Below, piece by piece: positions 1 through 64,000 of a stretch of 64,000 bases of DNA (positions are counted from its first letter, which is position 1; every line of letters begins with the position of its first letter). Position numbers and translations under genes: made by a program. Origin of the DNA: Shouchella clausii. Its GTDB lineage: Bacteria > Bacillota > Bacilli > Bacillales > Bacillaceae_D. The notes beneath the pieces were generated by a model, which saw only the letters and a program-made list of their open reading frames with translations, was not told where the DNA came from and did no database searches. The DNA is taken from the NCBI RefSeq assembly GCF_002250115.1, contig NZ_CP019985.1, forward strand, positions 3,100,001-3,164,000, given 5' to 3'.

Positions 1-699
1 TATGTAACGGGGCATGTGATGATGACACTGCATATGTTACAAATGGTATTTGCTTATTTTATCGCTGTCCCGCTTTTGTTGCTAGGCATTCCACAAGCGT
101 GGTACGAGGCGGTTCGCTCAAAACTTGCTTTTAAGCCGCTTCGGCTGGTTTGGAATCCAATTTGTGCACTGCTTTTGTTTAATGGATTGTTTTCATTTTA
201 CCACGTTCCAGCAATGTTTGATATGCTCATGCAGTCGCCAGTGTTGCATAGTTTGTATGAATGGGTATTGCTTTTCACTGCGGCCCTGATGTGGTGGTTT
301 ATCTTATCACCGTTGCCAAGCTCGTACAAGCTCCCCGATTTGCGGAGGATTTTTTACATATTTGCAAACGGCTTATTGATTACTCCTGCTTGTGCATTGA
401 TCATTTTTGCTCCATCCGCTATGTATGCCACATACACAGACCCTCTTGTGTGGGCAAATGTAATGGCTTATTGTTTGCCTGGCGGGGCCGGGCCAGAACT
501 GATGTTGTCGGCATTTGGAACCCCTGAGTCCCTTTCTATTTTTGAAGCGCGAATTGATCAGCAGCTTGCTGGTGTGTTAATGAAAATTTTCCAAGAGATC
601 GTTTACGGAATCGCAATTGGCTATGTATTTAAGCAGTGGCTGAAAAAAGAAAAATTGCAAGACGGCGAACTGACGATTAGCGATGTGCCTCATTCATAA
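1..699 (+). CDS. ctaG: Cytochrome c oxidase assembly factor CtaG, 3' part
   Basis: This is the C-terminal ~232 residues of a polytopic membrane protein. The frame is open to the window edge and reads Y-V-T-G-H before the first possible GTG at 16, so the gene starts upstream. The HMLQM motif, the following LLLLGIP segment and five or six hydrophobic helices match the CtaG/DUF1404 family, whose full length is about 300 residues. CtaG is a membrane protein needed for assembly of caa3-type cytochrome c oxidase. The stop at 697-699 runs straight into a hairpin terminator, so the gene is transcriptionally separate from the arginine operon. The family assignment is good; the assembly role is taken from B. 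subtilis. Confidence 0.85.
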   Translation, partial: YVTGHVMMTLHMLQMVFAYFIAVPLLLLGIPQAWYEAVRSKLAFKPLRLVWNPICALLLFNGLFSFYHVPAMFDMLMQSPVLHSLYEWVLLFTAALMWWFILSPLPSSYKLPDLRRIFYIFANGLLITPACALIIFAPSAMYATYTDPLVWANVMAYCLPGGAGPELMLSAFGTPESLSIFEARIDQQLAGVLMKIFQEIVYGIAIGYVFKQWLKKEKLQDGELTISDVPHS

Positions 700-726
700 A
701 ACAGCTTAACAGCTGTTTTTTCTTTT
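698..726 (+). terminator. Rho-independent terminator of ctaG
   Basis: AAAACAGCT-taac-AGCTGTTTT hairpin followed by a T-rich tract; it begins inside the ctaG stop codon. Confidence 0.8.
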
Positions 727-733
727 TAGTAAA

Positions 734-779
734 ATAAAATAAAAATACAGTTGAATTTATTTTTATTCAATCATATAAT
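734..779 (+). promoter_or_regulatory. arg operon promoter with two ARG-box-like operators
   Basis: A near-consensus sigma-A promoter is visible: TTGAAT at 751-756, a 17-bp spacer and TATAAT at 774-779. Two adjacent sites resemble the 18-bp AhrC/ArgR box. One is on the plus strand at 734-751 (core AATAAAAAT then CA) and one on the minus strand at 754-771 (core TGAATAAAAAT). By my alignment they match 12 and 13 of 18 consensus positions. The operators cover the -35 and spacer, so arginine-dependent repression of argC transcription is the natural inference. Confidence 0.75.
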
Positions 780-827
780 TAAACACATCCATAAAAAAGA
801 ACGGAACCGGCTAAAGGGAGTGGGACA

Positions 828-1862
828 ATGGAAGTTGGCATTATAGGCGCGACAGGTTATAGCGGTCTTGAATTGATTCGTCTGTTGAAAAACCATCCTC
901 ATGTAACAAATATTATGCTGTATTCATCTTCGCAAAGTGGGGAAACGATCAACCGTTTGTATCCCCATTTACAAAACGAAGAATGGAAGCCGTTAAAAGA
1001 AATCGACTTAAAAAAGATTTCCGCTGAAATCGATGTGATGTTTTTAGCGACTCCTCCAGGTGTGTCCGCAGAGTGGAGTGGTCCGTTGCTTGAGGCCGGG
1101 CTGTCTGTGATTGACTTAAGTGGCGATTTGCGTTTGAGCGACCGGAGCGTTTATGAGAAATGGTATAAGCGCTCATCTGCAAAGGAGGGGCTTATAGAGC
1201 AGGCCATTTACGGTTTAAGCGAGTGGAACAAATCAACCATTAAAACTGCGAAATTGATTGCCAATCCTGGCTGTTTTCCAACGGCGGCGCTTTTAGCGCT
1301 CATACCGCTTATTCAAGCTGGTGCAATTGAGCGTGATTCGATTGTTATCGATGCAAAGTCGGGGACGTCGGGAGCTGGCAAATCGCCTACTTCGATGACG
1401 CATTTTAGTGAAACAAATGAGAATTTTAAGATCTATCAAGTTGCATCTCATAAACATACGCCAGAGATTGAGCAGCAATTGGCAAAATGGGGAGCGCAGC
1501 CACCACTGTCTTTTCAACCTCATCTCGTCCCAATGGTAAGGGGGATTATGGCGACCATTTACGCCAAGGCGGCAAAACCCCTCAGCAATGAGTGGTTAAC
1601 CGACTGCTATAACAGTGCTTATGATAATGCTCCTTTTGTACGAATAAAAGAAAATGGAACGTTTCCGGCGACAAAACATGTCTTTGGCAGCAATTATTGC
1701 GATATTGGCTTTTGTTATGACGAGAGGACGGGACGTGTCATTGTTGCTTCTGTCATTGATAATCTTATGAAAGGAGCCGCTGGCCAGGCGGTTCAAAATT
1801 TCAATCTAATGCACGGATTTGACGAAACAGCAGGGCTTGAGGCCGTGCCAATGTATCCATAA
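828..1862 (+). CDS. argC: N-acetyl-gamma-glutamyl-phosphate reductase
   Basis: This 344-residue protein catalyses the NADPH-dependent reduction of N-acetylglutamyl phosphate to the semialdehyde, the third step of arginine synthesis. The N-terminal GATGYSGLEL nucleotide-binding loop and the NPGCFPTAA motif, with catalytic Cys at residue 149, are intact. The length is typical of bacterial ArgC. The ATG at 828 follows the ribosome-binding sequence AAAGGGAGTGGGA. It is the first gene of argCJBD-carAB-argF and sits directly behind the ARG-box promoter. Its stop overlaps by one base the first in-frame ATG of the next reading frame, which indicates tight coupling to argJ. Confidence 0.97.
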   Translation: MEVGIIGATGYSGLELIRLLKNHPHVTNIMLYSSSQSGETINRLYPHLQNEEWKPLKEIDLKKISAEIDVMFLATPPGVSAEWSGPLLEAGLSVIDLSGDLRLSDRSVYEKWYKRSSAKEGLIEQAIYGLSEWNKSTIKTAKLIANPGCFPTAALLALIPLIQAGAIERDSIVIDAKSGTSGAGKSPTSMTHFSETNENFKIYQVASHKHTPEIEQQLAKWGAQPPLSFQPHLVPMVRGIMATIYAKAAKPLSNEWLTDCYNSAYDNAPFVRIKENGTFPATKHVFGSNYCDIGFCYDERTGRVIVASVIDNLMKGAAGQAVQNFNLMHGFDETAGLEAVPMYP

Positions 1863-1876
1863 TGGGGAGTGGCGAG

Positions 1877-3103
1877 ATGTTAACCAAACAGACAACAGGG
1901 CAAGCATGGAAGCAAATCAAAGGGTCGATTACCGATGTAAAAGGGTTCACGACAGCAGGCGCCCATTGTGGGCTAAAAAGAAAACGATTAGACATTGGCG
2001 CGATTTTCTGTGACGTGCCAGCCAATGCTGCTGGTGTATTTACGCTAAACCAAATTCAGGCAGCTCCGCTTAAAGTAACGAAGGAAAGCCTTGCTCATAG
2101 CAGCGGCAAACTGCAAGCAGTGCTTGTTAACAGTGGAAATGCCAATGCATGTACAGGGGCGTCAGGACTCGTGGATGCCTATGAAATGCGGGCACTGGCA
2201 GCAGCAAAATTTGCGGTTCCAGAAGAGGCGGTTGCTGTTACTTCCACAGGCGTGATCGGGGAAAAAATGCCGATGGAAAAAGTGCGCTCTGGAATTGAGG
2301 ACCTGGTCCTGTCCAAGGAGTCGACTCCGTTTGCAGAAGCAATTTTGACAACGGATACTGGAACGAAAGAAGTATGTGTGGAAGTAGTGATTGATCAAAA
2401 GACAGTACGGATTGCCGGTGTTGCCAAAGGATCAGGCATGATTCATCCAAATATGGCGACAATGCTTGGTTTTATTACAACTGATGCGAATGTCGAGCCT
2501 GCCGCATTAAAACGGGCGCTAGCCAAGGCCACGGATGAGACGTTCAACCGTATTACTGTAGACGGGGACACGTCAACAAATGACATGGTTCTTGTGCTCG
2601 CTTCTGGTCTTGCCGATAATCAACCTTTAGATGAAACGCACCCTGAATGGGCGAATTTTTATGGCGCTTTGTCTGCATGCGCAGAAAGTTTGGCAAAAAA
2701 AATTGCCAAAGACGGAGAAGGAGCGACGAAATTAATCGAAGTTCAAGTAACTGGGGCTGTTAGTGATGAAGAAGCAGGCAAAGTCGCTAAAGCGATTGTT
2801 GGATCGGACTTAGTGAAAACGGCTGTTTACGGCAAAGACGGCAACTGGGGCCGAATCATTTGTGCTATTGGCTATAGCGGCTGCACGCTTGACCCGGACA
2901 CGATCGACATCGCGATTGGCCCTTACGAAACGCTTGTGCAAAGTGAACCTGTTGTTGTAGACGATACCGCTATTAGCAAGTATATGGAAGCCGAAACGAT
3001 CGTCATCAAGGCTGATCTCCACCAAGGGCAAGGCGTCGGCAAAGCATGGGGCTGTGACTTAACATACGATTACGTCCGCATCAATGCAGGATACCGGACA
3101 TAA
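1877..3103 (+). CDS. argJ: Bifunctional ornithine acetyltransferase / N-acetylglutamate synthase
   Basis: ArgJ transfers the acetyl group of N-acetylornithine to glutamate and can also acetylate glutamate from acetyl-CoA, closing the cyclic arginine pathway. The self-cleavage motif is visible in HPNMATMLG, with Thr195 as the expected new N-terminus of the beta chain, so the precursor should split into two chains. I chose the ATG at 1877 (408 residues) because GGGGAG at 1864-1869 sits seven bases upstream and the protein then aligns with the usual ArgJ N-terminus. An ATG at 1862, overlapping the argC stop, would add five residues. The gene is followed 11 bp later by argB. Confidence 0.95.
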   Translation: MLTKQTTGQAWKQIKGSITDVKGFTTAGAHCGLKRKRLDIGAIFCDVPANAAGVFTLNQIQAAPLKVTKESLAHSSGKLQAVLVNSGNANACTGASGLVDAYEMRALAAAKFAVPEEAVAVTSTGVIGEKMPMEKVRSGIEDLVLSKESTPFAEAILTTDTGTKEVCVEVVIDQKTVRIAGVAKGSGMIHPNMATMLGFITTDANVEPAALKRALAKATDETFNRITVDGDTSTNDMVLVLASGLADNQPLDETHPEWANFYGALSACAESLAKKIAKDGEGATKLIEVQVTGAVSDEEAGKVAKAIVGSDLVKTAVYGKDGNWGRIICAIGYSGCTLDPDTIDIAIGPYETLVQSEPVVVDDTAISKYMEAETIVIKADLHQGQGVGKAWGCDLTYDYVRINAGYRT

Positions 3104-3114
3104 GGAGGCGCCTT

Positions 3115-3888
3115 ATGGCAACAGTGGTAATCAAAATAGGGGGAAGCACCCTTGAAGCGTTAGAGGAAGGATTTTATAAGGGAGTTGTTAAACGGGCTAG
3201 CCTAGGCGACAAGATCATGATTGTTCACGGGGGCGGGCCAGCGATTAACAATCTCTTACAAGCGATGGCGGTAGAATCACAGTTTGTGAACGGCTTGCGT
3301 AAAACAACGGCAGGAGTATTAACAGCCGCAGAAGCAGCCTTATCCGGGCAAATCAACAAACAGCTCGTCCGCTCTCTTTATCGGGCAGGCGGGAAAGCCG
3401 TTGGCTTATCCGGCAGTGACGGACATTTATTGAAAACAACTCCAATTGACGCCGACAAACTAGGGTTTGTCGGCGCGGTCGAGTCCGTGAACATTGACTT
3501 GCTTTTCAATGTTGCTAAAGCTGGCTACATACCGGTTATTGCACCGATTGGGATGGATGAAAACTATCAATCGTACAACATCAATGCAGATACTGCGGCT
3601 GCTGCGGTCGCTAAAGCGAGCAAAGCGGAGGAGCTCGTATTCGTCACTGATGTAGACGGTGTCCAAAAAGACGGGAAAGTCATTGAGGAAATGGATGAGG
3701 TTTTGGCCAAGCGCTATATAGAAGAGGGCGTTATCTATGGAGGAATGGTGCCAAAAGTGAACGCATGTTTAGACAGTTTAAGCGGGGCATTGACGAAAGC
3801 ACGGATTGTCAGCGGCAAAAAGGCGTATCACCCTTCCGCAGGGACGGCGATTGTCAAACCAAGTAACGTCCTTACATCGGGCGCTTAA
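3115..3888 (+). CDS. argB: Acetylglutamate kinase
   Basis: This 257-residue amino-acid kinase phosphorylates N-acetylglutamate, the committed step in many bacteria. The start VVIKIGGST and the segment MIVHGGGPAINN are the phosphate-binding and substrate-binding glycine-rich loops of the family. A later VTDVDGV motif lines the nucleotide site. It lacks the N-terminal helix that marks the hexameric, arginine-feedback-inhibited form. This suggests a dimeric enzyme without direct arginine inhibition, an inference from length only. The ATG at 3115 has GGAGGCG just upstream. It lies within the arg operon, 11 bp after argJ and 14 bp before argD. Confidence 0.96.
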   Translation: MATVVIKIGGSTLEALEEGFYKGVVKRASLGDKIMIVHGGGPAINNLLQAMAVESQFVNGLRKTTAGVLTAAEAALSGQINKQLVRSLYRAGGKAVGLSGSDGHLLKTTPIDADKLGFVGAVESVNIDLLFNVAKAGYIPVIAPIGMDENYQSYNINADTAAAAVAKASKAEELVFVTDVDGVQKDGKVIEEMDEVLAKRYIEEGVIYGGMVPKVNACLDSLSGALTKARIVSGKKAYHPSAGTAIVKPSNVLTSGA

Positions 3889-3902
3889 AGAAAGGAAGAG
3901 CA

Positions 3903-5072
3903 ATGGTGAGCTATTTATTCCCAACCTATTCTAAAAAAAGCCTCTGTATTAAGGAAGGACGAGGGGCATGGCTGCAAACAGAAGACGGAAAAGATTATCT
4001 TGATTTTATGGCCGGCATTGCCGTTTGCAATTTGGGGCACCGCCACCCTAAAGTCGTAGCGGCGCTCCATCAGCAAGTCGACCGCCTTTGGCACGCATCG
4101 AACCTCTTTCACTATGATGTCCAGGAAGAGGCGGCAAGGCAATTGGTACAGGCAAGTGCATGTGATTATGTGTTTTTCACGAACAGCGGCACAGAAGCGA
4201 ATGAAGCGGCGATTAAGCTAGCCCGCAAAGCGACTGGAAAAAACCATATTGTATCGATGAAACAATCTTTCCATGGCCGGACACTTGGAAGCATGGCCGC
4301 AACAGGGCAAGACGGGATTAAAAGCGGTTTCGGGCCAATGCTGCAGTCCTTTTCGTATGCTCAGTTTAACGATATGGCTTCCTTGCATGAAGCGGTCACC
4401 GATGAAACAGCAGCGATTATGGTAGAAATCGTTCAAGGCGAGGGAGGCGTCCATGTCATGACAGCGTCTTTTGCCGAAGCGATGGTGGCCCTTTGCAAGG
4501 AACAGAATTTGCTGCTCATTGTCGATGAGATTCAAACGGGCATGGGACGTACCGGCAAACTGTTTGCCTATGAACATTACGGCCTTGAGCCAGATATCGT
4601 GACTGTTGCGAAAGGGCTAGGCAACGGCTTTCCAATTGGAGCGATGCTTGGCAAGGCGTCTTTAAAAGAAGCGTTTGGCATAGGCAGCCACGGTTCTACG
4701 TTTGGCGGCAACCCTTTAGCAGCTGCAACGGCAATAGCGGTCTTAGCCGAATTAAGCGCAGACGGCTTCTTGCCAGAAGTGGAAGAGAAGGCGGAGCGTT
4801 TTGTTGCTTACTTAAAAGGGGAGCTAAGTGGCATTGCAATCGTTAAAGACATACGCCACAAAGGTTTTTTGATTGGCATTGAAACAGCGATACCGGCACT
4901 GGATTTAATTGCAGCGTGTGAGCAACAAGGTTTGCTGCTGCTTCCTGCAGGCAGTCATGTGACACGGCTGTTGCCGCCGCTTACCGTGTCTGAAAGCGAA
5001 TGGCGCCAAGCTGTGGCGATCATCAAACAAGCGGCAACGATCTATGAACGAGAGAACAGCTTTTCCTCTTAA
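3903..5072 (+). CDS. argD: Acetylornithine aminotransferase
   Basis: This 389-residue class III PLP-dependent transaminase converts N-acetylglutamate semialdehyde to N-acetylornithine with glutamate as amino donor. The family signature is clear: NSGTEANEAAIKLAR near residue 98, FHGRTLGSMAATG, DEIQTGMGRTG, and the Schiff-base lysine in VAKGLGNGFPIGA near residue 240. The ATG at 3903 follows AAAGGAAGAG. The gene ends 79 bp before carA. That gap is the largest inside the operon and holds an ARG-box-like sequence, so carAB-argF may also have an internal promoter. Confidence 0.96.
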   Translation: MVSYLFPTYSKKSLCIKEGRGAWLQTEDGKDYLDFMAGIAVCNLGHRHPKVVAALHQQVDRLWHASNLFHYDVQEEAARQLVQASACDYVFFTNSGTEANEAAIKLARKATGKNHIVSMKQSFHGRTLGSMAATGQDGIKSGFGPMLQSFSYAQFNDMASLHEAVTDETAAIMVEIVQGEGGVHVMTASFAEAMVALCKEQNLLLIVDEIQTGMGRTGKLFAYEHYGLEPDIVTVAKGLGNGFPIGAMLGKASLKEAFGIGSHGSTFGGNPLAAATAIAVLAELSADGFLPEVEEKAERFVAYLKGELSGIAIVKDIRHKGFLIGIETAIPALDLIAACEQQGLLLLPAGSHVTRLLPPLTVSESEWRQAVAIIKQAATIYERENSFSS

Positions 5073-5097
5073 AAAAAGAGGGATTGCTGCGCATATG

Positions 5098-5115
5098 AAT
5101 GAATTTTTATAACTT
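5098..5115 (-). promoter_or_regulatory. Internal ARG-box-like site before carA
   Basis: On the minus strand this stretch reads with the core ATAAAAATTCA and matches 13 of 18 positions of the ARG-box consensus, as good as the sites upstream of argC. It lies in the argD-carA gap, overlapping an A/T-rich region with a weak promoter-like TAGAAT at 5119-5124. AhrC/ArgR binding is inferred; the box is A/T-rich, so chance similarity is possible. Confidence 0.4.
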
Positions 5116-5151
5116 ATATAGAATAAATATGAATTTTGGGGTGGTGAGCGG

Positions 5152-6234
5152 ATGAAAGGCTCGATCGTATTGGAAACGGGAGAAACATTTGTAGGTAACT
5201 GGCATGGTGAACCTAAGCAAGTCGAAGGCGAAATTGTCTTCTTTACTGGCATGACAGGTTATCAAGAAGTGATAACCGATCCGTCATTTAAAGGACAAAT
5301 CGTCGTGTTTACGTACCCGTTAATCGGAAATTATGGCGTTAATGAGAGTGATTTTGAAAGCAGCAAGCCGCAAGTCGAAGGCGTCATTGTTTGCGAAGCT
5401 GCCAGTGACCCATCACATTGGAAAATGAAAAAAAGCGTTGTCGACTATTTAAGTGAACACCGCATTCCTTATATGTCAGGGGTAGATACACGGGCAATTG
5501 TGAAACGAATTCGCCAACATGGAGACATGCGTGCAGTATTAACGACTGATTCCCGAAATGCCAATGTCCAGGAGACGAGGCTTTTGTCTGATAAGTTTGT
5601 TGTTGCCGATGTGAGCGTCACAGAACCCGTCGTTTACAACGCCACAGGCACAACCCACATTGCCGTACTAGACTATGGCTGTAAACAATCAATCATCCGT
5701 TCACTTGTCAAAAAAGGTGCGAAAGTGACGCAGCTGCCATACAACACAGATTTTGCTGTGCTCGAAGCACTCAAACCGGACGGTGTCCTCCTCTCAAATG
5801 GACCTGGAAATCCAAAGCAGCTGCAAGCATTGTTGCCAGACATTAAAAAGGTAGCGGAAACGTTTCCGACGTTAGGAATCTGCTTAGGCCACCAGTTGCT
5901 TGCATTGGCCTATGGAGGGGATACACAAAAGCTCCGATTCGGCCATCGCGGCGCAAACCAGCCGGTGCTTGACAGCTGCACAGGGCGTGTGTGTATGACG
6001 TCGCAAAACCATAGTTATGTAGTGACGGAAGAATCGCTTGCTTCATCGATCCTTGAGCCTCGTTTTTACAACATTAATGATCGATCGATAGAAGGCCTCG
6101 TTCATCCGAAACGGCCAGTAATGAGCATCCAGTTTCATCCGGAAGCAAGCCCAGGTCCAGTCGATTCGACTGAAATTTTTGATGCGTTTTTGGCGCCGCT
6201 TTTAAGCAAAGGGAGAGATCACCAATATGCGTAA
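5152..6234 (+). CDS. carA: Carbamoyl-phosphate synthase small subunit (arginine-type)
   Basis: This 360-residue glutaminase subunit releases ammonia from glutamine and passes it to CarB for carbamoyl phosphate synthesis. The class I amidotransferase triad is intact: nucleophile Cys244 in GICLGHQ, and His329 and Glu331 in QFHPEAS. Its position between argD and argF marks it as the arginine-dedicated enzyme rather than the pyrimidine one, which Bacillaceae usually encode separately in the pyr operon. The ATG at 5152 follows GGGGTGGTGAGCGG. The last codons overlap carB by 8 bp, which implies translational coupling of the two subunits. Confidence 0.95.
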   Translation: MKGSIVLETGETFVGNWHGEPKQVEGEIVFFTGMTGYQEVITDPSFKGQIVVFTYPLIGNYGVNESDFESSKPQVEGVIVCEAASDPSHWKMKKSVVDYLSEHRIPYMSGVDTRAIVKRIRQHGDMRAVLTTDSRNANVQETRLLSDKFVVADVSVTEPVVYNATGTTHIAVLDYGCKQSIIRSLVKKGAKVTQLPYNTDFAVLEALKPDGVLLSNGPGNPKQLQALLPDIKKVAETFPTLGICLGHQLLALAYGGDTQKLRFGHRGANQPVLDSCTGRVCMTSQNHSYVVTEESLASSILEPRFYNINDRSIEGLVHPKRPVMSIQFHPEASPGPVDSTEIFDAFLAPLLSKGRDHQYA

Positions 6235-9200
6235 ACCACACATCAAGACGGTCCTTGTCATTGGTTCAGGGCCAATTGTCATCGGCCAGGCAGCAGAATT
6301 TGATTATTCCGGCACGCAAGGTTGCTTAGCGTTAAAAGAAGAAGGCATCCGTGTGGTGTTGTTAAACCCAAACCCAGCAACGGTCATGACCGATGATTCA
6401 TGTGCGGATACGGTGTATTTTGAGCCGTTGTCGGTGGAGACGGTTGTCAACATTTTCAAGAGGGAGAAACCTGACGGGCTGTTGGCGACGCTAGGTGGGC
6501 AAACAGGTTTAAATCTCGCCTTGAAGCTTCATGAACAAGGCTTGCTCGCTGCCTATGGCGTCGAACTGCTAGGCACGCCAATTGAATCGATCCAAAAAGG
6601 GGAAGACCGTGAGCAATTTCGGGCTTTAATGCATCAATTAAACGAGCCGGTGCCTGATAGTGAAATTGTCCATAGTGCGTCTGAAGCGCTTCGCTTTGCT
6701 GAACAAGCTGGCTACCCGATCATTGTCCGTCCAGCTTATACGCTTGGTGGGGCAGGGGGCGGAATTGCCGATTGTGAAAAAGAGTTGAAAGCAATCGTAG
6801 AAAATGGCCTTGCCCAAAGCCCGATTAGCCAATGTTTGATTGAAAAAAGCATCGCTGGCTTTAAAGAAATTGAATATGAAGTGATGCGTGATGAAAACGA
6901 CACGTGCATTACGGTTTGTAACATGGAGAACATTGATCCTGTCGGCATTCATACCGGCGATTCCATTGTCGTAGCGCCATCGCAAACTCTTACCGACAAA
7001 GACTATCAAATGCTCCGTGCCGCGTCTTTAAAAATAATTCGCGCTTTAGGGATCATTGGCGGCTGCAATATTCAATTTGCCCTTGACCCGAACAGCGACC
7101 GTTACTATTTAATCGAAGTCAACCCTCGTGTCAGCAGGTCGTCGGCACTTGCTTCAAAAGCAACTGGCTATCCGATCGCGCGGATGGCGGCAAAACTGTC
7201 AATTGGCTACTATTTACATGAATTGAAAAATCCGGTGACTGGCTATACATACGCCAGTTTTGAACCTAGCTTGGATTACTGCATTGTCAAATTCCCGCGC
7301 TGGCCATTTGATAAATTTTTTACCGCTAACCGCAAGCTTGGTACGCAAATGAAAGCAACTGGTGAAGTGATGGCGATTGAACGTTCATTTGAAGCAGCTG
7401 TCCAAAAAGCGATTCGCTCCTTGGAAATTGATGTAGCCGGCTTGGAAATGCCGGTGCTCAGCGGCAGTGGGGAAAAGGAGCTTTGGCAGCACGTCCTCCA
7501 AGCGGACGACGCTAGGTTATTTGCGCTATTTGAACTCTTGCGCCGTGGTGAAACGTGTGCCAACCTCCATGAGAAAACAAACATAGATATGTTTTTCTTG
7601 AAGAAGTTTGAAAAGCTGGTGCACTTAGAAAAAGAAACAAAGCAGCTATCGCTCGAATTCATTTCAAAAGAAGCGCTGCATCAGTTAAAAATCGCAGGTT
7701 TTTCGGATGAAGCGATCGCCCGTTACTTAGGGGCGCCAAAGGAAAAAGTGACAGCGAAACGGATCGATTGGGGAATAAAGCCAGCTTATAAAATGGTTGA
7801 CACATGCGCTGCTGAATTTGAAGCGGCAACTCCTTATTTTTATTCGAGTTATTGCGGAGAAAACGAAGCCATGCCGAGTGCGCAAAAAAAGGTGCTCATT
7901 ATCGGCTCAGGACCAATCCGGATCGGCCAAGGGATTGAGTTTGATTATTGTTCAGTTCATGGCGCTAAAGCCGTTCGCAAACAAGGCTATGAAGCAATCA
8001 TTATGAATAACAATCCTGAAACGGTAAGCACCGATTATGCCACCGCAGATAGACTATACTTTGAGCCACTCTCTTTTGAAGATGTATACGCCGTTTGCGC
8101 GTTGGAACAGCCAGAAGGCGTCATTGTTACATTAGGCGGGCAAACAGGAATTAAATTAGTGCAGGAGCTTGAGGAAGCTGGCCTCCCTGTGCTTGGCGTA
8201 TCTGCTGATACGATTGACATGCTTGAAGACAGAGAACGTTTTTATTCATTTATGAACAACATTGGCGTCCCCCATATTCCTGGCGAAACAGCCAATGATT
8301 TGGAAGACGCCTGCTGCCGTGCTAAGGCAACGGACTATCCAGTACTTCTTCGCCCTTCTTATGTGATTGGTGGGCAAGGGATGGCGCTTGTTTCTAGTGA
8401 AACGGAACTGACTTCTTATTTACAAAACCATGAGTACAGCGGGTTGTTTCCATTATTGATTGACCATTTTATTGAAGGGATTGAAGTCGATGTCGATGTA
8501 TTAACCGACGGCAAATCAATCCGAATAGCCGGCATGTTTGAACATGTTGAAAAAGCGGGTGTCCATTCAGGCGACAGTACAGCCGTTACACCGCCCCATA
8601 CTTTATCGGCGTCTATGTTGGCCCAATTGGAAGAAGCGGCGAAAAAAATAGCGACTGGCATTCACTTTCGTGGCCTCTTTAATATTCAATTTGTTGTTGC
8701 CGGCGACCGCTATTATGTGATTGAAGTCAATCCTCGGGCATCACGGACAGTACCGCTGCTTGCCAAAATTTACGGGGAGCCATTTGTCGAACAAGCAGTG
8801 AAGCTTATGCTAGGCTGTTCCATTAATGAGCTGGATCCACCGAAAAAACAAGGCGATTTTGTTGCCGTAAAAGCGCCGGTATTTTCATACAGCAAGCTAG
8901 CAGGGCTCGATCCACTTCTTGGCGCGGAAATGAAGTCGACTGGAGAGCTGCTCATGATTGGTGAAAGTGTAGAAGAAGCGTTTGCCAAAGTGTTTGCTCC
9001 TTTTGAAGAACCAATCTCTTTGTATAAACCAAGAGAAGAGAAATCGGTTTTTGTGGATCTTGCGGATGAGCATAAGCACGATTTTTCTGAGATTTTGCAG
9101 AAACTGGAACAAGTAGGGTGTACGTTAGTAAAAGACGATTTTGCCAAGTGGCTAGAAAGCCCCCATGCGTGTGCGTTAATCAGCGTGCCGCCTCTTGGGA

Positions 9201-9376
9201 AGCGTAACGGAGCAAATATGCGAATGGCGGCACTGGCCAAACAATTGACCGTGATCTCAGCAAAAGAGACGGCCACAGCAATGCTTGCTTATTTTGAGCA
9301 ATCGAAAAAAAGCTGCAAGCCAATCCAAGAATGGCATCGCTTGCGAAAAACGGAAATGGCAGGGGAGACGAATTAA
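6227..9376 (+). CDS. carB: Carbamoyl-phosphate synthase large subunit (arginine-type)
   Basis: This 1049-residue ATP-dependent subunit makes carbamoyl phosphate from bicarbonate, ammonia and two ATP. The internal duplication typical of CarB is plain. GSGPIVIGQAAEFDYSGTQ near the N-terminus is repeated as GSGPIRIGQGIEFDYCS near residue 560, and each half has a GGQTG loop and an EVNPR ATP-grasp motif. The C-terminal allosteric domain (roughly the last 120 residues) is short and divergent, as in arginine-specific Bacillus enzymes. It overlaps carA by 8 bp, and argF begins one base after its stop. Confidence 0.95.
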   Translation: MRKPHIKTVLVIGSGPIVIGQAAEFDYSGTQGCLALKEEGIRVVLLNPNPATVMTDDSCADTVYFEPLSVETVVNIFKREKPDGLLATLGGQTGLNLALKLHEQGLLAAYGVELLGTPIESIQKGEDREQFRALMHQLNEPVPDSEIVHSASEALRFAEQAGYPIIVRPAYTLGGAGGGIADCEKELKAIVENGLAQSPISQCLIEKSIAGFKEIEYEVMRDENDTCITVCNMENIDPVGIHTGDSIVVAPSQTLTDKDYQMLRAASLKIIRALGIIGGCNIQFALDPNSDRYYLIEVNPRVSRSSALASKATGYPIARMAAKLSIGYYLHELKNPVTGYTYASFEPSLDYCIVKFPRWPFDKFFTANRKLGTQMKATGEVMAIERSFEAAVQKAIRSLEIDVAGLEMPVLSGSGEKELWQHVLQADDARLFALFELLRRGETCANLHEKTNIDMFFLKKFEKLVHLEKETKQLSLEFISKEALHQLKIAGFSDEAIARYLGAPKEKVTAKRIDWGIKPAYKMVDTCAAEFEAATPYFYSSYCGENEAMPSAQKKVLIIGSGPIRIGQGIEFDYCSVHGAKAVRKQGYEAIIMNNNPETVSTDYATADRLYFEPLSFEDVYAVCALEQPEGVIVTLGGQTGIKLVQELEEAGLPVLGVSADTIDMLEDRERFYSFMNNIGVPHIPGETANDLEDACCRAKATDYPVLLRPSYVIGGQGMALVSSETELTSYLQNHEYSGLFPLLIDHFIEGIEVDVDVLTDGKSIRIAGMFEHVEKAGVHSGDSTAVTPPHTLSASMLAQLEEAAKKIATGIHFRGLFNIQFVVAGDRYYVIEVNPRASRTVPLLAKIYGEPFVEQAVKLMLGCSINELDPPKKQGDFVAVKAPVFSYSKLAGLDPLLGAEMKSTGELLMIGESVEEAFAKVFAPFEEPISLYKPREEKSVFVDLADEHKHDFSEILQKLEQVGCTLVKDDFAKWLESPHACALISVPPLGKRNGANMRMAALAKQLTVISAKETATAMLAYFEQSKKSCKPIQEWHRLRKTEMAGETN

Positions 9377-9377
9377 T

Positions 9378-10322
9378 ATGGAGACGGTAAAAACAAAGTT
9401 GACAGGGAAACACTTGCTCACGTTGCTTGACTTTACGCCAACGGAAGTAGCTCAGCTGTTAGAAGAGGCTAAGGCGTTAAAAGCAGCCTTGAAAAAAGGA
9501 GAGCCTCACGCTCTTCTTGCCGGCAAGTCGCTTGGGATGATTTTTGAAAATGCTTCAACGCGTACACGCGTTTCCTTTGAAGTTGGAATGACGCAATTGG
9601 GCGGGCATGCCCTCTTTCTAAGCAGCCGAGATTTGCAAATCGGCAGAGGAGAACCGGTGAAAGACACGGCCAATGTGCTTTCTCGTTATGTAGATGCAAT
9701 TATGATCCGCACGAATTCCCATAAGAAAGTGGCCGAATTTGCAAAGCATTCTTCTGTGCCGGTTATTAACGCCTTAACAGATGCTTTTCATCCTTGTCAG
9801 GCACTGGCAGACGCATTGACCATCATTGAGCATAAAGGCACATTGGCTGGAAAGAAACTTGTCTATATTGGCGACGGCAACAATGTTGCTCATTCCCTTC
9901 TTGCTGTAGGCGCCAAAACGGGTATGGATGTCACAGTTGCAAGTCCGGAAGGTTATGAAGTCGATCGAGCGATTTTTGCTAAAGCGCAAGAAGCCGCTTT
10001 GCAAACAGGTGCCAAGCTGGTGAGCACAAATGACCCTGAAGCAGCTGTGGCAGACGCTGATGTTCTTTATACGGACGTTTGGGCAAGCATGGGCTACGAG
10101 CAAGAGCAAACGAGCAGAGCAGAGGCGCTAGCTCCTTACCAAGTCAATCATAAGTTGGCAAAGGGAGCCAAAAACGATTATCTGTTCTTGCATTGCTTGC
10201 CTGCCCACCGAGGCGAAGAAGTAACAGCAGACGTCATTGATGGCCCCCATTCAGCCATTTATGACCAAGCAGAAAACCGCCTTCATGTACAAAAAGCAAT
10301 TTTGGCTGCCCTTATCCGTTAA
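9378..10322 (+). CDS. argF: Ornithine carbamoyltransferase
   Basis: This 314-residue enzyme condenses ornithine with carbamoyl phosphate to citrulline. The carbamoyl-phosphate loop STRTRVSFE near residue 53, HPCQALAD in the middle and the ornithine-binding HCLPAHRGEE near the C-terminus are present. The open frame extends upstream into carB. The ATG at 9378 is preferred because AGGGGAG lies ten bases upstream and the carB stop is one base before it. It is the last gene of the arginine operon. Argininosuccinate synthase and lyase are not in this window. A hairpin and a dispersed repeat follow. Confidence 0.96.
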   Translation: METVKTKLTGKHLLTLLDFTPTEVAQLLEEAKALKAALKKGEPHALLAGKSLGMIFENASTRTRVSFEVGMTQLGGHALFLSSRDLQIGRGEPVKDTANVLSRYVDAIMIRTNSHKKVAEFAKHSSVPVINALTDAFHPCQALADALTIIEHKGTLAGKKLVYIGDGNNVAHSLLAVGAKTGMDVTVASPEGYEVDRAIFAKAQEAALQTGAKLVSTNDPEAAVADADVLYTDVWASMGYEQEQTSRAEALAPYQVNHKLAKGAKNDYLFLHCLPAHRGEEVTADVIDGPHSAIYDQAENRLHVQKAILAALIR

Positions 10323-10335
10323 TCGCACATATTTC

Positions 10336-10361
10336 AAGGACCAGTATGATTACTGGTCCTT
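10336..10361 (+). terminator. argF terminator hairpin, first copy
   Basis: Hairpin AAGGACCAGT-atgatt-ACTGGTCCTT just after argF. It is not followed by a clear T-run (the next bases are GAGG). Positions 10337-10361 are repeated exactly at 10517-10541. Confidence 0.65.
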
Positions 10362-10516
10362 GAGGTTGTCGACAAAGTCGATAACCGCCCTCAGACTGAT
10401 AGAAAACGCTTGTCAGACGAGAAGTGCAGCCGAGGGAAGATGCGAATAGAACGGGGGTTCATGAGCATATGAGTGAGGCAAACGACGAAGTATGCGAGCG
10501 TTTGTCTACAGTCTGT
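10362..10516 (+). repeat. Dispersed 3'-UTR inverted-repeat element, copy 1
   Basis: A non-coding element lies between two identical terminator hairpins after argF. Imperfect terminal inverted repeats are at 10391-10412 (TCAGACTGATAGAAAACGCT then TG) and 10495-10515 (ending GTTTGTCTACAGTCTG). Internal motifs GAAGATGCGAATAGAA and GAGTGAGGCAAACGACGAAG recur in other copies at 17.2, 20.0, 33.0 and 56.0 kb. The orientation follows argF. It could be a MITE-like element or a structured 3'-UTR RNA; no coding capacity is seen. Confidence 0.75.
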
Positions 10517-10545
10517 AGGACCAGTATGATTACTGGTCCTTTTGC
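10517..10545 (+). terminator. argF terminator hairpin, second copy
   Basis: Exact 25-bp repeat of the first hairpin, here followed by TTTTG. It is probably the original argF terminator, with the repeat element inserted before it. Confidence 0.7.
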
Positions 10546-10653
10546 CGCTTAGCTCCTACAAAGAAAAGGCAATTTCTTGTTTTCAGCCTGCTCTTTTTTC
10601 CCATCTTGCACATAGAATAGAATAACGACGAATAAAAGCAGGAGAGATAAAGA

Positions 10654-11346
10654 ATGCCCGTCTATGTTCGCTATATTGACCTTAGTGGGTATACGTACAG
10701 TTATAGCTTGCCAGAGCGTCCAAATGGGTATGCGGTGTTTGTGATGGCGGACGATGACTCTCCTTATAAAGAAAAGGCACGTGTGCTTGCAAACAGCTTG
10801 ATTGAAAAAGGTTACATGGTATTAACAGCCTTCCACCTAAAAGCACATTGGGGTTCGCCAAAAGCGGTTGCTCATGCCAGACAGGTTATTTCCCTTTTCC
10901 TAAAACAAGAAACGGTGAATAAACGGATTTTTATTTGTGCTGAAGGGGCGAGTGCCCTAATTGCCAAACAACTACTAGCGGATGCAACCCTTGAAGTGAG
11001 GGCTGCTGCTTTAATCAAGCCAGTGTTGTCATTAGAAGCGGCCCTTCAAGCAATCAATAAAGACGAATTGGCTGGCAAACGTTTTTTAAAGGAAGTCAAA
11101 GCAGCATACGAGATAAATGGACAAATCGATGTCGCATATTTGCGGGCTCTTGACCAGCAGCAGCGTTTAATCGATCGCAACCGCCCACTTGCGGCAACAC
11201 GTATTTATCAATTATTTTCTGAAGCAACAGCACAACCGACCAACCTTTCAAGCGCCCAATATGCAGACTATTACTTTTTAGCTTCTTTACAAAACCCAGC
11301 TGAATTAAGCAAGCAAATGGCTTCCTTTTTTGCTTCTTTCCATTGA
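10654..11346 (+). CDS. yjaU: YjaU-like protein
   Basis: This 230-residue soluble protein has no catalytic motif I can name with certainty. The N-terminal third reads like the start of an alpha/beta-hydrolase fold: strand VFVMADDD, then a stretch resembling a nucleophile elbow at CAEGASALIAKQ, where the expected GXSXG is degenerate. By position (after argF, before a YjaV-like epimerase and comZ) it corresponds to B. subtilis yjaU, whose function is not known to me. The ATG at 10654 follows AGGAGAG. It ends about 55 bp before the yjaV start and is probably co-transcribed with it. Confidence 0.65.
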   Translation: MPVYVRYIDLSGYTYSYSLPERPNGYAVFVMADDDSPYKEKARVLANSLIEKGYMVLTAFHLKAHWGSPKAVAHARQVISLFLKQETVNKRIFICAEGASALIAKQLLADATLEVRAAALIKPVLSLEAALQAINKDELAGKRFLKEVKAAYEINGQIDVAYLRALDQQQRLIDRNRPLAATRIYQLFSEATAQPTNLSSAQYADYYFLASLQNPAELSKQMASFFASFH

Positions 11347-11401
11347 AAGTTCGAGGATGATAACGAAATTAGTAACGATAAGGAAAGGGGAGACAAGGAC
11401 G

Positions 11402-12238
11402 GTGAAGCATGTCAAAATTGCAGGAGGCCTTGGGTTTATTGGCTTTCATTTGGCGCAGAAGTTGCTTGATGAAGGCTGTTTGGTTACGGCGGTTGATTCA
11501 TTAGAAAATCGTAGTGAGTTAAAACTTGCCTTAGAAATGGAGCTTGGTCGCAATGCCCATTTTACCTTTTTGCAAACAAAGATTGAACAGGCTGATTTTG
11601 CCGATGCAGATGTGGTGGTTTATGCAGCCGATAATGAAAATTGGACTGCTTTAGAAGCGGTTTTGCGCCAGTGCCAGCCTGACTGTTTATTTGTGTTTTT
11701 GTCAACGACGGATGTTTACGAAAATAGCGGTGAATGGCGGGTACAGCCTGTGAGTGACTATGGGAAAGCGATGTTGGCGCAAGAAGAGAACATTCGCGTG
11801 ACTTGTGCAGAAACGGGAGTTGCCGCTGTCATTATTCGTTTACCGACTGTTTACGGGCTCCATCAGCCTTATCATTTAAAACTAGGCAGACAGTTCGTAT
11901 CTTATGAGGACGAAACAGGCAAAACGGAATCCATGCATGATCTTCTTTATATTGACGATGTGATACGCGCTTTAGCTGCAGCGATGGCGATGGACAGCGG
12001 GCAGCATACCATTCATTTAGGGAGCGGCACATCCAATCCGTTCGACCGGACAGGGAATAGCAATGGGCTTGATTATCAAAAAGCTCATGAGCTATTAGGC
12101 TTTTTTCCACGGACTTCTTTAGCAGAGGGCATGAAAAAATACCAACTTGCCAACGAAGAATGGCAAAGGCAAAAAAAACTGGCTGCGATGTACGAGGAAA
12201 CAAAGAGCATGGCAGTTAAGCATCCAAACGATCAGTAA
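11402..12238 (+). CDS. yjaV: NAD-dependent epimerase/dehydratase family protein, YjaV-like
   Basis: This 278-residue Rossmann-fold protein of the extended SDR type has an N-terminal nucleotide-binding loop IAGGLGFIGFHLA. The loop is a variant of GXXGXXG with Gly-Leu-Gly-Phe-Ile-Gly. A conserved VYGLHQPYH segment resembles the substrate region of sugar-nucleotide epimerases. The usual YxxxK appears as YGKAM after the STTDVYENSGE stretch. I chose the GTG at 11402, which puts the Rossmann strand at the N-terminus; the frame stays open upstream. The substrate is unknown. The position matches yjaV in the B. subtilis argF-yjaU-yjaV-comZ order. Confidence 0.65.
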   Translation: MKHVKIAGGLGFIGFHLAQKLLDEGCLVTAVDSLENRSELKLALEMELGRNAHFTFLQTKIEQADFADADVVVYAADNENWTALEAVLRQCQPDCLFVFLSTTDVYENSGEWRVQPVSDYGKAMLAQEENIRVTCAETGVAAVIIRLPTVYGLHQPYHLKLGRQFVSYEDETGKTESMHDLLYIDDVIRALAAAMAMDSGQHTIHLGSGTSNPFDRTGNSNGLDYQKAHELLGFFPRTSLAEGMKKYQLANEEWQRQKKLAAMYEETKSMAVKHPNDQ

Positions 12239-12248
12239 CAAAGATGAC

Positions 12249-12289
12249 CAAAAAAACGGCAGTTGCATTTTTCACAACTGCCGTTTCTT
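12249..12289. terminator. Bidirectional terminator between yjaV and prfC
   Basis: AAACGGCAGTTG and CAACTGCCGTTT arms around a 9-nt loop, with A-run and T-rich flanks, between convergent genes. Confidence 0.85.
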
Positions 12290-12295
12290 CGTGTT

Positions 12296-13903
12296 TTACT
12301 CGGTCATGCTGTCTTGGTAAAAGGAGTTTTCGTAAAAATGGAGGCCTGGATATTTTTCTTGTGCAGTCCTCATTTGGAATTCATTTTCAAACAAAGCAAC
12401 AATCCGTCCTTCTCTATCGGTGACGAGGTTGCGCTGTTTCTCTTTAAATCGTTTCATCTCTTCTTCGCCGCCGCTAATCCAACGGGCAAAGGAAAACGGC
12501 AACCGTTCCATCTGGATATCGACATTGTATTCAGCGTGGAGACGGTGTTCAAGCACTTCAAATTGGAGCACGCCGACCACGCCGACAATTTGTTGTTCAA
12601 CGTACTTTTTATAAGTTTTAAATAACTGGATCGCGCCCTCTTCCGTTAATTGTTGCAAGCCTTTTTCATATGATTTGTGCTTTAATGCTTCTTTCACCGT
12701 AATGCTTGCGAAGTGCTCTGGTGAGAAATGAGGCATTTCATTAAACTCGAACGGTTCGCCGACGACAAGCGTATCGCCGATTCGAAATGTGCCTGGGTCA
12801 AATAAACCGATAATGTCGCCAGCATACGCCTCGTCAACAATGCTGCGGTTTTGTGCTAAAAATTGTGTTGGCTGTGAAAGTTTGAGCGGTTTGTTGGTCC
12901 GGACGTGCTTGACGTTCATTCCCCGTTTAAATGTACCAGAAGTGATCCGCAAAAAAGCGACGCGGTCCCGGTGTTTAGCATTCATATTGGCTTGCACTTT
13001 AAAAATAAAACCGGAAAAAGGTTCCCGTGAAAGGGGATCAATCGTACCGATGGAGCTCTCCCGCGAAGCCGGAGCTGGAGAAAGCTTTAAAAAATGGTCA
13101 AGAAATGTTTGTACGCCAAAACTTGAAATCGCTGAACCGAAAAACACCGGTGTCAGTTCGCCTTTGTCAATCCGTTCTTTGTCATATTCATCACCAGCGA
13201 CGTCAAGGAGTTCTAGCTCTTCCCGGAACTGCCGGACCAGTTGTTCATCGCCGATTGCCTCATCAAGCTTCGGATCGTCTGGCCCGCTTAGTTGAATCGT
13301 ATCGATCTCCTTTGGATTGGCAGGGTTGTATAATTCTAGTTTTTGCTGGTGACGGTCATAGACAGCTTTAAAAGATTGGCCCATGCCAATCGGCCAGCCC
13401 ATTGGGTATGAACGAATGCCAAGTAGATTTTCTAGTTCTTCCATTAATTCAAATGGGTCGCGCCCTTGACGGTCAAGTTTGTTAATGAACGTGAAAATCG
13501 GAATATTGCGGAGGCGGCAGACTTTAAAAAGCTTTTTTGTCTGTGCTTCAACTCCTTTGGCAGCGTCAATTAACATCGCGGCAGAATCAGCTGCGGTCAA
13601 TGTGCGGTACGTATCTTCCGAAAAATCTTCGTGGCCAGGCGTATCCAAAATATTGACATGAAAGCCGTTGTACTGGAATTCAAGCACAGAGCTTGTAACC
13701 GAGATGCCACGCTGCTTTTCAATTTCCATCCAATCACTCATTGCATGTTTGCTATTTTTGCGCCCTTTCACTGTCCCTGCTTCACGTATGGCACCGCCAA
13801 AAAGAAGCAATTTTTCAGTTAATGTTGTTTTTCCGGCATCGGGGTGGGAGATAATCGCAAAGGTGCGCCTTGCTAAAATTTCTTCTTTTAATGCTGGGTT
13901 CAT
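12296..13903 (-). CDS. prfC: Peptide chain release factor 3
   Basis: This 535-residue translational GTPase promotes recycling of RF1/RF2 from the ribosome after termination. The G1 loop SHPDAGKTTLTEK, G2/G3 region DTPGHEDFSEDTYRT and G4 NKLDRQG are intact. The C-terminal domain carries the RF3-type sequence rather than that of EF-G. Length is typical. GAGG lies upstream of the ATG at 13903. It stands on the minus strand between yjaV and comZ, where B. subtilis has med, so it is an insertion relative to that gene order. B. subtilis itself has no RF3 as far as I recall. Confidence 0.93.
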   Translation of the reverse strand: MNPALKEEILARRTFAIISHPDAGKTTLTEKLLLFGGAIREAGTVKGRKNSKHAMSDWMEIEKQRGISVTSSVLEFQYNGFHVNILDTPGHEDFSEDTYRTLTAADSAAMLIDAAKGVEAQTKKLFKVCRLRNIPIFTFINKLDRQGRDPFELMEELENLLGIRSYPMGWPIGMGQSFKAVYDRHQQKLELYNPANPKEIDTIQLSGPDDPKLDEAIGDEQLVRQFREELELLDVAGDEYDKERIDKGELTPVFFGSAISSFGVQTFLDHFLKLSPAPASRESSIGTIDPLSREPFSGFIFKVQANMNAKHRDRVAFLRITSGTFKRGMNVKHVRTNKPLKLSQPTQFLAQNRSIVDEAYAGDIIGLFDPGTFRIGDTLVVGEPFEFNEMPHFSPEHFASITVKEALKHKSYEKGLQQLTEEGAIQLFKTYKKYVEQQIVGVVGVLQFEVLEHRLHAEYNVDIQMERLPFSFARWISGGEEEMKRFKEKQRNLVTDREGRIVALFENEFQMRTAQEKYPGLHFYENSFYQDSMTE

Positions 13904-14048
13904 GAATCAACCTCATTTCCAAATCGATTTTTCCATTATAACAAGAAACAGCCCTGCTTTCATCTTCGAAAAGCAAATCGGTCTATCCTTGCCATCGAGC
14001 AACCGTTCAGTTATCTTAAAAGAGAATACATAAAAAGGGGTTATTTCA

Positions 14049-14231
14049 ATGGAACAGCACGAAAGAAATTTGAAGTTCATGGAAATCGCCATGAAGCATG
14101 TACCTGAAGCGCGGAAATTGCTAGAAGGCAAAGGCATAGAAGTAACAATGGATGAACTGCAGCCGCTGCTAGCATTGTTGCTTCATGTGATGAACGAAGC
14201 GTATGAACTTGGGTTAAACGAGCAGGAATGA
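14049..14231 (+). CDS. comZ: ComG operon repressor ComZ
   Basis: This 60-residue protein matches the ComZ pattern in E-H-x-x-x-L-x-F-x-x-I-A-M-K near the N-terminus and M-x-E-A-Y-E-L-G near the C-terminus. In B. subtilis ComZ negatively affects comG expression. The ATG follows AAAAGGGG. In B. subtilis comZ is co-transcribed with med; here med is absent and the divergent prfC occupies that side. The comG genes it is expected to control lie about 35 kb downstream in this window. Confidence 0.85.
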   Translation: MEQHERNLKFMEIAMKHVPEARKLLEGKGIEVTMDELQPLLALLLHVMNEAYELGLNEQE

Positions 14232-14434
14232 TAAAGGATAACCGGTAAACGCAAAATACGGCACAGGTTTGTGTACAAGCACGACAGAGCGAACTTCAAA
14301 GCAGGATGAGATAACGGCTGCGCCCTTGCTGTCACCCCGACGATGAAACAGAGAAGGCTCGATTCGGGAAAACGAAAGGATGGAAGAAATGATCCACCAA
14401 TGGGTTAAGCATTGATGGATGAAAAGGACATGAG

Positions 14435-14710
14435 CTAGTCGCCATCTTTCGTTTCTTTTTTGCTTTGCCAAAGTTCTTTGGCTGCGCCAATGACAGGTTT
14501 GACTTGTTCAATAATAGGGGAGATTGCCTGAATGAGGGCAATGACTTGGACGAGCTGGCTTGTATTGTCTACTTCACTTGTATTGTTTCCTTCATCGGTC
14601 GCTTCTGGCGCTAGTTCTGCTTCTGTTTCTTGTTTGACTGGTTCGCTTTGTCTTGGCGGCCTTGGGCCAAACATCATTGTTGAGAAGAAGTCTTGATCGC
14701 TGTTGCGCAT
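14435..14710 (-). CDS. Hypothetical protein at the yjzB position
   Basis: This 91-residue protein has a low-complexity acidic N-terminal half (Pro/Glu-rich after FFSTMMFGPRPP) and a C-terminal helix with hydrophobic repeats (LVQVIALIQAISPIIEQVKPV) ending in a charged tail. I recognise no family. The longer upstream open frame is rejected because AAGGAGGC sits just before the ATG at 14710. It lies between comZ and fabH, where B. subtilis has yjzB, but on the opposite strand to its neighbours, and I cannot claim homology. The N-terminal MFGP is reminiscent of small spore or coat proteins, a weak hint only. Confidence 0.6.
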   Translation of the reverse strand: MRNSDQDFFSTMMFGPRPPRQSEPVKQETEAELAPEATDEGNNTSEVDNTSQLVQVIALIQAISPIIEQVKPVIGAAKELWQSKKETKDGD

Positions 14711-14818
14711 ATGTGACGCCTCCTTCTGTTCCTTTCGTTTTATATTAGTGTATAGCCATTCGCCGTAATCGTGAGACGGCATGCGCCCGTTCTCGCCCTC
14801 ATTTAAACAAAAACGTTC

Positions 14819-14865
14819 TGGACAGCAACAAAAATGGTTGCTAATATTAGGATCAGGTACTAATT
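14819..14865 (+). promoter_or_regulatory. fabH promoter with FapR operator
   Basis: Sigma-A-like TGGACA at 14819-14824, 17 bp, TAATAT at 14842-14847. A FapR-type palindrome ATTAGGATCAGGTACTAAT at 14846-14864 overlaps the -10 and the transcription start. On the other strand it reads TTAGTACCTGATCCTAA, very close to the FapR consensus. Malonyl-CoA-relieved repression of fabH-fabF is expected. Confidence 0.85.
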
Positions 14866-14904
14866 TTAAAAACACGTCTTTTAACAGTAGGAAGGGGTAG
14901 ACGT

Positions 14905-15840
14905 ATGCCAAAGGCAGGAATTTTAGGGCTCGGTCGTTATGTACCGGAAAAACGTGTTACAAACCATGATCTAGAAAAGTTCTTAGATACATCTGACGAA
15001 TGGATTAAAAGCCGTACTGGGATTGAAGAAAGGCGTTTTGCTGAAGGTGTGGAAACATCCGAAATGGCTTATGAATCGGCGCTTAGCGCTCTAAAAGCTG
15101 CAAAGCTTTCAGCAGAAGAGATTGATTTAATTTTGGTGGCGACCGTAACGCCTGACATGGTTTTTCCAACGGTCTCGACAATGATCCAAGACCGCCTTGG
15201 TGCAAAGAATGCAGCAGCAATGGATATTAGCGCAGCTTGTGCAGGCTTTATTTATGGTGTGGCTACCGCCCAACAATTTATTGAAACAAGCGCCTATAAG
15301 CATGTGCTTGTTGTTGGTGTTGAAAAACTTACAAAATTTGTGAATATGGAAGACCGTAATACCGCCGTTTTGTTTGGCGATGGCGCTGGAGCCGCTGTCA
15401 TTGGCCCGGTGGCAGAGGATAAAGGCATTCTCGCTTTTGATCTTGGCGCAGACGGTTCAGGCGGCATGCACATTAACAAAAAAGGCCCTTTTATTGAAAT
15501 GAATGGCAGAGAAGTGTTCAAATTCGCTGTTCGGCAAATGGGGGATGCTTCTTTGCGCGTATTAAGCAAAGCGGGCTTAGGAAAAGAGGATGTCGACTTT
15601 CTTGTTCCTCATCAAGCGAATATTCGTATAATGGAAGCCTCTCGTGAACGTTTAGAACTGCCTCGAGAGAAAATGTCCGTAAATGTAAACAAATACGGAA
15701 ACACTTCGGCTGCTTCGATCCCGATTGCGCTAGTGGAAGAAGTCGAACAAGGAAAAATCAAAGACGGGGACGTCATTGTGCTCGTCGGCTTTGGTGCAGG
15801 CCTAGTATGGGGCTCATTGGCGATTCGCTGGGGCCGGTAA
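14905..15840 (+). CDS. fabH: 3-oxoacyl-ACP synthase III
   Basis: This 311-residue KASIII starts fatty-acid elongation by condensing acyl-CoA primers with malonyl-ACP. The catalytic triad is intact: Cys112 in SAACAGF, His236 in VPHQAN and Asn266 in KYGNTSAAS. The chain is full length. The ATG at 14905 follows GGAAGGGG. It is first in a fabH-fabF pair behind a FapR box, as for B. subtilis fabHA-fabF. Bacillus KASIII enzymes use branched primers, so a role in iso/anteiso fatty acids is inferred from the family. Confidence 0.96.
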
Positions 15841-15888
15841 CGCATGGCCGATATGGAAAAGTAGGATAAAGAAAAGGAGCGATACAAA

Positions 15889-17130
15889 GTGGAAAAACGA
15901 CGTGTAGTTGTAACAGGCCTTGGGGCGGTTACACCGCTCGGGCTCGATGCAAAAACATCTTGGGAACAGGCGAAAGCAGGAAAGTCGGGCATTGGCTATT
16001 TGACCCGTATAGATGCAGCTGCTTTTCCAATGAAAGTGGCAGCAGAAATTGCTGATTTTGATCCGACTGTTGCGATTGATCGCAAAGAAGTTCGGAAAAT
16101 GGATCGCTTTACCCAGTTTGCGGTTGTTTCAGCCAAAGAAGCATTAGCGGATGCTGGGCTAGAAATTACACCTGAAAATGCTGATCGCGTTGGCGTTTGG
16201 ATTGGCTCAGGGATTGGCGGAATGGAAACGTATGAAAATCAATTCCGCATCTTTTTAGAAAAAGGTCAACGCCGCGTTAGCCCCTTTTTCGTGCCGATGA
16301 TGATTCCAGATATGGCAAGCGGGCAAGTGTCGATCTTTACAGGAGCAAAAGGCCCGAATTCGTGCTCTGTAACGGCGTGCGCATCAGGGACAAATTCAAT
16401 CGGTGATGCTTTTAAAGTGATACAGCGAGGGAATGCTGACGTCATGATTACAGGTGGAAGTGAAGCTCCTATTACAAATATGGCTGTGGCTGGTTTCTCA
16501 TCAGCTAAAGCCATTACAACAAGCGATGACCCGGCAACGGCTTCGAGGCCATTTGATGCCAACCGCAGCGGCTTTGTTATGGGTGAAGGAGCAGGCATAT
16601 TAATTTTGGAAAGCTTAGAGTCTGCAAAAGCGAGAGGTGCCCACATTTATGCGGAAATTGTCGGCTATGGCTCAACAGGGGACGCCTTCCACGTCACCAG
16701 TCCTGCTCCCGAAGGTGAAGGAGGAGCGCGCAGCATGCAGGCAGCGATCGACGACGCCGGTCTAGCTCCTGAAGAGGTTAGCTACATTAATGCCCATGGA
16801 ACAAGCACAGAGCTAAATGATCCTTATGAAACAAAGGCAATAAAAACCGTATTTGGCGAGCACGCCTATAAACTGGCAATAAGTTCAACGAAATCAATGA
16901 CAGGGCACCTGCTTGGAGCGGCTGGAGCAGTGGAAGCCATTTTCTCAGTGAAAGCAATTGACGAAGACATCATCCCGCCAACGATTAACTTGGAAACGCC
17001 AGACCCTGAGTGCGACTTAGATTATGTGCCTAACGAAGCGAGACAAGCACCTGTCCATGTTGCTTTAAGCAACTCACTCGGCTTTGGCGGCCACAACGCC
17101 TCACTCGTATTTAAAAAATGGGTTGAATAA
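15889..17130 (+). CDS. fabF: 3-oxoacyl-ACP synthase II
   Basis: This 413-residue condensing enzyme elongates acyl-ACP with malonyl-ACP. The Cys-His-His triad is visible: Cys in TACASGTNS near residue 162, His in NAHGTST and His in [10 protein letters not shown]. The GTG start at 15889 is set by AAAGGAGC nine bases upstream. It lies 48 bp after fabH and should be co-transcribed and FapR-regulated. Downstream come a truncated copy of the dispersed 3'-UTR repeat and then a perfect terminator palindrome shared with the convergent gene. Confidence 0.96.
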
Positions 17131-17144
17131 CAAACACCGATTGG

Positions 17145-17230
17145 ACAGTCGAGTGAAGCCGAGTGAAAATAGGTTCATGCGTATAGAAGTGAGGCAAACG
17201 GCAGCATATGCGAGCGTTTGTCTATAATCT
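17145..17230 (+). repeat. Dispersed 3'-UTR repeat, copy 2 (left end lost)
   Basis: The right-hand part of the family is kept: GTGAGGCAAACGGCAGCA, then CGAGCGTTTGTCTA at 17211-17224, matching copy 1. The left inverted repeat is missing or degenerate (ACAGTCGAGTGAAGCCGAG). It follows fabF on the same strand and its right end abuts the terminator at 17231. Confidence 0.65.
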
Positions 17231-17264
17231 AAAAAGAGGCTGGTGATCACCAGCCTCTTTGTTT
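17231..17264. terminator. Bidirectional terminator between fabF and the tRNA nucleotidyltransferase gene
   Basis: Perfect palindrome of GAGGCTGGTGATCACCAGCC type with A-run before and T-run after. Confidence 0.88.
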
Positions 17265-19359
17265 ATGTTTTTTCAGCAATCCAAGCTAGCGCTTGGTCTT
17301 TTGTATCAATACGCCCGTCAAGCTGTAGGCATTCGATTTCGAGCAACCATTGTGAAAACGAAGGCCCTGGTCGGTAACCCGCTTTAAGCAAATCAGCCCC
17401 TGTCAAAAGTGGCTCAAGCTGTCTACGTTTTTCGGCATAACGACGTAAGAGCGGGCTGAGCGGAAATTCGGCCTCGCTATAAAAGCGAACGATTTCGCTT
17501 GAAATTTGCGCTAAGTCGCGATGCGCTTCTCCGATTGAGGAGGTTGCCGACATTTGTTGCCAAATTGGCAAGCTTGCTTCCTCCGTTAAGCGTTTCTCTT
17601 GCTTGGTTAGCGCGTAACGACTTGCAACGTCAAGACGATCGCAATCGACAGCGCCAGCCAGCAAAAAGAACATGCCATCATTCAAACCATGTTGCTGCAA
17701 GTTGGCCAAATGCTGCCAGGCTCGTTTGGAGAAAGGGGAACCAAACAACGTTGTCCATACATGGAGGTCTGCCAATTGGCGAAAGCCTTCAAGCAGAACG
17801 CCTTCATTAGCTAGCAAATCAAGCTCCTGCCGCAAGCGTTTGGCACTAATGTGGTGCAGAGCAGCACCTGTTTTAGTTGCTTGGTGCAGTGTCTCGAAGG
17901 AGAGGCTGAAGTTTAGGCGCAGGCCAAAACGGACAGCGCGGAAAAGCCTGGTCGGGTCTTCTATGAAACTGAGTGGATGGAGAATGCGAATGTGTTTGTC
18001 GATAAGCGCTTGTTTTCCCTGAAACACATCGAGCACGTTCCCGAACGAGGATCGATTGATTTGGATCGCCATCGCATTTATAGAGAAATCCCGCCTTGCT
18101 AGGTCTTCGTAAATCGAAGCCGGGCGGACGGTAGGCAATGCCCCTTTTTGCAAATAAAACTCTTTTCTACACGTCACAATGTCCATTTCTTGTTCGTTGA
18201 CCCACGTAGCAGTGCCAAACGACTCATGGCTGCGCACGCTCCCCCCAAATGCGGTTGCCAGCTGCTTAGCAAAGGCAATTCCATCCCCTTCAATGACCAA
18301 GTCAATATCTTTGTGTGGGCGCTTCAACAAAAAGTCGCGCACAAGGCCGCCAACTAAATAGACAGGTACTTGGAGTTCGTCGGCGAAAGCGCCAATCTTT
18401 TGCAAAAAGGAAAATGTTTGCTTACCAAAATAAGACGCGAGCTCAGAAGGGGCAACGGCATGCTTATTCGGGTAAAGCAAACGGACGATGTCTGTTCGAG
18501 TCACAATGCCAATCGGTTCGTTGTTGTCGCCAACAACAGGGAGACGGCCGACCTGATTATAAGCAAGGTGGGCACAAGCGGCATCAATTGAATCGTTTGC
18601 CCGAAGCGTGGTGATGGGCGCACTCATCACTTCGGTGACTTGTGCTTCTCCCATGCCAAACTGGCGTGCCTTGGCGAGGTCCATACGCGTAATAACGCCT
18701 GCTAGTGCCCCAGTCTCATCGACAACGGGAAAACCGCTATGTCCTGAACGAAGCAGCGTTTGCCACACTTCATCAACCAATTGGGATGCTTGTACAGTTA
18801 CAACAGGCTTACTCATTACAGAAGCGATTTTTTCAGCCATTGGCGTCTGTTGCAAATAGTCGTTGACTACGCGCAAATCAGCGCCTTTCTCAAGTAAGTA
18901 GGCACAGGCATCGGCATCACTAGCCGTTGTTGAAGGGAGCGTTAAATGATTGGTGCTGCTATATAAACCTAGAGCAAAAAGCGTGGCTTCTATAGCCGTT
19001 ACCGGAATTTGTTTTCGTTTTATCTCATAAATGAGGAAAGTGATCGGCACTCCTCTTTTAGTCGCTTTGATTGTTCGCCAAAAATTCGTCTTAGCAGCGG
19101 AAGCGGGCAACGAGCGATAAAGGCTTTCCTGCTTTTCATCTTCCCAATCGACAAATACAATTTCATCTACTTCGTTCCATGAAAGCTCGCCATCGTGCTG
19201 AAAGGAAAAATCAGTTTTATAGTCATCCAAAAATCGTTTGACAGCATGTTGGTAAATAGGTGGGAGCACAGCAATGGCACCTGGATGAAATTTTTTGGCC
19301 GCCGCAAGAATAGCAAGGCCATGAAAATCAAGATTGTTGAGGCTGACAATCGCTTTCAT
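17263..19359 (-). CDS. DHH-CBS-CBS tRNA nucleotidyltransferase (probable A-adding enzyme)
   Basis: This 698-residue fusion has an N-terminal ~150-residue DHH-phosphoesterase-like domain whose DHH motif is not intact (DFHG and FVDWED at the expected places). Two CBS domains follow at about 182-235 and 243-296. Then comes a class II tRNA nucleotidyltransferase: GGLVRD at 337-342, catalytic Asp351 and Asp353 in KDIDL, RRDFSINAMA near 422 and EDPTRLFRAVRF near 467. Such fusions are known as A-adding enzymes in Aquifex and Deinococcus. Bacillus halodurans relatives split CCA addition between CC-adding and A-adding enzymes. Assignment as A-adding is inference. AAGGAGG precedes the ATG at 19359. CBS domains suggest adenylate sensing. 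Confidence 0.85.
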   Translation of the reverse strand: MKAIVSLNNLDFHGLAILAAAKKFHPGAIAVLPPIYQHAVKRFLDDYKTDFSFQHDGELSWNEVDEIVFVDWEDEKQESLYRSLPASAAKTNFWRTIKATKRGVPITFLIYEIKRKQIPVTAIEATLFALGLYSSTNHLTLPSTTASDADACAYLLEKGADLRVVNDYLQQTPMAEKIASVMSKPVVTVQASQLVDEVWQTLLRSGHSGFPVVDETGALAGVITRMDLAKARQFGMGEAQVTEVMSAPITTLRANDSIDAACAHLAYNQVGRLPVVGDNNEPIGIVTRTDIVRLLYPNKHAVAPSELASYFGKQTFSFLQKIGAFADELQVPVYLVGGLVRDFLLKRPHKDIDLVIEGDGIAFAKQLATAFGGSVRSHESFGTATWVNEQEMDIVTCRKEFYLQKGALPTVRPASIYEDLARRDFSINAMAIQINRSSFGNVLDVFQGKQALIDKHIRILHPLSFIEDPTRLFRAVRFGLRLNFSLSFETLHQATKTGAALHHISAKRLRQELDLLANEGVLLEGFRQLADLHVWTTLFGSPFSKRAWQHLANLQQHGLNDGMFFLLAGAVDCDRLDVASRYALTKQEKRLTEEASLPIWQQMSATSSIGEAHRDLAQISSEIVRFYSEAEFPLSPLLRRYAEKRRQLEPLLTGADLLKAGYRPGPSFSQWLLEIECLQLDGRIDTKDQALAWIAEKT

Positions 19360-19433
19360 ATAAGCCGCCTCCTTTTGCTTTGTTCTCTTCTCTAGTAGTA
19401 TACCAAAAAAGCAGCGGCCTAAGACGCTGCTTT

Positions 19434-19889
19434 TTAACAGAAGTAATCCATGGCCAGCCCTTCTCCACCGGCCATTAGGTTTATGTTTGTTGGTGGGGAA
19501 GCTTGTTTGAAAGCGTTGGCTAGAATGGCCGCCTCGTCAGAAGTAAGAAACGGTCTCCTCGTTGACGCTGTTTTTGTGAATAACCCGTGTTTGCTTAACT
19601 GATCGTTTAGACGATGATAAAAACGAGCTGTTTTAAAATGGCAAGACAGAGAGAATACCCAGTCGCTCACGCGCTCTTCTGCTTGTTTAGCTACGTGCGT
19701 CATTTTGGTTGCTTTTGTATAACGTAGCGCGTGGCCGTAAGCGAGCAGACTATTTGCAGACGTATCGCTTGTTGTTTTTTCAGTTGATGCGACCCGCTTA
19801 AGCGGTGCTACCACTGCGGCATAGTTTGGTTGGACGCCTCTATTGATATCAAGAGCCGTCACACGATCCAGTCGAAGCCCTTTTTCCAT
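19434..19889 (-). CDS. Hypothetical protein, unrecognised family
   Basis: This 151-residue soluble protein has no transmembrane segment or signal. I recognise no domain. It has a basic middle part (LRYTKATKMTHVAKQAEERV), a short Cys-containing strand (FSLSCHFKTARFYHRL) and ends MDYFC. The ATG at 19889 is chosen because AAAGGAG lies eight bases upstream; an in-frame GTG nine bases earlier has no room for a ribosome site. Codon use looks like its neighbours. It stands alone on the minus strand between a terminator and the tRNA nucleotidyltransferase gene. Orphan status is my impression only. Confidence 0.6.
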   Translation of the reverse strand: MEKGLRLDRVTALDINRGVQPNYAAVVAPLKRVASTEKTTSDTSANSLLAYGHALRYTKATKMTHVAKQAEERVSDWVFSLSCHFKTARFYHRLNDQLSKHGLFTKTASTRRPFLTSDEAAILANAFKQASPPTNINLMAGGEGLAMDYFC

Positions 19890-19961
19890 ACAGACCACTC
19901 CTTTATAACCGTTATTCCCTGTTATACGCTATTTGAATCAACGATAGCACAGCAAGCGCAA

Positions 19962-19995
19962 AAAAGCCCATGCCACCATAAATGGCATGAGCTTT
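19962..19995 (-). terminator. Terminator on the minus strand
   Basis: Arms CATGCCA and TGGCATG extended by AAAGC/GCTTT; on the minus strand the stem is followed by a run of six T. It directly follows the right end of repeat copy 3. Confidence 0.8.
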
Positions 19996-20066
19996 CAAAC
20001 TGTAGTCAAACGCTCGCACATCCTTCGTTGTTCGCCTCGGCTGACAAGCGCTTTCTATTAGTCTGA
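19996..20066 (-). repeat. Dispersed 3'-UTR repeat, copy 3 (short form)
   Basis: Read on the minus strand, it starts TCAGACTAATAGAAAGCGCT (20066 down), continues GTCAGCCGAGGCGAACAACG and ends CGAGCGTTTGACTACAGTTT (19996). The terminal inverted repeats are kept but the middle is only about 30 bp. It lies downstream of the minus-strand cell-wall hydrolase gene in the same orientation, between two hairpins (20075-20108 and 19962-19995). Confidence 0.7.
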
Positions 20067-20074
20067 GTTTGTCT

Positions 20075-20108
20075 AAAAGAAACTTAGACATTGTACAAGT
20101 TTCTTTTA
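20075..20108. terminator. Hairpin after the cell-wall hydrolase gene
   Basis: AAAAGAAACTT and AAGTTTCTTTT arms, 11-nt loop, just downstream of the minus-strand stop at 20128. Confidence 0.6.
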
Positions 20109-20127
20109 TTCGTTTATTGTCTAGGCG

Positions 20128-20721
20128 TTACTTGGCAAAAATATGGTCACCGATAACGAGTGTTTGCTCCCGTGTCGCTACCCAACCGCTTGTGGCTGTT
20201 TTCGGGTTATAGAAATAAAGCGATTGTTGACCTTGGCCCCGGAACGCTAGGGCTTCAGTCACGGCTCGTCTTGACTCGTCATCAGGCTCATTGTTAATGG
20301 CGCCATCCAAGACAGGGGAAAACGCATAATGGCCTGATGGTGTCACTTCATAAATTACATCGCGCACAGTATCTGGATAATTTTCATTGTCAACTCGGTT
20401 TAGCACGACAGTCGCTACCGCGACTTTCCCTGCATACGGTTCGCCTTTTGCCTCGGCGCTGACTAGTTTAGCTAAAAGCTCTCTCTCCGCAGCGGAAACA
20501 GCTGCAGGGATCGTTAGCGTCTCGCCAGCTTCAATGGCAGAATCGGAAAGATCGTTGACTTTCATAATCGCTGCTTCTGGGACGCCATACCGTTCGCTTA
20601 GTATATATATGGTCTCACCTGGCTGAACTGGGTGTGTAAGTTGTTTTGCATCGGCTGGTTCAAGGCCAGCAAAAGACAATCCAATTGAGCCAAAAATGAG
20701 GAATATAAGTTTTTTGATCAT
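20128..20721 (-). CDS. LysM and SleB/CwlJ-type cell-wall hydrolase
   Basis: This exported protein of about 197 residues begins with a signal peptide (MIKKLIFLIFGSIGLSFAG, cleavage likely near ADAKQ). One LysM repeat follows (THPVQPGETIYILSERYGVP to GETLTIPA), then a Hydrolase_2 (SleB/CwlJ) domain from about residue 80. That domain has the characteristic LVSAEAKGEPYAGKVAVA and ATVVLNRV. The family includes cortex-lytic and general peptidoglycan hydrolases; LysM anchors the enzyme to peptidoglycan. I chose the ATG at 20721 with AGGAG 12 bases upstream. An in-frame TTG four codons earlier sits directly on the ribosome site. It could act in germination or growth. Confidence 0.85.
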   Translation of the reverse strand: MIKKLIFLIFGSIGLSFAGLEPADAKQLTHPVQPGETIYILSERYGVPEAAIMKVNDLSDSAIEAGETLTIPAAVSAAERELLAKLVSAEAKGEPYAGKVAVATVVLNRVDNENYPDTVRDVIYEVTPSGHYAFSPVLDGAINNEPDDESRRAVTEALAFRGQGQQSLYFYNPKTATSGWVATREQTLVIGDHIFAK

Positions 20722-20754
20722 AAACCTATACAACTCCTATCAAGTGAATCTAGT

Positions 20755-20771
20755 GTGCAAATTGGTTGCAC
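20755..20771. repeat. Inverted repeat upstream of the hydrolase gene
   Basis: GTGCAA-N5-TTGCAC, a perfect 6-bp inverted repeat about 35 bp upstream of the minus-strand start at 20721. It could be an operator; short enough to be chance. Confidence 0.25.
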
Positions 20772-21116
20772 GTTAACACTGTAACAGATTCTCATCAAAA
20801 AAGAGCTGAAAATGTTTTCCAAGCTTCGCAAAGAAGGCAGCAAATGTGATCGTGGCAACGCTGAAGGCAATTTGTTACGCAATGGTTACAATTAGAGCCT
20901 CGTTTTACAGTTGTGTAACAGTTGAGGGGAATTTCCAGTTGCTTTTTTGGGATATGGCGGCGATCAAGCCGTTAATGGCCGGGCCAATTGTTCTATTACA
21001 AAACGTTTCAAGATGCCACTATATGAATCTTTTACCATAGAATCCGATTCTTTTTGTATGCTAGGATGTGTGTGTATCTGGCGAACAGGGATACGAATAC
21101 ACAGTACGCAACGATT
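20772..21116. other. Long intergenic region with potential RNA structure
   Basis: About 345 bp between divergent cell-wall genes with no credible ORF. It contains inverted arms TGTTACGCAA (20873) and TTGTGTAACA (20911), and a G/C-rich patch (GGCGGCGATCAAGCCGTTAA, then GGCCGGGCC near 20970-20990). I see no match to a riboswitch class I know. It may be a structured leader of the CAP-domain gene. Confidence 0.3.
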
Positions 21117-21128
21117 AGGAGGATATTC

Positions 21129-21890
21129 ATGAAGAAATTAGTTATCTCTACATTAGCAGCCGCTGCCATCGTAGGAGCAGGCTTTTCTAACCAAGCCGAT
21201 GCTGCAGGCCAATATAAAGTTCAAGTGAAAGGGCCTTACGTCTACACAGCTAGCGGTGATTGCGTGAAAGTCGACCTAAACGAGCTAAAAGAGCAATTTG
21301 GCAACGTCGATTGGTCGAATGTAAATTTGGAAGATTTAGATTTTGTTACTGATCTTATCAATAAGGAAGAAGCGCCAGCGCCTGCTCCTGAGGAAGAAGC
21401 ACAGCCTGAGGCACCAGAAGTAGAAGCAGGAGAGCCAACCAACACACCTGAAGAACAAGAAACGGTAGAGGAAGAGCCACAACAAGAGGAAAGCGATGCA
21501 TCTGGTGATGTGACTCAAGAAGAACAGCAAATGGTTGACCTTGTTAACCAAGAGCGCGAAAAAGCAGGTCTTCAACCTCTAAAAGTCGATCAAAAGCTAA
21601 CAGAAGTAGCTCGTGTCAAAGCGCAAGACATGATCGACAACAACTATTTTGACCATAATTCACCTACGTACGGTTCTCCGTTTGACATGATGAAGCAGTT
21701 TGGTATTTCTTATAATACAGCTGGCGAAAACTTAGCTGGAAACCAAACAGTAGACGCAGCACACAATGCTCTTATGAATTCACAAGGACACCGTGAAAAC
21801 ATTTTGAACAGCAACTACACAGAAGTAGGCATTGGCGTAGTTGACGGCGGTCCTTACGGCAAAATGTTTGTGCAATTGTTTAAAGGGTAA
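21129..21890 (+). CDS. Secreted CAP/SCP-domain protein, YkwD-like
   Basis: This 253-residue secreted protein has a signal peptide MKKLVISTLAAAAIVGAGFS with cleavage near ADAAG and a ~60-residue N-terminal region containing YKVQVKGPYVYT. A Glu/Pro/Ala-rich linker runs from about 80 to 135. The C-terminal CAP domain holds EEQQMVDLVNQERE, a helix with FDHNSPTYGSPFDMM, the signature GENLAGNQTV and GHRENILNSNYTEVGIG. Bacterial CAP proteins are widespread in spore formers; their biochemical role is unsettled. AGGAGG precedes the ATG at 21129. It is a single-gene unit with its own terminator. A role at the cell surface or spore coat is inferred. Confidence 0.88.
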   Translation: MKKLVISTLAAAAIVGAGFSNQADAAGQYKVQVKGPYVYTASGDCVKVDLNELKEQFGNVDWSNVNLEDLDFVTDLINKEEAPAPAPEEEAQPEAPEVEAGEPTNTPEEQETVEEEPQQEESDASGDVTQEEQQMVDLVNQEREKAGLQPLKVDQKLTEVARVKAQDMIDNNYFDHNSPTYGSPFDMMKQFGISYNTAGENLAGNQTVDAAHNALMNSQGHRENILNSNYTEVGIGVVDGGPYGKMFVQLFKG

Positions 21891-21897
21891 CAACCCA

Positions 21898-21935
21898 AAA
21901 AAAACTCCGCGGCTAAAAAGCAGCGGAGTTTTTTG
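21898..21935 (+). terminator. Terminator after the CAP-domain gene
   Basis: AACTCCGC and GCGGAGTT arms followed by TTTTTTG. Confidence 0.85.
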
Positions 21936-21959
21936 TTTCAGCAAGTTAGCATAAGGCGT

Positions 21960-22910
21960 TTATTTCCGCAATTGGACTTGCTCAACGCGGTGATGAGCGC
22001 CTTTTGTTAAGATCAAATCTGCGCGAAGGCGTGTTGGCTTAATGTTTTTTTCTAAATTAACGCCATTAATGGTATGCCAAATCGATTCCGCCATTGCAAC
22101 CGCTTCTTCATCCGTTAAGTCGCGGTAGCGGTGAAAATACGACTCGGGCTTTTGGAATGCTGTGTTACGGAGCAGTTGAAAGCGCTCGATATACCAAGAT
22201 AATATGTTTTTTTCATCTGCATCGACATAAATGCTGAAATCAAAAAAATCAGAGACAAACACATGGGGCATGCGCTTGCCTTTTCGGTTTACTTGTAGAA
22301 CATTAATGCCTTCGACAATGACGACATCCGGTTCTATCAACGTTTGGATGTGATTTTTTTCAATGTTATAAGTCAAGTGAGAATACATAGGTGCTTTTAC
22401 GACAGGCGTGCCTGCTTTTAAGTCTGTCAAAAAAGTAAGCAGGCTGCGGATATCGTAACTTTCTGGAAAGCCTTTCCGTTTCATGAGGCCTCGTTCTTCC
22501 AGCACTTCATTTGGATATAGAAAGCCGTCTGTTGTGACAAGCTCCACTTTCGGGGAGCCAGGCCACCTTGAGGCCAATGCTTGAATGAGCCTTGCGGTTG
22601 TGCTTTTTCCGACGGCAACGCTCCCGGCTATGCCAATGACAAATGGCACCCGCTTCCGTTCCCGTTTTAAAAAGCGGTTTAAATCGTCATGAAGCCTAAC
22701 ATTATGGACCATTCGTTTATAAAGTAATTCAGATAAAGGCATGTATACATCGTTCACTTCTGCCTCAGATATCGTTTCATAAATACCTTCGAGGTTTTTC
22801 CGCTCTTTTTCCGTGAGAGGAGCGCTATGCCCGTCATTTAGCTGTGCCCATTCTGCACGAGTGAAGTGGGTAAAAGCCTCTAAGCTTTTTGTTAATTCAT
22901 CCGTTGTCAT
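21960..22910 (-). CDS. coaA: Pantothenate kinase type I
   Basis: This 316-residue kinase phosphorylates pantothenate, the first and regulated step of coenzyme A synthesis. The P-loop [15 protein letters not shown] near residue 95, the EGINVLQ strand and the [13 protein letters not shown] segment are hallmarks of the bacterial type I (CoaA) family; length is typical. The ATG at 22910 follows AAAGGAGATCCTT. It is a monocistronic minus-strand gene between the CAP-domain gene and the alarmone synthetase gene. Confidence 0.95.
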
Positions 22911-23024
22911 AAGGATCTCCTTTGCGGGTTGAGCTTACTTCAATAGATGAAGCGTAGCACGGCTGAAACGGATAATCAAGAATAGAACACTTGAGCGAAC
23001 GTATACATGTAGGAAAAGATTTGT

Positions 23025-23786
23025 TCACACGCCTGACAAATCATCAGGTAAGTTTTGCAGGCTTTCTAGCAATTTTCGAGGAATGGCAAATGTGTGGCTG
23101 TTTAATTGCAATTGTTCGCTTTCGCCTGGCTGTGCCGCTTGCTTTTGCTTGACTGCAGTCATTTCATGATGGATATGTTCCATTTTTTCATCAAGTGCAG
23201 CAGCTGAGTGGGCGGCTTCAGTTAACTCTGAAATAAGCTGTTTTGGTACATTTTGATTGTATTTATAAAAGATCTTATGTTCGAGGCTGGCCCAGAAATC
23301 CATCGCAATGGTACGGATTTGGATTTCTACAAATACTTCTTCTTTGCGCGCGGATGTATAGACAGGGACTTTCACAATCATATGGAGGCTACGGTAGCCA
23401 TTTTCCTTGGGCTTTTTAATATAGTCTTTTACAGTGACTACGTGCATGTCGCTTTGTTTTCTCAACATTTCCTCGAGCCGGTAAATATCAGAGAGAAACG
23501 AACAAGTAATGCGGATTCCAGCAATGTCTTGAATGGAATTTTTTAAGACATGCAAATGGAAAGGGATATTTTTGCGCCTCGCTTTTTCAAAAATGCTTTC
23601 CGGCGATTTCAATCGTGTTTTGACATGTTCAATTGGACTATAATCATGCATTAGTTCGAATTCCTCTTGCAAAATGGAAATTCTTGTTTCCATTTCGTCT
23701 AAAGCAAATTTATACATCATCATAAATTCCGTTAATTGTTGTTTTAGCTGTTTTGCTTTTTCGAAAGTAAGCAAAGGATCATTCAT
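23025..23786 (-). CDS. Small alarmone synthetase, RelP/YwaC type
   Basis: This 253-residue single-domain (p)ppGpp synthetase lacks a hydrolase domain. The RelA/SpoT synthetase fold is clear from IAGIRITCSF, KPKENGYRSLHMIV and the EVFVEIQIRTIAMDFWASLEHK core. The C-terminal ~50 residues (Gln/Glu-rich then FAIPRKLLES) exceed the RelQ length. It resembles B. subtilis YwaC (SasA/RelP) more than YjbM, but this is a pattern judgement. A second synthetase, the RelQ ortholog, lies at 38.3 kb. GAGG precedes the ATG. YwaC-type enzymes are usually induced by cell-wall stress, and the neighbours include two cell-wall proteins. Confidence 0.85.
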   Translation of the reverse strand: MNDPLLTFEKAKQLKQQLTEFMMMYKFALDEMETRISILQEEFELMHDYSPIEHVKTRLKSPESIFEKARRKNIPFHLHVLKNSIQDIAGIRITCSFLSDIYRLEEMLRKQSDMHVVTVKDYIKKPKENGYRSLHMIVKVPVYTSARKEEVFVEIQIRTIAMDFWASLEHKIFYKYNQNVPKQLISELTEAAHSAAALDEKMEHIHHEMTAVKQKQAAQPGESEQLQLNSHTFAIPRKLLESLQNLPDDLSGV

Positions 23787-23866
23787 TGTCAGTCACCTCT
23801 GCCTTTCATTTTGGATTTGGCGCTAAGCAAAGTCAAGTGTAACTCTGTTTTGAAGGATGTGAGAGT

Positions 23867-24682
23867 GTGGGAATCGTCAAGACAAACAGATGGATTGAGC
23901 TATATGTGGACCATTACGAGGAGCAATCTGTCCAAGCAAGGTATAGGCAACTATTTATCCAGCCACTTCAATCCCTTTTCGCTTATTCGACAGATCAGCA
24001 ACTGGCCACTTATTTGCAAAAAATCGGTTTATTTTTGCCCAAAACGAGGAAAAGCCGCTTAAGGCGATTTTTGCACTCAAACTGCTGGACGGTAGCTGGC
24101 GAACAATTTAATGCGTTGAAACAAAAATGGCAGGGGCCAAATGTGCCCGTTTTCTTGTTGCCAACAAATGAAGAACATAAACGTCTTCAGGCAGAACTAG
24201 GAGGGAAAATGGGGCTTGGCTTCCCTGACGGCATCGTTCTTTTCATTTCAGGCGACATTGAAGAAAAGGACTTAAAAGCATTAGTCACCCATGAATACCA
24301 TCATGTTTGCCGATTATGGCGCACACAGGAAACAGAGTCGTCTATTACGTTATTAGAATCAATGGTGATGGAAGGACTTGCTGAATTGGCTGTAATAGAA
24401 GAGGTTGGCGAAGCATATGTGGCACCGTGGACGAAAAAGTATGACCGCCATTGGCAAGAAGAATGGTTTGTCCGCTATTTGGAGCCAAATTTATTGAGAA
24501 AAGGAAGAAGCCATTACAAGCCCTTTCTCTATGGCGACGACCGGGCAGGCATTCCGGCTATGCTAGGCTATTATTACGGTTTCAAACTTTGCAAAGCAGC
24601 GGCTGAACGTTCTAGTAAAGACACGTTAGCGTTTCTGGATGAGGATGCTGAGTCAGTGCTGCGCATTGGCAGGGAAACATGA
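23867..24682 (+). CDS. yjaZ: YjaZ-like predicted Zn-protease (DUF2268)
   Basis: This 271-residue protein carries a zinc-protease motif HEYHHVCRLW near residue 142 and a downstream glutamate-rich helix (LLESMVMEGLAE) that can supply the third ligand, as in DUF2268 gluzincin-like proteins. No signal peptide is present, so it is probably cytosolic. The GTG at 23867 follows GAAGGATGTGA. Synteny with B. subtilis yjaZ-yjbA supports the name; in B. subtilis the app operon lies between them, and here it is absent. Activity and substrate are unknown. Confidence 0.8.
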   Translation: MGIVKTNRWIELYVDHYEEQSVQARYRQLFIQPLQSLFAYSTDQQLATYLQKIGLFLPKTRKSRLRRFLHSNCWTVAGEQFNALKQKWQGPNVPVFLLPTNEEHKRLQAELGGKMGLGFPDGIVLFISGDIEEKDLKALVTHEYHHVCRLWRTQETESSITLLESMVMEGLAELAVIEEVGEAYVAPWTKKYDRHWQEEWFVRYLEPNLLRKGRSHYKPFLYGDDRAGIPAMLGYYYGFKLCKAAAERSSKDTLAFLDEDAESVLRIGRET

Positions 24683-24756
24683 AAAAAGTGTTTAAGATTT
24701 GCCCGTCGTGACCATACTGACTCCAAAGAGCATACTAGTGAGGAGGATCGATTCAG

Positions 24757-25503
24757 ATGGTCATGATCAGAGATGTATGGGTAAATTGGTTTGAAGGTGA
24801 GGAGAATGGATACAATGTGTGCCCGTTCCATGAGTGGAGAAGTGAAGACCGCATAGAAGTGCTTGACCAAGTAAAATTGTTGAAAGTGGACGAGAAGCTA
24901 ATGGATTACATAGAGGACCAGCTTCTTGATTTGCCAACGGAATTGCTCAAAGAAGTGTTTCAAAAGAGCTATTTGCGCAAAAACATGTCACGCATCCAAC
25001 TCGATTATTGTTTTATTGCTACTGATGGGAAACGGATTATTGCAGTAGACACAATGGGATACAAAACGCCAATTAGAAAGAGCCGGTTAACGCCACGCCA
25101 AGAACAAGTAGTGTTTGAGACATTAACTGAACAAGACGTTCCTTATTTTCAATTAGAAATCCCTCTGCCTGCAAAAGAATACCATTTGCTTTCCCCGAGT
25201 CCTGCCGAGTTAGCAGGACTGACCCGCAAGGAAAGGCAGCTGAAGCAACTGTTGCTGATGGTGCTTGACCAATTGCAGACAACAGGCTCAGATGCGGAAA
25301 TAAAGTATTGGTGTACTGAGTGGGACCCTCTGACATACAAAAAACTTCAGCAAAAAGGCCGTACAGAAGTGTGGGAACAATTGCTGAGCGGCGTTCGTGT
25401 AGGTTGGAGCCAACGCCATTATAAACTATGTGAAGCGATGGTTAAAGGCCATTCCTTTTTCGAGAAATTATGGGAGTTGGAGCATCCAGAGCGGGTAAAG
25501 TAA
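24757..25503 (+). CDS. yjbA: YjbA-like protein (DUF3603/UPF0736)
   Basis: This 248-residue soluble protein begins [20 protein letters not shown] and carries the DQVKLLKV and [13 protein letters not shown] segments I associate with YjbA. No catalytic motif is identifiable. GAGGAGG lies upstream of the ATG at 24757; a second Met two codons later could also be used. It is followed by a strong terminator. Synteny (yjaZ, yjbA, trpS) agrees with B. subtilis. Function unknown. Confidence 0.8.
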
Positions 25504-25507
25504 CGTT

Positions 25508-25548
25508 AGCGCGTTAAAGCAAGGGGCCTGCTTTAACGCGTTGTTTTC
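25508..25548 (+). terminator. Terminator after yjbA
   Basis: CGCGTTAAAGCA and TGCTTTAACGCG arms followed by TTGTTTTC. Confidence 0.8.
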
Positions 25549-25550
25549 TA

Positions 25551-25579
25551 TTTACATCGTATGCGCTTTCTTTTATAAT
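25551..25579 (+). promoter_or_regulatory. Sigma-A-type promoter of the small membrane gene
   Basis: TTTACA at 25551-25556, 17-bp spacer, TATAAT at 25574-25579. Confidence 0.65.
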
Positions 25580-25606
25580 GGAAGCGACAAAAGGAGGCAC
25601 GGATTG

Positions 25607-25729
25607 ATGGAGACAATGGACTCATTCGCGTACTTAATTATGAAAATTTTAACGGTAGTTTTGTTAGTCGGCACGCTCGGACTTTCCTTTTTTGTTGGGA
25701 AAGTATACAAGAAAACGAATGGCTATTAA
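25607..25729 (+). CDS. Small single-pass membrane protein
   Basis: A 40-residue protein with one transmembrane helix (LIMKILTVVLLVGTLGLSFF) and a short basic C-terminus (KVYKKTNGY). AAGGAGG lies nine bases before the ATG at 25607, and a good promoter lies upstream, so it is likely real. It sits between yjbA and the convergent trpS with its own shared terminator. No known family; function unknown. Confidence 0.65.
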   Translation: METMDSFAYLIMKILTVVLLVGTLGLSFFVGKVYKKTNGY

Positions 25730-25755
25730 GAAACGAAAAATCATCATTTAAACGG

Positions 25756-25787
25756 AAACGACGTAGCACACCGCTACGTCGTTTTTA
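25756..25787. terminator. Bidirectional terminator before trpS 3' end
   Basis: AAACGACGTAGC and GCTACGTCGTTT arms with a 5-nt loop and T-run. Confidence 0.85.
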
Positions 25788-25827
25788 CGTTCAGCATAAA
25801 CTGCTTTATGTTTTATATCGAATAAGG

Positions 25828-26856
<1,029 letters not shown>

Positions 26857-26965
26857 TCAAAATGCAAGCAAACACAACTCTTCCATCTAAACAAGGGCCA
26901 TGCATAAAGAGGGGGAAGAGGGACATACACTAGAACGAACCCTATTTTTTACAAAGGCAGGTGGG

Positions 26966-27127
26966 TTAATGGGTTCGTCCTTGAAAACGTTTATATAGTA
27001 GCAAGCCGAGGTTGAGTGCCACGAGCAAGATAAACCATAAAAGCGAAAAAGGGACGTCTTGCAAAAAAAAGACGAACAACAATAAAGCGAGGCAGGCAAC
27101 AGCTTGGCAAAGTTGATACTTGTTCAT
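26966..27127 (-). CDS. Small membrane protein, two predicted helices
   Basis: A 53-residue frame reading MNKYQLCQAVACLALLLFVF at the start, then a hydrophobic LLWFILLVALNLGLLL and a basic tail YKRFQGRTH. AGGAG lies nine bases before the ATG. The coding look and start context make it credible although short. It is divergent from the thioredoxin-like gene (47 bp apart) and upstream of trpS. No family recognised. Confidence 0.6.
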   Translation of the reverse strand: MNKYQLCQAVACLALLLFVFFLQDVPFSLLWFILLVALNLGLLLYKRFQGRTH

Positions 27128-27173
27128 CGAAAGACACTCCTAATTATTTTCCAAGAAAGGGCGTTTTAGTGGT

Positions 27174-27755
27174 ATGATCCGTTCCATCAGACGGTCCATC
27201 TTGTTTTTCATCCTAGTAGCAGCGATTGTGGCAGTAGGATGGTTCCATTTTAAAACAGAATCGATTTTTCGGCACGTGGAAGCCATTGTACATGCAATGG
27301 AAGAAGGGGTCCATGAAGGGAAAGCAGCTCCTACCTTTGCGTTGCCGACTTTATCTGGAGGCATTGGAGAATTCAATCCAAAAAAAGGGGCACATCGGTA
27401 TACAATGGTCCACTTTTTTGCGACATGGTGTTATCCGTGCCAAGAGGAAATGCCGTTGATCGTAGAAGCGGAAAAGCGACTAAGTCAGCAAGGCGACCGT
27501 TTTGTCGCCGTCAATTTGACGAGCGAAGAGACAAGCACACAAGAAGTCAAGGCATTTTTAACTCATTTTAACGCGCCGTTTGACCCCCTATTAGATAAAG
27601 AGGGGGACATCCAAAAACAGTATCAAATTTTCGGTATACCAACGACGCTTATTGTCGATAGGGAAGGAAGAATTGTCCGGCGTATTAACGGAGCGATGGA
27701 TGAAGGGATGCTAACCGAGCTACCGCCATTTTCTGTTGCCGGCGCCAACTTGTAA
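27174..27755 (+). CDS. Membrane-anchored thioredoxin-like protein (ResA/TlpA type)
   Basis: This 193-residue protein has an N-terminal anchor (SILFFILVAAIVAVGWF, residues 8-24) and an extracytoplasmic thioredoxin domain. The redox motif is WCYPC near residue 85, inside FFATWCYPCQEEMP, followed by the cis-proline IPTTLIVD. ResA-type proteins usually have CEPC and reduce apocytochrome c; the YP pair differs, so the partner is uncertain. The ATG follows AAAGGGCG weakly. Its last 36 bp overlap the convergent HD-domain gene. Neither gene occupies this place in B. subtilis, so this segment is an accessory insertion. Confidence 0.85.
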   Translation: MIRSIRRSILFFILVAAIVAVGWFHFKTESIFRHVEAIVHAMEEGVHEGKAAPTFALPTLSGGIGEFNPKKGAHRYTMVHFFATWCYPCQEEMPLIVEAEKRLSQQGDRFVAVNLTSEETSTQEVKAFLTHFNAPFDPLLDKEGDIQKQYQIFGIPTTLIVDREGRIVRRINGAMDEGMLTELPPFSVAGANL

Positions 27756-28259
27756 AAAACCGTCAATTTGGCTATCAAGCTCCGTCAACAACTGCCGTGC
27801 CGTTTTTGCTTCAATCGTCCGGTAGTGATGGCTGCCTTTTGGCTCTTCATCAAGTTCATCCGCTTTTGCGACCACCGCTTGCAACGGGCTGAGGGCAAGC
27901 TCTCCATTGGGCAAGTAGGAGTCTGTATGGAGCAAAATGGCCAGTGCGATTTCTTTCGCATGGCGGGGATGTTCCCCAAGGCGGATTAATAATTTATGGG
28001 CACGTTCAGCGCCTTTAATGGCATGAATATCATAGGCTTTATAAAGCGAGTAGTCCCATTTGCCGTTTTTGTACCAAGTATAATGCCCAATGTCGTGTAA
28101 AAAAGCTGCTTTTGCGGCCAAGTCGGGGTTGACGTTTTCATTCACCGCTAACGCGCAGGCGTGGTAAGCACAGCGAATCGCATGAGCCATGCCAGAGCGT
28201 TGCAAATACTTTTGAGCGATGTGGTGGTCGTAAAGAGCAACTAGTGTCACTTCTCTCAT
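27720..28259 (-). CDS. HD-domain hydrolase
   Basis: This 179-residue HD-superfamily protein has metal ligands visible as H in the first helix (AYHACALAV), HD in FLHDIGHYTW and a later H in LLHTDSYLPNG. The internal WYKNGKWDYSLYKAYDIH stretch is unusual and may define substrate. HD proteins hydrolyse phosphoesters or nucleotides; no specific substrate can be named. Three consecutive ATGs are available. The third (28259) has best spacing from GGAAGGAGA, whereas the first is almost on the ribosome site. Its 3' end overlaps the thioredoxin-like gene tail to tail. Confidence 0.75.
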   Translation of the reverse strand: MREVTLVALYDHHIAQKYLQRSGMAHAIRCAYHACALAVNENVNPDLAAKAAFLHDIGHYTWYKNGKWDYSLYKAYDIHAIKGAERAHKLLIRLGEHPRHAKEIALAILLHTDSYLPNGELALSPLQAVVAKADELDEEPKGSHHYRTIEAKTARQLLTELDSQIDGFLQVGAGNRKWR

Positions 28260-28339
28260 CATCATTCTCCTTCCATCCACACATTTTTTTAATAAACTAT
28301 GCTATAATGAATGCCAACCGTTGTAAAGGGGGAAGTTAT

Positions 28340-28990
28340 TTGGCAAATACCCACGTTTTCTCGAGACGTGAAGAACTGGTCAATGCGCTCACACATGGTT
28401 TCGGTGCGCTTTTGAGCATCTTGGCGCTCGTGCTTTTAATTGTTTACTCGAGCATGCACGGTACTGCTTGGCATATCGTTAGTTTTACGATTTATGGCAC
28501 AAGTATGGTGCTCCTATATTTATCTTCGACACTTGTCCATAGTTTTAAGCCAGGCAAGGCAAAAGACGTATTTGAAATTTTTGATCACGCCGCTATTTAC
28601 TTGTTTATCGCAGGTACGTACACGCCGATTTTATTTATTTTAGTCGGAGGTGCACTAGGCTGGACATTATTTGGAATTGTCTGGGGTATTGCCGTTGTCG
28701 GCGTTATCTTTAAAGTCTTTTACGTTAAGAAGTTTTTAGTGCTTTCGACGGTCATGTATGTGGCAATGGGCTGGATTGCTGTGTTTGCAATGGGTCCGAT
28801 TATGTCAACCCTGCCTAGTGGAGGCATATGGCTGTTGGTGCTTGGTGGGATCTTTTATACCGCTGGGACGATTTTTTATGTCTGGCGTGGATTTTTGTAT
28901 CACCATGCGATTTGGCATTTGTTTGTGTTGGCAGGCTCTGTCTCACATTTCTTTCTTGTATTTTTATTTATCTTGCCAGTAGGCATTTAA
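28340..28990 (+). CDS. Hemolysin III family membrane protein, YplQ-like
   Basis: This 216-residue protein has seven predicted helices of the HlyIII/PAQR family. Signature residues are present: EELVNALTHGFGALL at the N-terminus, SSTLVHSF, FDHAAIYLFIAGTYTP and the C-terminal HHAIWHLFVLAGSVSHF, whose His residues form the putative metal site. The TTG at 28340 is chosen because AAAGGGGG lies seven bases upstream and the product then has the usual length. TATAAT at 28303-28308 fits a promoter. Cytolytic activity is known only for a few members, so a housekeeping membrane function is equally likely. Confidence 0.85.
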   Translation: MANTHVFSRREELVNALTHGFGALLSILALVLLIVYSSMHGTAWHIVSFTIYGTSMVLLYLSSTLVHSFKPGKAKDVFEIFDHAAIYLFIAGTYTPILFILVGGALGWTLFGIVWGIAVVGVIFKVFYVKKFLVLSTVMYVAMGWIAVFAMGPIMSTLPSGGIWLLVLGGIFYTAGTIFYVWRGFLYHHAIWHLFVLAGSVSHFFLVFLFILPVGI

Positions 28991-29025
28991 AAACGATCTG
29001 GGCAGTTGCCAGATTGTTTTTTCTT
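28991..29025 (+). terminator. Terminator after the hemolysin III gene
   Basis: ACGATCTGG and CCAGATTGT arms followed by TTTTTT. Confidence 0.8.
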
Positions 29026-29123
29026 CGAGTAAACGGGGTATGTAGCAAGCAAAAGGGTCAATTTCCGATAGGGGAAAGCCTGAACGATGTTATATTTTAT
29101 TGGGCGAGGGAGGGAGAGAGGCT

Positions 29124-29354
29124 GTGTATATTTCGCTACAAGAATTGGCTTCTTATCTTGGCGTTACTCAGTCTTATTTAATGAAACAAGCTCGTCTTGG
29201 AAATATACGTGGCGTTTATGACGGAGAAATGTGGCTTTTTAACAAAACACAGTTTGAAAAGCTTAAAGAACAGCTCGAAAAAAGGCAAAGGCAATGTATG
29301 AAAGAAGAAGAAGAGCCAATTCCAGATGATTGGGATGCCCATGATGAGGATTAA
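29124..29354 (+). CDS. Small excisionase-type HTH DNA-binding protein
   Basis: This 76-residue protein has an N-terminal winged-helix of the excisionase/MerR-like type (YISLQELASYLGVTQSYLMK, then ARLGNIRGVYDGEMWLFNK) and a charged helical, acidic C-terminus (EEEEPIPDDWDAHDED). The GTG at 29124 is preferred because GGGAGAGAGG lies immediately upstream; the frame continues eight codons further. Such proteins regulate transcription or recombination directionality. No integrase is nearby, so a transcriptional role is more likely. It is 21 bp upstream of the glycoside-hydrolase-like gene and probably co-transcribed with it. Confidence 0.7.
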   Translation: MYISLQELASYLGVTQSYLMKQARLGNIRGVYDGEMWLFNKTQFEKLKEQLEKRQRQCMKEEEEPIPDDWDAHDED

Positions 29355-29375
29355 AGGATGAAAGGGAGTGTATGT

Positions 29376-30590
29376 GTGTGTAAATTGATGAAAGTCGGCT
29401 GCTCTGCTCTGTTATCTGCTACATTGCTAGTTGGTGTTAACGGTGGAAGTGTTGAAGCGACATCGGGTAACGCGATGCTTGTACATGGTCATAAGCTTGT
29501 TGGCCAAACGCTGTTTGAAACCCCGAAGCTCTCAACGCGCTTTGCCAACCAGTCAGGGTACACGTTCAATTATCCAGAAGAGGGAGTGAGGGGCATTTAT
29601 GTGTCTGGCCATTCCGCCGGAGGAGAGCGCTTTCATTCGCTTGTTGATTTCGTTGGTGAAACAGGGCTTAATGCGATGGTCATCGACATTAAAGATGATC
29701 ATGGCAATATTACATATATGCCTGACGAGAGTTCGCCCTATTACAACATTGCAAAGAAATACATAAACGACCCTGAGGAAATGATGAACGTTCTTGAAGA
29801 AAACGAGATTTATCCAATTGCCCGAATTGTTGTGTTTAAAGATACGACTTTAGCTGAAATGAAACCAGAACTTTCGTTTAAAGAAAACGGCTCTGTCTGG
29901 AAAAATGGCAGGAAAGAAGCATTTGTCAATCCATTTTTAGAGGAAGTATGGGAGTATAATGTCGGCATTGCCGAGGAAGCAGCACAAATGGGGTTCCGAG
30001 AAATCCAGTTTGATTATGTCCGCTTTCCAGAAGGGTTTGAAAACCGCGATGAAACGCTGGAATATGAGACGGGAAAATACGGAGATGACGAAATTGACAA
30101 TGTGCAACGCCGTGTAAATGCAGTCACCGATTTTGTCGCATACGCCCGAGAAAAACTAAGCGTCTACGATGTAGAGGTATCCGTTGATATTTTCGGCTAT
30201 GCGGCAACCGTGCCTGAAGCGCCTGGAATTGGACAAAACTTCTTGAAAATATCGGAGAACGTTGATGTCATTTCTTCGATGATTTATCCGAGCCATTGGA
30301 CGTCTTTTGAAGGATTGGACAAGCCTGACTTGTATCCTTATGAGCTAACGGATGGCTATGCCAAATTGGAAAACGAGCTTTTAGAGCAGCTAGAGGATAA
30401 GAAGCCGGTGTCGCGGCCATGGATCCAAGACTTTACTGCTAGCTATTTAGGGTCGGGCAATTACTTACAGTATGGAAAAGAGGAAGTAGAAGCGCAAATC
30501 CGTGCTTTGTATGAAAATGACATTAACGAATTTTTATTGTGGAATGCGGGCAACACTTACACTGAAGGAGTCGATTACGACAATCCGTAA
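29376..30590 (+). CDS. Secreted putative glycoside hydrolase (DUF4015 type)
   Basis: This ~404-residue exported protein starts with a signal-like N-terminus (KLMKVGCSALLSATLLVGVN). It contains the TIM-barrel DUF4015 pattern: RGIYVSGHSAGG, NAMVIDIKDDHGNITY, a middle EIQFDYVRFPEG bearing the likely catalytic Asp/Glu, ISSMIYPSHWTSFEG and IQDFTASYLGS near the C-terminus. Members are predicted polysaccharide hydrolases related to GH13-like barrels, without a proven substrate. GGGAG lies eight bases before the GTG at 29376; an ATG six codons earlier is also in frame. Strong terminator follows. A Cys near residue 9 (VGC) could allow lipid anchoring, but no clear lipobox is seen. Confidence 0.8.
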   Translation: MCKLMKVGCSALLSATLLVGVNGGSVEATSGNAMLVHGHKLVGQTLFETPKLSTRFANQSGYTFNYPEEGVRGIYVSGHSAGGERFHSLVDFVGETGLNAMVIDIKDDHGNITYMPDESSPYYNIAKKYINDPEEMMNVLEENEIYPIARIVVFKDTTLAEMKPELSFKENGSVWKNGRKEAFVNPFLEEVWEYNVGIAEEAAQMGFREIQFDYVRFPEGFENRDETLEYETGKYGDDEIDNVQRRVNAVTDFVAYAREKLSVYDVEVSVDIFGYAATVPEAPGIGQNFLKISENVDVISSMIYPSHWTSFEGLDKPDLYPYELTDGYAKLENELLEQLEDKKPVSRPWIQDFTASYLGSGNYLQYGKEEVEAQIRALYENDINEFLLWNAGNTYTEGVDYDNP

Positions 30591-30616
30591 AAGCAGCGAA
30601 AGCTGCTTTTTTTTTG
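30589..30616 (+). terminator. Terminator after the glycoside hydrolase gene
   Basis: AAAGCAGC-gaa-AGCTGCTTT hairpin followed by a long T-run. Confidence 0.88.
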
Positions 30617-30711
30617 GGGCCAATAGGGCAAACTAAATAATGTGTTTAGGACAAAGATGAAAACGGCTATATAAAGGAGTATGTGTAAAACGAAGAAATG
30701 GAGGAATGAAA

Positions 30712-31257
30712 ATGGCGACTTGGTATGAGAAGCTTGCTGAATATTTTCCTGTTGAGGAAATGAAGTCAAAACAGCATATGGAACTGCTGTTAAAAGAAAA
30801 GGGGGACATTTACCATAAGGAAGAGAGCGATAACCATGTCATGATGTATGTAGAGACAGATGACTTTATCTTTGTCGATTACTTGTTTGTGGCAAAGCAG
30901 GCTAGAGGGGAAGGGCTGGGGAAAAAGCTGTTAGAGCAATTGAAAAAAAAGCAAAAACCGATTATACTTGAAGTGGAGCCTATCGATTATAAAGATACAG
31001 ATACGCAAAAGCGTCAGCGCTTTTATAGTCGCGAAGGGTTTAAACATGCCAAATCAATTGGCTATCGTCGTCGTTCTCTTGCGACAAATAAAGTGACGGA
31101 ATTAGAAATCCTTTATTGGTCACCAGAGAATGAAGATGAGAATAGTATATATGAGAAAATGAAGCACACGTATGAGAACATCCATACGTATAAAGATAAA
31201 ACGTTGTATGGAGAATCCTATGAAGCAGTTGATGAAGTATTAACATTAAATGATTAA
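30712..31257 (+). CDS. yjbC: GNAT-family N-acetyltransferase YjbC
   Basis: This 181-residue protein has the GNAT acetyl-CoA-binding signature QARGEGLGKKLLEQL near residue 68. A preceding strand ends in VDYLFV, and a Tyr-rich motif FYSREGFKH follows. The C-terminal ~50 residues are extra and charged. It lies upstream of spx as in B. subtilis yjbC-spx. The ATG at 30712 (GGAGG eight bases upstream) is preferred over the ATG six bases earlier. Substrate unknown. A small basic gene and a terminator separate it from spx, so co-transcription with spx is not assured here. Confidence 0.85.
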   Translation: MATWYEKLAEYFPVEEMKSKQHMELLLKEKGDIYHKEESDNHVMMYVETDDFIFVDYLFVAKQARGEGLGKKLLEQLKKKQKPIILEVEPIDYKDTDTQKRQRFYSREGFKHAKSIGYRRRSLATNKVTELEILYWSPENEDENSIYEKMKHTYENIHTYKDKTLYGESYEAVDEVLTLND

Positions 31258-31307
31258 GACGGTGAACAGTAGGCTCCTGACAAAAAAAAACGGGAGGGCG
31301 AAGCGCT

Positions 31308-31445
31308 ATGAAACAAAAAAAGAAAGCCAAACAAAAACGAAAGCGCCTAGCGTGGAAAGATGCTTTTAAAAAGCAGCTAGACAACTTGAAAAACCGTCGT
31401 CCGCAGGAATACCCTTATCCCCAATCGAAAAAAAGCATTGCGTAA
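31308..31445 (+). CDS. Small highly basic protein
   Basis: A 45-residue Lys/Arg-rich protein (MKQKKKAKQKRKRLAWKDAF at the start, ending YPYPQSKKSIA). GGGAGGG lies about nine bases before the ATG, and a strong terminator follows the stop, so it is probably translated. No family recognised; the charge suggests nucleic-acid binding, which is only a guess. Confidence 0.55.
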   Translation: MKQKKKAKQKRKRLAWKDAFKKQLDNLKNRRPQEYPYPQSKKSIA

Positions 31446-31477
31446 TCCGCCGTACGCCGTACAGGCGGATTTTTTTC
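31444..31477 (+). terminator. Terminator between yjbC unit and spx
   Basis: AATCCGCC and GGCGGATT arms with T-run, beginning at the stop codon of the small basic gene. Confidence 0.85.
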
Positions 31478-31656
31478 TGGAAATAGGTTTATGGTCAAGC
31501 AATGTCGGGAAGTGTGCATTTATAAGAGGATTTCCCATAGTTTTTGTTCAATCTTTGTATAAGTTTTTTGCAACGACTCTATACAACAGTTGAACAAACT
31601 TGTATAATAAAATGGTGATGAAGCGAACGATAACGGATACACTTGTCACACTTTGA

Positions 31657-32073
<417 letters not shown>

Positions 32074-32078
32074 TACGA

Positions 32079-32116
32079 ACCTTCTACAGAAACCTCTGTA
32101 GAAGGTTTTATTTTTC
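32079..32116 (+). terminator. spx terminator
   Basis: AACCTTCTACAGA and TCTGTAGAAGGTT arms followed by TTATTTTT. Confidence 0.9.
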
Positions 32117-32145
32117 TTGACATTGACCACTGCATGCGAGAGAAT
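32117..32145 (+). promoter_or_regulatory. Likely mecA promoter
   Basis: TTGACA at 32117-32122, 17 bp, GAGAAT at 32140-32145. It gives a leader of about 140 nt before mecA. Confidence 0.5.
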
Positions 32146-32295
32146 AAAGAACTAACAAAATACGTTTGCACCCGTCAGAAAGCAGATGGATTCCATTTTT
32201 CGGCTAGTTATCATACAATAGGAACAAGGAAGGCAAGCTCACTGTTTCCTTGATAAAGGCTACCTAATGTTAAGATTACAGGAGGGGGAGCGAGT

Positions 32296-32925
32296 ATGGA
32301 AATCGAACGAGTAAATGACTCAACTATTCGGTTTTTCATCACGTATAAGGATATTGAAGCACGTGGTTTTGAGCGTGAAGAAATTTGGTATAACCGTGAA
32401 CGTGGTGAAGAACTTTTTTATGATATGATGCACGAAGCAAGCGACAGGGACGAATTTGAACTAGATGGCCCGCTCTGGATTCAAGTTCATGCCCATGATA
32501 AAGGGTTGGAAATTCTAGTTACGCGTGGGCAATTGTCAGATGGCAATGTAAAATTAGAAATTCCTGTGAAAGAGGACATGGAAACAGACGAGCAGGAAGA
32601 TGTTCCAGTCCACACGCTTGAAGAGAACGAGCTAGATAGTCTCGAGCTGATTATAGGTTTTAAAGAGCTCGAAGATGTAATCTCTTTAAGCAAAGCCGTT
32701 CGCCCTGAACGGGTGCTTAATACACTGTACCATTACGAAGGCCGTTATTTCTTGCATGTCCAATTCACGAACGATCTTTATACAGAAGATGAACAAGACA
32801 ATTTGTTGAGCAGGATGCTTGAGTATGGCTATGAATCAGAATTAACGATTCACAGACTCCAGGAGTATGGCAAAGTCATTATTCCAGAGACCGCTTTAGC
32901 GAAGCTCTATTCAACTTTTTCCTAA
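32296..32925 (+). CDS. mecA: Adaptor protein MecA
   Basis: This 209-residue adaptor targets ComK and other substrates to the ClpCP protease. The N-terminal substrate-binding domain begins MEIERVNDSTIRFFITYKDI and has the FEREEIWYNRERGEELFYDM stretch typical of MecA. An acidic linker (METDEQEDVPVHTLEENELD) joins it to the C-terminal ClpC-binding domain (LIIGFKELEDVISLSKA onward). GGAGGGGGAG precedes the ATG. Synteny spx-mecA-coiA is as in B. subtilis. With ComZ, CoiA and ComG proteins it marks a competence-capable lineage. A copy of the dispersed repeat follows the stop directly. Confidence 0.96.
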   Translation: MEIERVNDSTIRFFITYKDIEARGFEREEIWYNRERGEELFYDMMHEASDRDEFELDGPLWIQVHAHDKGLEILVTRGQLSDGNVKLEIPVKEDMETDEQEDVPVHTLEENELDSLELIIGFKELEDVISLSKAVRPERVLNTLYHYEGRYFLHVQFTNDLYTEDEQDNLLSRMLEYGYESELTIHRLQEYGKVIIPETALAKLYSTFS

Positions 32926-32931
32926 GTCCGT

Positions 32932-33064
32932 TCAGACTGCTAGAAAACGCTTGTTAGATGAGGGAGTGAAGGCAAGGAAAGATGCGAATCAAGACATGTG
33001 TGCATGGGCAACTGTTGCTTGCCGATTTACGCCAACGACGTTAGCAAGCGTTTGTTACAGTTTA
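32932..33064 (+). repeat. Dispersed 3'-UTR repeat, copy 4
   Basis: Left inverted repeat TCAGACTGCTAGAAAACGCT at 32932-32951 and right CAAGCGTTTGTTACAGTTTA at 33045-33064, with internal GAAAGATGCGAATCAAGA as in copies 1 and 5 and an extra hairpin GGCAA-ctg-TTGCTTGCC. It starts six bases after the mecA stop and its right end touches the mecA terminator. Confidence 0.7.
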
Positions 33065-33091
33065 TAAGAGCCGTAATAGGCTCTTTTTTTG
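33065..33091 (+). terminator. mecA terminator
   Basis: AAGAGCC-gtaata-GGCTCTT hairpin with T-run, immediately after repeat copy 4. Confidence 0.88.
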
Positions 33092-33154
33092 TTGTACAAA
33101 AAAAGGATAAACGTGAGATTGGTTTAAATAAAAAAGAAGAAAGGAGTGTGGTCA

Positions 33155-34345
33155 TTGCTTCAAGCTTTAGATGAAACCGGGCGTCTTATTTGTTTTACAG
33201 ATAAGCGCAGTCATTCAGAATGGCGGTACTTACAAAAATCAGGGCGTTTTCGTTGTCCAATTTGCAACCAACAAGTAAGGATGCGACTTGGAACAAAAAG
33301 ACGTTGGCATTTTGCCCACCAAAAAAGTGAGACGTGCCCTTCTGGAGGAGAAGGGGAGTCGGATGAGCATGTACGTGGAAAACAATTGCTTTTTCACTGG
33401 GCGGCCAGGCAGAACAAAGCAACACAATTGGAAACGTATTTAAGGGAGTCAAAGCAACGACCGGATGTTTACATCGAGTCTTCCTCGCCGCTTGCACTGG
33501 AATTCCAATGTGCTACCCTTTCCGCCAAAACATTATATGAACGCAATACTTTGTACGCACGCCAAGGCATTTCCCCAGTTTGGATTTTCGGGGGGAGCCG
33601 TTTAAAGCGGAAGCGGCGGCAAATGTTCCAAATCCAACAATTTGAATGGTATGGGCTCCGACATGCCCAAAGGGAACTGTTTTTTATTTATCTAGACGCT
33701 CATACTGAAAACGTATGTTTGCTCCGCCATGTAGTGGCTGTTCTCCCCTCCCTAGCACTTGCTACCCCATCGTTTATTGCTCTCGAACGCTTAACATTAA
33801 GCGATTTGCTCCAGCCCCCGTCGATGTCCGTTTGTTATACAGACAGCTTGTCTGCCTATCGCCGGCAAGTCAAAAACAACCTTTACCGCAATCGATCGTT
33901 AGCGCACTTGCTAGCAACGTTTCAATTAACCGATATTCCCCTTACCGCTGGCTGGCCCTTGCCGACTCAACGCTATCTCCAAGTTTCCCCGTTTCTATGG
34001 CAGACATCGTTTATCCATGCTTATTTGTGTCATGCTTTAAAAAGCGCTCCACGAACACTTACCCAAATCGCTGTGTTATTGTCGTCTTGTTTGCGGCAGT
34101 TCCGCCATCCTTTCAAACCTTACTGCGACCCGAAAAAAGTCACTTCCCAACTAGCGCGCGAATATTTAGCTTTGCTTCAAGCATTTGGATTGTTGAAAAA
34201 GATAGCTCCTGCGGCTTTTATAAAAAGCAGTGAGGAGGAAATCCTTTCTTGTAAAGGAAAGGAAAAAGAACAGCGTTTTCTCCATTGCTGGAATGACTTG
34301 TTGTTAGCAAACAATAAGCGTACTAGTAAAGTCGTAGCCAGGTAA
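33155..34345 (+). CDS. coiA: Competence protein CoiA
   Basis: This ~396-residue protein has the N-terminal CoiA zinc-finger-like region (FRCPICNQQVRMRLG, then RRWHFAH and E-T-C-P). A PD-(D/E)XK-type nuclease core follows, with DVYIESSSPLALEFQCATLS near residue 100. In streptococci CoiA promotes recombination during transformation. The TTG at 33155 has AAGGAG eight bases upstream; the GTG at 33146 is too close to it. The gene follows mecA as in B. subtilis (yjbF), but pepF (yjbG), expected next, is absent. No clear terminator follows. Confidence 0.88.
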   Translation: MLQALDETGRLICFTDKRSHSEWRYLQKSGRFRCPICNQQVRMRLGTKRRWHFAHQKSETCPSGGEGESDEHVRGKQLLFHWAARQNKATQLETYLRESKQRPDVYIESSSPLALEFQCATLSAKTLYERNTLYARQGISPVWIFGGSRLKRKRRQMFQIQQFEWYGLRHAQRELFFIYLDAHTENVCLLRHVVAVLPSLALATPSFIALERLTLSDLLQPPSMSVCYTDSLSAYRRQVKNNLYRNRSLAHLLATFQLTDIPLTAGWPLPTQRYLQVSPFLWQTSFIHAYLCHALKSAPRTLTQIAVLLSSCLRQFRHPFKPYCDPKKVTSQLAREYLALLQAFGLLKKIAPAAFIKSSEEEILSCKGKEKEQRFLHCWNDLLLANNKRTSKVVAR

Positions 34346-34428
34346 GGAAAAGAGGCCAGCATGTAGGAGAATTTCTTGCACGAAAATGCATTCAATGTTC
34401 AGAGAAAGTGACAGTCAGTTGGTTTTAG

Positions 34429-34608
34429 TTAATGGGGACGGTATCCTTTAAAACGTGGTTTCTTTTTTAACGGCCGGAATAAGCAAAAAAGCGCGATGAA
34501 CAATAGCGGAACGGCGACCCAAATTGGAAAAAGATGCAGCAGCCCAAGAATATACAAATAAAAGGCAATGAGAACAAGTGCAATGCGAAGCAATATTTTC
34601 CGTTTCAT
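34429..34608 (-). CDS. Small two-helix membrane protein
   Basis: A 59-residue protein with two hydrophobic segments (ALVLIAFYLYILGLLHLF and IWVAVPLLFIALFCLF) and a basic tail KKKPRFKGYRPH. GGAG lies eight bases before the ATG at 34608; the frame is open nine codons further. It occupies the place where B. subtilis has pepF. Family unknown. Confidence 0.6.
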   Translation of the reverse strand: MKRKILLRIALVLIAFYLYILGLLHLFPIWVAVPLLFIALFCLFRPLKKKPRFKGYRPH

Positions 34609-34751
34609 TTTCCGATCTCCACACCCTTTTTTCACGAAATAGGATACGTCGATAACGATCCGTATATGCCAGCAGCGTGTTTGTATAACATATGCCTAGG
34701 AATGGAAACTATGTGTGGTTCATTGTACAAACTTGTCAATTAAATTTCTTG

Positions 34752-34780
34752 TTGCTTCTGCTTGTTTTTTTCAGTAGAAT
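34752..34780 (+). promoter_or_regulatory. Promoter of a putative small RNA
   Basis: TTGCTT at 34752-34757, 17-bp spacer, TAGAAT at 34775-34780. Confidence 0.45.
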
Positions 34781-34786
34781 AGAAGT

Positions 34787-34856
34787 GTTGCAACTCACAT
34801 TCTCTTCGATTGATAGGAAGGCTGTCTGCTTTATAAGCAGACAGCCTTTTGGTTTT
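34787..34856 (+). ncRNA. Putative intergenic small RNA
   Basis: A promoter-like sequence at 34752-34780 is followed about 35 bp later by a strong plus-strand hairpin (AAGGCTGTCTGC and GCAGACAGCCTT arms, 34814-34842, then TTTGGTTTTTT). No plus-strand gene ends here: coiA stops 470 bp upstream and both neighbours are on the minus strand. The simplest reading is a ~70-nt transcript. It has no convincing ORF. The evidence is a promoter-terminator pair only. Confidence 0.35.
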
Positions 34857-34894
34857 TTGGACGAAAAAGAAAGGACCCTGCATAGGCTGGATCC

Positions 34895-35797
34895 TTACAT
34901 TAACCATTTCCAAAAAGTCCCGTATTCATAAGGGACGGCTTCTACTTTTTGTTGTAACATGAGTGTCTTTAGCTTTTTTTCTGCTTCTTCACTACTCAAA
35001 TCCAGGACCATTGCGACTTCCGCAGTGGCTAAAAAACCATATGTTTGCAACAATCCCTCGAGAGTCGGTGGAGTGGCTTTTACTGGTACGAAGCCAAGCA
35101 TGTCTTCCAATAACTGGACATAAATCGAAAATGGATACTGGCCGGAAATTTTAATGCCTGCTTCTTCCGAATTGTCGTTAAAGAAAACAAAAGTTGGGAC
35201 GGTATCAACGTCCATCTCGTTCGTCGTTTGCACGTCACACTGAAGCGCTTTGGCAGCGCTCGGTGAATGGAGGTCGGCTATAAAAGCATCAACGTCCAGC
35301 CCTGCATCGTCGGCGCATGTTTTTAGCACGTCTTCATTGGTAATGTTTTGTTTTTGTAAAAACAACGTTTCTCGAAGCTTGCGCAAAAAGCGGTGGCCTG
35401 CTTTTGGTCCTTGTAGTTCTGCTGCTTTTATCGCAAGTGAAGCTTTATATGGATGAAAATCACTAAGTTTTATATCCCCGGCGTAAGGCATATTTGAGGA
35501 TGATACACCTTTCACCCATACCGGTGGGCGTGTATGTTTGACTTTGCCTGCTTCGCACGCATTCCATACATTCAACTTTCCAGCAAGCAGGACCCGTATT
35601 CGGAAATAATGACCATATTCGACTTTGAGCTTCTTTAGAATCGGCTCCATCGACCAGCATTGAGCGCACAGCGGATCAATAAAGGTGTAAATCTCCAATG
35701 GTTTTTTGGCAGGCAGCGCTTCATTTGCCTCGGGAGAAATGCCGCAAATCCCGAGTTCATGGTCACAATGGCTAGTCACGCGATGTTTGGCGTTCAT
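34895..35797 (-). CDS. spxH: ClpXP adaptor SpxH (YjbH)
   Basis: This 300-residue DsbA/FrnE-like protein binds Spx and presents it to ClpXP. The thioredoxin-fold motif is IDPLCAQCWSMEP near residue 42. A His/Cys-rich N-terminus (HCDHELGICG) matches the zinc-binding region of YjbH that senses oxidants. AAAGGAG precedes the ATG. It is followed on the same strand by nothing and preceded by the truncated globin gene 17 bp upstream, as in B. subtilis yjbI-yjbH, where the globin assists Spx degradation. Its presence in the same 5-kb block as spx and mecA makes a proteolysis-control neighbourhood. Confidence 0.93.
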   Translation of the reverse strand: MNAKHRVTSHCDHELGICGISPEANEALPAKKPLEIYTFIDPLCAQCWSMEPILKKLKVEYGHYFRIRVLLAGKLNVWNACEAGKVKHTRPPVWVKGVSSSNMPYAGDIKLSDFHPYKASLAIKAAELQGPKAGHRFLRKLRETLFLQKQNITNEDVLKTCADDAGLDVDAFIADLHSPSAAKALQCDVQTTNEMDVDTVPTFVFFNDNSEEAGIKISGQYPFSIYVQLLEDMLGFVPVKATPPTLEGLLQTYGFLATAEVAMVLDLSSEEAEKKLKTLMLQQKVEAVPYEYGTFWKWLM

Positions 35798-35814
35798 GGG
35801 CCAACTCCTTTCTT

Positions 35815-36210
35815 TTATCCCGGCGTTGGGTGATTAACCATATGATGTGCAGTCAGCCTAAGCCGATGCATCATATAATCACGAATGTCGCCTGATAAAT
35901 GCACGTCGTCCATGGCACGCTCCATACAGGAAAGCCAAGCTTCAGCTTGGACAGGAGAAATGACAAACGGCATATGCCGCGCTCTAAGTCTCGGGTGCCC
36001 AAACTCTTCTGTATAGAGCGGTGGACCGCCGAAAAATTGCGTTAAAAACCGCTTTTGTTTGTATGCTGTATGAGTCAGGTCTTCAGGAAAAAGGTGGCGA
36101 ACGTCTTCATGAGCCGCGATGTAGCGATAAAAAGCATCGACAAGTTCGCTTATCTTTTCTTCCCCACCTAAAGCCTCAAACGGGCTTTGTTCATTTCGTT
36201 GATCAGGCAC
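35815..36210 (-). CDS. yjbI: Group II truncated hemoglobin YjbI
   Basis: This 131-residue 2-on-2 globin has the conserved FEALGGEEKISELVDAFYRYI start, the FFGGPPLYTEEFGHPRLRARHMPF core (with the proximal-His region) and the MMHRLRLTAHHMVNHP C-terminal helix. The GTG at 36210 has AAGGAG nine bases upstream. It is upstream of spxH in a two-gene unit. In B. subtilis YjbI works with YjbH in Spx turnover, and related globins bind oxygen or peroxide. That role is from the literature; the sequence shows only the fold. Confidence 0.93.
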   Translation of the reverse strand: MPDQRNEQSPFEALGGEEKISELVDAFYRYIAAHEDVRHLFPEDLTHTAYKQKRFLTQFFGGPPLYTEEFGHPRLRARHMPFVISPVQAEAWLSCMERAMDDVHLSGDIRDYMMHRLRLTAHHMVNHPTPG

Positions 36211-36367
36211 AAATGGTCTCTCCTTTTCGTTTGCCTAGATCCATTGTAGCAACCATTGTTCCGTTCAGCAAATAATGTGTTTTTAGAGTTAAAAAGAGGA
36301 AATCCTTTCTGTCGATTTTTCGCAAACTTTGTTATAATGGAAGAAGAAAACTGCACGGAGGGGAAAT

Positions 36368-37051
36368 ATGGAAATTTCGTTTTGGCCGCAGGCATACACA
36401 AGCGAACGGGTTTCAACACAAGCGTCGCAAACAGATGAAACGACTTCATTTGCGAAAATGCTCCAATCTGAATGGGACAAAAGCACGCAAATAAGTGCTC
36501 CGCCGCTACAGTTGCCGTTTTTGCTGCCGATGTTGCAGCAGCCGCTGTTTTTAGATGAAAAGAATACATATGAAGATGTGACGACTTTACAAACGAAAGC
36601 AGGAGAAGTCTACAGCCCAGCAGAGCAGAAGGTTGAACAGAGCAAGGGAACAGCGCCAACAAGCAAAGCTGAATCTTATGGACCGCTTATTGAGAGCATT
36701 GCCGCGGAGTTTGGGGTCGACGCTAAACTTGTTAAAGCGGTTATTCAACACGAGTCAAACTTCAATGAAAGAGCGGTAAGCCCTGTAGGAGCTAGTGGAC
36801 TGATGCAATTGATGCCTTCTACGGCTAGAGCGCTAGGTGTTAAATCGATTTTTGATCCTGTTGAAAACATCCGCGGCGGGGTTAAATACTTAAAGCAAAT
36901 GCTAGACCGTTACAACGGCGATGAAGCGTTAGCGCTTGCCGCTTATAACGCTGGTCCAGGAAATGTCGATAAGTATGGCGGTGTCCCACCCTTTAAAGAA
37001 ACACAGAATTATGTTCCAAAAGTGCTTAACACATACCGTAGCTACGCATAA
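36368..37051 (+). CDS. yjbJ: Lytic transglycosylase YjbJ
   Basis: This 227-residue protein has a C-terminal SLT (Slt70-like) lysozyme-fold domain. The catalytic Glu is in VIQHESNFNERAVS near residue 137, followed by GASGLMQLMPSTARALG and NIRGGVKYLKQML, AYNAGPGNVDKYGG. The N-terminal ~110 residues are low-complexity and Pro/Gln-rich with no clear signal peptide, so export may be non-classical, as for its B. subtilis counterpart. TATAAT at 36333-36338 and GGAGGGG before the ATG fit expression as a single gene. It would cleave peptidoglycan glycan strands. Confidence 0.88.
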   Translation: MEISFWPQAYTSERVSTQASQTDETTSFAKMLQSEWDKSTQISAPPLQLPFLLPMLQQPLFLDEKNTYEDVTTLQTKAGEVYSPAEQKVEQSKGTAPTSKAESYGPLIESIAAEFGVDAKLVKAVIQHESNFNERAVSPVGASGLMQLMPSTARALGVKSIFDPVENIRGGVKYLKQMLDRYNGDEALALAAYNAGPGNVDKYGGVPPFKETQNYVPKVLNTYRSYA

Positions 37052-37078
37052 ACGTGCAGCCTTTTTGGCTGCACGTTA
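37052..37078 (+). terminator. Hairpin after yjbJ
   Basis: ACGTGCAGCC and GGCTGCACGT arms; the T-run after the stem is weak (TAACTAT), so termination efficiency is uncertain. Confidence 0.55.
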
Positions 37079-37084
37079 ACTATA

Positions 37085-37126
37085 AAAAATTTGACAAACC
37101 TTTTCTATCAGTCTGATGGAGGTTGT
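37085..37126 (-). repeat. Remnant of the dispersed 3'-UTR repeat, acting as a terminator-like hairpin (copy 6)
   Basis: On the minus strand, downstream of yjbK, it reads TTGACAACCTCCATCAGACT, then GATAGAAAAGGTTTGTCAA and a T-run. The TCAGACTGATAGAAAA core is the left terminus of the repeat family. The outer TTGACAACC and GGTTTGTCAA arms now form a terminator-like hairpin. The rest of the element is absent. Confidence 0.5.
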
Positions 37127-37221
37127 CAATAAAAACGTTGATTGGCGAAGATGTGAGTTGAACGGGCTCCGCGTTTCTCTTCCCTCATCTTTTTGTGGGA
37201 GAAATGCTCCTCCATTTTGTT

Positions 37222-37785
37222 TTATTGTGTTGCTTGCTCGTAAAAACGGGCAACTTTGTTTTTCGCTCGTATGAATGGCACGTCAGCTTCTGCGAGTAGT
37301 TGGGTAAGGATGGATTCGGCGTGCGCAAGTGACTGCCCCTCATATTCAATTTCAAAATCTTCAGTTCCTGCATATACGCTATGGTCTAAGCATAGCACTC
37401 CCCCTTTATAAGGCACCTCCATTCTATAGGTCGTTAACGATCCAAAGTGGCGAATGGTAGGAATCGTCCCAATGAGCTCTTTAATGGCGGATTGAACTTC
37501 TCCTTCAGGAAGCGTTCCACTTAGGAGCAACTGTTCATCGCTTTTGGTGAGAGGCTGGTGTGTCTCCAACAGTCCACCATTTGCTGGCGCTTTTAACGTA
37601 AAGACGGACGCGTCTTTTTTTCTGCGGACTCGTAGGGCTGCCCCTGCGCTCTTTAATGCAAAGTCAGCCGTATCATAGTAATCATTTTGCTGTTTTTCTG
37701 CGTTTGTGCTGAATTTTTCGGTTAACTGGCGATAGGCAGCTTCACTAAGCATTGATTTTGCTTCATACTCGATTTCTTTAACCAT
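37222..37785 (-). CDS. yjbK: CYTH-domain protein YjbK
   Basis: This 187-residue protein of the CYTH (triphosphate tunnel) family has the signature ExExK visible as E-Y-E-A-K at the N-terminus. Basic strands RVRRKKD, EVPYKGGVLCLDHSVYAG and the acidic EDFEIEYEG line the tunnel. CYTH proteins hydrolyse triphosphates or bind polyphosphate; the B. subtilis substrate is unsettled. GGGGA precedes the ATG at 37785; a much longer upstream frame has no start context. Divergent from yjbL and close to the alarmone synthetase and NAD kinase genes, as in B. subtilis. Confidence 0.88.
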   Translation of the reverse strand: MVKEIEYEAKSMLSEAAYRQLTEKFSTNAEKQQNDYYDTADFALKSAGAALRVRRKKDASVFTLKAPANGGLLETHQPLTKSDEQLLLSGTLPEGEVQSAIKELIGTIPTIRHFGSLTTYRMEVPYKGGVLCLDHSVYAGTEDFEIEYEGQSLAHAESILTQLLAEADVPFIRAKNKVARFYEQATQ

Positions 37786-37912
37786 GGTCGTTCCCCATTT
37801 CTGCGATTTTCGTTCCTTATTATACGTAGATTGGCGTCCTTCTGCAAAACGTGGGTTTTCAGGACGTTTTGTGTTACACTGATTACGGAAAAAGCAGCTT
37901 TGGGGGAGAAGG

Positions 37913-38287
37913 ATGAAACAGTATAAAGTATCGGCCATCGAAGTGGACGAAGAAGCGAGCACTGTAGAACTAGAAGAGGAAATAGACGCACAATTGGCGG
38001 CACGATTAAAACCAGGGAAGCGCGTGCTCGTCGATTCTGACCAATATGCTTTTATTTACATTCTTGAAGATGAGGAAGCCTTTTACGCGATCCGTTTTGA
38101 AAAGAACGTTTGGCCAGCACTAAATGAAGCGCACACATTAAAAACGAGTTATTATGTCAAGCTTAATGAACATACTCGTCTTGCGCTTGTCGATATGGAG
38201 GAAGAGCTGGTATTTCTTCTAGAGAACATTCGTGGTAATGGGAATTATGGAGAGGCCTTTGAACAAGCAGTGAACGACGCATTTTAG
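37913..38287 (+). CDS. yjbL: YjbL-like protein (UPF0738)
   Basis: This 124-residue acidic cytosolic protein starts MKQYKVSAIEVDEEASTVEL and contains AYAFIYI-like and FVLLENIRGNGNYGEAFEQA-like segments matching YjbL in position and length. GGGGGAGAAGG lies upstream of the ATG. No catalytic residues are recognised. It is the first gene of yjbL-relQ-nadK-rluD, all on the plus strand with short gaps (21 bp to the next start), so it is probably co-transcribed with alarmone metabolism. Function unknown. Confidence 0.75.
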   Translation: MKQYKVSAIEVDEEASTVELEEEIDAQLAARLKPGKRVLVDSDQYAFIYILEDEEAFYAIRFEKNVWPALNEAHTLKTSYYVKLNEHTRLALVDMEEELVFLLENIRGNGNYGEAFEQAVNDAF

Positions 38288-38308
38288 TTTTATTAAGAGG
38301 TGGAGCTT

Positions 38309-38932
38309 TTGGACTGGGATGCTTTTTTAACACCGTATAAACAGGCTGTTGAAGAGTTGAAAGTGAAATTTAAAGGGGCGAGGGAACAGTACCAAAAAAC
38401 GTCGCTGCATACACCAATTGAATTTGTAACGGGACGTGTGAAGCCCGTATCGAGCATATTAAACAAAGCGGCGCGCAAGCAAATTCCCCTCGAACAGCTG
38501 GCTGATAAGATGCAAGATTTGGCTGGCGTTCGCATTGTCACTCAATTTGTCGAGGATATAGACAAAGTCATTGAGCTCATGCGTGCCCGCTCCGATTTTG
38601 AAATCATTTCCGAACGAGACTACATACAAAAGAAGAAACCGAGTGGGTATCGGTCATACCACTTAATACTTCGCTATCCTGTTCAGATGATTGAAGGGGA
38701 AAAGAAAGTCCTTGTTGAATTGCAAATCCGCACACTGTCGATGAATTTTTGGGCTACGATTGAACATTCACTGCGCTATAAATATAGCGGTGAAATACCG
38801 GAAGACATCAACATGCGTTTGCAGCGGGCTGCAGAAGCTGCCTTTTGGCTCGATGAGGAAATGTCGATCATCCGTGATGAAGTACAAGAAGCTCAGCGAA
38901 TTATAACCGCAAAACAACAGCAAAGCCGCTGA
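38309..38932 (+). CDS. relQ: Small alarmone synthetase RelQ/YjbM
   Basis: This ~207-residue (p)ppGpp synthetase starts near [16 protein letters not shown]. It has the synthetase motifs [43 protein letters not shown] and [19 protein letters not shown]. It matches B. subtilis YjbM (SasB/RelQ) in sequence pattern, length and position before nadK. The TTG at 38309 has GAGGTGGAG three bases upstream; the GTG at 38300 is the alternative and adds three residues. It is the second small synthetase in this window, the other (23.0-23.8 kb) being of RelP type. Confidence 0.93.
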
Positions 38933-38952
38933 TAGCAAGGAGTGAAATAATT

Positions 38953-39756
38953 TTGAAGTTTACGGTTGCCTCGCGAGGGGATACACTCTCAGATGAATTA
39001 TGCGATACGATAAAAACACGGCTTCTTGCTGCCGATTTGGCACATGACAGCGATAAACCGGATATCGTCATTACGGTGGGAGGAGATGGAACGTTTTTAG
39101 AGGCATTCCATTCTTATGCACACCGGCTAGAGGAAACCGCTTTTGTAGGCATCCACACTGGCCATCTCGGTTTTTATGCTGACTGGGTTCCTGAAGAAAC
39201 AGAGCATTTAATTACCCATATCATCAAGACGCCGTTTCAGATTGTCGAATACCCTTTGCTTGAAGTGATCATCCGCTATCGGGGCGGCCAAAGAGAGCCG
39301 AGGCGTCATTTAGCCCTCAACGAAAGTACGATTAAAAGTACCGAAGGATCACTCGTTTGCACAGTTGAGATTAAGGGAGAGGCGTTTGAGACATTTCGGG
39401 GCGATGGCTTGTGCATGTCCACGCCTTCAGGGAGCACTGCTTACAATAAGGCGCTAGGGGGAGCAATATTGCATCCGTCCCTTGCATCGATTCAGCTATC
39501 GGAAATGGCTTCGATTAATAACCGTATTTATCGGACGCTCGGATCACCTCTAGTGTTGCCTCAGCATCATACGTGTTTGTTGAAACTGTTAAATGATGTG
39601 TCCGTCCAAGTTACCATCGATCATTTTAATGTACCGGTGTTTGCAGAAAATGTCGATACGATCCAAGTCCGTGTCGCAGAAGAGAAAGTTCGTTTCGCCC
39701 GTTTTCGGCCATTTCCTTTTTGGAAGCGGGTGAAGGAGGCCTTTATTAGTGAGTAA
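38953..39756 (+). CDS. nadK: NAD kinase
   Basis: This 267-residue kinase phosphorylates NAD to NADP. The GGDGT motif is present in [15 protein letters not shown] near residue 39, along with the conserved GHLGFY, NESTIKS and [16 protein letters not shown] segments. The TTG at 38953 is set by AAGGAG ten bases upstream. It lies 20 bp after the alarmone synthetase gene and overlaps rluD by 8 bp. The order yjbM-nadK-yjbO is as in B. subtilis, so these are one transcription unit. Confidence 0.95.
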
Positions 39757-40654
39757 TCTGACTTTTTCATGGCGCGTCGATGAAGGCGCGCCCCTGCTAT
39801 TACGGACGTTTTTGCGTGAAAAAAAACAAGTGTCGAAGCGGCTTTTGGCAGCTGTGAAATTTAAAGGCGGGCTTTTGCGGGTGAACGAGATAGAAGCAAC
39901 GGTGCGCCACGTTGTGAAAACAGGGGATTTAGTGACAATGGTGCTACCGCCTGAATCGCCTAGCCCAAGTTTACAACCTGAACAGCTTTTATTCGGCATC
40001 CCTTATGAAGATGAGCATATGCTCGTTGCCGATAAACCAGGACATATGGCGACGATTCCTTCTCGAGATAGACCAGGAGGTTCCCTTGCCAATGGAGTGC
40101 TCCACTATTACAAACAGCAGCAACTGCAGGCAACGTTTCATGCTGTCAACCGCCTTGACCGTGGCACAAGTGGGCTGCTGATTGTCGCCAAGCATCGTTA
40201 CGCCCATGATTTGCTATCTCGGCTGCAGCAAAAAGGGGGCGTTAAGCGTTGTTATAAAGCGCTTGTAACAGGGGTACTTTCAGAAAAAGTGGGCATTATT
40301 GATGCTCCAATTGACAGAAAGCCTGGAAGCATTATTGAACGAGAAGTGGGGCCAGGTGGCAAATCAGCCATAACCCACTACAAAGTGGAAGCAGAATCAA
40401 ACACACACAGCTTAGTGTCTTTGCAGCTTGAAACGGGCAGGACACACCAAATCCGCGTCCATTTTGCTTACATAGGCCACCCACTTGTCGGCGATGGGCT
40501 ATATGGAGATCATGACGAGGGGTTGTCCCACCAAGCACTGCATTGCGATCATGTGGCATTTACGCATCCGTTTACAGACGAAGTACTTTATGTCGAAAAA
40601 AGCTTGCCGAAGGAATGGCGTCCATTCGTTGAGTGCATGCATCCCATTCATTGA
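39749..40654 (+). CDS. yjbO: Pseudouridine synthase, RluA/RluD family (YjbO)
   Basis: This 301-residue protein has a short N-terminal S4-like RNA-binding part ([18 protein letters not shown]) and the RluA catalytic core. The aspartate is in [19 protein letters not shown] near residue 136, with [22 protein letters not shown] downstream. It converts uridines in rRNA or tRNA to pseudouridine; the exact sites are unknown. The GTG at 39749 overlaps the nadK stop region by 8 bp, indicating coupling. In B. subtilis prpE and thiamine genes follow; here fabI comes next. Confidence 0.93.
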
Positions 40655-40734
40655 AGAGGTTCCTTTGTATGGCAGGAATCAAGACAGGAAACGCGAATTT
40701 TGCATAGTACCTTGTTAGACATTGTGATAAACTA

Positions 40735-40751
40735 TTAGTACCTGATAATAA
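40735..40751 (+). promoter_or_regulatory. FapR operator upstream of fabI
   Basis: TTAGTACCTGATAATAA matches the FapR palindrome closely. A -35-like TTGTTA at 40712-40717 with a weak -10 and a second overlapping candidate (TTGTGA/GATAAT) surround it. It puts fabI under the same regulator as fabH-fabF. Confidence 0.85.
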
Positions 40752-40768
40752 AATGGGAGTGATAACAA

Positions 40769-41548
40769 TTGAAAGCAATTGATTTGTCGAACCGTACATA
40801 CGTAGTGATGGGTGTCGCGAATAAACGCAGTATTGCTTGGGCGATTGCTCAAGCGCTAGCAGGAGCAGGAGCAAACTTGGTGTTTACTTACGCTGGAGAA
40901 AGACTAGAAAAAAATGTCCGTTCTCTTGCTGAAACGCTCGAAGGGGAGCATCTTGTTTTGCCATGCGATATTACGAACGATGAAGAGATTGACAAAGCAT
41001 TTAACGAAATTAAAGAGAAAGCCGGCGTCATTCACGGACTTGCCCATTGTATTGCATTTGCAAACAAGGAAGAGCTGGAAGGCGAATATTTAAATGTCAC
41101 ACGTGATGGCTACTTGCTCGCTCAAAACGTTAGTGCTTATTCATTGACCGCTGTAGCCAAAGCCGCCCGTCCGTTGATGAGCGAAGGGGGAAGCATTATT
41201 ACAATGACTTACCTAGGTGGGGAGAAAGTTGTCCGCAATTATAACGTAATGGGTGTAGCCAAAGCCGCATTGGACGCCAGCGTAAAGTATTTAGCAAACG
41301 ATCTAGGGAAAGACGGCATTCGTGTCAATGCCATTTCGGCTGGACCAATTCGGACATTGGCAGCGAAGGGGATTGGCGGTTTCAATAATGTTCTTAAGGA
41401 AATTGAAGAGCGGGCCCCATTGCGGAAAACGACTACCCAAGAAGAAGTAGGCGATGCCGCTCTATTTCTTGCAAGTGATTTAGCACGAGGCATTACCGGA
41501 GAAATTCTTCATGTAGACAGTGGCTATAATATTCTTTCACTTGCTTAA
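40769..41548 (+). CDS. fabI: Enoyl-ACP reductase (NADH)
   Basis: This 259-residue SDR-type reductase performs the last step of each fatty-acid elongation cycle and is the triclosan target. The N-terminal MGVANKRSIAWAIAQALA cofactor loop and the Tyr-x6-Lys catalytic pair in YNVMGVAKAALDAS are intact. The TTG at 40769 follows GGGAGTGATAACAA. It stands alone between rluD and a spore-related gene, behind a FapR box and before a strong terminator. Confidence 0.96.
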   Translation: MKAIDLSNRTYVVMGVANKRSIAWAIAQALAGAGANLVFTYAGERLEKNVRSLAETLEGEHLVLPCDITNDEEIDKAFNEIKEKAGVIHGLAHCIAFANKEELEGEYLNVTRDGYLLAQNVSAYSLTAVAKAARPLMSEGGSIITMTYLGGEKVVRNYNVMGVAKAALDASVKYLANDLGKDGIRVNAISAGPIRTLAAKGIGGFNNVLKEIEERAPLRKTTTQEEVGDAALFLASDLARGITGEILHVDSGYNILSLA

Positions 41549-41552
41549 TATT

Positions 41553-41593
41553 AAAAAAGCAGCGCTCATCATTGATGCTAGCGCTGCTTTTTT
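41553..41593 (+). terminator. fabI terminator
   Basis: AAAGCAGCGCT and AGCGCTGCTTT arms followed by a T-run. Confidence 0.9.
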
Positions 41594-41673
41594 TTATTCA
41601 TTTTCAATTTATACATAAGGCACAGCACACGTTCATAATCATGTCTATTATGGGCAGAAAGGATTTCGTATCA

Positions 41674-42024
41674 ATGATCTCACCATTTGAATGGATCGTG
41701 CTTGCTTTTGCGACTTACCGCTTTACACGTTTGCTCGTATGGGATGATATTACCGCATGGCTTAGGCGCCCGTTTATTAAAGAAACAGAAATGTTAGAAG
41801 AAAATGGGGAAAAGGTGTTGTATTTAGAAGGCAAGGGGAGAGGGCTGCGCAAGTGGGTAGGAAGCCTACTATCCTGTTATTGGTGTACAGGTGTTTGGGT
41901 TGCACTATTCTTTTATGGTGGATATGTTTTTTTTCCACTGTTATTTTGGCCACTAGCCGTTTTTTTTTCCATTGCTGCTGTGGCAGCAATTTTGGAAACG
42001 ATGACAAGAAAGTTGGAACAATAG
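41674..42024 (+). CDS. yjcA: DUF1360 membrane protein, YjcA-like
   Basis: This ~116-residue membrane protein has the DUF1360 pattern VLAFATYRFTRLLVWDDI at the N-terminus, the middle GLRKWVGSLLSCYWCTGVWVA with the conserved C-x-x-C-T-G-x-W and a long C-terminal hydrophobic region. B. subtilis YjcA is sporulation-associated and lies after fabI and the cot genes. AGAAAGGA lies ten bases before the ATG at 41674; an upstream ATG at 41641 has poorer context. Its place beside the coat cluster supports a spore role, inferred only. Confidence 0.8.
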   Translation: MISPFEWIVLAFATYRFTRLLVWDDITAWLRRPFIKETEMLEENGEKVLYLEGKGRGLRKWVGSLLSCYWCTGVWVALFFYGGYVFFPLLFWPLAVFFSIAAVAAILETMTRKLEQ

Positions 42025-42057
42025 GGGAGTGCCACATAGGCAACGCCCCTTTTTTGT
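42023..42057 (+). terminator. Terminator after yjcA
   Basis: AGGGG...GCC and GGC...CCCCT arms followed by TTTTTTG. Confidence 0.75.
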
Positions 42058-42216
42058 GCATAAAAAGGATAAATGGCCATACATGAAAGAAAGCTTGGCA
42101 TAAGATGGTTTTGCATTCACTAAAAAATAGTTCTCTTTAAGCGTACAATAGGCTGCCAATCTGTTAGGGCTATAGAAGCAAAATGAACTATTTTCCGCTT
42201 AATGGGTAACAACCAT

Positions 42217-42966
42217 CTATCCTTTAATCCCTTTAAAAAGAATAAAGGGAGGAATGGTTTTTTCATCTTTCCATTTTAGGCCGTACTCGTCTTCAACACG
42301 TTGAATCGTCTTAGCGGGAACGCTTTGTAGCGTCGGTTGTTGTGTTTCGATTTCAACAAAGCCGTTGTTAACGAGCAATGTTTCATACGTTTTTTCTGGC
42401 CAATGGTAATCTTCAATTAGCAATTGGTTTCCTCCCCAACGCAATTCTTTTTGAATGATATCGCCTCGTTTGTAGGTTTTGCCTTTTTCGCCGATACGGC
42501 ATGTGGAAAAAACATGACCTGTGGAATTAGGATTGGTATCTAGCAGCACAAATGGAGCGCCTGGTTTTAATACACGGTATACTTCTCGCAAAATATGGTT
42601 TAGTACTGCTTCATCCCCAATCGTAATGAAAACGAAACAGGAAAAAGCACCGTCAATGGAGTTGTCATCTAAAAAAGCGAGTTTTGGGTCTTTCACTAAA
42701 CGATAATGCACGTTTTTATGGTCGTGTTTCTTGGAAGCAAGCTGAATCATTTCCGCCGATTGGTCGACGGCAATCACGGTCGCGGAAAACAACTCAGCAA
42801 AGCGCGTTGCGATTTTGCCTGGTCCACAGCCAAAGTCAAGAATGGTCTGGCGCTCGTCTTTGTCAAAATGGGTAAAGACAAATTGATATCCTAATAGTTG
42901 CTCTAAAATGTCATTATAGGCTTCGTATTTTTCTGCTACTTCCTTTTGAAAGAAAAAATCAGTCAT
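42217..42966 (-). CDS. Class I SAM-dependent methyltransferase
   Basis: This ~249-residue Rossmann-type methyltransferase has motif I ILDFGCGPGKIATRFAE near residue 46, motif II VIAVDQSAEMIQLA, then DGAFSCFVFITIGDE and LKPGAPFVLLDTNP. The fold is of the UbiE/methyltransf_11 type that acts on small molecules, and no substrate can be deduced. GGAGGTG lies nine bases before the ATG at 42966; the longer frame upstream is rejected. It is a solitary gene between yjcA and the spore-coat-type genes. Confidence 0.85.
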   Translation of the reverse strand: MTDFFFQKEVAEKYEAYNDILEQLLGYQFVFTHFDKDERQTILDFGCGPGKIATRFAELFSATVIAVDQSAEMIQLASKKHDHKNVHYRLVKDPKLAFLDDNSIDGAFSCFVFITIGDEAVLNHILREVYRVLKPGAPFVLLDTNPNSTGHVFSTCRIGEKGKTYKRGDIIQKELRWGGNQLLIEDYHWPEKTYETLLVNNGFVEIETQQPTLQSVPAKTIQRVEDEYGLKWKDEKTIPPFILFKGIKG

Positions 42967-43049
42967 CCCTCTACACCTCCTAGTAAACATAGTTATATGC
43001 TTGGAATTAAAAGAGTGTGCCATCGCAGAAGGTGGAAACAGGTAAAAAT

Positions 43050-43083
43050 AAAAGAAAAACCAGGCTAAAAAAAGCCTGATTTA
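43050..43083 (-). terminator. Terminator of the coiled-coil/beta protein gene
   Basis: On the minus strand ATCAGGCT-N5-AGCCTGGT followed by TTTTCTTTTATTTTT. Confidence 0.75.
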
Positions 43084-43092
43084 AAAAAGCAG

Positions 43093-43797
43093 CTATACAA
43101 GGGTGAAAGCGATCGCATTCAAAGCAGGGATTCCTTGTGGATGTTCGTCGCCGTATACAAACCCGTTCACTTGCATCGCCACAGAGCTTGTTGCTGCCAT
43201 AGGCAATTGAATTTCAAAATTAGAAAACATAACCGTTGATAAGGCAGGAATTTCCGCTGCTTTTGGCTTCAGCCAATACTGGCCCGTTTCTTTTGCTTGG
43301 GCATCGCCGCTTTCTTCTAAAAAAGACCAGCCATCGCTTTCATTCATTTGGGCAACATGGTCTTTAGGCGCACGGGGGCGGTTGATTTTCCCAGTCAAAT
43401 TAGCCAATTCCGGTTTATTAAAGGCAAGGCAAATGATAGGAGTGGACAGTGGCGCCGTGCCTTTATTTTCGATAACAAAATGTCCCTTTACAAGCACTGT
43501 TTCATCTTCTTCGAAAGTGGAAGGCGCTAGAATGGAATACGAAAAATAAGGGACGATGATCGCTTGCCTCGTAGGATTTTGCTCGTAGTCGTTCGCGCCG
43601 CTGTTTTTTTCAGCTTGGAGCGCCAATTCTTCCAGCCGATCGGTCAATCCATCGATAATTCGCTTTTGTTCAAGCAATTTCTTCTCCTGCTGACGAAGCA
43701 GCCGTTCATTTTTTACAGTTTCAGAACGATAGTGCAATATTCGTTGCTTTAGTTGAATATGTTCTTTATGAACGTTTGTTTTTTGGTTATAAGACAT
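43093..43797 (-). CDS. Putative spore-surface protein with N-terminal coiled coil
   Basis: This 234-residue protein has residues ~8-70 forming a charged coiled coil (HIQLKQRILHYRSETVKNER, then LLRQQEKKLLEQKRIIDGL). The rest is beta-rich with ETVLVKGHFVIENKGTAPLS, suggestive of an immunoglobulin-like fold. No signal peptide or membrane helix. I do not recognise the family. AAGGAGG precedes the ATG at 43797. On the minus strand CATACAATA (43864-43872) fits a sigma-K -10, though no good -35 is seen. Next to a Cys-rich coat-like gene and opposite cotW/cotX-like genes, it is inferred to be a coat or exosporium component. Confidence 0.6.
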   Translation of the reverse strand: MSYNQKTNVHKEHIQLKQRILHYRSETVKNERLLRQQEKKLLEQKRIIDGLTDRLEELALQAEKNSGANDYEQNPTRQAIIVPYFSYSILAPSTFEEDETVLVKGHFVIENKGTAPLSTPIICLAFNKPELANLTGKINRPRAPKDHVAQMNESDGWSFLEESGDAQAKETGQYWLKPKAAEIPALSTVMFSNFEIQLPMAATSSVAMQVNGFVYGDEHPQGIPALNAIAFTLV

Positions 43798-43892
43798 AGA
43801 CGCCTCCTTAAAAAGTCGGACATAGAAAACAAGTCTGGTAATACAGACTACGCGGCATCTCGTTATTGTATGTATGGCTGATTGATTTGCGA

Positions 43893-43926
43893 AGAGAAAA
43901 TCCGAGCCGTCGTGAAACGGCTCGGT
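43893..43926 (-). terminator. Terminator after the Cys-rich gene
   Basis: CGAGCCGT and ACGGCTCG arms; on the minus strand followed by GATTTTCTCTT. Confidence 0.65.
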
Positions 43927-43940
43927 TGCAAAAGGGGAGA

Positions 43941-44654
43941 TTAGGAAGCGGATTTTGAATGGCTTTTGCTTTTTTTGCCAGGAAATAGAGTCGGGCATTG
44001 TGGTGGGAATTTCGTTTCTTTGCAAAGAACATCGCTGATAGGAAATTCCAACCGAGGTTTGCAATATGCCGCTTCAATTTCCAGCAAAACGTCAGCTAAT
44101 ACATGGACATCTAGGCAGAAGGAGAAAGAAAGGTCCAGCTGCATATAAGAGCCGTCAAAGATAAGTTCAGCATCACATTGACCTGCTGTGACGAAAGCGC
44201 ACACTTCAGTGCCTTCTGGCGCGCATAAGTAGAACGTTTCGACTTTTGTAAATTCAAATGGCTCACATGACGTACAAATATGGTTGCCAGCTTCGTCGTA
44301 TAGGTCTACATCGACGGAGACTTTAATGAGAATCTTCACTTTCTCAAGCGTAACCTCTTCGCCATTTGGCATGCAAACTTCTACTTGCGTTCTGTGATGC
44401 GGATCAGTCACTTCCTTCGTATAAATATCGGACTCGATCACCCGGCAGACGGCTTCACATTTCGGGAATTGTTTAATAAACTCTGTAAACGATTCTGCCT
44501 CGCTGTCCCTGCATTTAAACAGTTCGGACAAATCACTGCCGGATTTATTTCCTTCATGGTAGCATGCCGTTGGCAAATCGACTTGGCGTGTGACCCAGTC
44601 GAACACTTTAGGGACACTAATGCATACATTATGCTTTTCGTGATCTGTGCTCAT
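43941..44654 (-). CDS. Cysteine-rich putative spore coat/exosporium protein
   Basis: This 237-residue protein is rich in Cys spread over its length, including a CTSC pair, with mixed beta-strand pattern (VKILIKVSVDVDLYDEAGNH, FEFTKVETFYLCAPEGTEV) and a Lys/Ser tail GKKSKSHSKSAS. No signal peptide. It resembles in style the Cys-rich crust and exosporium proteins (CotY/CotZ, CsxC-like), but I cannot assign a family. AAGGAGG precedes the ATG. A near-perfect sigma-K promoter lies upstream (CATACTATA at 44726-44734, AC 16 bp before it), which supports late mother-cell expression and disulfide-linked spore-surface assembly. Confidence 0.65.
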   Translation of the reverse strand: MSTDHEKHNVCISVPKVFDWVTRQVDLPTACYHEGNKSGSDLSELFKCRDSEAESFTEFIKQFPKCEAVCRVIESDIYTKEVTDPHHRTQVEVCMPNGEEVTLEKVKILIKVSVDVDLYDEAGNHICTSCEPFEFTKVETFYLCAPEGTEVCAFVTAGQCDAELIFDGSYMQLDLSFSFCLDVHVLADVLLEIEAAYCKPRLEFPISDVLCKETKFPPQCPTLFPGKKSKSHSKSAS

Positions 44655-44725
44655 GCATAAACCTCCTTATGATTTCCTAGCGTGGTTTTCTCTCTTTGTG
44701 CCCTAACTAGGTGTTCAGGCTACTG

Positions 44726-44752
44726 TATAGTATGAATGGCCAGTAAAAATGT
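44726..44752 (-). promoter_or_regulatory. Sigma-K-type promoter of the Cys-rich gene
   Basis: Minus strand: AC (44752-44751), 16 bp, CATACTATA (44734-44726), fitting AC-N16/17-CATANNNTA. Confidence 0.65.
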
Positions 44753-44789
44753 GCAGCCTGATATAAATTATTTTCGGGCTCCTATCCGT

Positions 44790-44816
44790 ACCTTCTAGCT
44801 ATGGCAACATAAGATA
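44790..44816 (+). promoter_or_regulatory. Sigma-K-type promoter of the small basic Cys gene
   Basis: AC (44790-44791), 16 bp, CATAAGATA (44808-44816). Divergent to the promoter of the Cys-rich gene. Confidence 0.6.
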
Positions 44817-44852
44817 GTAAATACGATAAATTGAAAGAGGAGGAAAAAGCGG

Positions 44853-44984
44853 ATGAATCAAAAAAGCAACCAGCCTCAAGCGTTTATCAAAAGAGTAACG
44901 AACAAAAAGAGACCGAAAACGGGGTACAAACCAAAGCCTAGCTGCTGTGGCGGTAAGAAAAAAACAAATAAACGGTCATCTTAG
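44853..44984 (+). CDS. Small basic CC-motif protein, probably spore-associated
   Basis: A 43-residue protein starting MNQKSNQPQAFIKRVTNKKR with a C-terminal PSCCGGKKKTNKRSS. AGAGGAGG lies upstream and a sigma-K-like promoter at 44790-44816, so the short frame is credible. The adjacent Cys pair and the high Lys content recall small coat proteins that become cross-linked. No known family. Confidence 0.6.
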   Translation: MNQKSNQPQAFIKRVTNKKRPKTGYKPKPSCCGGKKKTNKRSS

Positions 44985-45274
44985 ACGAGGATTAAAAAGA
45001 CTCGGGCCTGTACGTTTATTCAATAAATATAAAAGGAAGGCATGCCATCTCTATGAGGCATGCCTGAAGCTGTAGGTAAGCACTTGCAACTTTCGTCGAA
45101 CAAGTTGGAGTCATATCCTTTTATACGCAATTGCCGCTTCCTTCATTTAAATGGAAGTACCCCGTCAGCAAAGAAATGTTAAGAAAACACGCGTAATTAA
45201 CTGAAATGGGCGGATTTAGCTGGTAAATGAGCTGATTTTTCCGCGCGTATCACTCACTTAAGACGAGCCAAACT
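44985..45274. other. Intergenic region with hairpins
   Basis: No credible gene. It holds a GGCATGCC...GGCATGCC hairpin at about 45040-45066, possibly ending the small gene although it lacks a T-run. It also has the palindromic TTCATTTAAATGGA near 45148. The cotW-like sigma-K promoter lies at its 3' edge. Confidence 0.4.
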
Positions 45275-45283
45275 CATATTGTA
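45256..45283 (+). promoter_or_regulatory. Sigma-K promoter of the CotW-like gene
   Basis: AC at 45256-45257, 17 bp, CATATTGTA at 45275-45283: a full match to AC-N17-CATANNNTA. Confidence 0.75.
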
Positions 45284-45319
45284 TTAGTGTCCAATAAAAA
45301 ACGATGAGGAGGTTTATGC

Positions 45320-45598
45320 ATGCAAAACCAATATCAACAATTGATGGAAGTCCTTGTTCGCCAAATTTTAAAAAAGCATAACGTCTCGCCGGCAAAAAAT
45401 CTGTCAGATGAAGAAAAAGAAAAAATCCGCAACACGGCTTTAGGTTTACAGCAACAAGTGGAAGAGTTTTTGAAAGAAAAACAAACCAGAACAACTGAGG
45501 AAACAAAGGACGATAAAGGCAATGACTCGCAGGGGAAAAGCGATCCGTTTAGTGAAATCCTAAAACGGAAAGCGGAAAAGCGGAAAAAAACAGAGTAA
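45320..45598 (+). CDS. CotW-like spore coat protein
   Basis: This 92-residue, highly charged, helical protein has the segment VRQILKKHNVSPAKNLSDEE followed by KEKIRNTALGLQQQVEEFL. It closely follows the pattern of B. subtilis CotW (insoluble spore coat fraction) as I remember it, including the KH-x-V and SDEEKE elements. The tail is rich in Lys/Glu/Asp (KRKAEKRKKTE). GAGGAGG precedes the ATG. A full-consensus sigma-K promoter lies upstream and a CotX-family gene follows at 105 bp. B. subtilis has cotV-W-X-Y-Z in the equivalent region. Confidence 0.7.
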   Translation: MQNQYQQLMEVLVRQILKKHNVSPAKNLSDEEKEKIRNTALGLQQQVEEFLKEKQTRTTEETKDDKGNDSQGKSDPFSEILKRKAEKRKKTE

Positions 45599-45665
45599 CA
45601 AGGGCCTTAGCTGAAATTAGGCAACTGTATCAGGGACATACGCACAGGCAAAATAGTCGAATGAG

Positions 45666-45674
45666 CATAGTTTA
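45666..45674 (+). promoter_or_regulatory. Sigma-K -10 element of the cotX-like gene
   Basis: CATAGTTTA fits CATANNNTA; the -35 AC is not at ideal distance, so the promoter may be weak or served by read-through. Confidence 0.45.
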
Positions 45675-45702
45675 AATTAGATTCTAAATTGGAGGGGAAA
45701 TC

Positions 45703-46299
45703 ATGAGTGAAGAATTTACACGGTTTTTAGATAAACCGCGCCATCATTCATCTTCATGCGATAGCTGTTCTTGCCACAGCTGTTCACATGGTGGACACGA
45801 TTCACACTGTCATTCTGATAAGGATTGTCATTCGGATAAGCACCGTCATTCAGATAAGGATAAAAGAGACGACCATCACAAAAAATGGTCTGCATTAGAC
45901 CCAGACGCGTGCCATCCAATGGGTTTTGGCGATATAGAGCAAGATGCAGCGCAGGTAAAGAAAGAGATCCAAGTTTCTGAAGAGCTCATTTATATTAAAG
46001 ATTCTTGCGACGTAGAGGTGGAATCGACCGACACGAAAGCAGCGATTGGTATACAAGTAGCCATCCAAGCTGCCATTGCTTTAATTATCCGCATCTCTTT
46101 AGCTGGAAACGACAATGTCGAAGATATTACACAAGAAATTCTTCAGGCCTCAAAGACGAAGCAAATCACTCGCCAAAAGACGATTGTCGACAATTCCAGA
46201 AATGTTCAAATCTCAACGACGGATACGCAAGTGGCGGTCAACATTCAAATCCAAATCGCGATTCTCTTGGCTATTATCGTCGAATTGGATATCCTTTAA
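45703..46299 (+). CDS. CotX/CotV-family spore coat protein with His/Cys-rich N-terminus
   Basis: This 198-residue protein has an N-terminal ~65 residues dense in His, Cys, Ser and Asp with repeated HSDK units (CHSDKDCHSDKHRHSDKDK). Two CotX-type domains follow. The first (QDAAQVKKEIQVSEELIYIK then DSCDVEVESTDTKAAIGIQV) and the second (ASKTKQITRQKTIVDNSRNV then QISTTDTQVAVNIQIQIA) share the DT-x-x-AxxIQ pattern of the coat_X family. CotX proteins belong to the insoluble crust of spores. GGAGGGG precedes the ATG. The metal-ligand-rich N-terminus is longer than I expect for CotX and may bind zinc or form cross-links. Confidence 0.88.
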   Translation: MSEEFTRFLDKPRHHSSSCDSCSCHSCSHGGHDSHCHSDKDCHSDKHRHSDKDKRDDHHKKWSALDPDACHPMGFGDIEQDAAQVKKEIQVSEELIYIKDSCDVEVESTDTKAAIGIQVAIQAAIALIIRISLAGNDNVEDITQEILQASKTKQITRQKTIVDNSRNVQISTTDTQVAVNIQIQIAILLAIIVELDIL

Positions 46300-46308
46300 A
46301 CCACATGG

Positions 46309-46338
46309 AAAGCTGTCAAGTTTGGCAGCTTTTTTTTG
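46309..46338 (+). terminator. Terminator after the cotX-like gene
   Basis: AAAGCTGtCAA and TTGGCAGCTTT arms followed by TTTTT. Confidence 0.85.
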
Positions 46339-46374
46339 CATTTCGTTTTGCTGTTTGCCTATTGTGTTTGTCAG

Positions 46375-46818
46375 CTATTCTTTTTTTGACCGATCTCGAT
46401 CTAAAAGGTTACGGGAGAACCAGTTTGGCGATATTTCGCTATTTGTTTTAGGTTTGGCAGCACGATGAGATACGTAAAAAGTGGAATCGTTTAATTTATC
46501 TTTTTGAGACGTGTGCACCTCTTCTTGCACCTCTTCTGCAGGCTCGGCAGCAGGAACTGCTTCTTTTGGTAGTGGATTGTTATAAGACTTGGCTTTTGCT
46601 TCCACCAGTTCTTCTGATAATTTGTGTTTCTCGTTTAGCGCCTGCTCAAGCTGTTCCTGCAGTTGTTTGTTCTCTGCCTGTAATTGGTCGATCATGTTGT
46701 AATGATAATCATTTTTATATCGTTTCAGCTCTATTCTCAATTTAGCCGCTTCTGCTTGGGCATGGATTAAACGTTGGTGCAGTTGGGCAGCTGTTAGACG
46801 CATTGGAGATCGATTCAC
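46375..46818 (-). CDS. Coiled-coil protein of the spore-coat cluster
   Basis: This ~147-residue protein is almost wholly helical from residue 10 to 80, with a strong heptad pattern (MIDQLQAENKQLQEQLEQAL, then NEKHKLSEELVEAKAK). An Ala/Glu/Pro segment and a basic tail (FSRNLLDRDRSKKE) follow. No known family. The GTG at 46818 has AAAGGA nine bases upstream; an ATG six bases earlier is too close to it. It is convergent with the cotX-like gene. A coat-assembly role is suggested by position only. Confidence 0.6.
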   Translation of the reverse strand: MNRSPMRLTAAQLHQRLIHAQAEAAKLRIELKRYKNDYHYNMIDQLQAENKQLQEQLEQALNEKHKLSEELVEAKAKSYNNPLPKEAVPAAEPAEEVQEEVHTSQKDKLNDSTFYVSHRAAKPKTNSEISPNWFSRNLLDRDRSKKE

Positions 46819-47012
46819 TCTCATCAGTCCTTTCAGCTTCATAATCGCTTAGTTTAAATGTATGAAAGCAAAACAAAAACATGAATTGAAATTGGCTGTG
46901 GTTGGTGTGGAAAGGGGAAAAGTGGAGAGTGTGCTTGCTTGTTTTTGCATCAACTCCTACTGTTATACGCCTCAATGACAAACGAATTGATGAGTAAACC
47001 CACCGAGGTCAT

Positions 47013-47049
47013 GGCATCCATTTCAGGCGTAGTGTGCGAAATGGATGCC
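47013..47049. repeat. Perfect 12-bp stem hairpin downstream of yjcD
   Basis: GGCATCCATTTC and GAAATGGATGCC flank a 13-nt loop. No T-run on either strand, so not a standard terminator. It lies in the 265-bp gap between yjcD and the coiled-coil gene, where no other feature is seen. Confidence 0.6.
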
Positions 47050-47082
47050 TATAAAAGGAATGAGGGAAGAGCAAGATTCGTC

Positions 47083-49371
47083 CTAGTTTTGGCTGCTGTT
47101 CATCAAGCTACGGACAAATCGGGTTGGGTGGGCTCGTTTTCCCCGGTAATGTAAAGGGGCCGAAATCGCCAATTCCTTTTTGGCACGTGTCATCGCCACA
47201 TACATTAGTCGCCTTTCCTCTTGCAAGGGATCATCATCGCCTTCTCGCCAAGCGTCAAGGGCATAGTCATGGGGGAGGCTGCCTTCGACTGCTCCTACAA
47301 TGAAGACATGGCTAAATTCAAGCCCTTTTGAACGGTGGATCGTCAATAATTGAATGCTTTTTGGCTGGCGAGTTTGAAGCGATTGGCATTCCTGTTGTTT
47401 GGCGATTACATGGTCGATATGGGTCAAAAACGATTCAACGGTTTCAAATTGTGTCGCTGCCACTTTAAGTTGATTAAAATCGTCGCTGCCTTTTTCGAAT
47501 TTATTCCCTTCCTGACCTTGTTTTTTGATCGTTTCATTAAATCCTAAACGTGCTTCAGCAAAAGCAAGCGCTTCGGATGGATTCATCTTTTGCATGCGGC
47601 GGCAATCAGCAGGCAATGTTTTTAGTTTTTTTGCTTGAAAGGCAGGCAACTCTGTTAAAAAAGGGATGGCTTCAAGAAGGCTGCACCGTTCCGTTTTCTG
47701 GATGTGTAGCAACTGATCGAGATGCTCTTGCTTTATAAATAAAGCTTTTAACAGTTCTGCCATCACATATGGACTTTCTTCGTTCCTGCCAATCCGCAAA
47801 AAGGAGAGCGCACGACGTACAAATGGCCGTTCGTAAAAACAGGCAAATCCTTGTTCAAGCGAGAATGGGAGCGTCGTATCAATCAAACGGTCCACGAGGG
47901 CTCTCGCGCTTGTAGACGTGCGGTAAAGCACGGCGATTTCGCTTGGACAAGTGCCCTTTCCAATTAGCCTCTTGATTTCTTCCACAATCATTGTTGCTTC
48001 CTCCTCCTCGTTATAGGGGAAGAACAAATAAGGCAATTGATCGGATGTGTGCTGAGCGACGAGCGTTTTTTCTAGTCTCGTCCGATTTTCTGCAATCACT
48101 CGGTTAGCACTGGCAATAATCGGGTGTGATGAACGATAATTTTCGACTAAATGAATCTTTTTCGCTTCTGGATAGTGAGCGGCAAAGCTGCGAATAAAAC
48201 GAGGGTCGCTCCCTCTAAACCGATAAATCGATTGGTCATCATCGCCAACAACGCATATATTGCGCTGGGGCATTGCTAACAATTTGACAATTTCAAATTG
48301 AACAGGGTTAATGTCTTGGAATTCATCGATTAACAAGTAAGCAAAACGTTCTTGGTAGCGCTGCAAGAGTTGGCTGTTTTCCTGGAGCAGATATAGGCAG
48401 CCGAGCTGCATATCGTCGAAATCAAAACGTCCTGTTTCTCGTAAGGCTTTCTCATAGTGTTCGTAAAGGAGGGCTGTTTTTTCTTCAAACGGATCTGTTG
48501 TCTTAACATGTTCAGGAGCGATCATATGGTTTTTCCACCAGCTAATTTGTGTCGCTGCTTGATCATAAGGAAACTCGCTCTCATCTAAATCTAGCGCTCT
48601 GCCATGTATTTTTAATAGTTCTTGCCCTGATTTTATTAATTTTGACCCATGCCATTTACTAGGATCAGCATGGGCAAGCATCGTATAGAACAAACTGTGG
48701 AATGTGCGAATCAGCAACGACTGGACGAACGTTGGCTCAATCCCTGGGTATTCAGTCATTCGTTCCCGCATTTCTCGGGCTGCTTTTGCGGTAAACGTAA
48801 CGAGCGCCATCTTGTTAGGATGAATGTTTGCTTCGCTTACCATATAGGCTGCCCGTGCTGTGAGGACACGTGTTTTACCACAACCTGCGCCAGCTAAAAG
48901 GAGCAGCGGACCATCGATATGTTTAACAGCTTTCCATTGGGCATCGTTAAGTGTAAGGCCGGCTTTTGTCAGTTGTTCCCGGTAGCCCTCAATGGCCATT
49001 TGTTTAGCAGAGGTTGGCTCTGTAAACGGCGCAACGTTTGACAAGACAAGAGGAGATTTCCATTCGGGGGTGTTTTTTAAAACCGCCCTTCTTTGAGGCA
49101 AACGAAACCCATGTACGGTTGTAGCTGCTGTTTGTCCTTCTGCTTGCCTTGCTTGTTCAAAAGCTTCTACTTGCTCCCGGCAACGGTTGTCGTCGCTAGG
49201 GGGATGGTTAAAGGAAGGCATTTGGTGAATCGAGAAGGACATGGATAAAGGGGCGCCACAGTGAATGCAATGGAGCAGCCCTTTTTTACTAAGCCGGTAA
49301 AATGTATGCCATTTCCCCCGATCAAGTTCTGGCAAATACAAAGGTTCGTTTAAATAAAGTGCCGTGTTCAT
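47083..49371 (-). CDS. yjcD: UvrD/PcrA-family DNA helicase YjcD
   Basis: This 762-residue superfamily 1A helicase has an N-terminal ~140-residue extension with a CxxC pair (LLHCIHCGAPL) and a HPP-x-DDNRC segment that may bind zinc. The helicase core follows: Walker A in LLAGAGCGKTRVLTARAAY, motif II LIDEFQDINPVQFE, motif III GDDDQSIYRFRG and motifs V/VI near RSKGLEFSHVFIVG and RRLMYVAMTRAKKEL. It matches B. subtilis YjcD in length and in position after the cot genes. AAAGGAG precedes the ATG at 49371. It is divergent from comGA. Role in repair or recombination is inferred. Confidence 0.9.
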   Translation of the reverse strand: MNTALYLNEPLYLPELDRGKWHTFYRLSKKGLLHCIHCGAPLSMSFSIHQMPSFNHPPSDDNRCREQVEAFEQARQAEGQTAATTVHGFRLPQRRAVLKNTPEWKSPLVLSNVAPFTEPTSAKQMAIEGYREQLTKAGLTLNDAQWKAVKHIDGPLLLLAGAGCGKTRVLTARAAYMVSEANIHPNKMALVTFTAKAAREMRERMTEYPGIEPTFVQSLLIRTFHSLFYTMLAHADPSKWHGSKLIKSGQELLKIHGRALDLDESEFPYDQAATQISWWKNHMIAPEHVKTTDPFEEKTALLYEHYEKALRETGRFDFDDMQLGCLYLLQENSQLLQRYQERFAYLLIDEFQDINPVQFEIVKLLAMPQRNICVVGDDDQSIYRFRGSDPRFIRSFAAHYPEAKKIHLVENYRSSHPIIASANRVIAENRTRLEKTLVAQHTSDQLPYLFFPYNEEEEATMIVEEIKRLIGKGTCPSEIAVLYRTSTSARALVDRLIDTTLPFSLEQGFACFYERPFVRRALSFLRIGRNEESPYVMAELLKALFIKQEHLDQLLHIQKTERCSLLEAIPFLTELPAFQAKKLKTLPADCRRMQKMNPSEALAFAEARLGFNETIKKQGQEGNKFEKGSDDFNQLKVAATQFETVESFLTHIDHVIAKQQECQSLQTRQPKSIQLLTIHRSKGLEFSHVFIVGAVEGSLPHDYALDAWREGDDDPLQEERRLMYVAMTRAKKELAISAPLHYRGKRAHPTRFVRSLMNSSQN

Positions 49372-49547
49372 ACTAACTCCTTTCGGGTGCAACCGTTATC
49401 GTATCAAAAGGAACAGTAGTCACGCAATTGATTGATTATTCGTTTAGAGAAAAGCTCATAACAAAATACTACATGAAAAAATTAAAAAGATGCAGGGATT
49501 TGCTGATATGTAGCGAAAAAACTAGAAAACCGCAAAGGAGGTTACAA

Positions 49548-50573
49548 ATGGCTGACATTGAAGCAAAAAGCACGGCCATCCTTTATGACGCTTTTCAGTC
49601 TGAAGCGAGCGACATTCATTTACTCCCTACTTCCAAAGGGTACCTAGTTCATTACCGGGCACTTGGCGAAATTTACGCTGGGGAAACGTTAAAAGCTGAG
49701 GACGGCTTCAGAATCGTAAGCTATTTTAAGTACGCTTGCGGTATGGATATCGGCGAACGAAGAAAACCACAAAGCAAAGCGATCTCCTACGATTGGCAAG
49801 GCAATGGTTACACACTTCGCTTCTCGACATTGCCTGCTAAACCAAGTGAAAGTTTGGCTATACGCATTTCCCCACGCACGACTCCTTATACACTCCAATC
49901 TCTTTCCTTATTTGCTTCTGATACGCGAAAGTTCACGCAGCTTGCCCATTGCCAGAATGGTCTTGTCCTCTTCACAGGGGCGACAGGGTCGGGCAAAACG
50001 ACGAGCGTTTATGCATTGCTTGATTACGTGCAGCAATCGAGCACAAAAATGATTGTAACAATTGAAGACCCGATTGAAAGGCCGATTGATGGCATGGTTC
50101 AAATTGAAACAAATGAAAAAGCAGGCATCACTTTTGCAACAGCTTTAAAAGCCGTGTTGCGCCACGACCCTGACGTAATTGTCATTGGGGAAATCCGTGA
50201 TCGCAACACAGCGGAACTTGCTTTGCAGGCGGCGACAACGGGCCATCTTGTAATTGCCAGCTTACACGCTGCGAGTGCTTCCCTTGCCTTTGCCCGTCTA
50301 ACGGAGTTAGGCGTGAATGTACGCGTTGAATGCGTCCGTGCAGTCATTCACCAAAAATTAGCGAAAATCGTAAGCAAAAACAAACGGGTGGCATTTTTTG
50401 AATGGTTGCGAAAGGATTCGCTATCAAAAGAAGGTGACGTTCATGACATATCAGGTGAGACAGAAGCGCTTAGAGCGATTCGCAAAGCGTGGGCAATTGG
50501 AGCGATTGATCGGCACACATTTAACTTGCTAACAGACAAAGGGATGACGGAGGTGGAAAGTGGGTACCGTTAG
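49548..50573 (+). CDS. comGA: Competence pilus ATPase ComGA
   Basis: This ~341-residue secretion ATPase of the GspE/PilB family powers assembly of the DNA-uptake pseudopilus and is needed for DNA binding. Walker A is GATGSGKTTSVYALLD, the Asp and His boxes are near IEDPIERPIDGMVQIE and TGHLVIASLHA, and Walker B is DVIVIGEIRDR. The N-terminal ASDIHLLP is typical of the family. AAAGGAGG lies before the ATG at 49548; a longer upstream frame lacks context. It overlaps comGB by 14 bp. I found no clear ComK AT-box pair upstream. ComZ, encoded at 14 kb, should modulate it. Confidence 0.95.
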   Translation: MADIEAKSTAILYDAFQSEASDIHLLPTSKGYLVHYRALGEIYAGETLKAEDGFRIVSYFKYACGMDIGERRKPQSKAISYDWQGNGYTLRFSTLPAKPSESLAIRISPRTTPYTLQSLSLFASDTRKFTQLAHCQNGLVLFTGATGSGKTTSVYALLDYVQQSSTKMIVTIEDPIERPIDGMVQIETNEKAGITFATALKAVLRHDPDVIVIGEIRDRNTAELALQAATTGHLVIASLHAASASLAFARLTELGVNVRVECVRAVIHQKLAKIVSKNKRVAFFEWLRKDSLSKEGDVHDISGETEALRAIRKAWAIGAIDRHTFNLLTDKGMTEVESGYR

Positions 50574-51597
50574 CGAAAAGCAAAAAGCGGAACAAGTGCA
50601 ATTTTTGAAGCGTCTCGGTGAATTGTTGAATAGAGGGTACGAAATGGACCAAGCATTGTCGTTCTTGGCTGTCCACGCCTCAAGGGAGTTGCAGGTGAAA
50701 ATTACAGGTGTAAAAAAAGATTTGAGAGAAGGGAAGACATTGTGGCAAAGCATCGAGCCATTCTCCTTACCTGGAGAAGCACAATCATTTGTCTATTTCT
50801 TTGAAGAGCAAGGTGAGCTTGCAGTAGGGCTTGTGTCTGCTGCTCAGTTGGCTGAAAAAAGAGCTTATACGAAAAAACAGCTGCAAAAGCTACTGCGTTA
50901 CCCTATTTTCTTACTTTGGGGCGCTGCTGTTGTTCTGATCGTATTAAACCAATTTGTTGTTCCACACTTTAAATCGTTGTATGCGACAATGCAATCATCG
51001 CCTCCATGGCTAACACAGTTATTTTTCCAGTTCCTTACTTATATCCCCTATATGCTAATGGGACTTGCTATTGTTGGGTTTATAGCGAGTATGCTCATAT
51101 GGAAGCAGTACAAAAAACGCTCTCCACACGACCAAATAGCGCTCTTTCTAAAAATAAAGCCAATAAAAGCAACTGCCCAACAAGCGATTTCCTATTATTT
51201 CTCTTTGCAACTAGGAAGGCTCCTCGAAACGGGAATGTCGTTGCAACAAGCGCTATACGTATTTGAAGGACAAGATTATTTGCGTTTTTTTAAAGAAGAA
51301 GCGCGGTGGATGAACGATGAGCTAGAAAGAGGGGAGTCATTTATTGCTTACATTAAGCAAAAGCCTTATTATTTAGATGAACTAGCTGCTGTGGTCGAAA
51401 ACGGCATGCGTACCGGCACAATAGCTAGTGATTTGCAGCAATACAGTGAATGGCTTTATCAAGAAATGGATGATCGCTTGCAAAAAGGCGTTGTTTGGTT
51501 GCAGCCGGTATTGCTATTGGCCATTGGCGCGTTTGTATTTGGTCTGTTTTTAGTAGTCATGTTGCCGATGTTTGAAATGATCGGTTCGCTTGAGTAA
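50560..51597 (+). CDS. comGB: Competence pilus platform protein ComGB
   Basis: This 345-residue inner-membrane platform protein of the GspF/PilC family has three long hydrophobic segments (near 115-135, 160-185 and 315-340) with the two F-domain repeats (RLGELLNRGYEMDQALSFLA and LGRLLETGMSLQQALYVFE). The GTG start at 50560 overlaps comGA by 14 bp. In other Bacillaceae comGC follows at once; here the stop is followed by promoters and a tRNA cluster, and comGC lies 2.3 kb further on. No terminator is seen between comGB and the tRNA genes. Confidence 0.95.
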   Translation: MGTVSEKQKAEQVQFLKRLGELLNRGYEMDQALSFLAVHASRELQVKITGVKKDLREGKTLWQSIEPFSLPGEAQSFVYFFEEQGELAVGLVSAAQLAEKRAYTKKQLQKLLRYPIFLLWGAAVVLIVLNQFVVPHFKSLYATMQSSPPWLTQLFFQFLTYIPYMLMGLAIVGFIASMLIWKQYKKRSPHDQIALFLKIKPIKATAQQAISYYFSLQLGRLLETGMSLQQALYVFEGQDYLRFFKEEARWMNDELERGESFIAYIKQKPYYLDELAAVVENGMRTGTIASDLQQYSEWLYQEMDDRLQKGVVWLQPVLLLAIGAFVFGLFLVVMLPMFEMIGSLE

Positions 51598-51600
51598 GAC

Positions 51601-51630
51601 TTGACCTATCCCTATCAGAATCGGTAATAT
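51601..51630 (+). promoter_or_regulatory. Upstream promoter of the tRNA cluster
   Basis: TTGACC at 51601-51606, 18-bp spacer, TAATAT at 51625-51630, three bases after the comGB stop. Confidence 0.55.
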
Positions 51631-51683
51631 AGAAAAAGAACGAGCAAAAAAACGATTTGGAAAAACTTTTTTTAAAAAAGTCC

Positions 51684-51712
51684 TTGCGCAATATTTGCTC
51701 CTATGGTATATT
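51684..51712 (+). promoter_or_regulatory. Proximal promoter of the tRNA cluster
   Basis: TTGCGC at 51684-51689, 17-bp spacer, TATATT at 51707-51712, about 50 bp before tRNA-Ala. Confidence 0.7.
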
Positions 51713-51765
51713 ATTAAATGTCGCTGAGGTGATAGATAAGCGGCATTACATAATCTTTCATTTTC

Positions 51766-51838
51766 GGGGCCTTAGCTCAGCTGGGAGAGCGCCTGCTTTG
51801 CACGCAGGAGGTCAGCGGTTCGATCCCGCTAGGCTCCA
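51766..51838 (+). tRNA. tRNA-Ala (UGC)
   Basis: Acceptor GGGGCCT pairs AGGCTCC; anticodon loop TTTGCAC gives UGC. Sequence is essentially that of Bacillus tRNA-Ala. CCA is not encoded. Confidence 0.96.
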
Positions 51839-51845
51839 CTTTTAC

Positions 51846-51938
51846 GGAGGAATACCCAAGTCCGGCTGAAGGGATCGGTCTTGAAAACCGACAGGCGGGT
51901 CACACCGCGCGGGGGTTCGAATCCCTCTTCCTCCGCCA
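51846..51938 (+). tRNA. tRNA-Ser (UGA)
   Basis: Class II tRNA with long variable arm; acceptor GGAGGAA pairs TTCCTCC; loop CTTGAAA gives UGA. CCA encoded. Confidence 0.95.
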
Positions 51939-51961
51939 TTTATTTGATTTATCCTTAACGA

Positions 51962-52482
51962 CGCGGGGTGGAGCAACGAACGAAGTGAGTTGTCTCGACG
52001 CAACCAAGCATCCCCGAATAAGCTAGCAGAGGAAGAGACAGTCATCCTCTTTCAAACAATAGCACAGCAAATCCTATATTCATTAGTAACGGCGCGGGGT
52101 GGAGCAACGAACGAAGTGAGTTGTCTCGACGCATCAAACATCCCTGAATAAGCAAGCAGAGGAAGAGACAGTCATCCTCTTTCAAACAATAGCACAACAA
52201 ATCCTATATTCATTAGTAACGACGCGGGGTGGAGCAACGAACGAAGTGAGTTGTCTCGACGCAACCAAGCATCCCGAATAAGCAAGCAGAGGAAGAGACA
52301 GTCATCCTCTTTCAAACAATAGCACAGCAAATCCTATATTCATTAGTAACGACGCGGGGTGGAGCAACGAACGAAGTGAGTTGTCTCGACGCAACCAAGC
52401 ATCCCGAATAAGCTATCAGAGGAAGAGACAGTCATCCTCTTTCAAACAATAGCACAGCAAATCCTATATTCATTAGTAACGA
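51962..52482 (+). repeat. Four tandem chimeric tRNA-fMet-derived units
   Basis: Units start at 51962, 52093, 52223 and 52353 (131, 130, 130, 130 bp) and run up to the intact tRNA-fMet at 52483. Each begins with the first 14 nt of that tRNA (CGCGGGGTGGAGCA, to the D-loop). A ~116-nt body follows: ACGAACGAAGTGAGTTGTCT, then CGACGCA, AGCAGAGGAAGAGACAGTCA, and AATCCTATATTCATTAGTAA just before the next unit. The copies are nearly identical. They cannot fold as tRNAs because the anticodon arm, T arm and 3' acceptor are missing. A GAG-TTGT-CTC hairpin or an alternative TGTCTC/GAGACA stem is possible. Confidence 0.93.
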
Positions 52483-52559
<77 letters not shown>

Positions 52560-52564
52560 AATAA

Positions 52565-52639
52565 TGGGCTATAGCCAAGCGGTAAGGCAACGGATTTTGA
52601 TTCCGTGATTCCCTGGTTCGAATCCAGGTAGCCCAGCCA
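52565..52639 (+). tRNA. tRNA-Gln (UUG)
   Basis: Acceptor TGGGCTA pairs TAGCCCA; loop TTTTGAT gives UUG. CCA encoded. Confidence 0.95.
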
Positions 52640-52642
52640 TAT

Positions 52643-52714
52643 GCGGAAGTAGTTCAGTGGTAGAACATCACCTTGCCAAGGTGGGGGTCGCGGGTTCGAA
52701 TCCCGTCTTCCGCT
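52643..52714 (+). tRNA. tRNA-Gly (GCC)
   Basis: Acceptor GCGGAAG pairs CTTCCGC; loop TTGCCAA gives GCC. CCA not encoded; a T-run follows. Confidence 0.95.
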
Positions 52715-52742
52715 TTTTTTATTTGAAATAAAGCAATGATAT

Positions 52743-53053
52743 GCGGGTGTAGTTTAGTGGTAAAACCTCAGCCACGAGCAGAGACATCCGTGAGAAACTT
52801 CGAGTTGCCTCGACGCAAAAACATCGTTGAGTAAGCGAGCAGAGGAAGAGGCATGTTGTTCGGTGCTCAGAAAATGAGGAAAGTCATTATTAATATGCGG
52901 GTGTAGTTTAGTGGTAAAACCTCAGCCACGAGCGAAACATCCATGAGTAAACTCCGAGTTGCCTCGACGCATTCACATCGCTTGAATAAGCGAGCAGAGG
53001 AAGAGGCATGTTGTTCGGTGCTCCAAAAATGAGGATAGTAGTTATTAATATAT
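52743..53053 (+). repeat. Two tandem chimeric tRNA-Gly-derived units
   Basis: Units start at 52743 (154 bp) and 52897 (157 bp) and lead into the intact tRNA-Gly(UCC) at 53054. Each has the first 31 nt of that tRNA (through the first base of the anticodon loop, ending CTCAGCC), then a body. The body starts ACGAGC, contains CGAGTTGCCTCGACGCA and GCGAGCAGAGGAAGAGGCAT, and ends in an A/T-rich segment before the next GCGGGTG. The two copies differ at many sites, so they are older than the fMet array. The body is related to that of the fMet units. Confidence 0.92.
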
Positions 53054-53124
53054 GCGGGTGTAGTTTAGTGGTAAAACCTCAGCCTTCCAAGCTGATGATG
53101 TGAGTTCGATTCTCATCACCCGCT
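53054..53124 (+). tRNA. tRNA-Gly (UCC)
   Basis: Acceptor GCGGGTG pairs CACCCGC; anticodon loop CTTCCAA gives UCC. CCA not encoded. Confidence 0.95.
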
Positions 53125-53139
53125 TTTCCTGTTTAGTAA

Positions 53140-53213
<74 letters not shown>

Positions 53214-53247
53214 TCACCTTACGGAAATGGGTTGGGCGCTTTGAATA

Positions 53248-53338
53248 GGAGAAGTACCCAAGTGGCTGAAGGGGCTCCCCTGCTAAGGGAGTAGGTCGTG
53301 TAAGCGGCGCGAGGGTTCAAATCCCTCCTTCTCCGCCA
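53248..53338 (+). tRNA. tRNA-Ser (GCU)
   Basis: Class II tRNA; acceptor GGAGAAG pairs CTTCTCC; loop CTGCTAA gives GCU. CCA encoded. Confidence 0.95.
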
Positions 53339-53364
53339 TTTATGCTACAACTGAGCTTTGACAT

Positions 53365-53448
53365 GCGGGTGTGGCGGAATTGGCAGACGCGCTAGAATCA
53401 GGCTCTAGTGTCTTAACGGACGTGGGGGTTCAAGTCCCTTCACCCGCA
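53365..53448 (+). tRNA. tRNA-Leu (CAG)
   Basis: Class II tRNA; acceptor GCGGGTG pairs CACCCGC; loop ATCAGGC gives CAG. CCA not encoded. Confidence 0.93.
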
Positions 53449-53455
53449 TTTCAAA

Positions 53456-53488
53456 AGCTCCTTAGGCAACTGCTTAAGGAGTTTTTTT
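53456..53488 (+). terminator. Terminator of the tRNA cluster
   Basis: CTCCTTA and TAAGGAG arms, 10-nt loop, then TTTTTTT. It overlaps the 3' end of yidD on the other strand. Confidence 0.85.
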
Positions 53489-53716
53489 GTGTTTGGTATG
53501 TTGGCACTCAGGGACGGGATCAACGCCACCTGGATGAAAAGGATGGCATTTTAAAATGCGTTTTATGGCAAGGTAGCTCCCTTTAATGGCCCCGTGTGTT
53601 TCGATTGCTTCAATTCCATAGGCAGAGCAAGTTGGATAGAAGCGGCAGGATGGTGGGGTAAGCGGTGAAATAAACCGTTGGTAAAGACGGATGATTTGAA
53701 TGAGGAGCTTGCGCAT
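53474..53716 (-). CDS. yidD: Membrane protein insertion efficiency factor YidD
   Basis: This 80-residue protein carries the YidD/DUF37 signature: [30 protein letters not shown]-x-HG and the HPFHPGG motif, with three conserved Cys. YidD helps YidC insert inner-membrane proteins. GGAAG precedes the ATG at 53716. It is oriented against the comG genes and the tRNA cluster, whose terminator overlaps its last codons. In B. subtilis the homolog (ytiA) lies elsewhere, so its presence between comGB and comGC belongs to the same rearrangement as the tRNA cluster. Confidence 0.92.
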
Positions 53717-53909
53717 TTGTAACTTCCTTTCATTCTATATGCTTAAAGTATAGCAAAAATTAGCGAGCAGAAACAGCCATTGGCAGAGGTCAAAAATTTA
53801 GTCGTTTCGTGATGCAGGATTTTTGCTTCATGTGTCTAATTGTATCGATAACTGGAAGCGAAAGGAGGGGCGCGTTTATTGGCAAATTCCTAATAGAGAG
53901 GTGTGAGTG

Positions 53910-54221
53910 ATGATCAAACGGCTTAAAGATGAAAAAGGGTTTACGCTGATTGAAATGCTTGTTGTGTTGATGATTATATCTGTGCTCCTTTTAATTGCCT
54001 TACCGAATATGACAAAAAATACTGACTTGGCTGGCGACAAAAGTTGCGATGCTACACGAAAACTCGTCCAGACACAAGTGTCCGCTTATGAAGTCGAACA
54101 TGGGCAATTGCCTCGCTCCCTTGATACTCTTGTTCAAGAAGGGTACGTTGACCAAGTAACTTGTGCTTCAGGAAAAACACTCCGCTTAGATGGAAAAAAT
54201 GTTATCATCGTTTCGGGCTGA
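53910..54221 (+). CDS. comGC: Major competence pseudopilin ComGC
   Basis: This ~103-residue prepilin has the prepilin peptidase site in DEKGFTLIEMLVVLMIIS (cleavage before Phe) and the hydrophobic N-terminal helix. Two Cys (SCDATRK and VTCASGK) match the intramolecular disulfide of ComGC. It forms the major pilin of the transformation pilus after ComC processing. GAGAGGTG lies seven bases before the ATG at 53910. Because the tRNA cluster and yidD separate it from comGB, it must either have its own promoter in the ~190 bp upstream or depend on read-through from the cluster. I see no clear promoter or ComK box there. Confidence 0.95.
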   Translation: MIKRLKDEKGFTLIEMLVVLMIISVLLLIALPNMTKNTDLAGDKSCDATRKLVQTQVSAYEVEHGQLPRSLDTLVQEGYVDQVTCASGKTLRLDGKNVIIVSG

Positions 54222-54639
54222 TGATGGCTTTACGTTTATTGAATTACTCCTCACCATATTGCTTTTGTCTGTATTGCTTCTCCTTCCTACGTTTTCTATA
54301 TCCAAAAACCAACCGATTAATGAAGAAAAAGCAGCCATTGCCAAACTCCGGGAAGACCTTGTTCTCGCTCAACATATTGCGATGACAGAAGGAAAAAAGG
54401 TAACGGTATCATTTGAAGAAGACCGGTTAGTGGTGTTTGCTGATAAAAAAGAGCATAGCTCGTTCCGCTATCCACTCGTACTCGACATGGAAACGGTGAC
54501 TATGTCTATTAACGACGTCGTTTTTTTGGAAAACGGCCATCCGCAAAGATCGGGTTCTTGGAATGTATCGACTTCACATATTACAGCTAGATTCAGCGTT
54601 CAGATCGGAAAGGGGCGTGTGTCTTATCGGGAATTGTAA
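54190..54639 (+). CDS. comGD: Competence minor pseudopilin ComGD
   Basis: This 149-residue prepilin-like protein has a type 3 signal DDGFTFIELLLTILLLSVLL and a beta-rich C-terminal domain. It overlaps comGC by 32 bp and comGE by 23 bp, indicating tight translational coupling. The start is uncertain: ATG at 54190 or ATG at 54199, both with poor ribosome sites. As in B. subtilis it should be a minor pilin priming ComGC assembly. Confidence 0.9.
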   Translation: MEKMLSSFRADDGFTFIELLLTILLLSVLLLLPTFSISKNQPINEEKAAIAKLREDLVLAQHIAMTEGKKVTVSFEEDRLVVFADKKEHSSFRYPLVLDMETVTMSINDVVFLENGHPQRSGSWNVSTSHITARFSVQIGKGRVSYREL

Positions 54640-54916
54640 GGGCTTTGTGTTAATGGAAGCGTTAATTGGCTTAGGCTTACTGGCTACAGCCACTGCGTTT
54701 CTGGTGCCACTGTACGCGTGGGTCTATGACGCGCGAATAGATTTAGCTAATGAGATGACGATGCTTGTTGCTCTTGAGGAAAAGCGCCATGATTACTATT
54801 TCCAAGAGGGCAGCCAAGACTGGCAAGTTACGGCCTATGACAATATTTTGGCGTATTGTGAGGAAAGTGTGGTGAAGGCAAACGGCCAGCTTTGTGTATA
54901 CGCGCTTAAAAAATGA
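54617..54916 (+). CDS. comGE: Competence minor pseudopilin ComGE
   Basis: This ~99-residue protein has the prepilin motif KGFVLMEALIGLGLLATATA and two Cys near the C-terminus (YCEESV and QLCVY). I chose the GTG at 54617, which gives the usual short pre-Gly leader MCLIGNCKG; the ribosome site GGAAAGGGG lies close. It overlaps comGD and comGF. Assignment rests on gene order and the prepilin signature; the sequence itself is poorly conserved in the family. Confidence 0.8.
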   Translation: MCLIGNCKGFVLMEALIGLGLLATATAFLVPLYAWVYDARIDLANEMTMLVALEEKRHDYYFQEGSQDWQVTAYDNILAYCEESVVKANGQLCVYALKK

Positions 54917-55340
54917 GGGCGGTTTTACAATAATCGAGCATTTGATTGGCTTGCTTGTGCTATCAGTTGTGGTATTCTGCTTGCCATCGCTATTGCAGCT
55001 AGCTGGTTACAGCGATCCTGGTGAACCGTTTGACGCGCAGCCTTTTTTAAACCATGTAGCTAAAGAAGCAAAAGAAGCTGAACTCATCACTTGGAAGGAC
55101 GACGCCTTATTGATTTATAAGGATGGTTCGGCTGTTAGTTATGAATGGCGGCCCCAAAAACGGATCCAACGTTTTCGAGACGGCAAGGGAGTGGTCATAA
55201 TGGCAGAAGCAGTTGAACGATTTGGCTGCGAGAAAACGGGTTATGGCTTAAGCTGTTCGATTACTTTTGAAAATGGGAAAACGACTACACGTTCGTTTTG
55301 GACGGCAAAGGATGTGGCTTTCTATTTTCATAAAAAATGA
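54894..55340 (+). CDS. comGF: Competence minor pseudopilin ComGF
   Basis: This 148-residue protein has the N-terminal motif EGGFTIIEHLIGLLVLSVVV and a C-terminal domain including FRDGKGVVIMAEAVERFGCE, typical of ComGF. The GTG at 54894 lies within the comGE 3' end (23-bp overlap). Membrane-anchored before processing. Together with ComGD, E and G it caps or primes the pilus. Confidence 0.88.
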   Translation: MYTRLKNEGGFTIIEHLIGLLVLSVVVFCLPSLLQLAGYSDPGEPFDAQPFLNHVAKEAKEAELITWKDDALLIYKDGSAVSYEWRPQKRIQRFRDGKGVVIMAEAVERFGCEKTGYGLSCSITFENGKTTTRSFWTAKDVAFYFHKK

Positions 55341-55689
55341 ACGAGGCGCTATTTTGCCGCTAACATTGTTGACATTCCTTGTACTTGGCGGCTATTTTTC
55401 TTATCAATTGTTCCATTATGAACGGGAGCGGCTCTTTTATGAACAACAGCTCCATTTGCTTGAATTGGAAAATGCACTGCAGTTGGCGATTTTGGATATT
55501 CTTGCAAGCGAGGGAGAAGACATAGGAGACAAGCACTATCCAATGGGGACGGTGTCGATTGTGCAGCAGGCTAAGGAGGACAAAAGCGTTTATGAGTTTG
55601 AAGCGACTTTGAAGAACGGTGCTACAAGAAAGGCGCGGGTGACTGTCAATGCCGATTGGAAAATGGTTGCATATGAAGAAGGGCTGTAA
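55312..55689 (+). CDS. comGG: Competence protein ComGG
   Basis: This ~125-residue protein has an N-terminal hydrophobic segment (RGAILPLTLLTFLVLGGYFS) and a helical charged middle, matching ComGG by position and layout. Like its B. subtilis counterpart it lacks the canonical Gly-Phe-Thr prepilin sequence. The ATG at 55312 overlaps comGF by 29 bp; longer starts further upstream are unlikely. It is the last pilin-like gene of the operon. Confidence 0.82.
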   Translation: MWLSIFIKNERGAILPLTLLTFLVLGGYFSYQLFHYERERLFYEQQLHLLELENALQLAILDILASEGEDIGDKHYPMGTVSIVQQAKEDKSVYEFEATLKNGATRKARVTVNADWKMVAYEEGL

Positions 55690-55741
55690 ATTTGTCTGAA
55701 TGGCATACAAACTGGTTACACTAACAGTGAGGTGAAGCAAG

Positions 55742-55936
55742 GTGACATTCCAGGATTTGTTGAAGTTTGCGACACAGGAAGCGGTGAAGCGAATGGAAAA
55801 ACCGAAAGCCATACGGCAAGAGGAGCGCAGCAAAAGAAAGGCGGAAAAACAACCGCTCTCTAATTGGGCATTCGGCGTCTTGCCGATGGCTGTTTCAATC
55901 GCCAGGCGCCGGTTGAAAGAAGGAAGGCGCGGTTAG
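55742..55936 (+). CDS. yqzE: YqzE-like protein
   Basis: This 64-residue basic protein starts MTFQDLLKFATQEAVKRMEK and has a charged centre (QEERSKRKAEKQPLSN) and a C-terminal hydrophobic-basic segment (WAFGVLPMAVSIARRRLKEG). This agrees with YqzE, the gene after comGG in B. subtilis, which is induced in competence. GAGGTGAAGCAAG precedes the GTG at 55742. Function unknown. A full-length copy of the dispersed repeat begins 25 bp after its stop. Confidence 0.82.
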   Translation: MTFQDLLKFATQEAVKRMEKPKAIRQEERSKRKAEKQPLSNWAFGVLPMAVSIARRRLKEGRRG

Positions 55937-55960
55937 CGTTTAAGTTGTCGATAAAATCAC

Positions 55961-56122
55961 TCAGACTGATAGAAAGCGCTTGTCAGCTGAGACGCGAAAC
56001 TGAGTGAAGATGCGAATAGAACAGGAAGTCATAAGCAGTAGTTTTCTTGCGCATGGAACAACAGTCTCAAAGCATCTGAGCGAGGGGAGCAACAAAGGAT
56101 CGAGCGTTTGTCTACAGTCTGA
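55961..56122 (+). repeat. Dispersed 3'-UTR repeat, copy 5 (longest)
   Basis: Left terminus TCAGACTGATAGAAAGCGCT at 55961-55980 and right CGAGCGTTTGTCTACAGTCT at 56101-56120 form imperfect inverted repeats. The internal GAAGATGCGAATAGAACAGG matches copy 1. A GTTGTCGATAAAATC segment before the left end (55943) also resembles copy 1. It lies downstream of yqzE in the same orientation. A weak GCTTTC/GAAAGC hairpin follows instead of a strong terminator. Confidence 0.75.
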
Positions 56123-56152
56123 GGCTTTCCCGTGCTTCCTTTTAAGAAAGCA

Positions 56153-56182
56153 TTTACAAAAAATCGGCTTAGCGTATATAAT
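56153..56182 (+). promoter_or_regulatory. yqgY promoter
   Basis: TTTACA at 56153-56158, 18-bp spacer, TATAAT at 56177-56182. Confidence 0.65.
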
Positions 56183-56219
56183 GAAAGAGATGATCGCTTA
56201 AAGAAGGAGGGCAAAGAGC

Positions 56220-56462
56220 ATGGATCGCATGTTTCGGGTTTTAGGATTTTGGACGGGCATATTTGCGGTATTATTTTATATTGGGCATATGAATGAAATG
56301 GCTTTGCTGTTTTTTGCGCAAACCGTCATTTTGATTGCGCTAGGCTATCTAGGGCTGTCTGAGAGGGTATATGTTTATATTTTTGCTGGCTATTGCACGT
56401 TATTTTTTGTTGGTTTCACGTATTATTCCGTGTTTATCCTTGTTCCAAGTTTCGGACATTAA
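56220..56462 (+). CDS. yqgY: YqgY-like membrane protein (DUF2626)
   Basis: This 80-residue protein has three hydrophobic helices; the start MDRMFRVLGFWTGIFAVLFY and the YIGHMNEMALLFFAQT stretch match DUF2626. AAGGAGG precedes the ATG. It is convergent with the metallo-hydrolase gene yqgX and separated by a terminator, as in the B. subtilis yqgX-yqgY pair. Function unknown; forespore or membrane roles are not supported by the sequence. Confidence 0.85.
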   Translation: MDRMFRVLGFWTGIFAVLFYIGHMNEMALLFFAQTVILIALGYLGLSERVYVYIFAGYCTLFFVGFTYYSVFILVPSFGH

Positions 56463-56479
56463 CCTACATATGCAAAAAT

Positions 56480-56514
56480 AAGCTGCTTTACATTTGTAAA
56501 GCAGCTGTTTTAAT
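56480..56514. terminator. Bidirectional terminator between yqgY and yqgX
   Basis: AGCTGCTTTAC and GTAAAGCAGCT arms, 4-nt loop, T-rich flanks. Confidence 0.88.
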
Positions 56515-57139
56515 AGCCGTTCAGAAACGGATTGTGGTCCATTTCTTGGCCAATCGTTGTCAACGGCCCATGTCCAGAAGCGACAATGGTTTCTTCTGGG
56601 AGTGTTAGCAGTTTGTTGTGTATGCTTTGCAATAATAGTTCGTGGTTGCCGCCGAAAAGGTCGGTTCGGCCAATTCCTTGTTGAAAGAGGGCGTCGCCAG
56701 AAAAGACAATGTTTTCATCAGCAACATAGTAAGACACGCTCCCAGGAGAATGGCCAGGCGTATGAAAAAGCTTGAAAGAAAAAGAACCGACTTTCAGCGT
56801 GCCTTCGTCCTTGAGCAAGTGATCTGCAGGCTTTGTTTTAATCGGCTCTCTTCCCATTCGAGCTGAACCATTTTTCACAGGGTCTAAAAGCCATTGTTTT
56901 TCTGCGTCATGAAGATAGACAGGACAGGCAAATGCTTGTCTGACTTCTTCTAGTGCGCCAATGTGGTCAAAATGAGCATGTGTAAGCAAAATCGCCTGTG
57001 GTGTTAATTTTTGTTCGCGTATCCAGTTGACAAACGCAGCTCCGTCGCCGCCTGGGTCAAACAGTACAGCCTCTTTCTCCTCGTTGTAGAGGACATAGGC
57101 ATTTGTTTGTAAAGGGCCAAGGGGAATTTGTGTATACAT
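56510..57139 (-). CDS. yqgX: Metallo-beta-lactamase-fold hydrolase YqgX (glyoxalase II-like)
   Basis: This 209-residue MBL-fold protein has the metal motif THAHFDHIGAL near residue 56. Further ligands are H in HTPGHSPGSVSYY, D in FSGDALFQ and H in ASGHGPLTTIG. The layout fits the YqgX group of small glyoxalase II-like or persulfide-dioxygenase-like enzymes; substrate unproven. GGAGG precedes the ATG at 57139. Position beside yqgY and yqgW follows B. subtilis order. Confidence 0.88.
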   Translation of the reverse strand: MYTQIPLGPLQTNAYVLYNEEKEAVLFDPGGDGAAFVNWIREQKLTPQAILLTHAHFDHIGALEEVRQAFACPVYLHDAEKQWLLDPVKNGSARMGREPIKTKPADHLLKDEGTLKVGSFSFKLFHTPGHSPGSVSYYVADENIVFSGDALFQQGIGRTDLFGGNHELLLQSIHNKLLTLPEETIVASGHGPLTTIGQEMDHNPFLNGY

Positions 57140-57277
57140 GTCTGCCTCCTAACGTTTTCTTTATGTTCTACGATACATCGTAAAAACGTGATTCTGCAAG
57201 GAAGGCGACTCGACAAATGGCATGAAAACGGGTACAATAAAAACGACCATACATACTAGTAAATGGAGGCTTTCGCT

Positions 57278-57463
57278 ATGGTTTTAGCCATCTTGTTTCT
57301 CTTAATCGCCATTCTGTCTGTCTTTGGCGGAATTGTGAGCGTAAAAAGGAAAAATTTCTTTGCTGCTGGCTTTAGTGGCGTGGCTGTTATCGTATTTGGA
57401 TTTTTTTCAATTGCAACATTGTACGCGATTATTTTTCAAGGCACCGGCGTACCTCTCGAATAA
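57278..57463 (+). CDS. yqgW: YqgW-like membrane protein (DUF2759)
   Basis: This 61-residue protein has two hydrophobic helices (MVLAILFLLIAILSVFGGIV and GVAVIVFGFFSIATLYAII) separated by a basic KRKNFF turn, matching DUF2759. GGAGG lies nine bases before the ATG at 57278. Divergent from yqgX. Followed by a hairpin (GCCCATTTCC and GGAAATGGGC arms, about 57480-57512) that serves both this gene and yqhG. Confidence 0.8.
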   Translation: MVLAILFLLIAILSVFGGIVSVKRKNFFAAGFSGVAVIVFGFFSIATLYAIIFQGTGVPLE

Positions 57464-57477
57464 GAACGTACAAAACA

Positions 57478-57515
57478 GAAGCCCATTTCCGTCCTATTCG
57501 GAAATGGGCTTCTAG
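57478..57515. terminator. Bidirectional terminator between yqgW and yqhG
   Basis: AAGCCCATTTCCG and CGGAAATGGGCTT arms; A-rich before, TCT after. Confidence 0.85.
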
Positions 57516-57526
57516 CATGTACATGA

Positions 57527-58324
57527 TTAATGGAACATTTGCTGATGTAAATAAAAGATGCCGCCATTGACGAGAGACACATTGATTCTCGGTTCATATA
57601 ATTCTTTTAACGCTTGTTTCTCAGCGACGTAGCTTTCTGGTTTGTCTTCTTCTTGCTCATAAAAAGCTTCAAGCAATGCATCATCGCTTTCCCAACGCTC
57701 CATTGCCGATTTCGCCCAATCCTTTGGTTCTTGCTCAGCAAACGTACGAATCATTTTTTGCAGGCGCTTCATTCCTGACTCGACCCGAATCATTGGTGAT
57801 AATGTAAAACAATAATCTGGGATTTTGGGTGTGAGTGTTAGAGACTCAAGCCTTTCAAAAAACTGTGGCACAATTTGTCCGTGGATGAGGTTTAAGCCAA
57901 GCGAAAGCAAGACATCTTTTTTGCGGTCGCATTGAAACGCCACGTTGGCATTCATACAAAGCCATGGATGTAAAGGATGTGAGCTTTGCCCTACAGGCTG
58001 TTTTTGTTCATACATACGGACGAATGCGCCAAGTTTTTTGGCCGATTGGAAAATTTGTGCTAACCGGACTGAACCAAAATGAACCGGTTCGCCTTTAATG
58101 TTTTCTGGACAGCGGTTGTTGTCCGTAATGAGTGTTAACGTCATCGGATTTGGCACACCGCCAGTCTTTTCTAAATAATGCCAGTAAAAAGGGCGGTTCA
58201 TCAGCTCTTTATCCAGCTCAACCGAGAGCTGGACTTTCAGGTGACTTGGCGATTCTTCTAGAATCGGACTGTCATTTGCAAGAAAGTAACGACGCAAATA
58301 TTGATGGATATCAGGCGGTCTCAT
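57527..58324 (-). CDS. yqhG: YqhG-like protein
   Basis: This 265-residue soluble protein begins MRPPDIHQYLRRYFLANDSP and contains EESPSHLKVQLSVELDKELM, RPFYWHYLEKTGG and FGSVRLAQIFQSAKKLGAFV, the pattern of YqhG. No catalytic motif is known to me. GGAGG lies before the ATG; the start overlaps the end of the helicase gene by 14 bp, so the two are translationally coupled and likely act together. The pair yqhH-yqhG upstream of gcvT is conserved in B. subtilis. Confidence 0.85.
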   Translation of the reverse strand: MRPPDIHQYLRRYFLANDSPILEESPSHLKVQLSVELDKELMNRPFYWHYLEKTGGVPNPMTLTLITDNNRCPENIKGEPVHFGSVRLAQIFQSAKKLGAFVRMYEQKQPVGQSSHPLHPWLCMNANVAFQCDRKKDVLLSLGLNLIHGQIVPQFFERLESLTLTPKIPDYCFTLSPMIRVESGMKRLQKMIRTFAEQEPKDWAKSAMERWESDDALLEAFYEQEEDKPESYVAEKQALKELYEPRINVSLVNGGIFYLHQQMFH

Positions 58325-59990
58325 GGTCGTCGTCCTCCTTTCCTTTTTCAGCCCGGAGTTCTTCTTGTGCGTCCGTCATAATGGCAGCTAAGTGATCAAA
58401 TTTAATTTTCATTTCACCATCTGAAGTAGACTGAGCCATGACGGATTGAACGTACTCTTCTATTTCAGGTAGATCAATTCTTGCTAAAATGTCATCTAAT
58501 TCACCGATCACGGACTCAAACAAATGGATTTTCTCGTAGAGCAGCTCAAGAATATGTTGCTCAACTGTATGTTGGACAGCAAAATTATAGATGCGTACAT
58601 CATGCTCTTGGCCTAGGCGATGCAAACGGCCGATTCGCTGTTCGACACGCATGGGATTCCACGGCAAATCATAGTTGATAATATGGTGGCAAAATTGAAG
58701 GTTGATTCCTTCTCCCCCTGCCTCAGTAGCGATCAGCACTTGTGCATGTTTTTGGAATAGCTCCCGCATCCAGTCTTTTTTGCCACGTTTGAACCCACCG
58801 CGAAAGGGCACGCTTGTAATGCCATGTTGTTTTAAAAACCATTGCAAGTACAATTGGGTGGCGCGGTATTCGGTAAAAATAATGACTTTGTCATCAATTT
58901 TTTGAATCAATTCGAGTGCTTTTTCGGCCTTGGCGTGGCCATCAACTGCTGTCGCGTCGTTGAGCAATTCGACAATTGCCCCTGTCTCTTTCCCCTCTTG
59001 TTCATATTTATCAATCATGTTTTTCAGCGTAACAAAGACAGCTTCGCGGCTAGAGCATAATTCTCGCTTCAACGTAAGCAACGTAAAATGGTTGATCGTG
59101 CCGTGTAACGATTCAAGTTTTTCATAAAAGTTCCGTTCACTTTGGCTAAAAGTAATCGGCACTGTATTAACGACTCGTTTGGTCCATTCAATCCCTGTTT
59201 CCTCACGGCGGTTGCGAACCATTACTTTTTGGATGAGAGCACGGAGCTGTTCATCATTTTTTGCAGAACGGTTATTGGCCCGATATTGTTGTTTAAAGCT
59301 CTCGATATTGCCAAGGTGGCCGGGCTTTAGTAAAGACACTAAATTAAAGATTTCCTCCAGCTTGTTTTGCACAGGCGTTGCTGTTAACAGCAGGCAAAAT
59401 TTCTTTTTCAACAAACGGATAAACTCGTAGTTTTTTGTTTTTGGGTTTTTTAGTTTATGGGCTTCGTCGATAATGACCATATCGTATGGCTGGGCGAGCA
59501 CAATCTCACGGTGCGGCTGGCGTTTTGCAGTGTCAATTGAGGCGACGACCACGTCGCATTGCTCCCATACATATGCTTTTTTTTGCGGAATCGCAGGAAT
59601 GTAAAATTTGCTGTTTAGCTCGATCGCCCATTGTGACACGAGTGAAGCTGGCACTAAAATAAGCGCTTTTTTGACAAGGCCGCGAATCATGTACTCTTTT
59701 AAAATAAGACCAGCTTCAATCGTTTTCCCTAATCCGACTTCGTCTGCGAGAATCGCCTTGCCATTCATTTTTTCGATCACGGTTTGCGCGGCTTCAAGCT
59801 GGTGCTCATAAGGTTGTAAAGCAGGCAAATAACGAGGCGCAAGCAATCCTTGAAAGTCGGGGATTTGCTCATGTTGCTCTGCTTCATATGCGAGTTTGAA
59901 CGTTTCAAAGTTAGACCATGGCCCGTCGTCGGCCAAACGTTGTAAGAACCGAACATTCCAACTGTCGTCGAAGTTAATGTTAATATCCAA
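58311..59990 (-). CDS. yqhH: SNF2-family helicase YqhH
   Basis: This ~559-residue Swi2/Snf2 ATPase has Walker A in ILADEVGLGKTIEAGL near residue 60, the DEAH box in MVIIDEAHKLKNPK, LTATPVQNKLEEIF (motif III) and the C-terminal GGEGINLQFCHHIINYDLPW with RIGRLHRLGQ (motif VI). It probably remodels nucleoprotein or displaces RNA polymerase, by analogy with RapA. The frame stays open to a TTG at 60116, but that start has no ribosome site and would approach the glycine riboswitch. I prefer the TTG at 59990, with AAAGGA ten bases upstream; the start is uncertain. Confidence 0.88.
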   Translation of the reverse strand: MDININFDDSWNVRFLQRLADDGPWSNFETFKLAYEAEQHEQIPDFQGLLAPRYLPALQPYEHQLEAAQTVIEKMNGKAILADEVGLGKTIEAGLILKEYMIRGLVKKALILVPASLVSQWAIELNSKFYIPAIPQKKAYVWEQCDVVVASIDTAKRQPHREIVLAQPYDMVIIDEAHKLKNPKTKNYEFIRLLKKKFCLLLTATPVQNKLEEIFNLVSLLKPGHLGNIESFKQQYRANNRSAKNDEQLRALIQKVMVRNRREETGIEWTKRVVNTVPITFSQSERNFYEKLESLHGTINHFTLLTLKRELCSSREAVFVTLKNMIDKYEQEGKETGAIVELLNDATAVDGHAKAEKALELIQKIDDKVIIFTEYRATQLYLQWFLKQHGITSVPFRGGFKRGKKDWMRELFQKHAQVLIATEAGGEGINLQFCHHIINYDLPWNPMRVEQRIGRLHRLGQEHDVRIYNFAVQHTVEQHILELLYEKIHLFESVIGELDDILARIDLPEIEEYVQSVMAQSTSDGEMKIKFDHLAAIMTDAQEELRAEKGKEDDDHETA

Positions 59991-60151
59991 GTCGGTCACA
60001 TCCTTTATTTCTTGGAAATTGCCGCCGTATTTTTCAAAAAATCTGTTGCGAAACGGACGATCGGTTGTTAGGATAAGAAGTGAACATGTCGTCTGTTTAG
60101 TATGTACATATTCCAATCATTTGATTCGGCAAACGCAACTGAATAAAGCGG

Positions 60152-60320
60152 ATGATGGTAAAGGGAGAGACTGGGCATTTACGCCCAGCGCCGAAGGAGC
60201 AAGCATTTTGCGAATCTCTCAGGCAAAGAAGACTTTTACTTGACGCATCTCTGGAGAGCGCTTTTTATAAGCCACCTACGAAGACAATTCGGCTTTTGGC
60301 CGAGGGAAACTTTCTGGTTC
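60152..60320 (+). promoter_or_regulatory. Glycine riboswitch (gcvT motif), tandem aptamers
   Basis: The sequence closely follows the B. subtilis gcvT leader. GGGAGAGAC and the P1 partner AATCTCTCAGGCAAA enclose CGCCGAAGGAGCAAGC in the first aptamer. GACGCATCTCTGGAGAGCG and CCACCTACGAAG...GGCCGAGGGAAACTTTCTGG form the second. The TTGATT at 60121-60126 may be the -35 of its promoter. Glycine binding is expected to prevent the downstream terminator and turn on gcvT-gcvPA-gcvPB. Confidence 0.95.
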
Positions 60321-60364
60321 AAGGACAGGGCATACACAGCTTGTGTTTGCCGTGTCCTTTTTTC
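60321..60364 (+). terminator. Expression-platform terminator of the glycine riboswitch
   Basis: AAGGACAGGGCA and TGCCGTGTCCTT arms with an internal ACA/TGT, followed by TTTTTC. Confidence 0.88.
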
Positions 60365-60424
60365 GTCTATTGAGGGGATTTACATGGCTCAATGGCATGG
60401 ATTAAAAATTGAGGAGGGTTCTTT

Positions 60425-61528
60425 ATGGAGAATAAGCTGTTGCGAACACCGCTTTATGAACTTTACGCTCAGGCAGGAGCGAAAACGGTTGACTTTGGCG
60501 GCTGGGAATTGCCCGTTTCCTTTTCAGGAATTAAAAAAGAGCATCACGCCGTTCGGAACGCTGCTGGGCTTTTTGATGTATCCCATATGGGAGAATTGCT
60601 GGTGGAAGGGCCTGATGCATTAAACAGTTTGCAAGCACTAGTAACGAACGACTTGTCGAAATTGCAAGATAACCAAGCCCAATACAATGCAATGTGCACG
60701 GAATCAGGGGGGACGGTTGATGATTTAATTGTTTACCGCCGCAATCAAAATGCGTATTTGCTTGTGCTCAATGCTGCTAACATTCAATCAGATATTGAAT
60801 GGATTCGCTCCCATGTATCGGGGCAAGTGACCCTTACCGACATATCAAATGAAACAGCTTTGCTAGCTGTCCAAGGCCCGCAAGCATTAGCGGTTTTGCA
60901 GACGTTGACGGATGAGCCTTTGTCTGAGATTCGCCCGTTTCGCTTTAAAGAGAACGTTATGTTCGCATCGATACCTGTTTTAGCTTCTAGGACAGGCTAC
61001 ACAGGCGAAGATGGCTTCGAGCTTTACGTAAAGGCAGGCGATGCGGCTGAACTTTGGCGCGCGATTTTAGCAGCCGGCGAACCGTTTGGTCTTCTGCCAT
61101 GTGGGTTAGGAGCCCGTGATACGTTGCGATTTGAAGCGCGGTTGCCATTATACGGGCAGGAGCTGACAAAAGACATTAGCCCAATTGAGGCTGGCATCGG
61201 TTTCGCAGTTAAGACTGATAAACAGGCTGCTTTCATTGGACAACAAGCGCTTAAAAAGCAAAAAGAACAAGGGCCGAGCCGCAAGCTAGTCGGAATTGAA
61301 ATGGTGGATCGGGGAATTCCAAGGACTGGGTACCGTGTCTTTTATCAAGGGCAGGACGTCGGCTTTGTCACGAGCGGCACGCAATCGCCAACGCTTGGCA
61401 AAAATGTCGGCCTTGTGCTTGCCAAAGCTGATGCAGCGGCCATTGACACTGAAGTTGAAGTAGAAGTACGAGGCAAACGCCTCCGTGCTCGAGTCGTAAA
61501 AACGCCGTTTTACAAGCGTACGAATTAG
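60425..61528 (+). CDS. gcvT: Aminomethyltransferase (glycine cleavage T protein)
   Basis: This 367-residue T protein transfers the aminomethyl carbon from the H protein lipoyl arm to tetrahydrofolate, releasing ammonia. Signature segments are [49 protein letters not shown] and [20 protein letters not shown] precedes the ATG at 60425. First gene of gcvT-gcvPA-gcvPB behind the glycine riboswitch; the H protein gene is not in this window, as is usual in Bacillus. An 11-bp gap separates it from gcvPA. Confidence 0.96.
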
Positions 61529-61539
61529 GAGGGGTAACC

Positions 61540-62886
61540 GTGAATACACACCGCTATTTGCCGATGACAGAGGAAGATAAGAAAGAAATGCTTGCTACAA
61601 TCGGTGTTGATTCGATTGAGGCGTTGTTTGCCGATATTCCAGATTCGACCCGTTTTAAAGGCAAACTTGCTATAGAGGCAGCGTTGAAAGAGCCAGAATT
61701 AATTGCTCATTTCCAAAAGCTTGCTGATGAAAACCAATCGATTAAAGCGTACACGTCCTTTTTAGGAGCAGGAGTTTACGAGCATTATACTCCGTCGATT
61801 GTTGACCATGTGATTTCTAGGTCTGAATTTTACACAGCTTATACGCCGTATCAACCGGAAATTTCCCAAGGTGAGTTGCAAGCGATTTTTGAATTTCAAA
61901 CAATGATTTGCGAACTAACTGGCATGGATATTGCCAACTCTTCCATGTACGATGGGCCTACTGCGCTTGCTGAAGCAGCGATGTTATCGTGTGGGCATAC
62001 AAAAAAGAAGACGATTCTTGTTTCAAAAGCTGTCCATCCAGAGGCACGTGCGGTTTTGAAAACAAATGCGTACGGGCAACGTTTGAATGTCATAGAAATT
62101 GATGCTAATGCGAATGTGACTGATATCGAGTCATTAAAGGCGGCTTACAATGAAGATGTTGCTTGCGTCATTGTCCAACACCCTAACTTTTATGGCAACC
62201 TTGAACCTCTTGCTGAAATCGAGGAAATTGTCCATCAAGGTAAAGCGCAATTTGTTGTTTCGAGCAACCCGCTTGCCCTTGGCGTCTTAAAGCCTCCTGG
62301 CGACTTTGGGGCGGACATTGTCGTTGGCGATGCACAACCGTTTGGGATTCCGGTTCAGTTTGGAGGACCTCATTGCGGCTATTTTGCGACAACGAAAAAA
62401 TTAATGCGTAAAATTCCTGGAAGGCTCGTAGGGCAAACTGTCGACGAAGAAGGGCGGAGAGGTTTTGTTTTGACGTTACAAGCCCGTGAACAGCATATTC
62501 GCCGTGAAAAAGCAACCTCCAATATTTGTTCAAATCAGGCGCTTAATGCATTGGCTGCATCTGTTGCGGTGACTGCCCTTGGCAAGCAAGGTGTGAAAGA
62601 AATGGCAAAACAAAATGTGCAAAAAAGCGCCTATTTAAAAAAACAGCTTACCCTTGCAGGTGTAGACATAGTAGGCGACGGGCCAACATTTAATGAATTT
62701 GTCATCAACTGCGGACAGCCTGTCAAAGACGTAAATCGCAAATTGTTGGAAAAAGGGATGATTGGCGGTTTTGATCTCGGCAGTGTTGAGCCAGAACGGA
62801 ACGGACAAATGCTCGTTTGCGTGACAGAACTGCGCACAAAAGAAGAGTTGGATTTCTTCGCGAATGAAATGGGGGCGCTCGTATGA
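61540..62886 (+). CDS. gcvPA: Glycine dehydrogenase (decarboxylating) subunit 1
   Basis: This 448-residue PLP-fold subunit of the two-part P protein decarboxylates glycine together with GcvPB. Typical segments are [40 protein letters not shown], the [13 protein letters not shown] strand and [20 protein letters not shown]. This subunit lacks the PLP lysine, which is in GcvPB. The GTG at 61540 follows AGGAGGGG. Its stop overlaps the gcvPB ATG (ATGA), so the subunits are translationally coupled. Confidence 0.95.
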
Positions 62887-64000
62887 CACAAGCAAAAGAT
62901 GTCGCATTGATTTTTGAATTAAGCAAACAAGGACGCATTGGCCATAGTTTGCCTGACTTGGATATTGAAGAGCAGCCGCTTGAATCTCTGCTCCCTGAAG
63001 CATATGTACGTGAGGAAGAGCCTGAGCTCCCGGAAGTGTCGGAGTTGCAAATTATGCGCCATTACACAGCCTTATCAAAACGAAACCATGGCGTTGACTC
63101 CGGTTTTTACCCACTTGGTTCGTGCACAATGAAGTACAATCCGAAAATTAATGAAGACATTGCCCGCTCGCCTGGTTTGGTGCATGTCCATCCTTACCAG
63201 CCGGAGGAGCAAGTACAAGGATCGCTGAAGATGCTCTATTCGTTGCAAACAGCACTTGCGGAAATTACAGGCATGGATGAAGTGACATTGCAACCAGCTG
63301 CAGGAGCCCATGGTGAATGGACAGGGTTAATGATGATTCGCGCTTATCATGAGGCGAATGGCGATAAGAAGCGTACGAAAGTGGTCGTTCCTGATTCGGC
63401 CCATGGGACGAACCCAGCCTCGGCCACTGTTGCTGGCTTTGAATCAGTAACAGTACGTACAAACGAAGCAGGGCTTGTCGATTTAGACCATTTACGTGAA
63501 GTGGTCAACGAGGAAACGGCTGCCCTTATGCTGACCAATCCGAATACGCTTGGCTTATTTGAAGCAGACATACAGGAAATGGCTGATATCATTCATCGTG
63601 CAGGAGGAAAACTGTACTATGATGGAGCCAACTCCAATGCGATACTGGGGATCGCTAGACCAGGAGATATGGGTTTTGATGTAGTCCACTTGAATTTGCA
63701 TAAGACATTTACAGGTCCACATGGGGGCGGTGGTCCAGGCTCAGGACCAGTTGGCGTCAAAAAAGAACTGGTTCCCTTTTTGCCTAAGCCAGTGTTAATC
63801 AACGACGGCGGCTTTTTCCGTTTTGATGCTGATCGGCCACAATCGATTGGCCGTGTAAAACCGTATTACGGGAATTATGGCATTAACTTGCGCGCCTACA
63901 CGTATATTCGCACAATGGGCCCAGATGGATTGCGACAAGTCTCTGAAAACGCTGTGCTAAATGCCAATTATATGATGCGCCGGCTAGAGCCCTATTATGA
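62883..64000 (+). CDS. gcvPB: Glycine dehydrogenase (decarboxylating) subunit 2, 5' part
   Basis: This is the first ~372 residues of the PLP-binding subunit, cut by the window end; full proteins are about 490 residues. [40 protein letters not shown] and the PLP lysine in [20 protein letters not shown] are visible. The ATG at 62883 overlaps the gcvPA stop by four bases. It completes the gcv operon. Confidence 0.95.

Follow-up and report, generated by a model that had tools for sequence, protein, structure and literature searches.

Elements of the IS200/IS605 kind carry hairpins, generate no target duplication, have their target beside one end and make use of internal guide pairing, and the known introns of tRNA genes lie in the loops of the tRNA. 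The rtT repeats at E. coli tyrT are tRNA-derived tandem repeats carrying the 3′ end of the adjacent tRNA; they are known from that one locus and are not known to have a shared mobile body. Double-hairpin or repetitive hairpin elements are described from fungal and sponge mitochondria (Allomyces; Paquin et al. 2000 as cited in PMC2800124), and the passages of PMC2800124 that deal with them take the lack of flanking duplications to suggest an RNA intermediate. From bacteria, an extract of PMC3984707 describes group I introns inserted within tRNA genes and one of PMC2267715 describes the Bhal-1 repeat of B. halodurans (74 bp, 36 copies).

Units before tRNA-fMet and tRNA-Gly

The window (the whole stretch of 64,000 nt of the Shouchella clausii genome analysed here) contains four head-to-tail units directly before tRNA-fMet, beginning at 51962, 52093, 52223 and 52353 and spaced by 131, 130, 130 and 130 bp, as the original prediction had it. 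Both the unit starts and Tandem Repeats Finder bear this out, the latter reporting a single array at 51956–52496 (period 130, 4.2 copies, 96% matches, score 1008). Each unit consists of 14 nt of the tRNA-fMet front, CGCGGGGTGGAGCA, which is exact in all four, followed by a 64–65-nt element and by 52 nt starting with GTC. This GTC is the next three nucleotides of tRNA-fMet and the rest is a degenerate spacer or leader; the ~116-nt body first proposed thus holds the element together with the spacer. The repeated TAACGA reported just upstream of the front is found in three units, the second reading TAACGG.

All of the features lie on the forward (+) strand. In unit 1 the tRNA-fMet fragment, reaching to the D-loop, is at 51962–51975 (an exact match to 52483–52496), the 65-nt element with a short hairpin 1 at 51976–52040 (E 2.6e-14) and the GTC continuation and spacer, assigned from the sequence and from the continuation test over relatives described below, at 52041–52092. 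E values here refer to R1, a covariance model based on 17 sequences of the element. The fragments of units 2 to 4 (52093–52106, 52223–52236 and 52353–52366) match the tRNA-fMet front exactly, their 64-nt elements are at 52107–52170 (E 2.3e-15), 52237–52300 (E 3.9e-13) and 52367–52430 (E 2.5e-12), and the same 52-nt part follows at 52171–52222, 52301–52352 and 52431–52482. The intact tRNA-fMet(CAT) is at 52483–52559 (ARAGORN; Rfam tRNA).

Two further units (52743–53053) precede the tRNA-Gly(TCC) downstream, each with 31 nt of its front and a related element of 80–81 nt. In the first, the fragment, which reaches to the anticodon loop, is at 52743–52773 (an exact match to 53054–53084) and the 80-nt element, with a full hairpin 1, at 52774–52853 (E 5.1e-16); in the second, the fragment is at 52897–52927 and the 81-nt element at 52928–53008 (E 2.4e-18). 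The intact tRNA-Gly(TCC) is at 53054–53124 (ARAGORN). The units are dead tRNA copies made up of a 5′ part, a conserved insert of 64–82 nt, usually a few more tRNA nucleotides and a degenerate spacer. Elsewhere in the window, a glycine riboswitch aptamer is found at 60152–60245 (+) with 67 bits (Rfam).

Across the 4.5 Mb of this genome, assembled as one contig, R1 finds 14 elements (E ≤ 0.01), all of them before tRNA-fMet or tRNA-Gly. They form arrays of four, four and two units before three tRNA-fMet genes and of two and two before two tRNA-Gly(TCC) genes; at a third tRNA-Gly(TCC) locus there are no elements. The recurrence of the arrangement at three other tRNA loci of the genome, together with the fact that 172 of 397 genomes from the order contain the element, indicates that the array is not a matter of chance and makes the assembly artefact that the original prediction had allowed for unlikely.

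Insertion sites in tRNA genes and in other repeats

Searching all the loci collected with a strict motif, and hence without decayed copies, gave 272 distinct elements; 17 without a recognisable start were set aside, leaving 255. A tRNA 5′ fragment lies directly 5′ of the element in 213 of these and the next tRNA downstream is the matching intact one in 211 of the 213; many loci had been collected because of tRNA-fragment matches, and the larger counts describe the sample. The expected match between the fused fragment and the next intact tRNA is borne out for 211 of the 255 elements with a defined start. Of the two fragments whose matching tRNA is found only upstream in the locus, that in L220 may be no real exception, as another tRNA-Gly front follows there. 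In the other (L138, Geobacillus zalihae), the usual order is reversed: the element lies downstream of the intact gene, in a tRNA-Arg(TCT) copy with its 3′ half retained and anticodon bases missing. This copy and that in L099 are the two most complete interrupted copies seen; both are without the anticodon bases, and removal of the element restores a callable tRNA in none of the 255 cases. The remaining 42 elements comprise 27 within 250 nt of a sense tRNA, with the fragment altered or unrecognised, 13 in loci without a tRNA and two more than 250 nt from one. None of the 255 was placed near antisense tRNAs only, and wherever the element was found at a tRNA its orientation is sense.

A motif scan of named genomes gave at least 119 stretches; in the 80 of these that were examined a fragment was found at 85 of 109 elements, from 50 organisms in 21 genera. 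Random points near elements were fragment-like in 45 of 633 cases. A control with shifted starts (376 of 968 fragment-like) is uninformative, as a start moved upstream still ends in the fragment.

The element is hosted by tRNAs for Gly, Asn, Lys, Thr, Phe, Arg, Asp, Met and fMet and in one case Ala, ten types in all, which rules out an oddity of tRNA-fMet. Insertions are found at positions 14–18 (D-loop), 24–28 (the junction of D-stem and anticodon stem) and 31 (anticodon loop) of the tRNA, and at 12 in three Phe cases; the same tRNA may be hit at different positions (Lys at 17 and 26; Phe at 12, 24 and 26). Beyond the element the same tRNA resumes, for example (the slash marking the element) TAGCG/GTTAACA in Asp, CAGCA/GGTAGAGC in Lys, GAGCA/GAGGACTG in Phe and CAGCG/GTAG in Asn. 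In tRNA-fMet the continuation is GTC or GCC, both of which exist in fMet genes, and unit and intact gene sometimes disagree within a locus. Over the 213 elements the mean identical run of the continuation is 2.67 nt, compared with 0.42 nt at other positions of the same tRNA, and it is at least 3 nt in 92; for tRNA-Gly (73 of the 213) it is weak, with a mean run of 1.1 nt. The body is therefore an insertion inside tRNA sequence, as first proposed, and ligation of a 5′ tRNA fragment to the body is ruled out. The further proposal would have the insertion itself regenerate an intact tRNA; a tandem copy taking the hit is the simpler account.

The insertion site shows a sharp rule: AG is found at positions −4 and −3 in 20 of the 21 combinations of tRNA and position, against a background of 0.133 (P 5e-17, a value that assumes independent sites, some of which differ by one position only). 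There is no visible short target duplication at the tRNA sites.

The element is also found without a tRNA fragment, an outcome held beforehand to count against an insertion linked to tRNA genes if widespread. The cases are in Evansella and Fictibacillus, in which the element breaks up a different repeat, and this speaks for mobility. In Evansella it lies inside a dispersed REP-like repeat, directly after ..GACTCCAGCG, and in that genome GGCGACTCCAGCGG also stands uninterrupted at 52 sites, against none for a reversed-pattern control. Six interrupted copies of this type were compared by eye; the repeat resumes for at least 2 nt and then diverges in five and does not resume in the sixth (L167). 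The context is that of L109, L123, L167, L179 and L281 and is shared by L205; L269 and L273, also from Evansella, are ordinary tRNA-Gly units. In Fictibacillus the element lies 3′ of CAACAGCC in another REP-like repeat (L174, with a similar context in L212), beside fMet and Phe units. The intergenic repeat of Evansella (L288–L307, from Evansella vedderi) is itself modular, with other hairpin modules, such as GCGACGAGTAATCGCAGGAGCA and a block of CCAGGATGGCGACATTACGCCGTTGCCC, nested at various places.

Predicted structure and distribution of the element

The element is predicted to consist of ACGAGC, hairpin 1, CGAGUUG and an outer stem UGYCYC/GRGRCA that encloses GACGCA, hairpin 2 and AGAGGAA. 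For scoring, the first 60 of 115 sequences (78–83 nt, filtered) were used, a test favourable to the structure, which had been drawn from the same family. The outer stem is 99.2% paired, and two of its pairs show double-sided changes, one in 19 sequences and the other in 18. For the 16-pair structure as a whole the covariation score is 0.140, against 0.086 ± 0.007 in shuffles (none of 500 as high) and at most 0.103 when the structure is slid along the sequence. Also above all 500 shuffles are the proportion of cells paired (91.2% against 88.5%) and the number of cells with a change on both sides (40 against 15.0). The number of pairs with such a change (4 against 3.3; 172 of 500 shuffles) and of further pair types (11 against 10.9; 307 of 500) is not above shuffles. 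The tandem-GA stem is 100% paired and, being nearly invariant, uninformative, and the hairpin-2 stem is only 63.7% paired. A functional pairing of the acceptor strand with CAUCC of the body was considered and rejected; it is good for fMet and Gly, but CAUCNNUGA belongs, by eye, to the hairpins whatever the tRNA.

Some elements have an extra tandem copy of the second hairpin (2488–2521 in L096; the Asn unit of L221), which implies that the halves of the element can duplicate separately. A second element family, distinct in sequence and similar in layout, CG[AT][CT]CGA..GCGTACCGC..GCGGGACG, is present in 16 copies (L077, L081, L083, L087, L100, L154, L177, L192, L196, L201, L202, L208, L209 and L214), ten of which by eye follow AGCA in a tRNA-like front; in L081 and L100 the two families share one broken tRNA-Phe.

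In a survey of the order, R1 matched in 172 of 397 genomes and 80 of 135 genera (E ≤ 0.001), with 11 candidates scored per genome, so that copy numbers are lower bounds. In a sample of the phylum, at the stricter E ≤ 1e-5, it matched in 2 of 398 genomes, the present one and another of the same order. Among the stretches listed from the motif scan of named genomes are some from Geobacillus, Parageobacillus, Anoxybacillus, Aeribacillus, Shouchella, Halalkalibacter, Evansella, Cytobacillus, Neobacillus, Fictibacillus and others. With at most 150 candidates scored per genome (E ≤ 0.01), there are 112 R1 matches in Evansella vedderi, 33 in Geobacillus zalihae, 18 in Fictibacillus gelatini, 7 in Halalkalibacterium halodurans and 2 in Pseudalkalibacillus salsuginis. 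The 7 matches in the halodurans genome, set against 36 copies of Bhal-1, make it unlikely that the element is Bhal-1, as judged by the description in the extract of PMC2267715.

Two plasmids of Anoxybacillus amylolyticus, NZ_CP015439.1 (L073) and NZ_CP015440.1 (L074), have units inside tRNA clusters, before tRNA-fMet, -Gly(TCC), -Asn and -Thr; such plasmid-borne clusters are a possible route for horizontal spread. Searches of phages and plasmids gave mostly tRNA matches among the best 20 of each. Four IMG/VR contigs that match the motif (L224–L227) hold 10–15 tRNA genes around the elements, in the order of bacterial clusters, and are probably host sequence beside proviruses. No Rfam family reached its gathering threshold on the element in the window, in three loci of the same genome or in seven loci of relatives; on or beside it only tRNA and rRNA did so, matches below threshold being weak. 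In keeping with the earlier statement that no described element of this form was known, we found no description of the family in the open-access literature searched.

Array turnover, possible movers and known counterparts

The number of units differs between congeners, as the original prediction expected. At the Ser(TGA)–fMet site in 13 congeners, the present genome (G000) has four units. G011 has one full and one truncated unit and G006 a single one; the unit is truncated in G010 and degenerate in G007, and G009 may keep a remnant; none was recognised by eye in G001–G005, G008 and G012. At the Gly(GCC)–Gly(TCC) site, for which G006 is outside the comparison, there are two units in G000 and in G011, one in G012 and a deleted one in G007, and none was recognised in G001–G005, G008, G009 and G010. 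The 25-nt leader of G010 at this site equals the leader before the first unit in G011, which makes it a clean empty, or emptied, site.

Fragments closely follow the tRNA of their own genome. In 163 of 211 cases a fragment is identical to its intact tRNA, the mean identity being 0.985, and at three variable tRNA positions fragments carry the base of their own genome in all 33 comparisons. For Gly this agreement (17 of 17) exceeds that in 200 permutations (at most 15); at the two Asn positions it is 8 of 8, a value that permutations also reached. It fits concerted evolution over the shared front. The mean identity of elements is 0.690 between different genera and tRNAs, 0.719 between different genera at the same tRNA and 0.741 within a genus at different tRNAs, and for 35 of 85 elements (18.8 expected) the most similar element of another genus sits at the same tRNA. 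Thus lineage and tRNA both matter; the likeness above chance at the same tRNA across genera implies that many copies are old and inherited, and part of the distribution is shared within a lineage.

The arrays hold one to five recognised units per intact tRNA, and one locus (L104) has eight R1 matches. The similarity of the leaders of the first recognised unit and of the intact tRNA falls from 0.86 at −1 to 0.38 at −20 (control 0.66 and 0.28) over 158 pairs, nine of which are identical over 40 nt and probably do not involve true first units. This gradual fading rules out a duplication that begins exactly at the mature tRNA 5′ end. The distance from element to next tRNA, counting spacers of 21–74 nt only, has a median of 45 nt (IQR 39–48). 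As to the TATATT proposed as a −10 sequence, all four fMet units of the window have a 9-of-12 promoter match; over relatives such matches occur in 17 of 141 distinct spacers, above chance (7.6 ± 2.5 in shuffles), and a promoter within each unit is rejected as a general rule.

We explain the repeated body as a family of non-autonomous double-hairpin mobile elements of 64–82 nt whose broken tRNA copies are tolerated and have been multiplied by recombination, and give this reading a probability of roughly 0.62. Comparison of sequences documents that the element is inserted and by what target rule, that its outer stem is paired, that it occurs across the order, that sites are found both occupied and uninterrupted, and that copy number changes between congeners. 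An element would insert after AG-N-N, mostly in the D-loop, the junction of D-stem and anticodon stem or the anticodon loop of a tRNA gene, and the insertion would survive where a tandem intact copy follows; it is because such a copy follows (211 of 213) that broken ones would be tolerated. The broken copy would then lose its 3′ half, unequal recombination over the shared tRNA front would add or remove units, and gene conversion would keep the fragment equal to the neighbouring tRNA. What speaks against this reading is the failure to find an autonomous copy or mobilising gene in the collected loci, the likeness of elements at the same tRNA across genera, the weak continuation at tRNA-Gly, the two structure measures that do not rise above shuffles and the poorly paired hairpin-2 stem.

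It is fairly unlikely that the units are instead functional leader RNAs, in which a tRNA front and a structured domain control the transcription, processing or stability of the tRNA. Such a role would suit the strong conservation of motif and stem, the sense orientation before a tRNA, the clustering of elements by tRNA type between genera, the excess of promoter-like matches and, within the spacers of 21–74 nt counted, the distances to the next tRNA; but the same operons lack units in several congeners, the same tRNA is entered at different positions, the element is also found in unrelated repeats and the spacer is, by eye, unconserved in sequence. Tandem duplication alone, with the body a local sequence captured once, amplified and immobile, is compatible with the arrays and with the gradual fading of the leader similarity, and is very unlikely since it is already contradicted by the sharing of one body among ten tRNA types, several insertion positions and repeats that are not tRNA.

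Precise insertion, with resumption of the tRNA, and the preference for loops shared with known tRNA introns recall a splicing intron that is removed from the transcript with restoration of the tRNA. We find this hardly believable, however, given that removal of the element never restores a tRNA, that even the most complete copies lack the anticodon bases and that an intact copy almost always follows. Attachment sites left by phages or islands through tRNA-targeting integrases would account for tRNA fragments, a known outcome of integration in the part of PMC9897764 on the subject. Such a footprint is nevertheless highly improbable for one conserved insert of 64–82 nt at many tRNA types in multi-copy arrays, with fragments that are 5′ pieces; and the four viral contigs matched hold whole clusters of tRNA genes around the element.

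Neither an autonomous copy nor a mobilising gene was seen in the collected loci, where 270 left halves have a right half within 75 nt, three have none and 14 right halves stand alone. Among the 13 congeners, a Y1 transposase is found in six of eight with elements and one of five without, and a reverse transcriptase in five of eight and one of five, respectively. The Y1 match is absent from G009 (2 elements) and G011 (12 elements) and present in the element-free G003; G006, with 11 elements, has no reverse-transcriptase match. From G011 and G006, neither enzyme is strictly required where the element persists. Single-stranded DNA transposition of the IS200/IS605 kind in trans, with two hairpins, no target duplication, the target next to the left end and an internal guide, would draw on the pairing of UGYC with the GRCA end and its covariation, on the complementarity of YG to positions −3 and −2 of the flank and on the co-occurrence of Y1. 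No full-length relative with the same ends was seen in the collected loci, however, and the Y1 distribution has the exceptions just given; we regard it as distinctly unlikely.

UGYC may possibly serve as a guide, able to pair both to the host sequence beside the element and to the GRCA end of the element itself. It can pair with positions −3 and −2 of the flank in 186 of the 213 elements, and with −1 also in 108; this is only suggestive, because a G in the flank can pair with both forms of Y, and AG is a frequent motif of D-arms. A rather unlikely extension is a self-guided minimal mobile nucleic acid, whose UGYC would pair with the AG-Y-N target and then with its own GRCA end, inserting into tRNA loops as RNA (by reverse splicing and reverse transcription) or as a single DNA strand. 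If this were true, the second family, CG[AT][CT]CGA..GCGTACCGC..GCGGGACG, would make self-guided elements a general class of tRNA-lodging hairpins in bacteria.

On the preferred reading, a conserved family of short, apparently mobile hairpins is spread over an order, lodged in copies of the cell's most conserved genes. The arrays of tRNA fronts in tRNA clusters could confuse both tRNA annotation and tRNA-fragment sequencing. With occupied and empty sites, a sharp target rule and a possible guide, the old question of how small hairpin elements without a transposase move becomes directly testable.

By the family rules as generally understood, the element shares with IS200/IS605-derived miniature elements and REP sequences its hairpins, the lack of target duplication, a target beside one end and a possible internal guide; it differs in that no transposase-bearing relative is present in the collected loci and Y1 genes co-occur only loosely. 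Like the rtT repeats of E. coli tyrT, the units are tandem repeats with a piece of the adjacent tRNA; the tyrT piece comes from the 3′ end, and those repeats are known from a single locus and are not known to share a mobile body. Set beside group I introns, the element is much shorter; it has no intron match in Rfam, and its removal never restores the tRNA. By form, the nearest known kind would be the mitochondrial double-hairpin element, which in the passages of PMC2800124 concerned is likewise a short non-coding hairpin repeat of suggested mobility, varying in number between close relatives and lacking flanking duplications. Here too copy number differs between close relatives (13 congeners), the tRNA resumes without a repeat and the Evansella repeat resumes for at least 2 nt in five of six copies (by eye). 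Compared by description and not by sequence, the present element differs from the mitochondrial ones in being bacterial, strongly conserved in sequence, subject to a target rule and lodged mainly in broken tRNA copies that precede intact ones.
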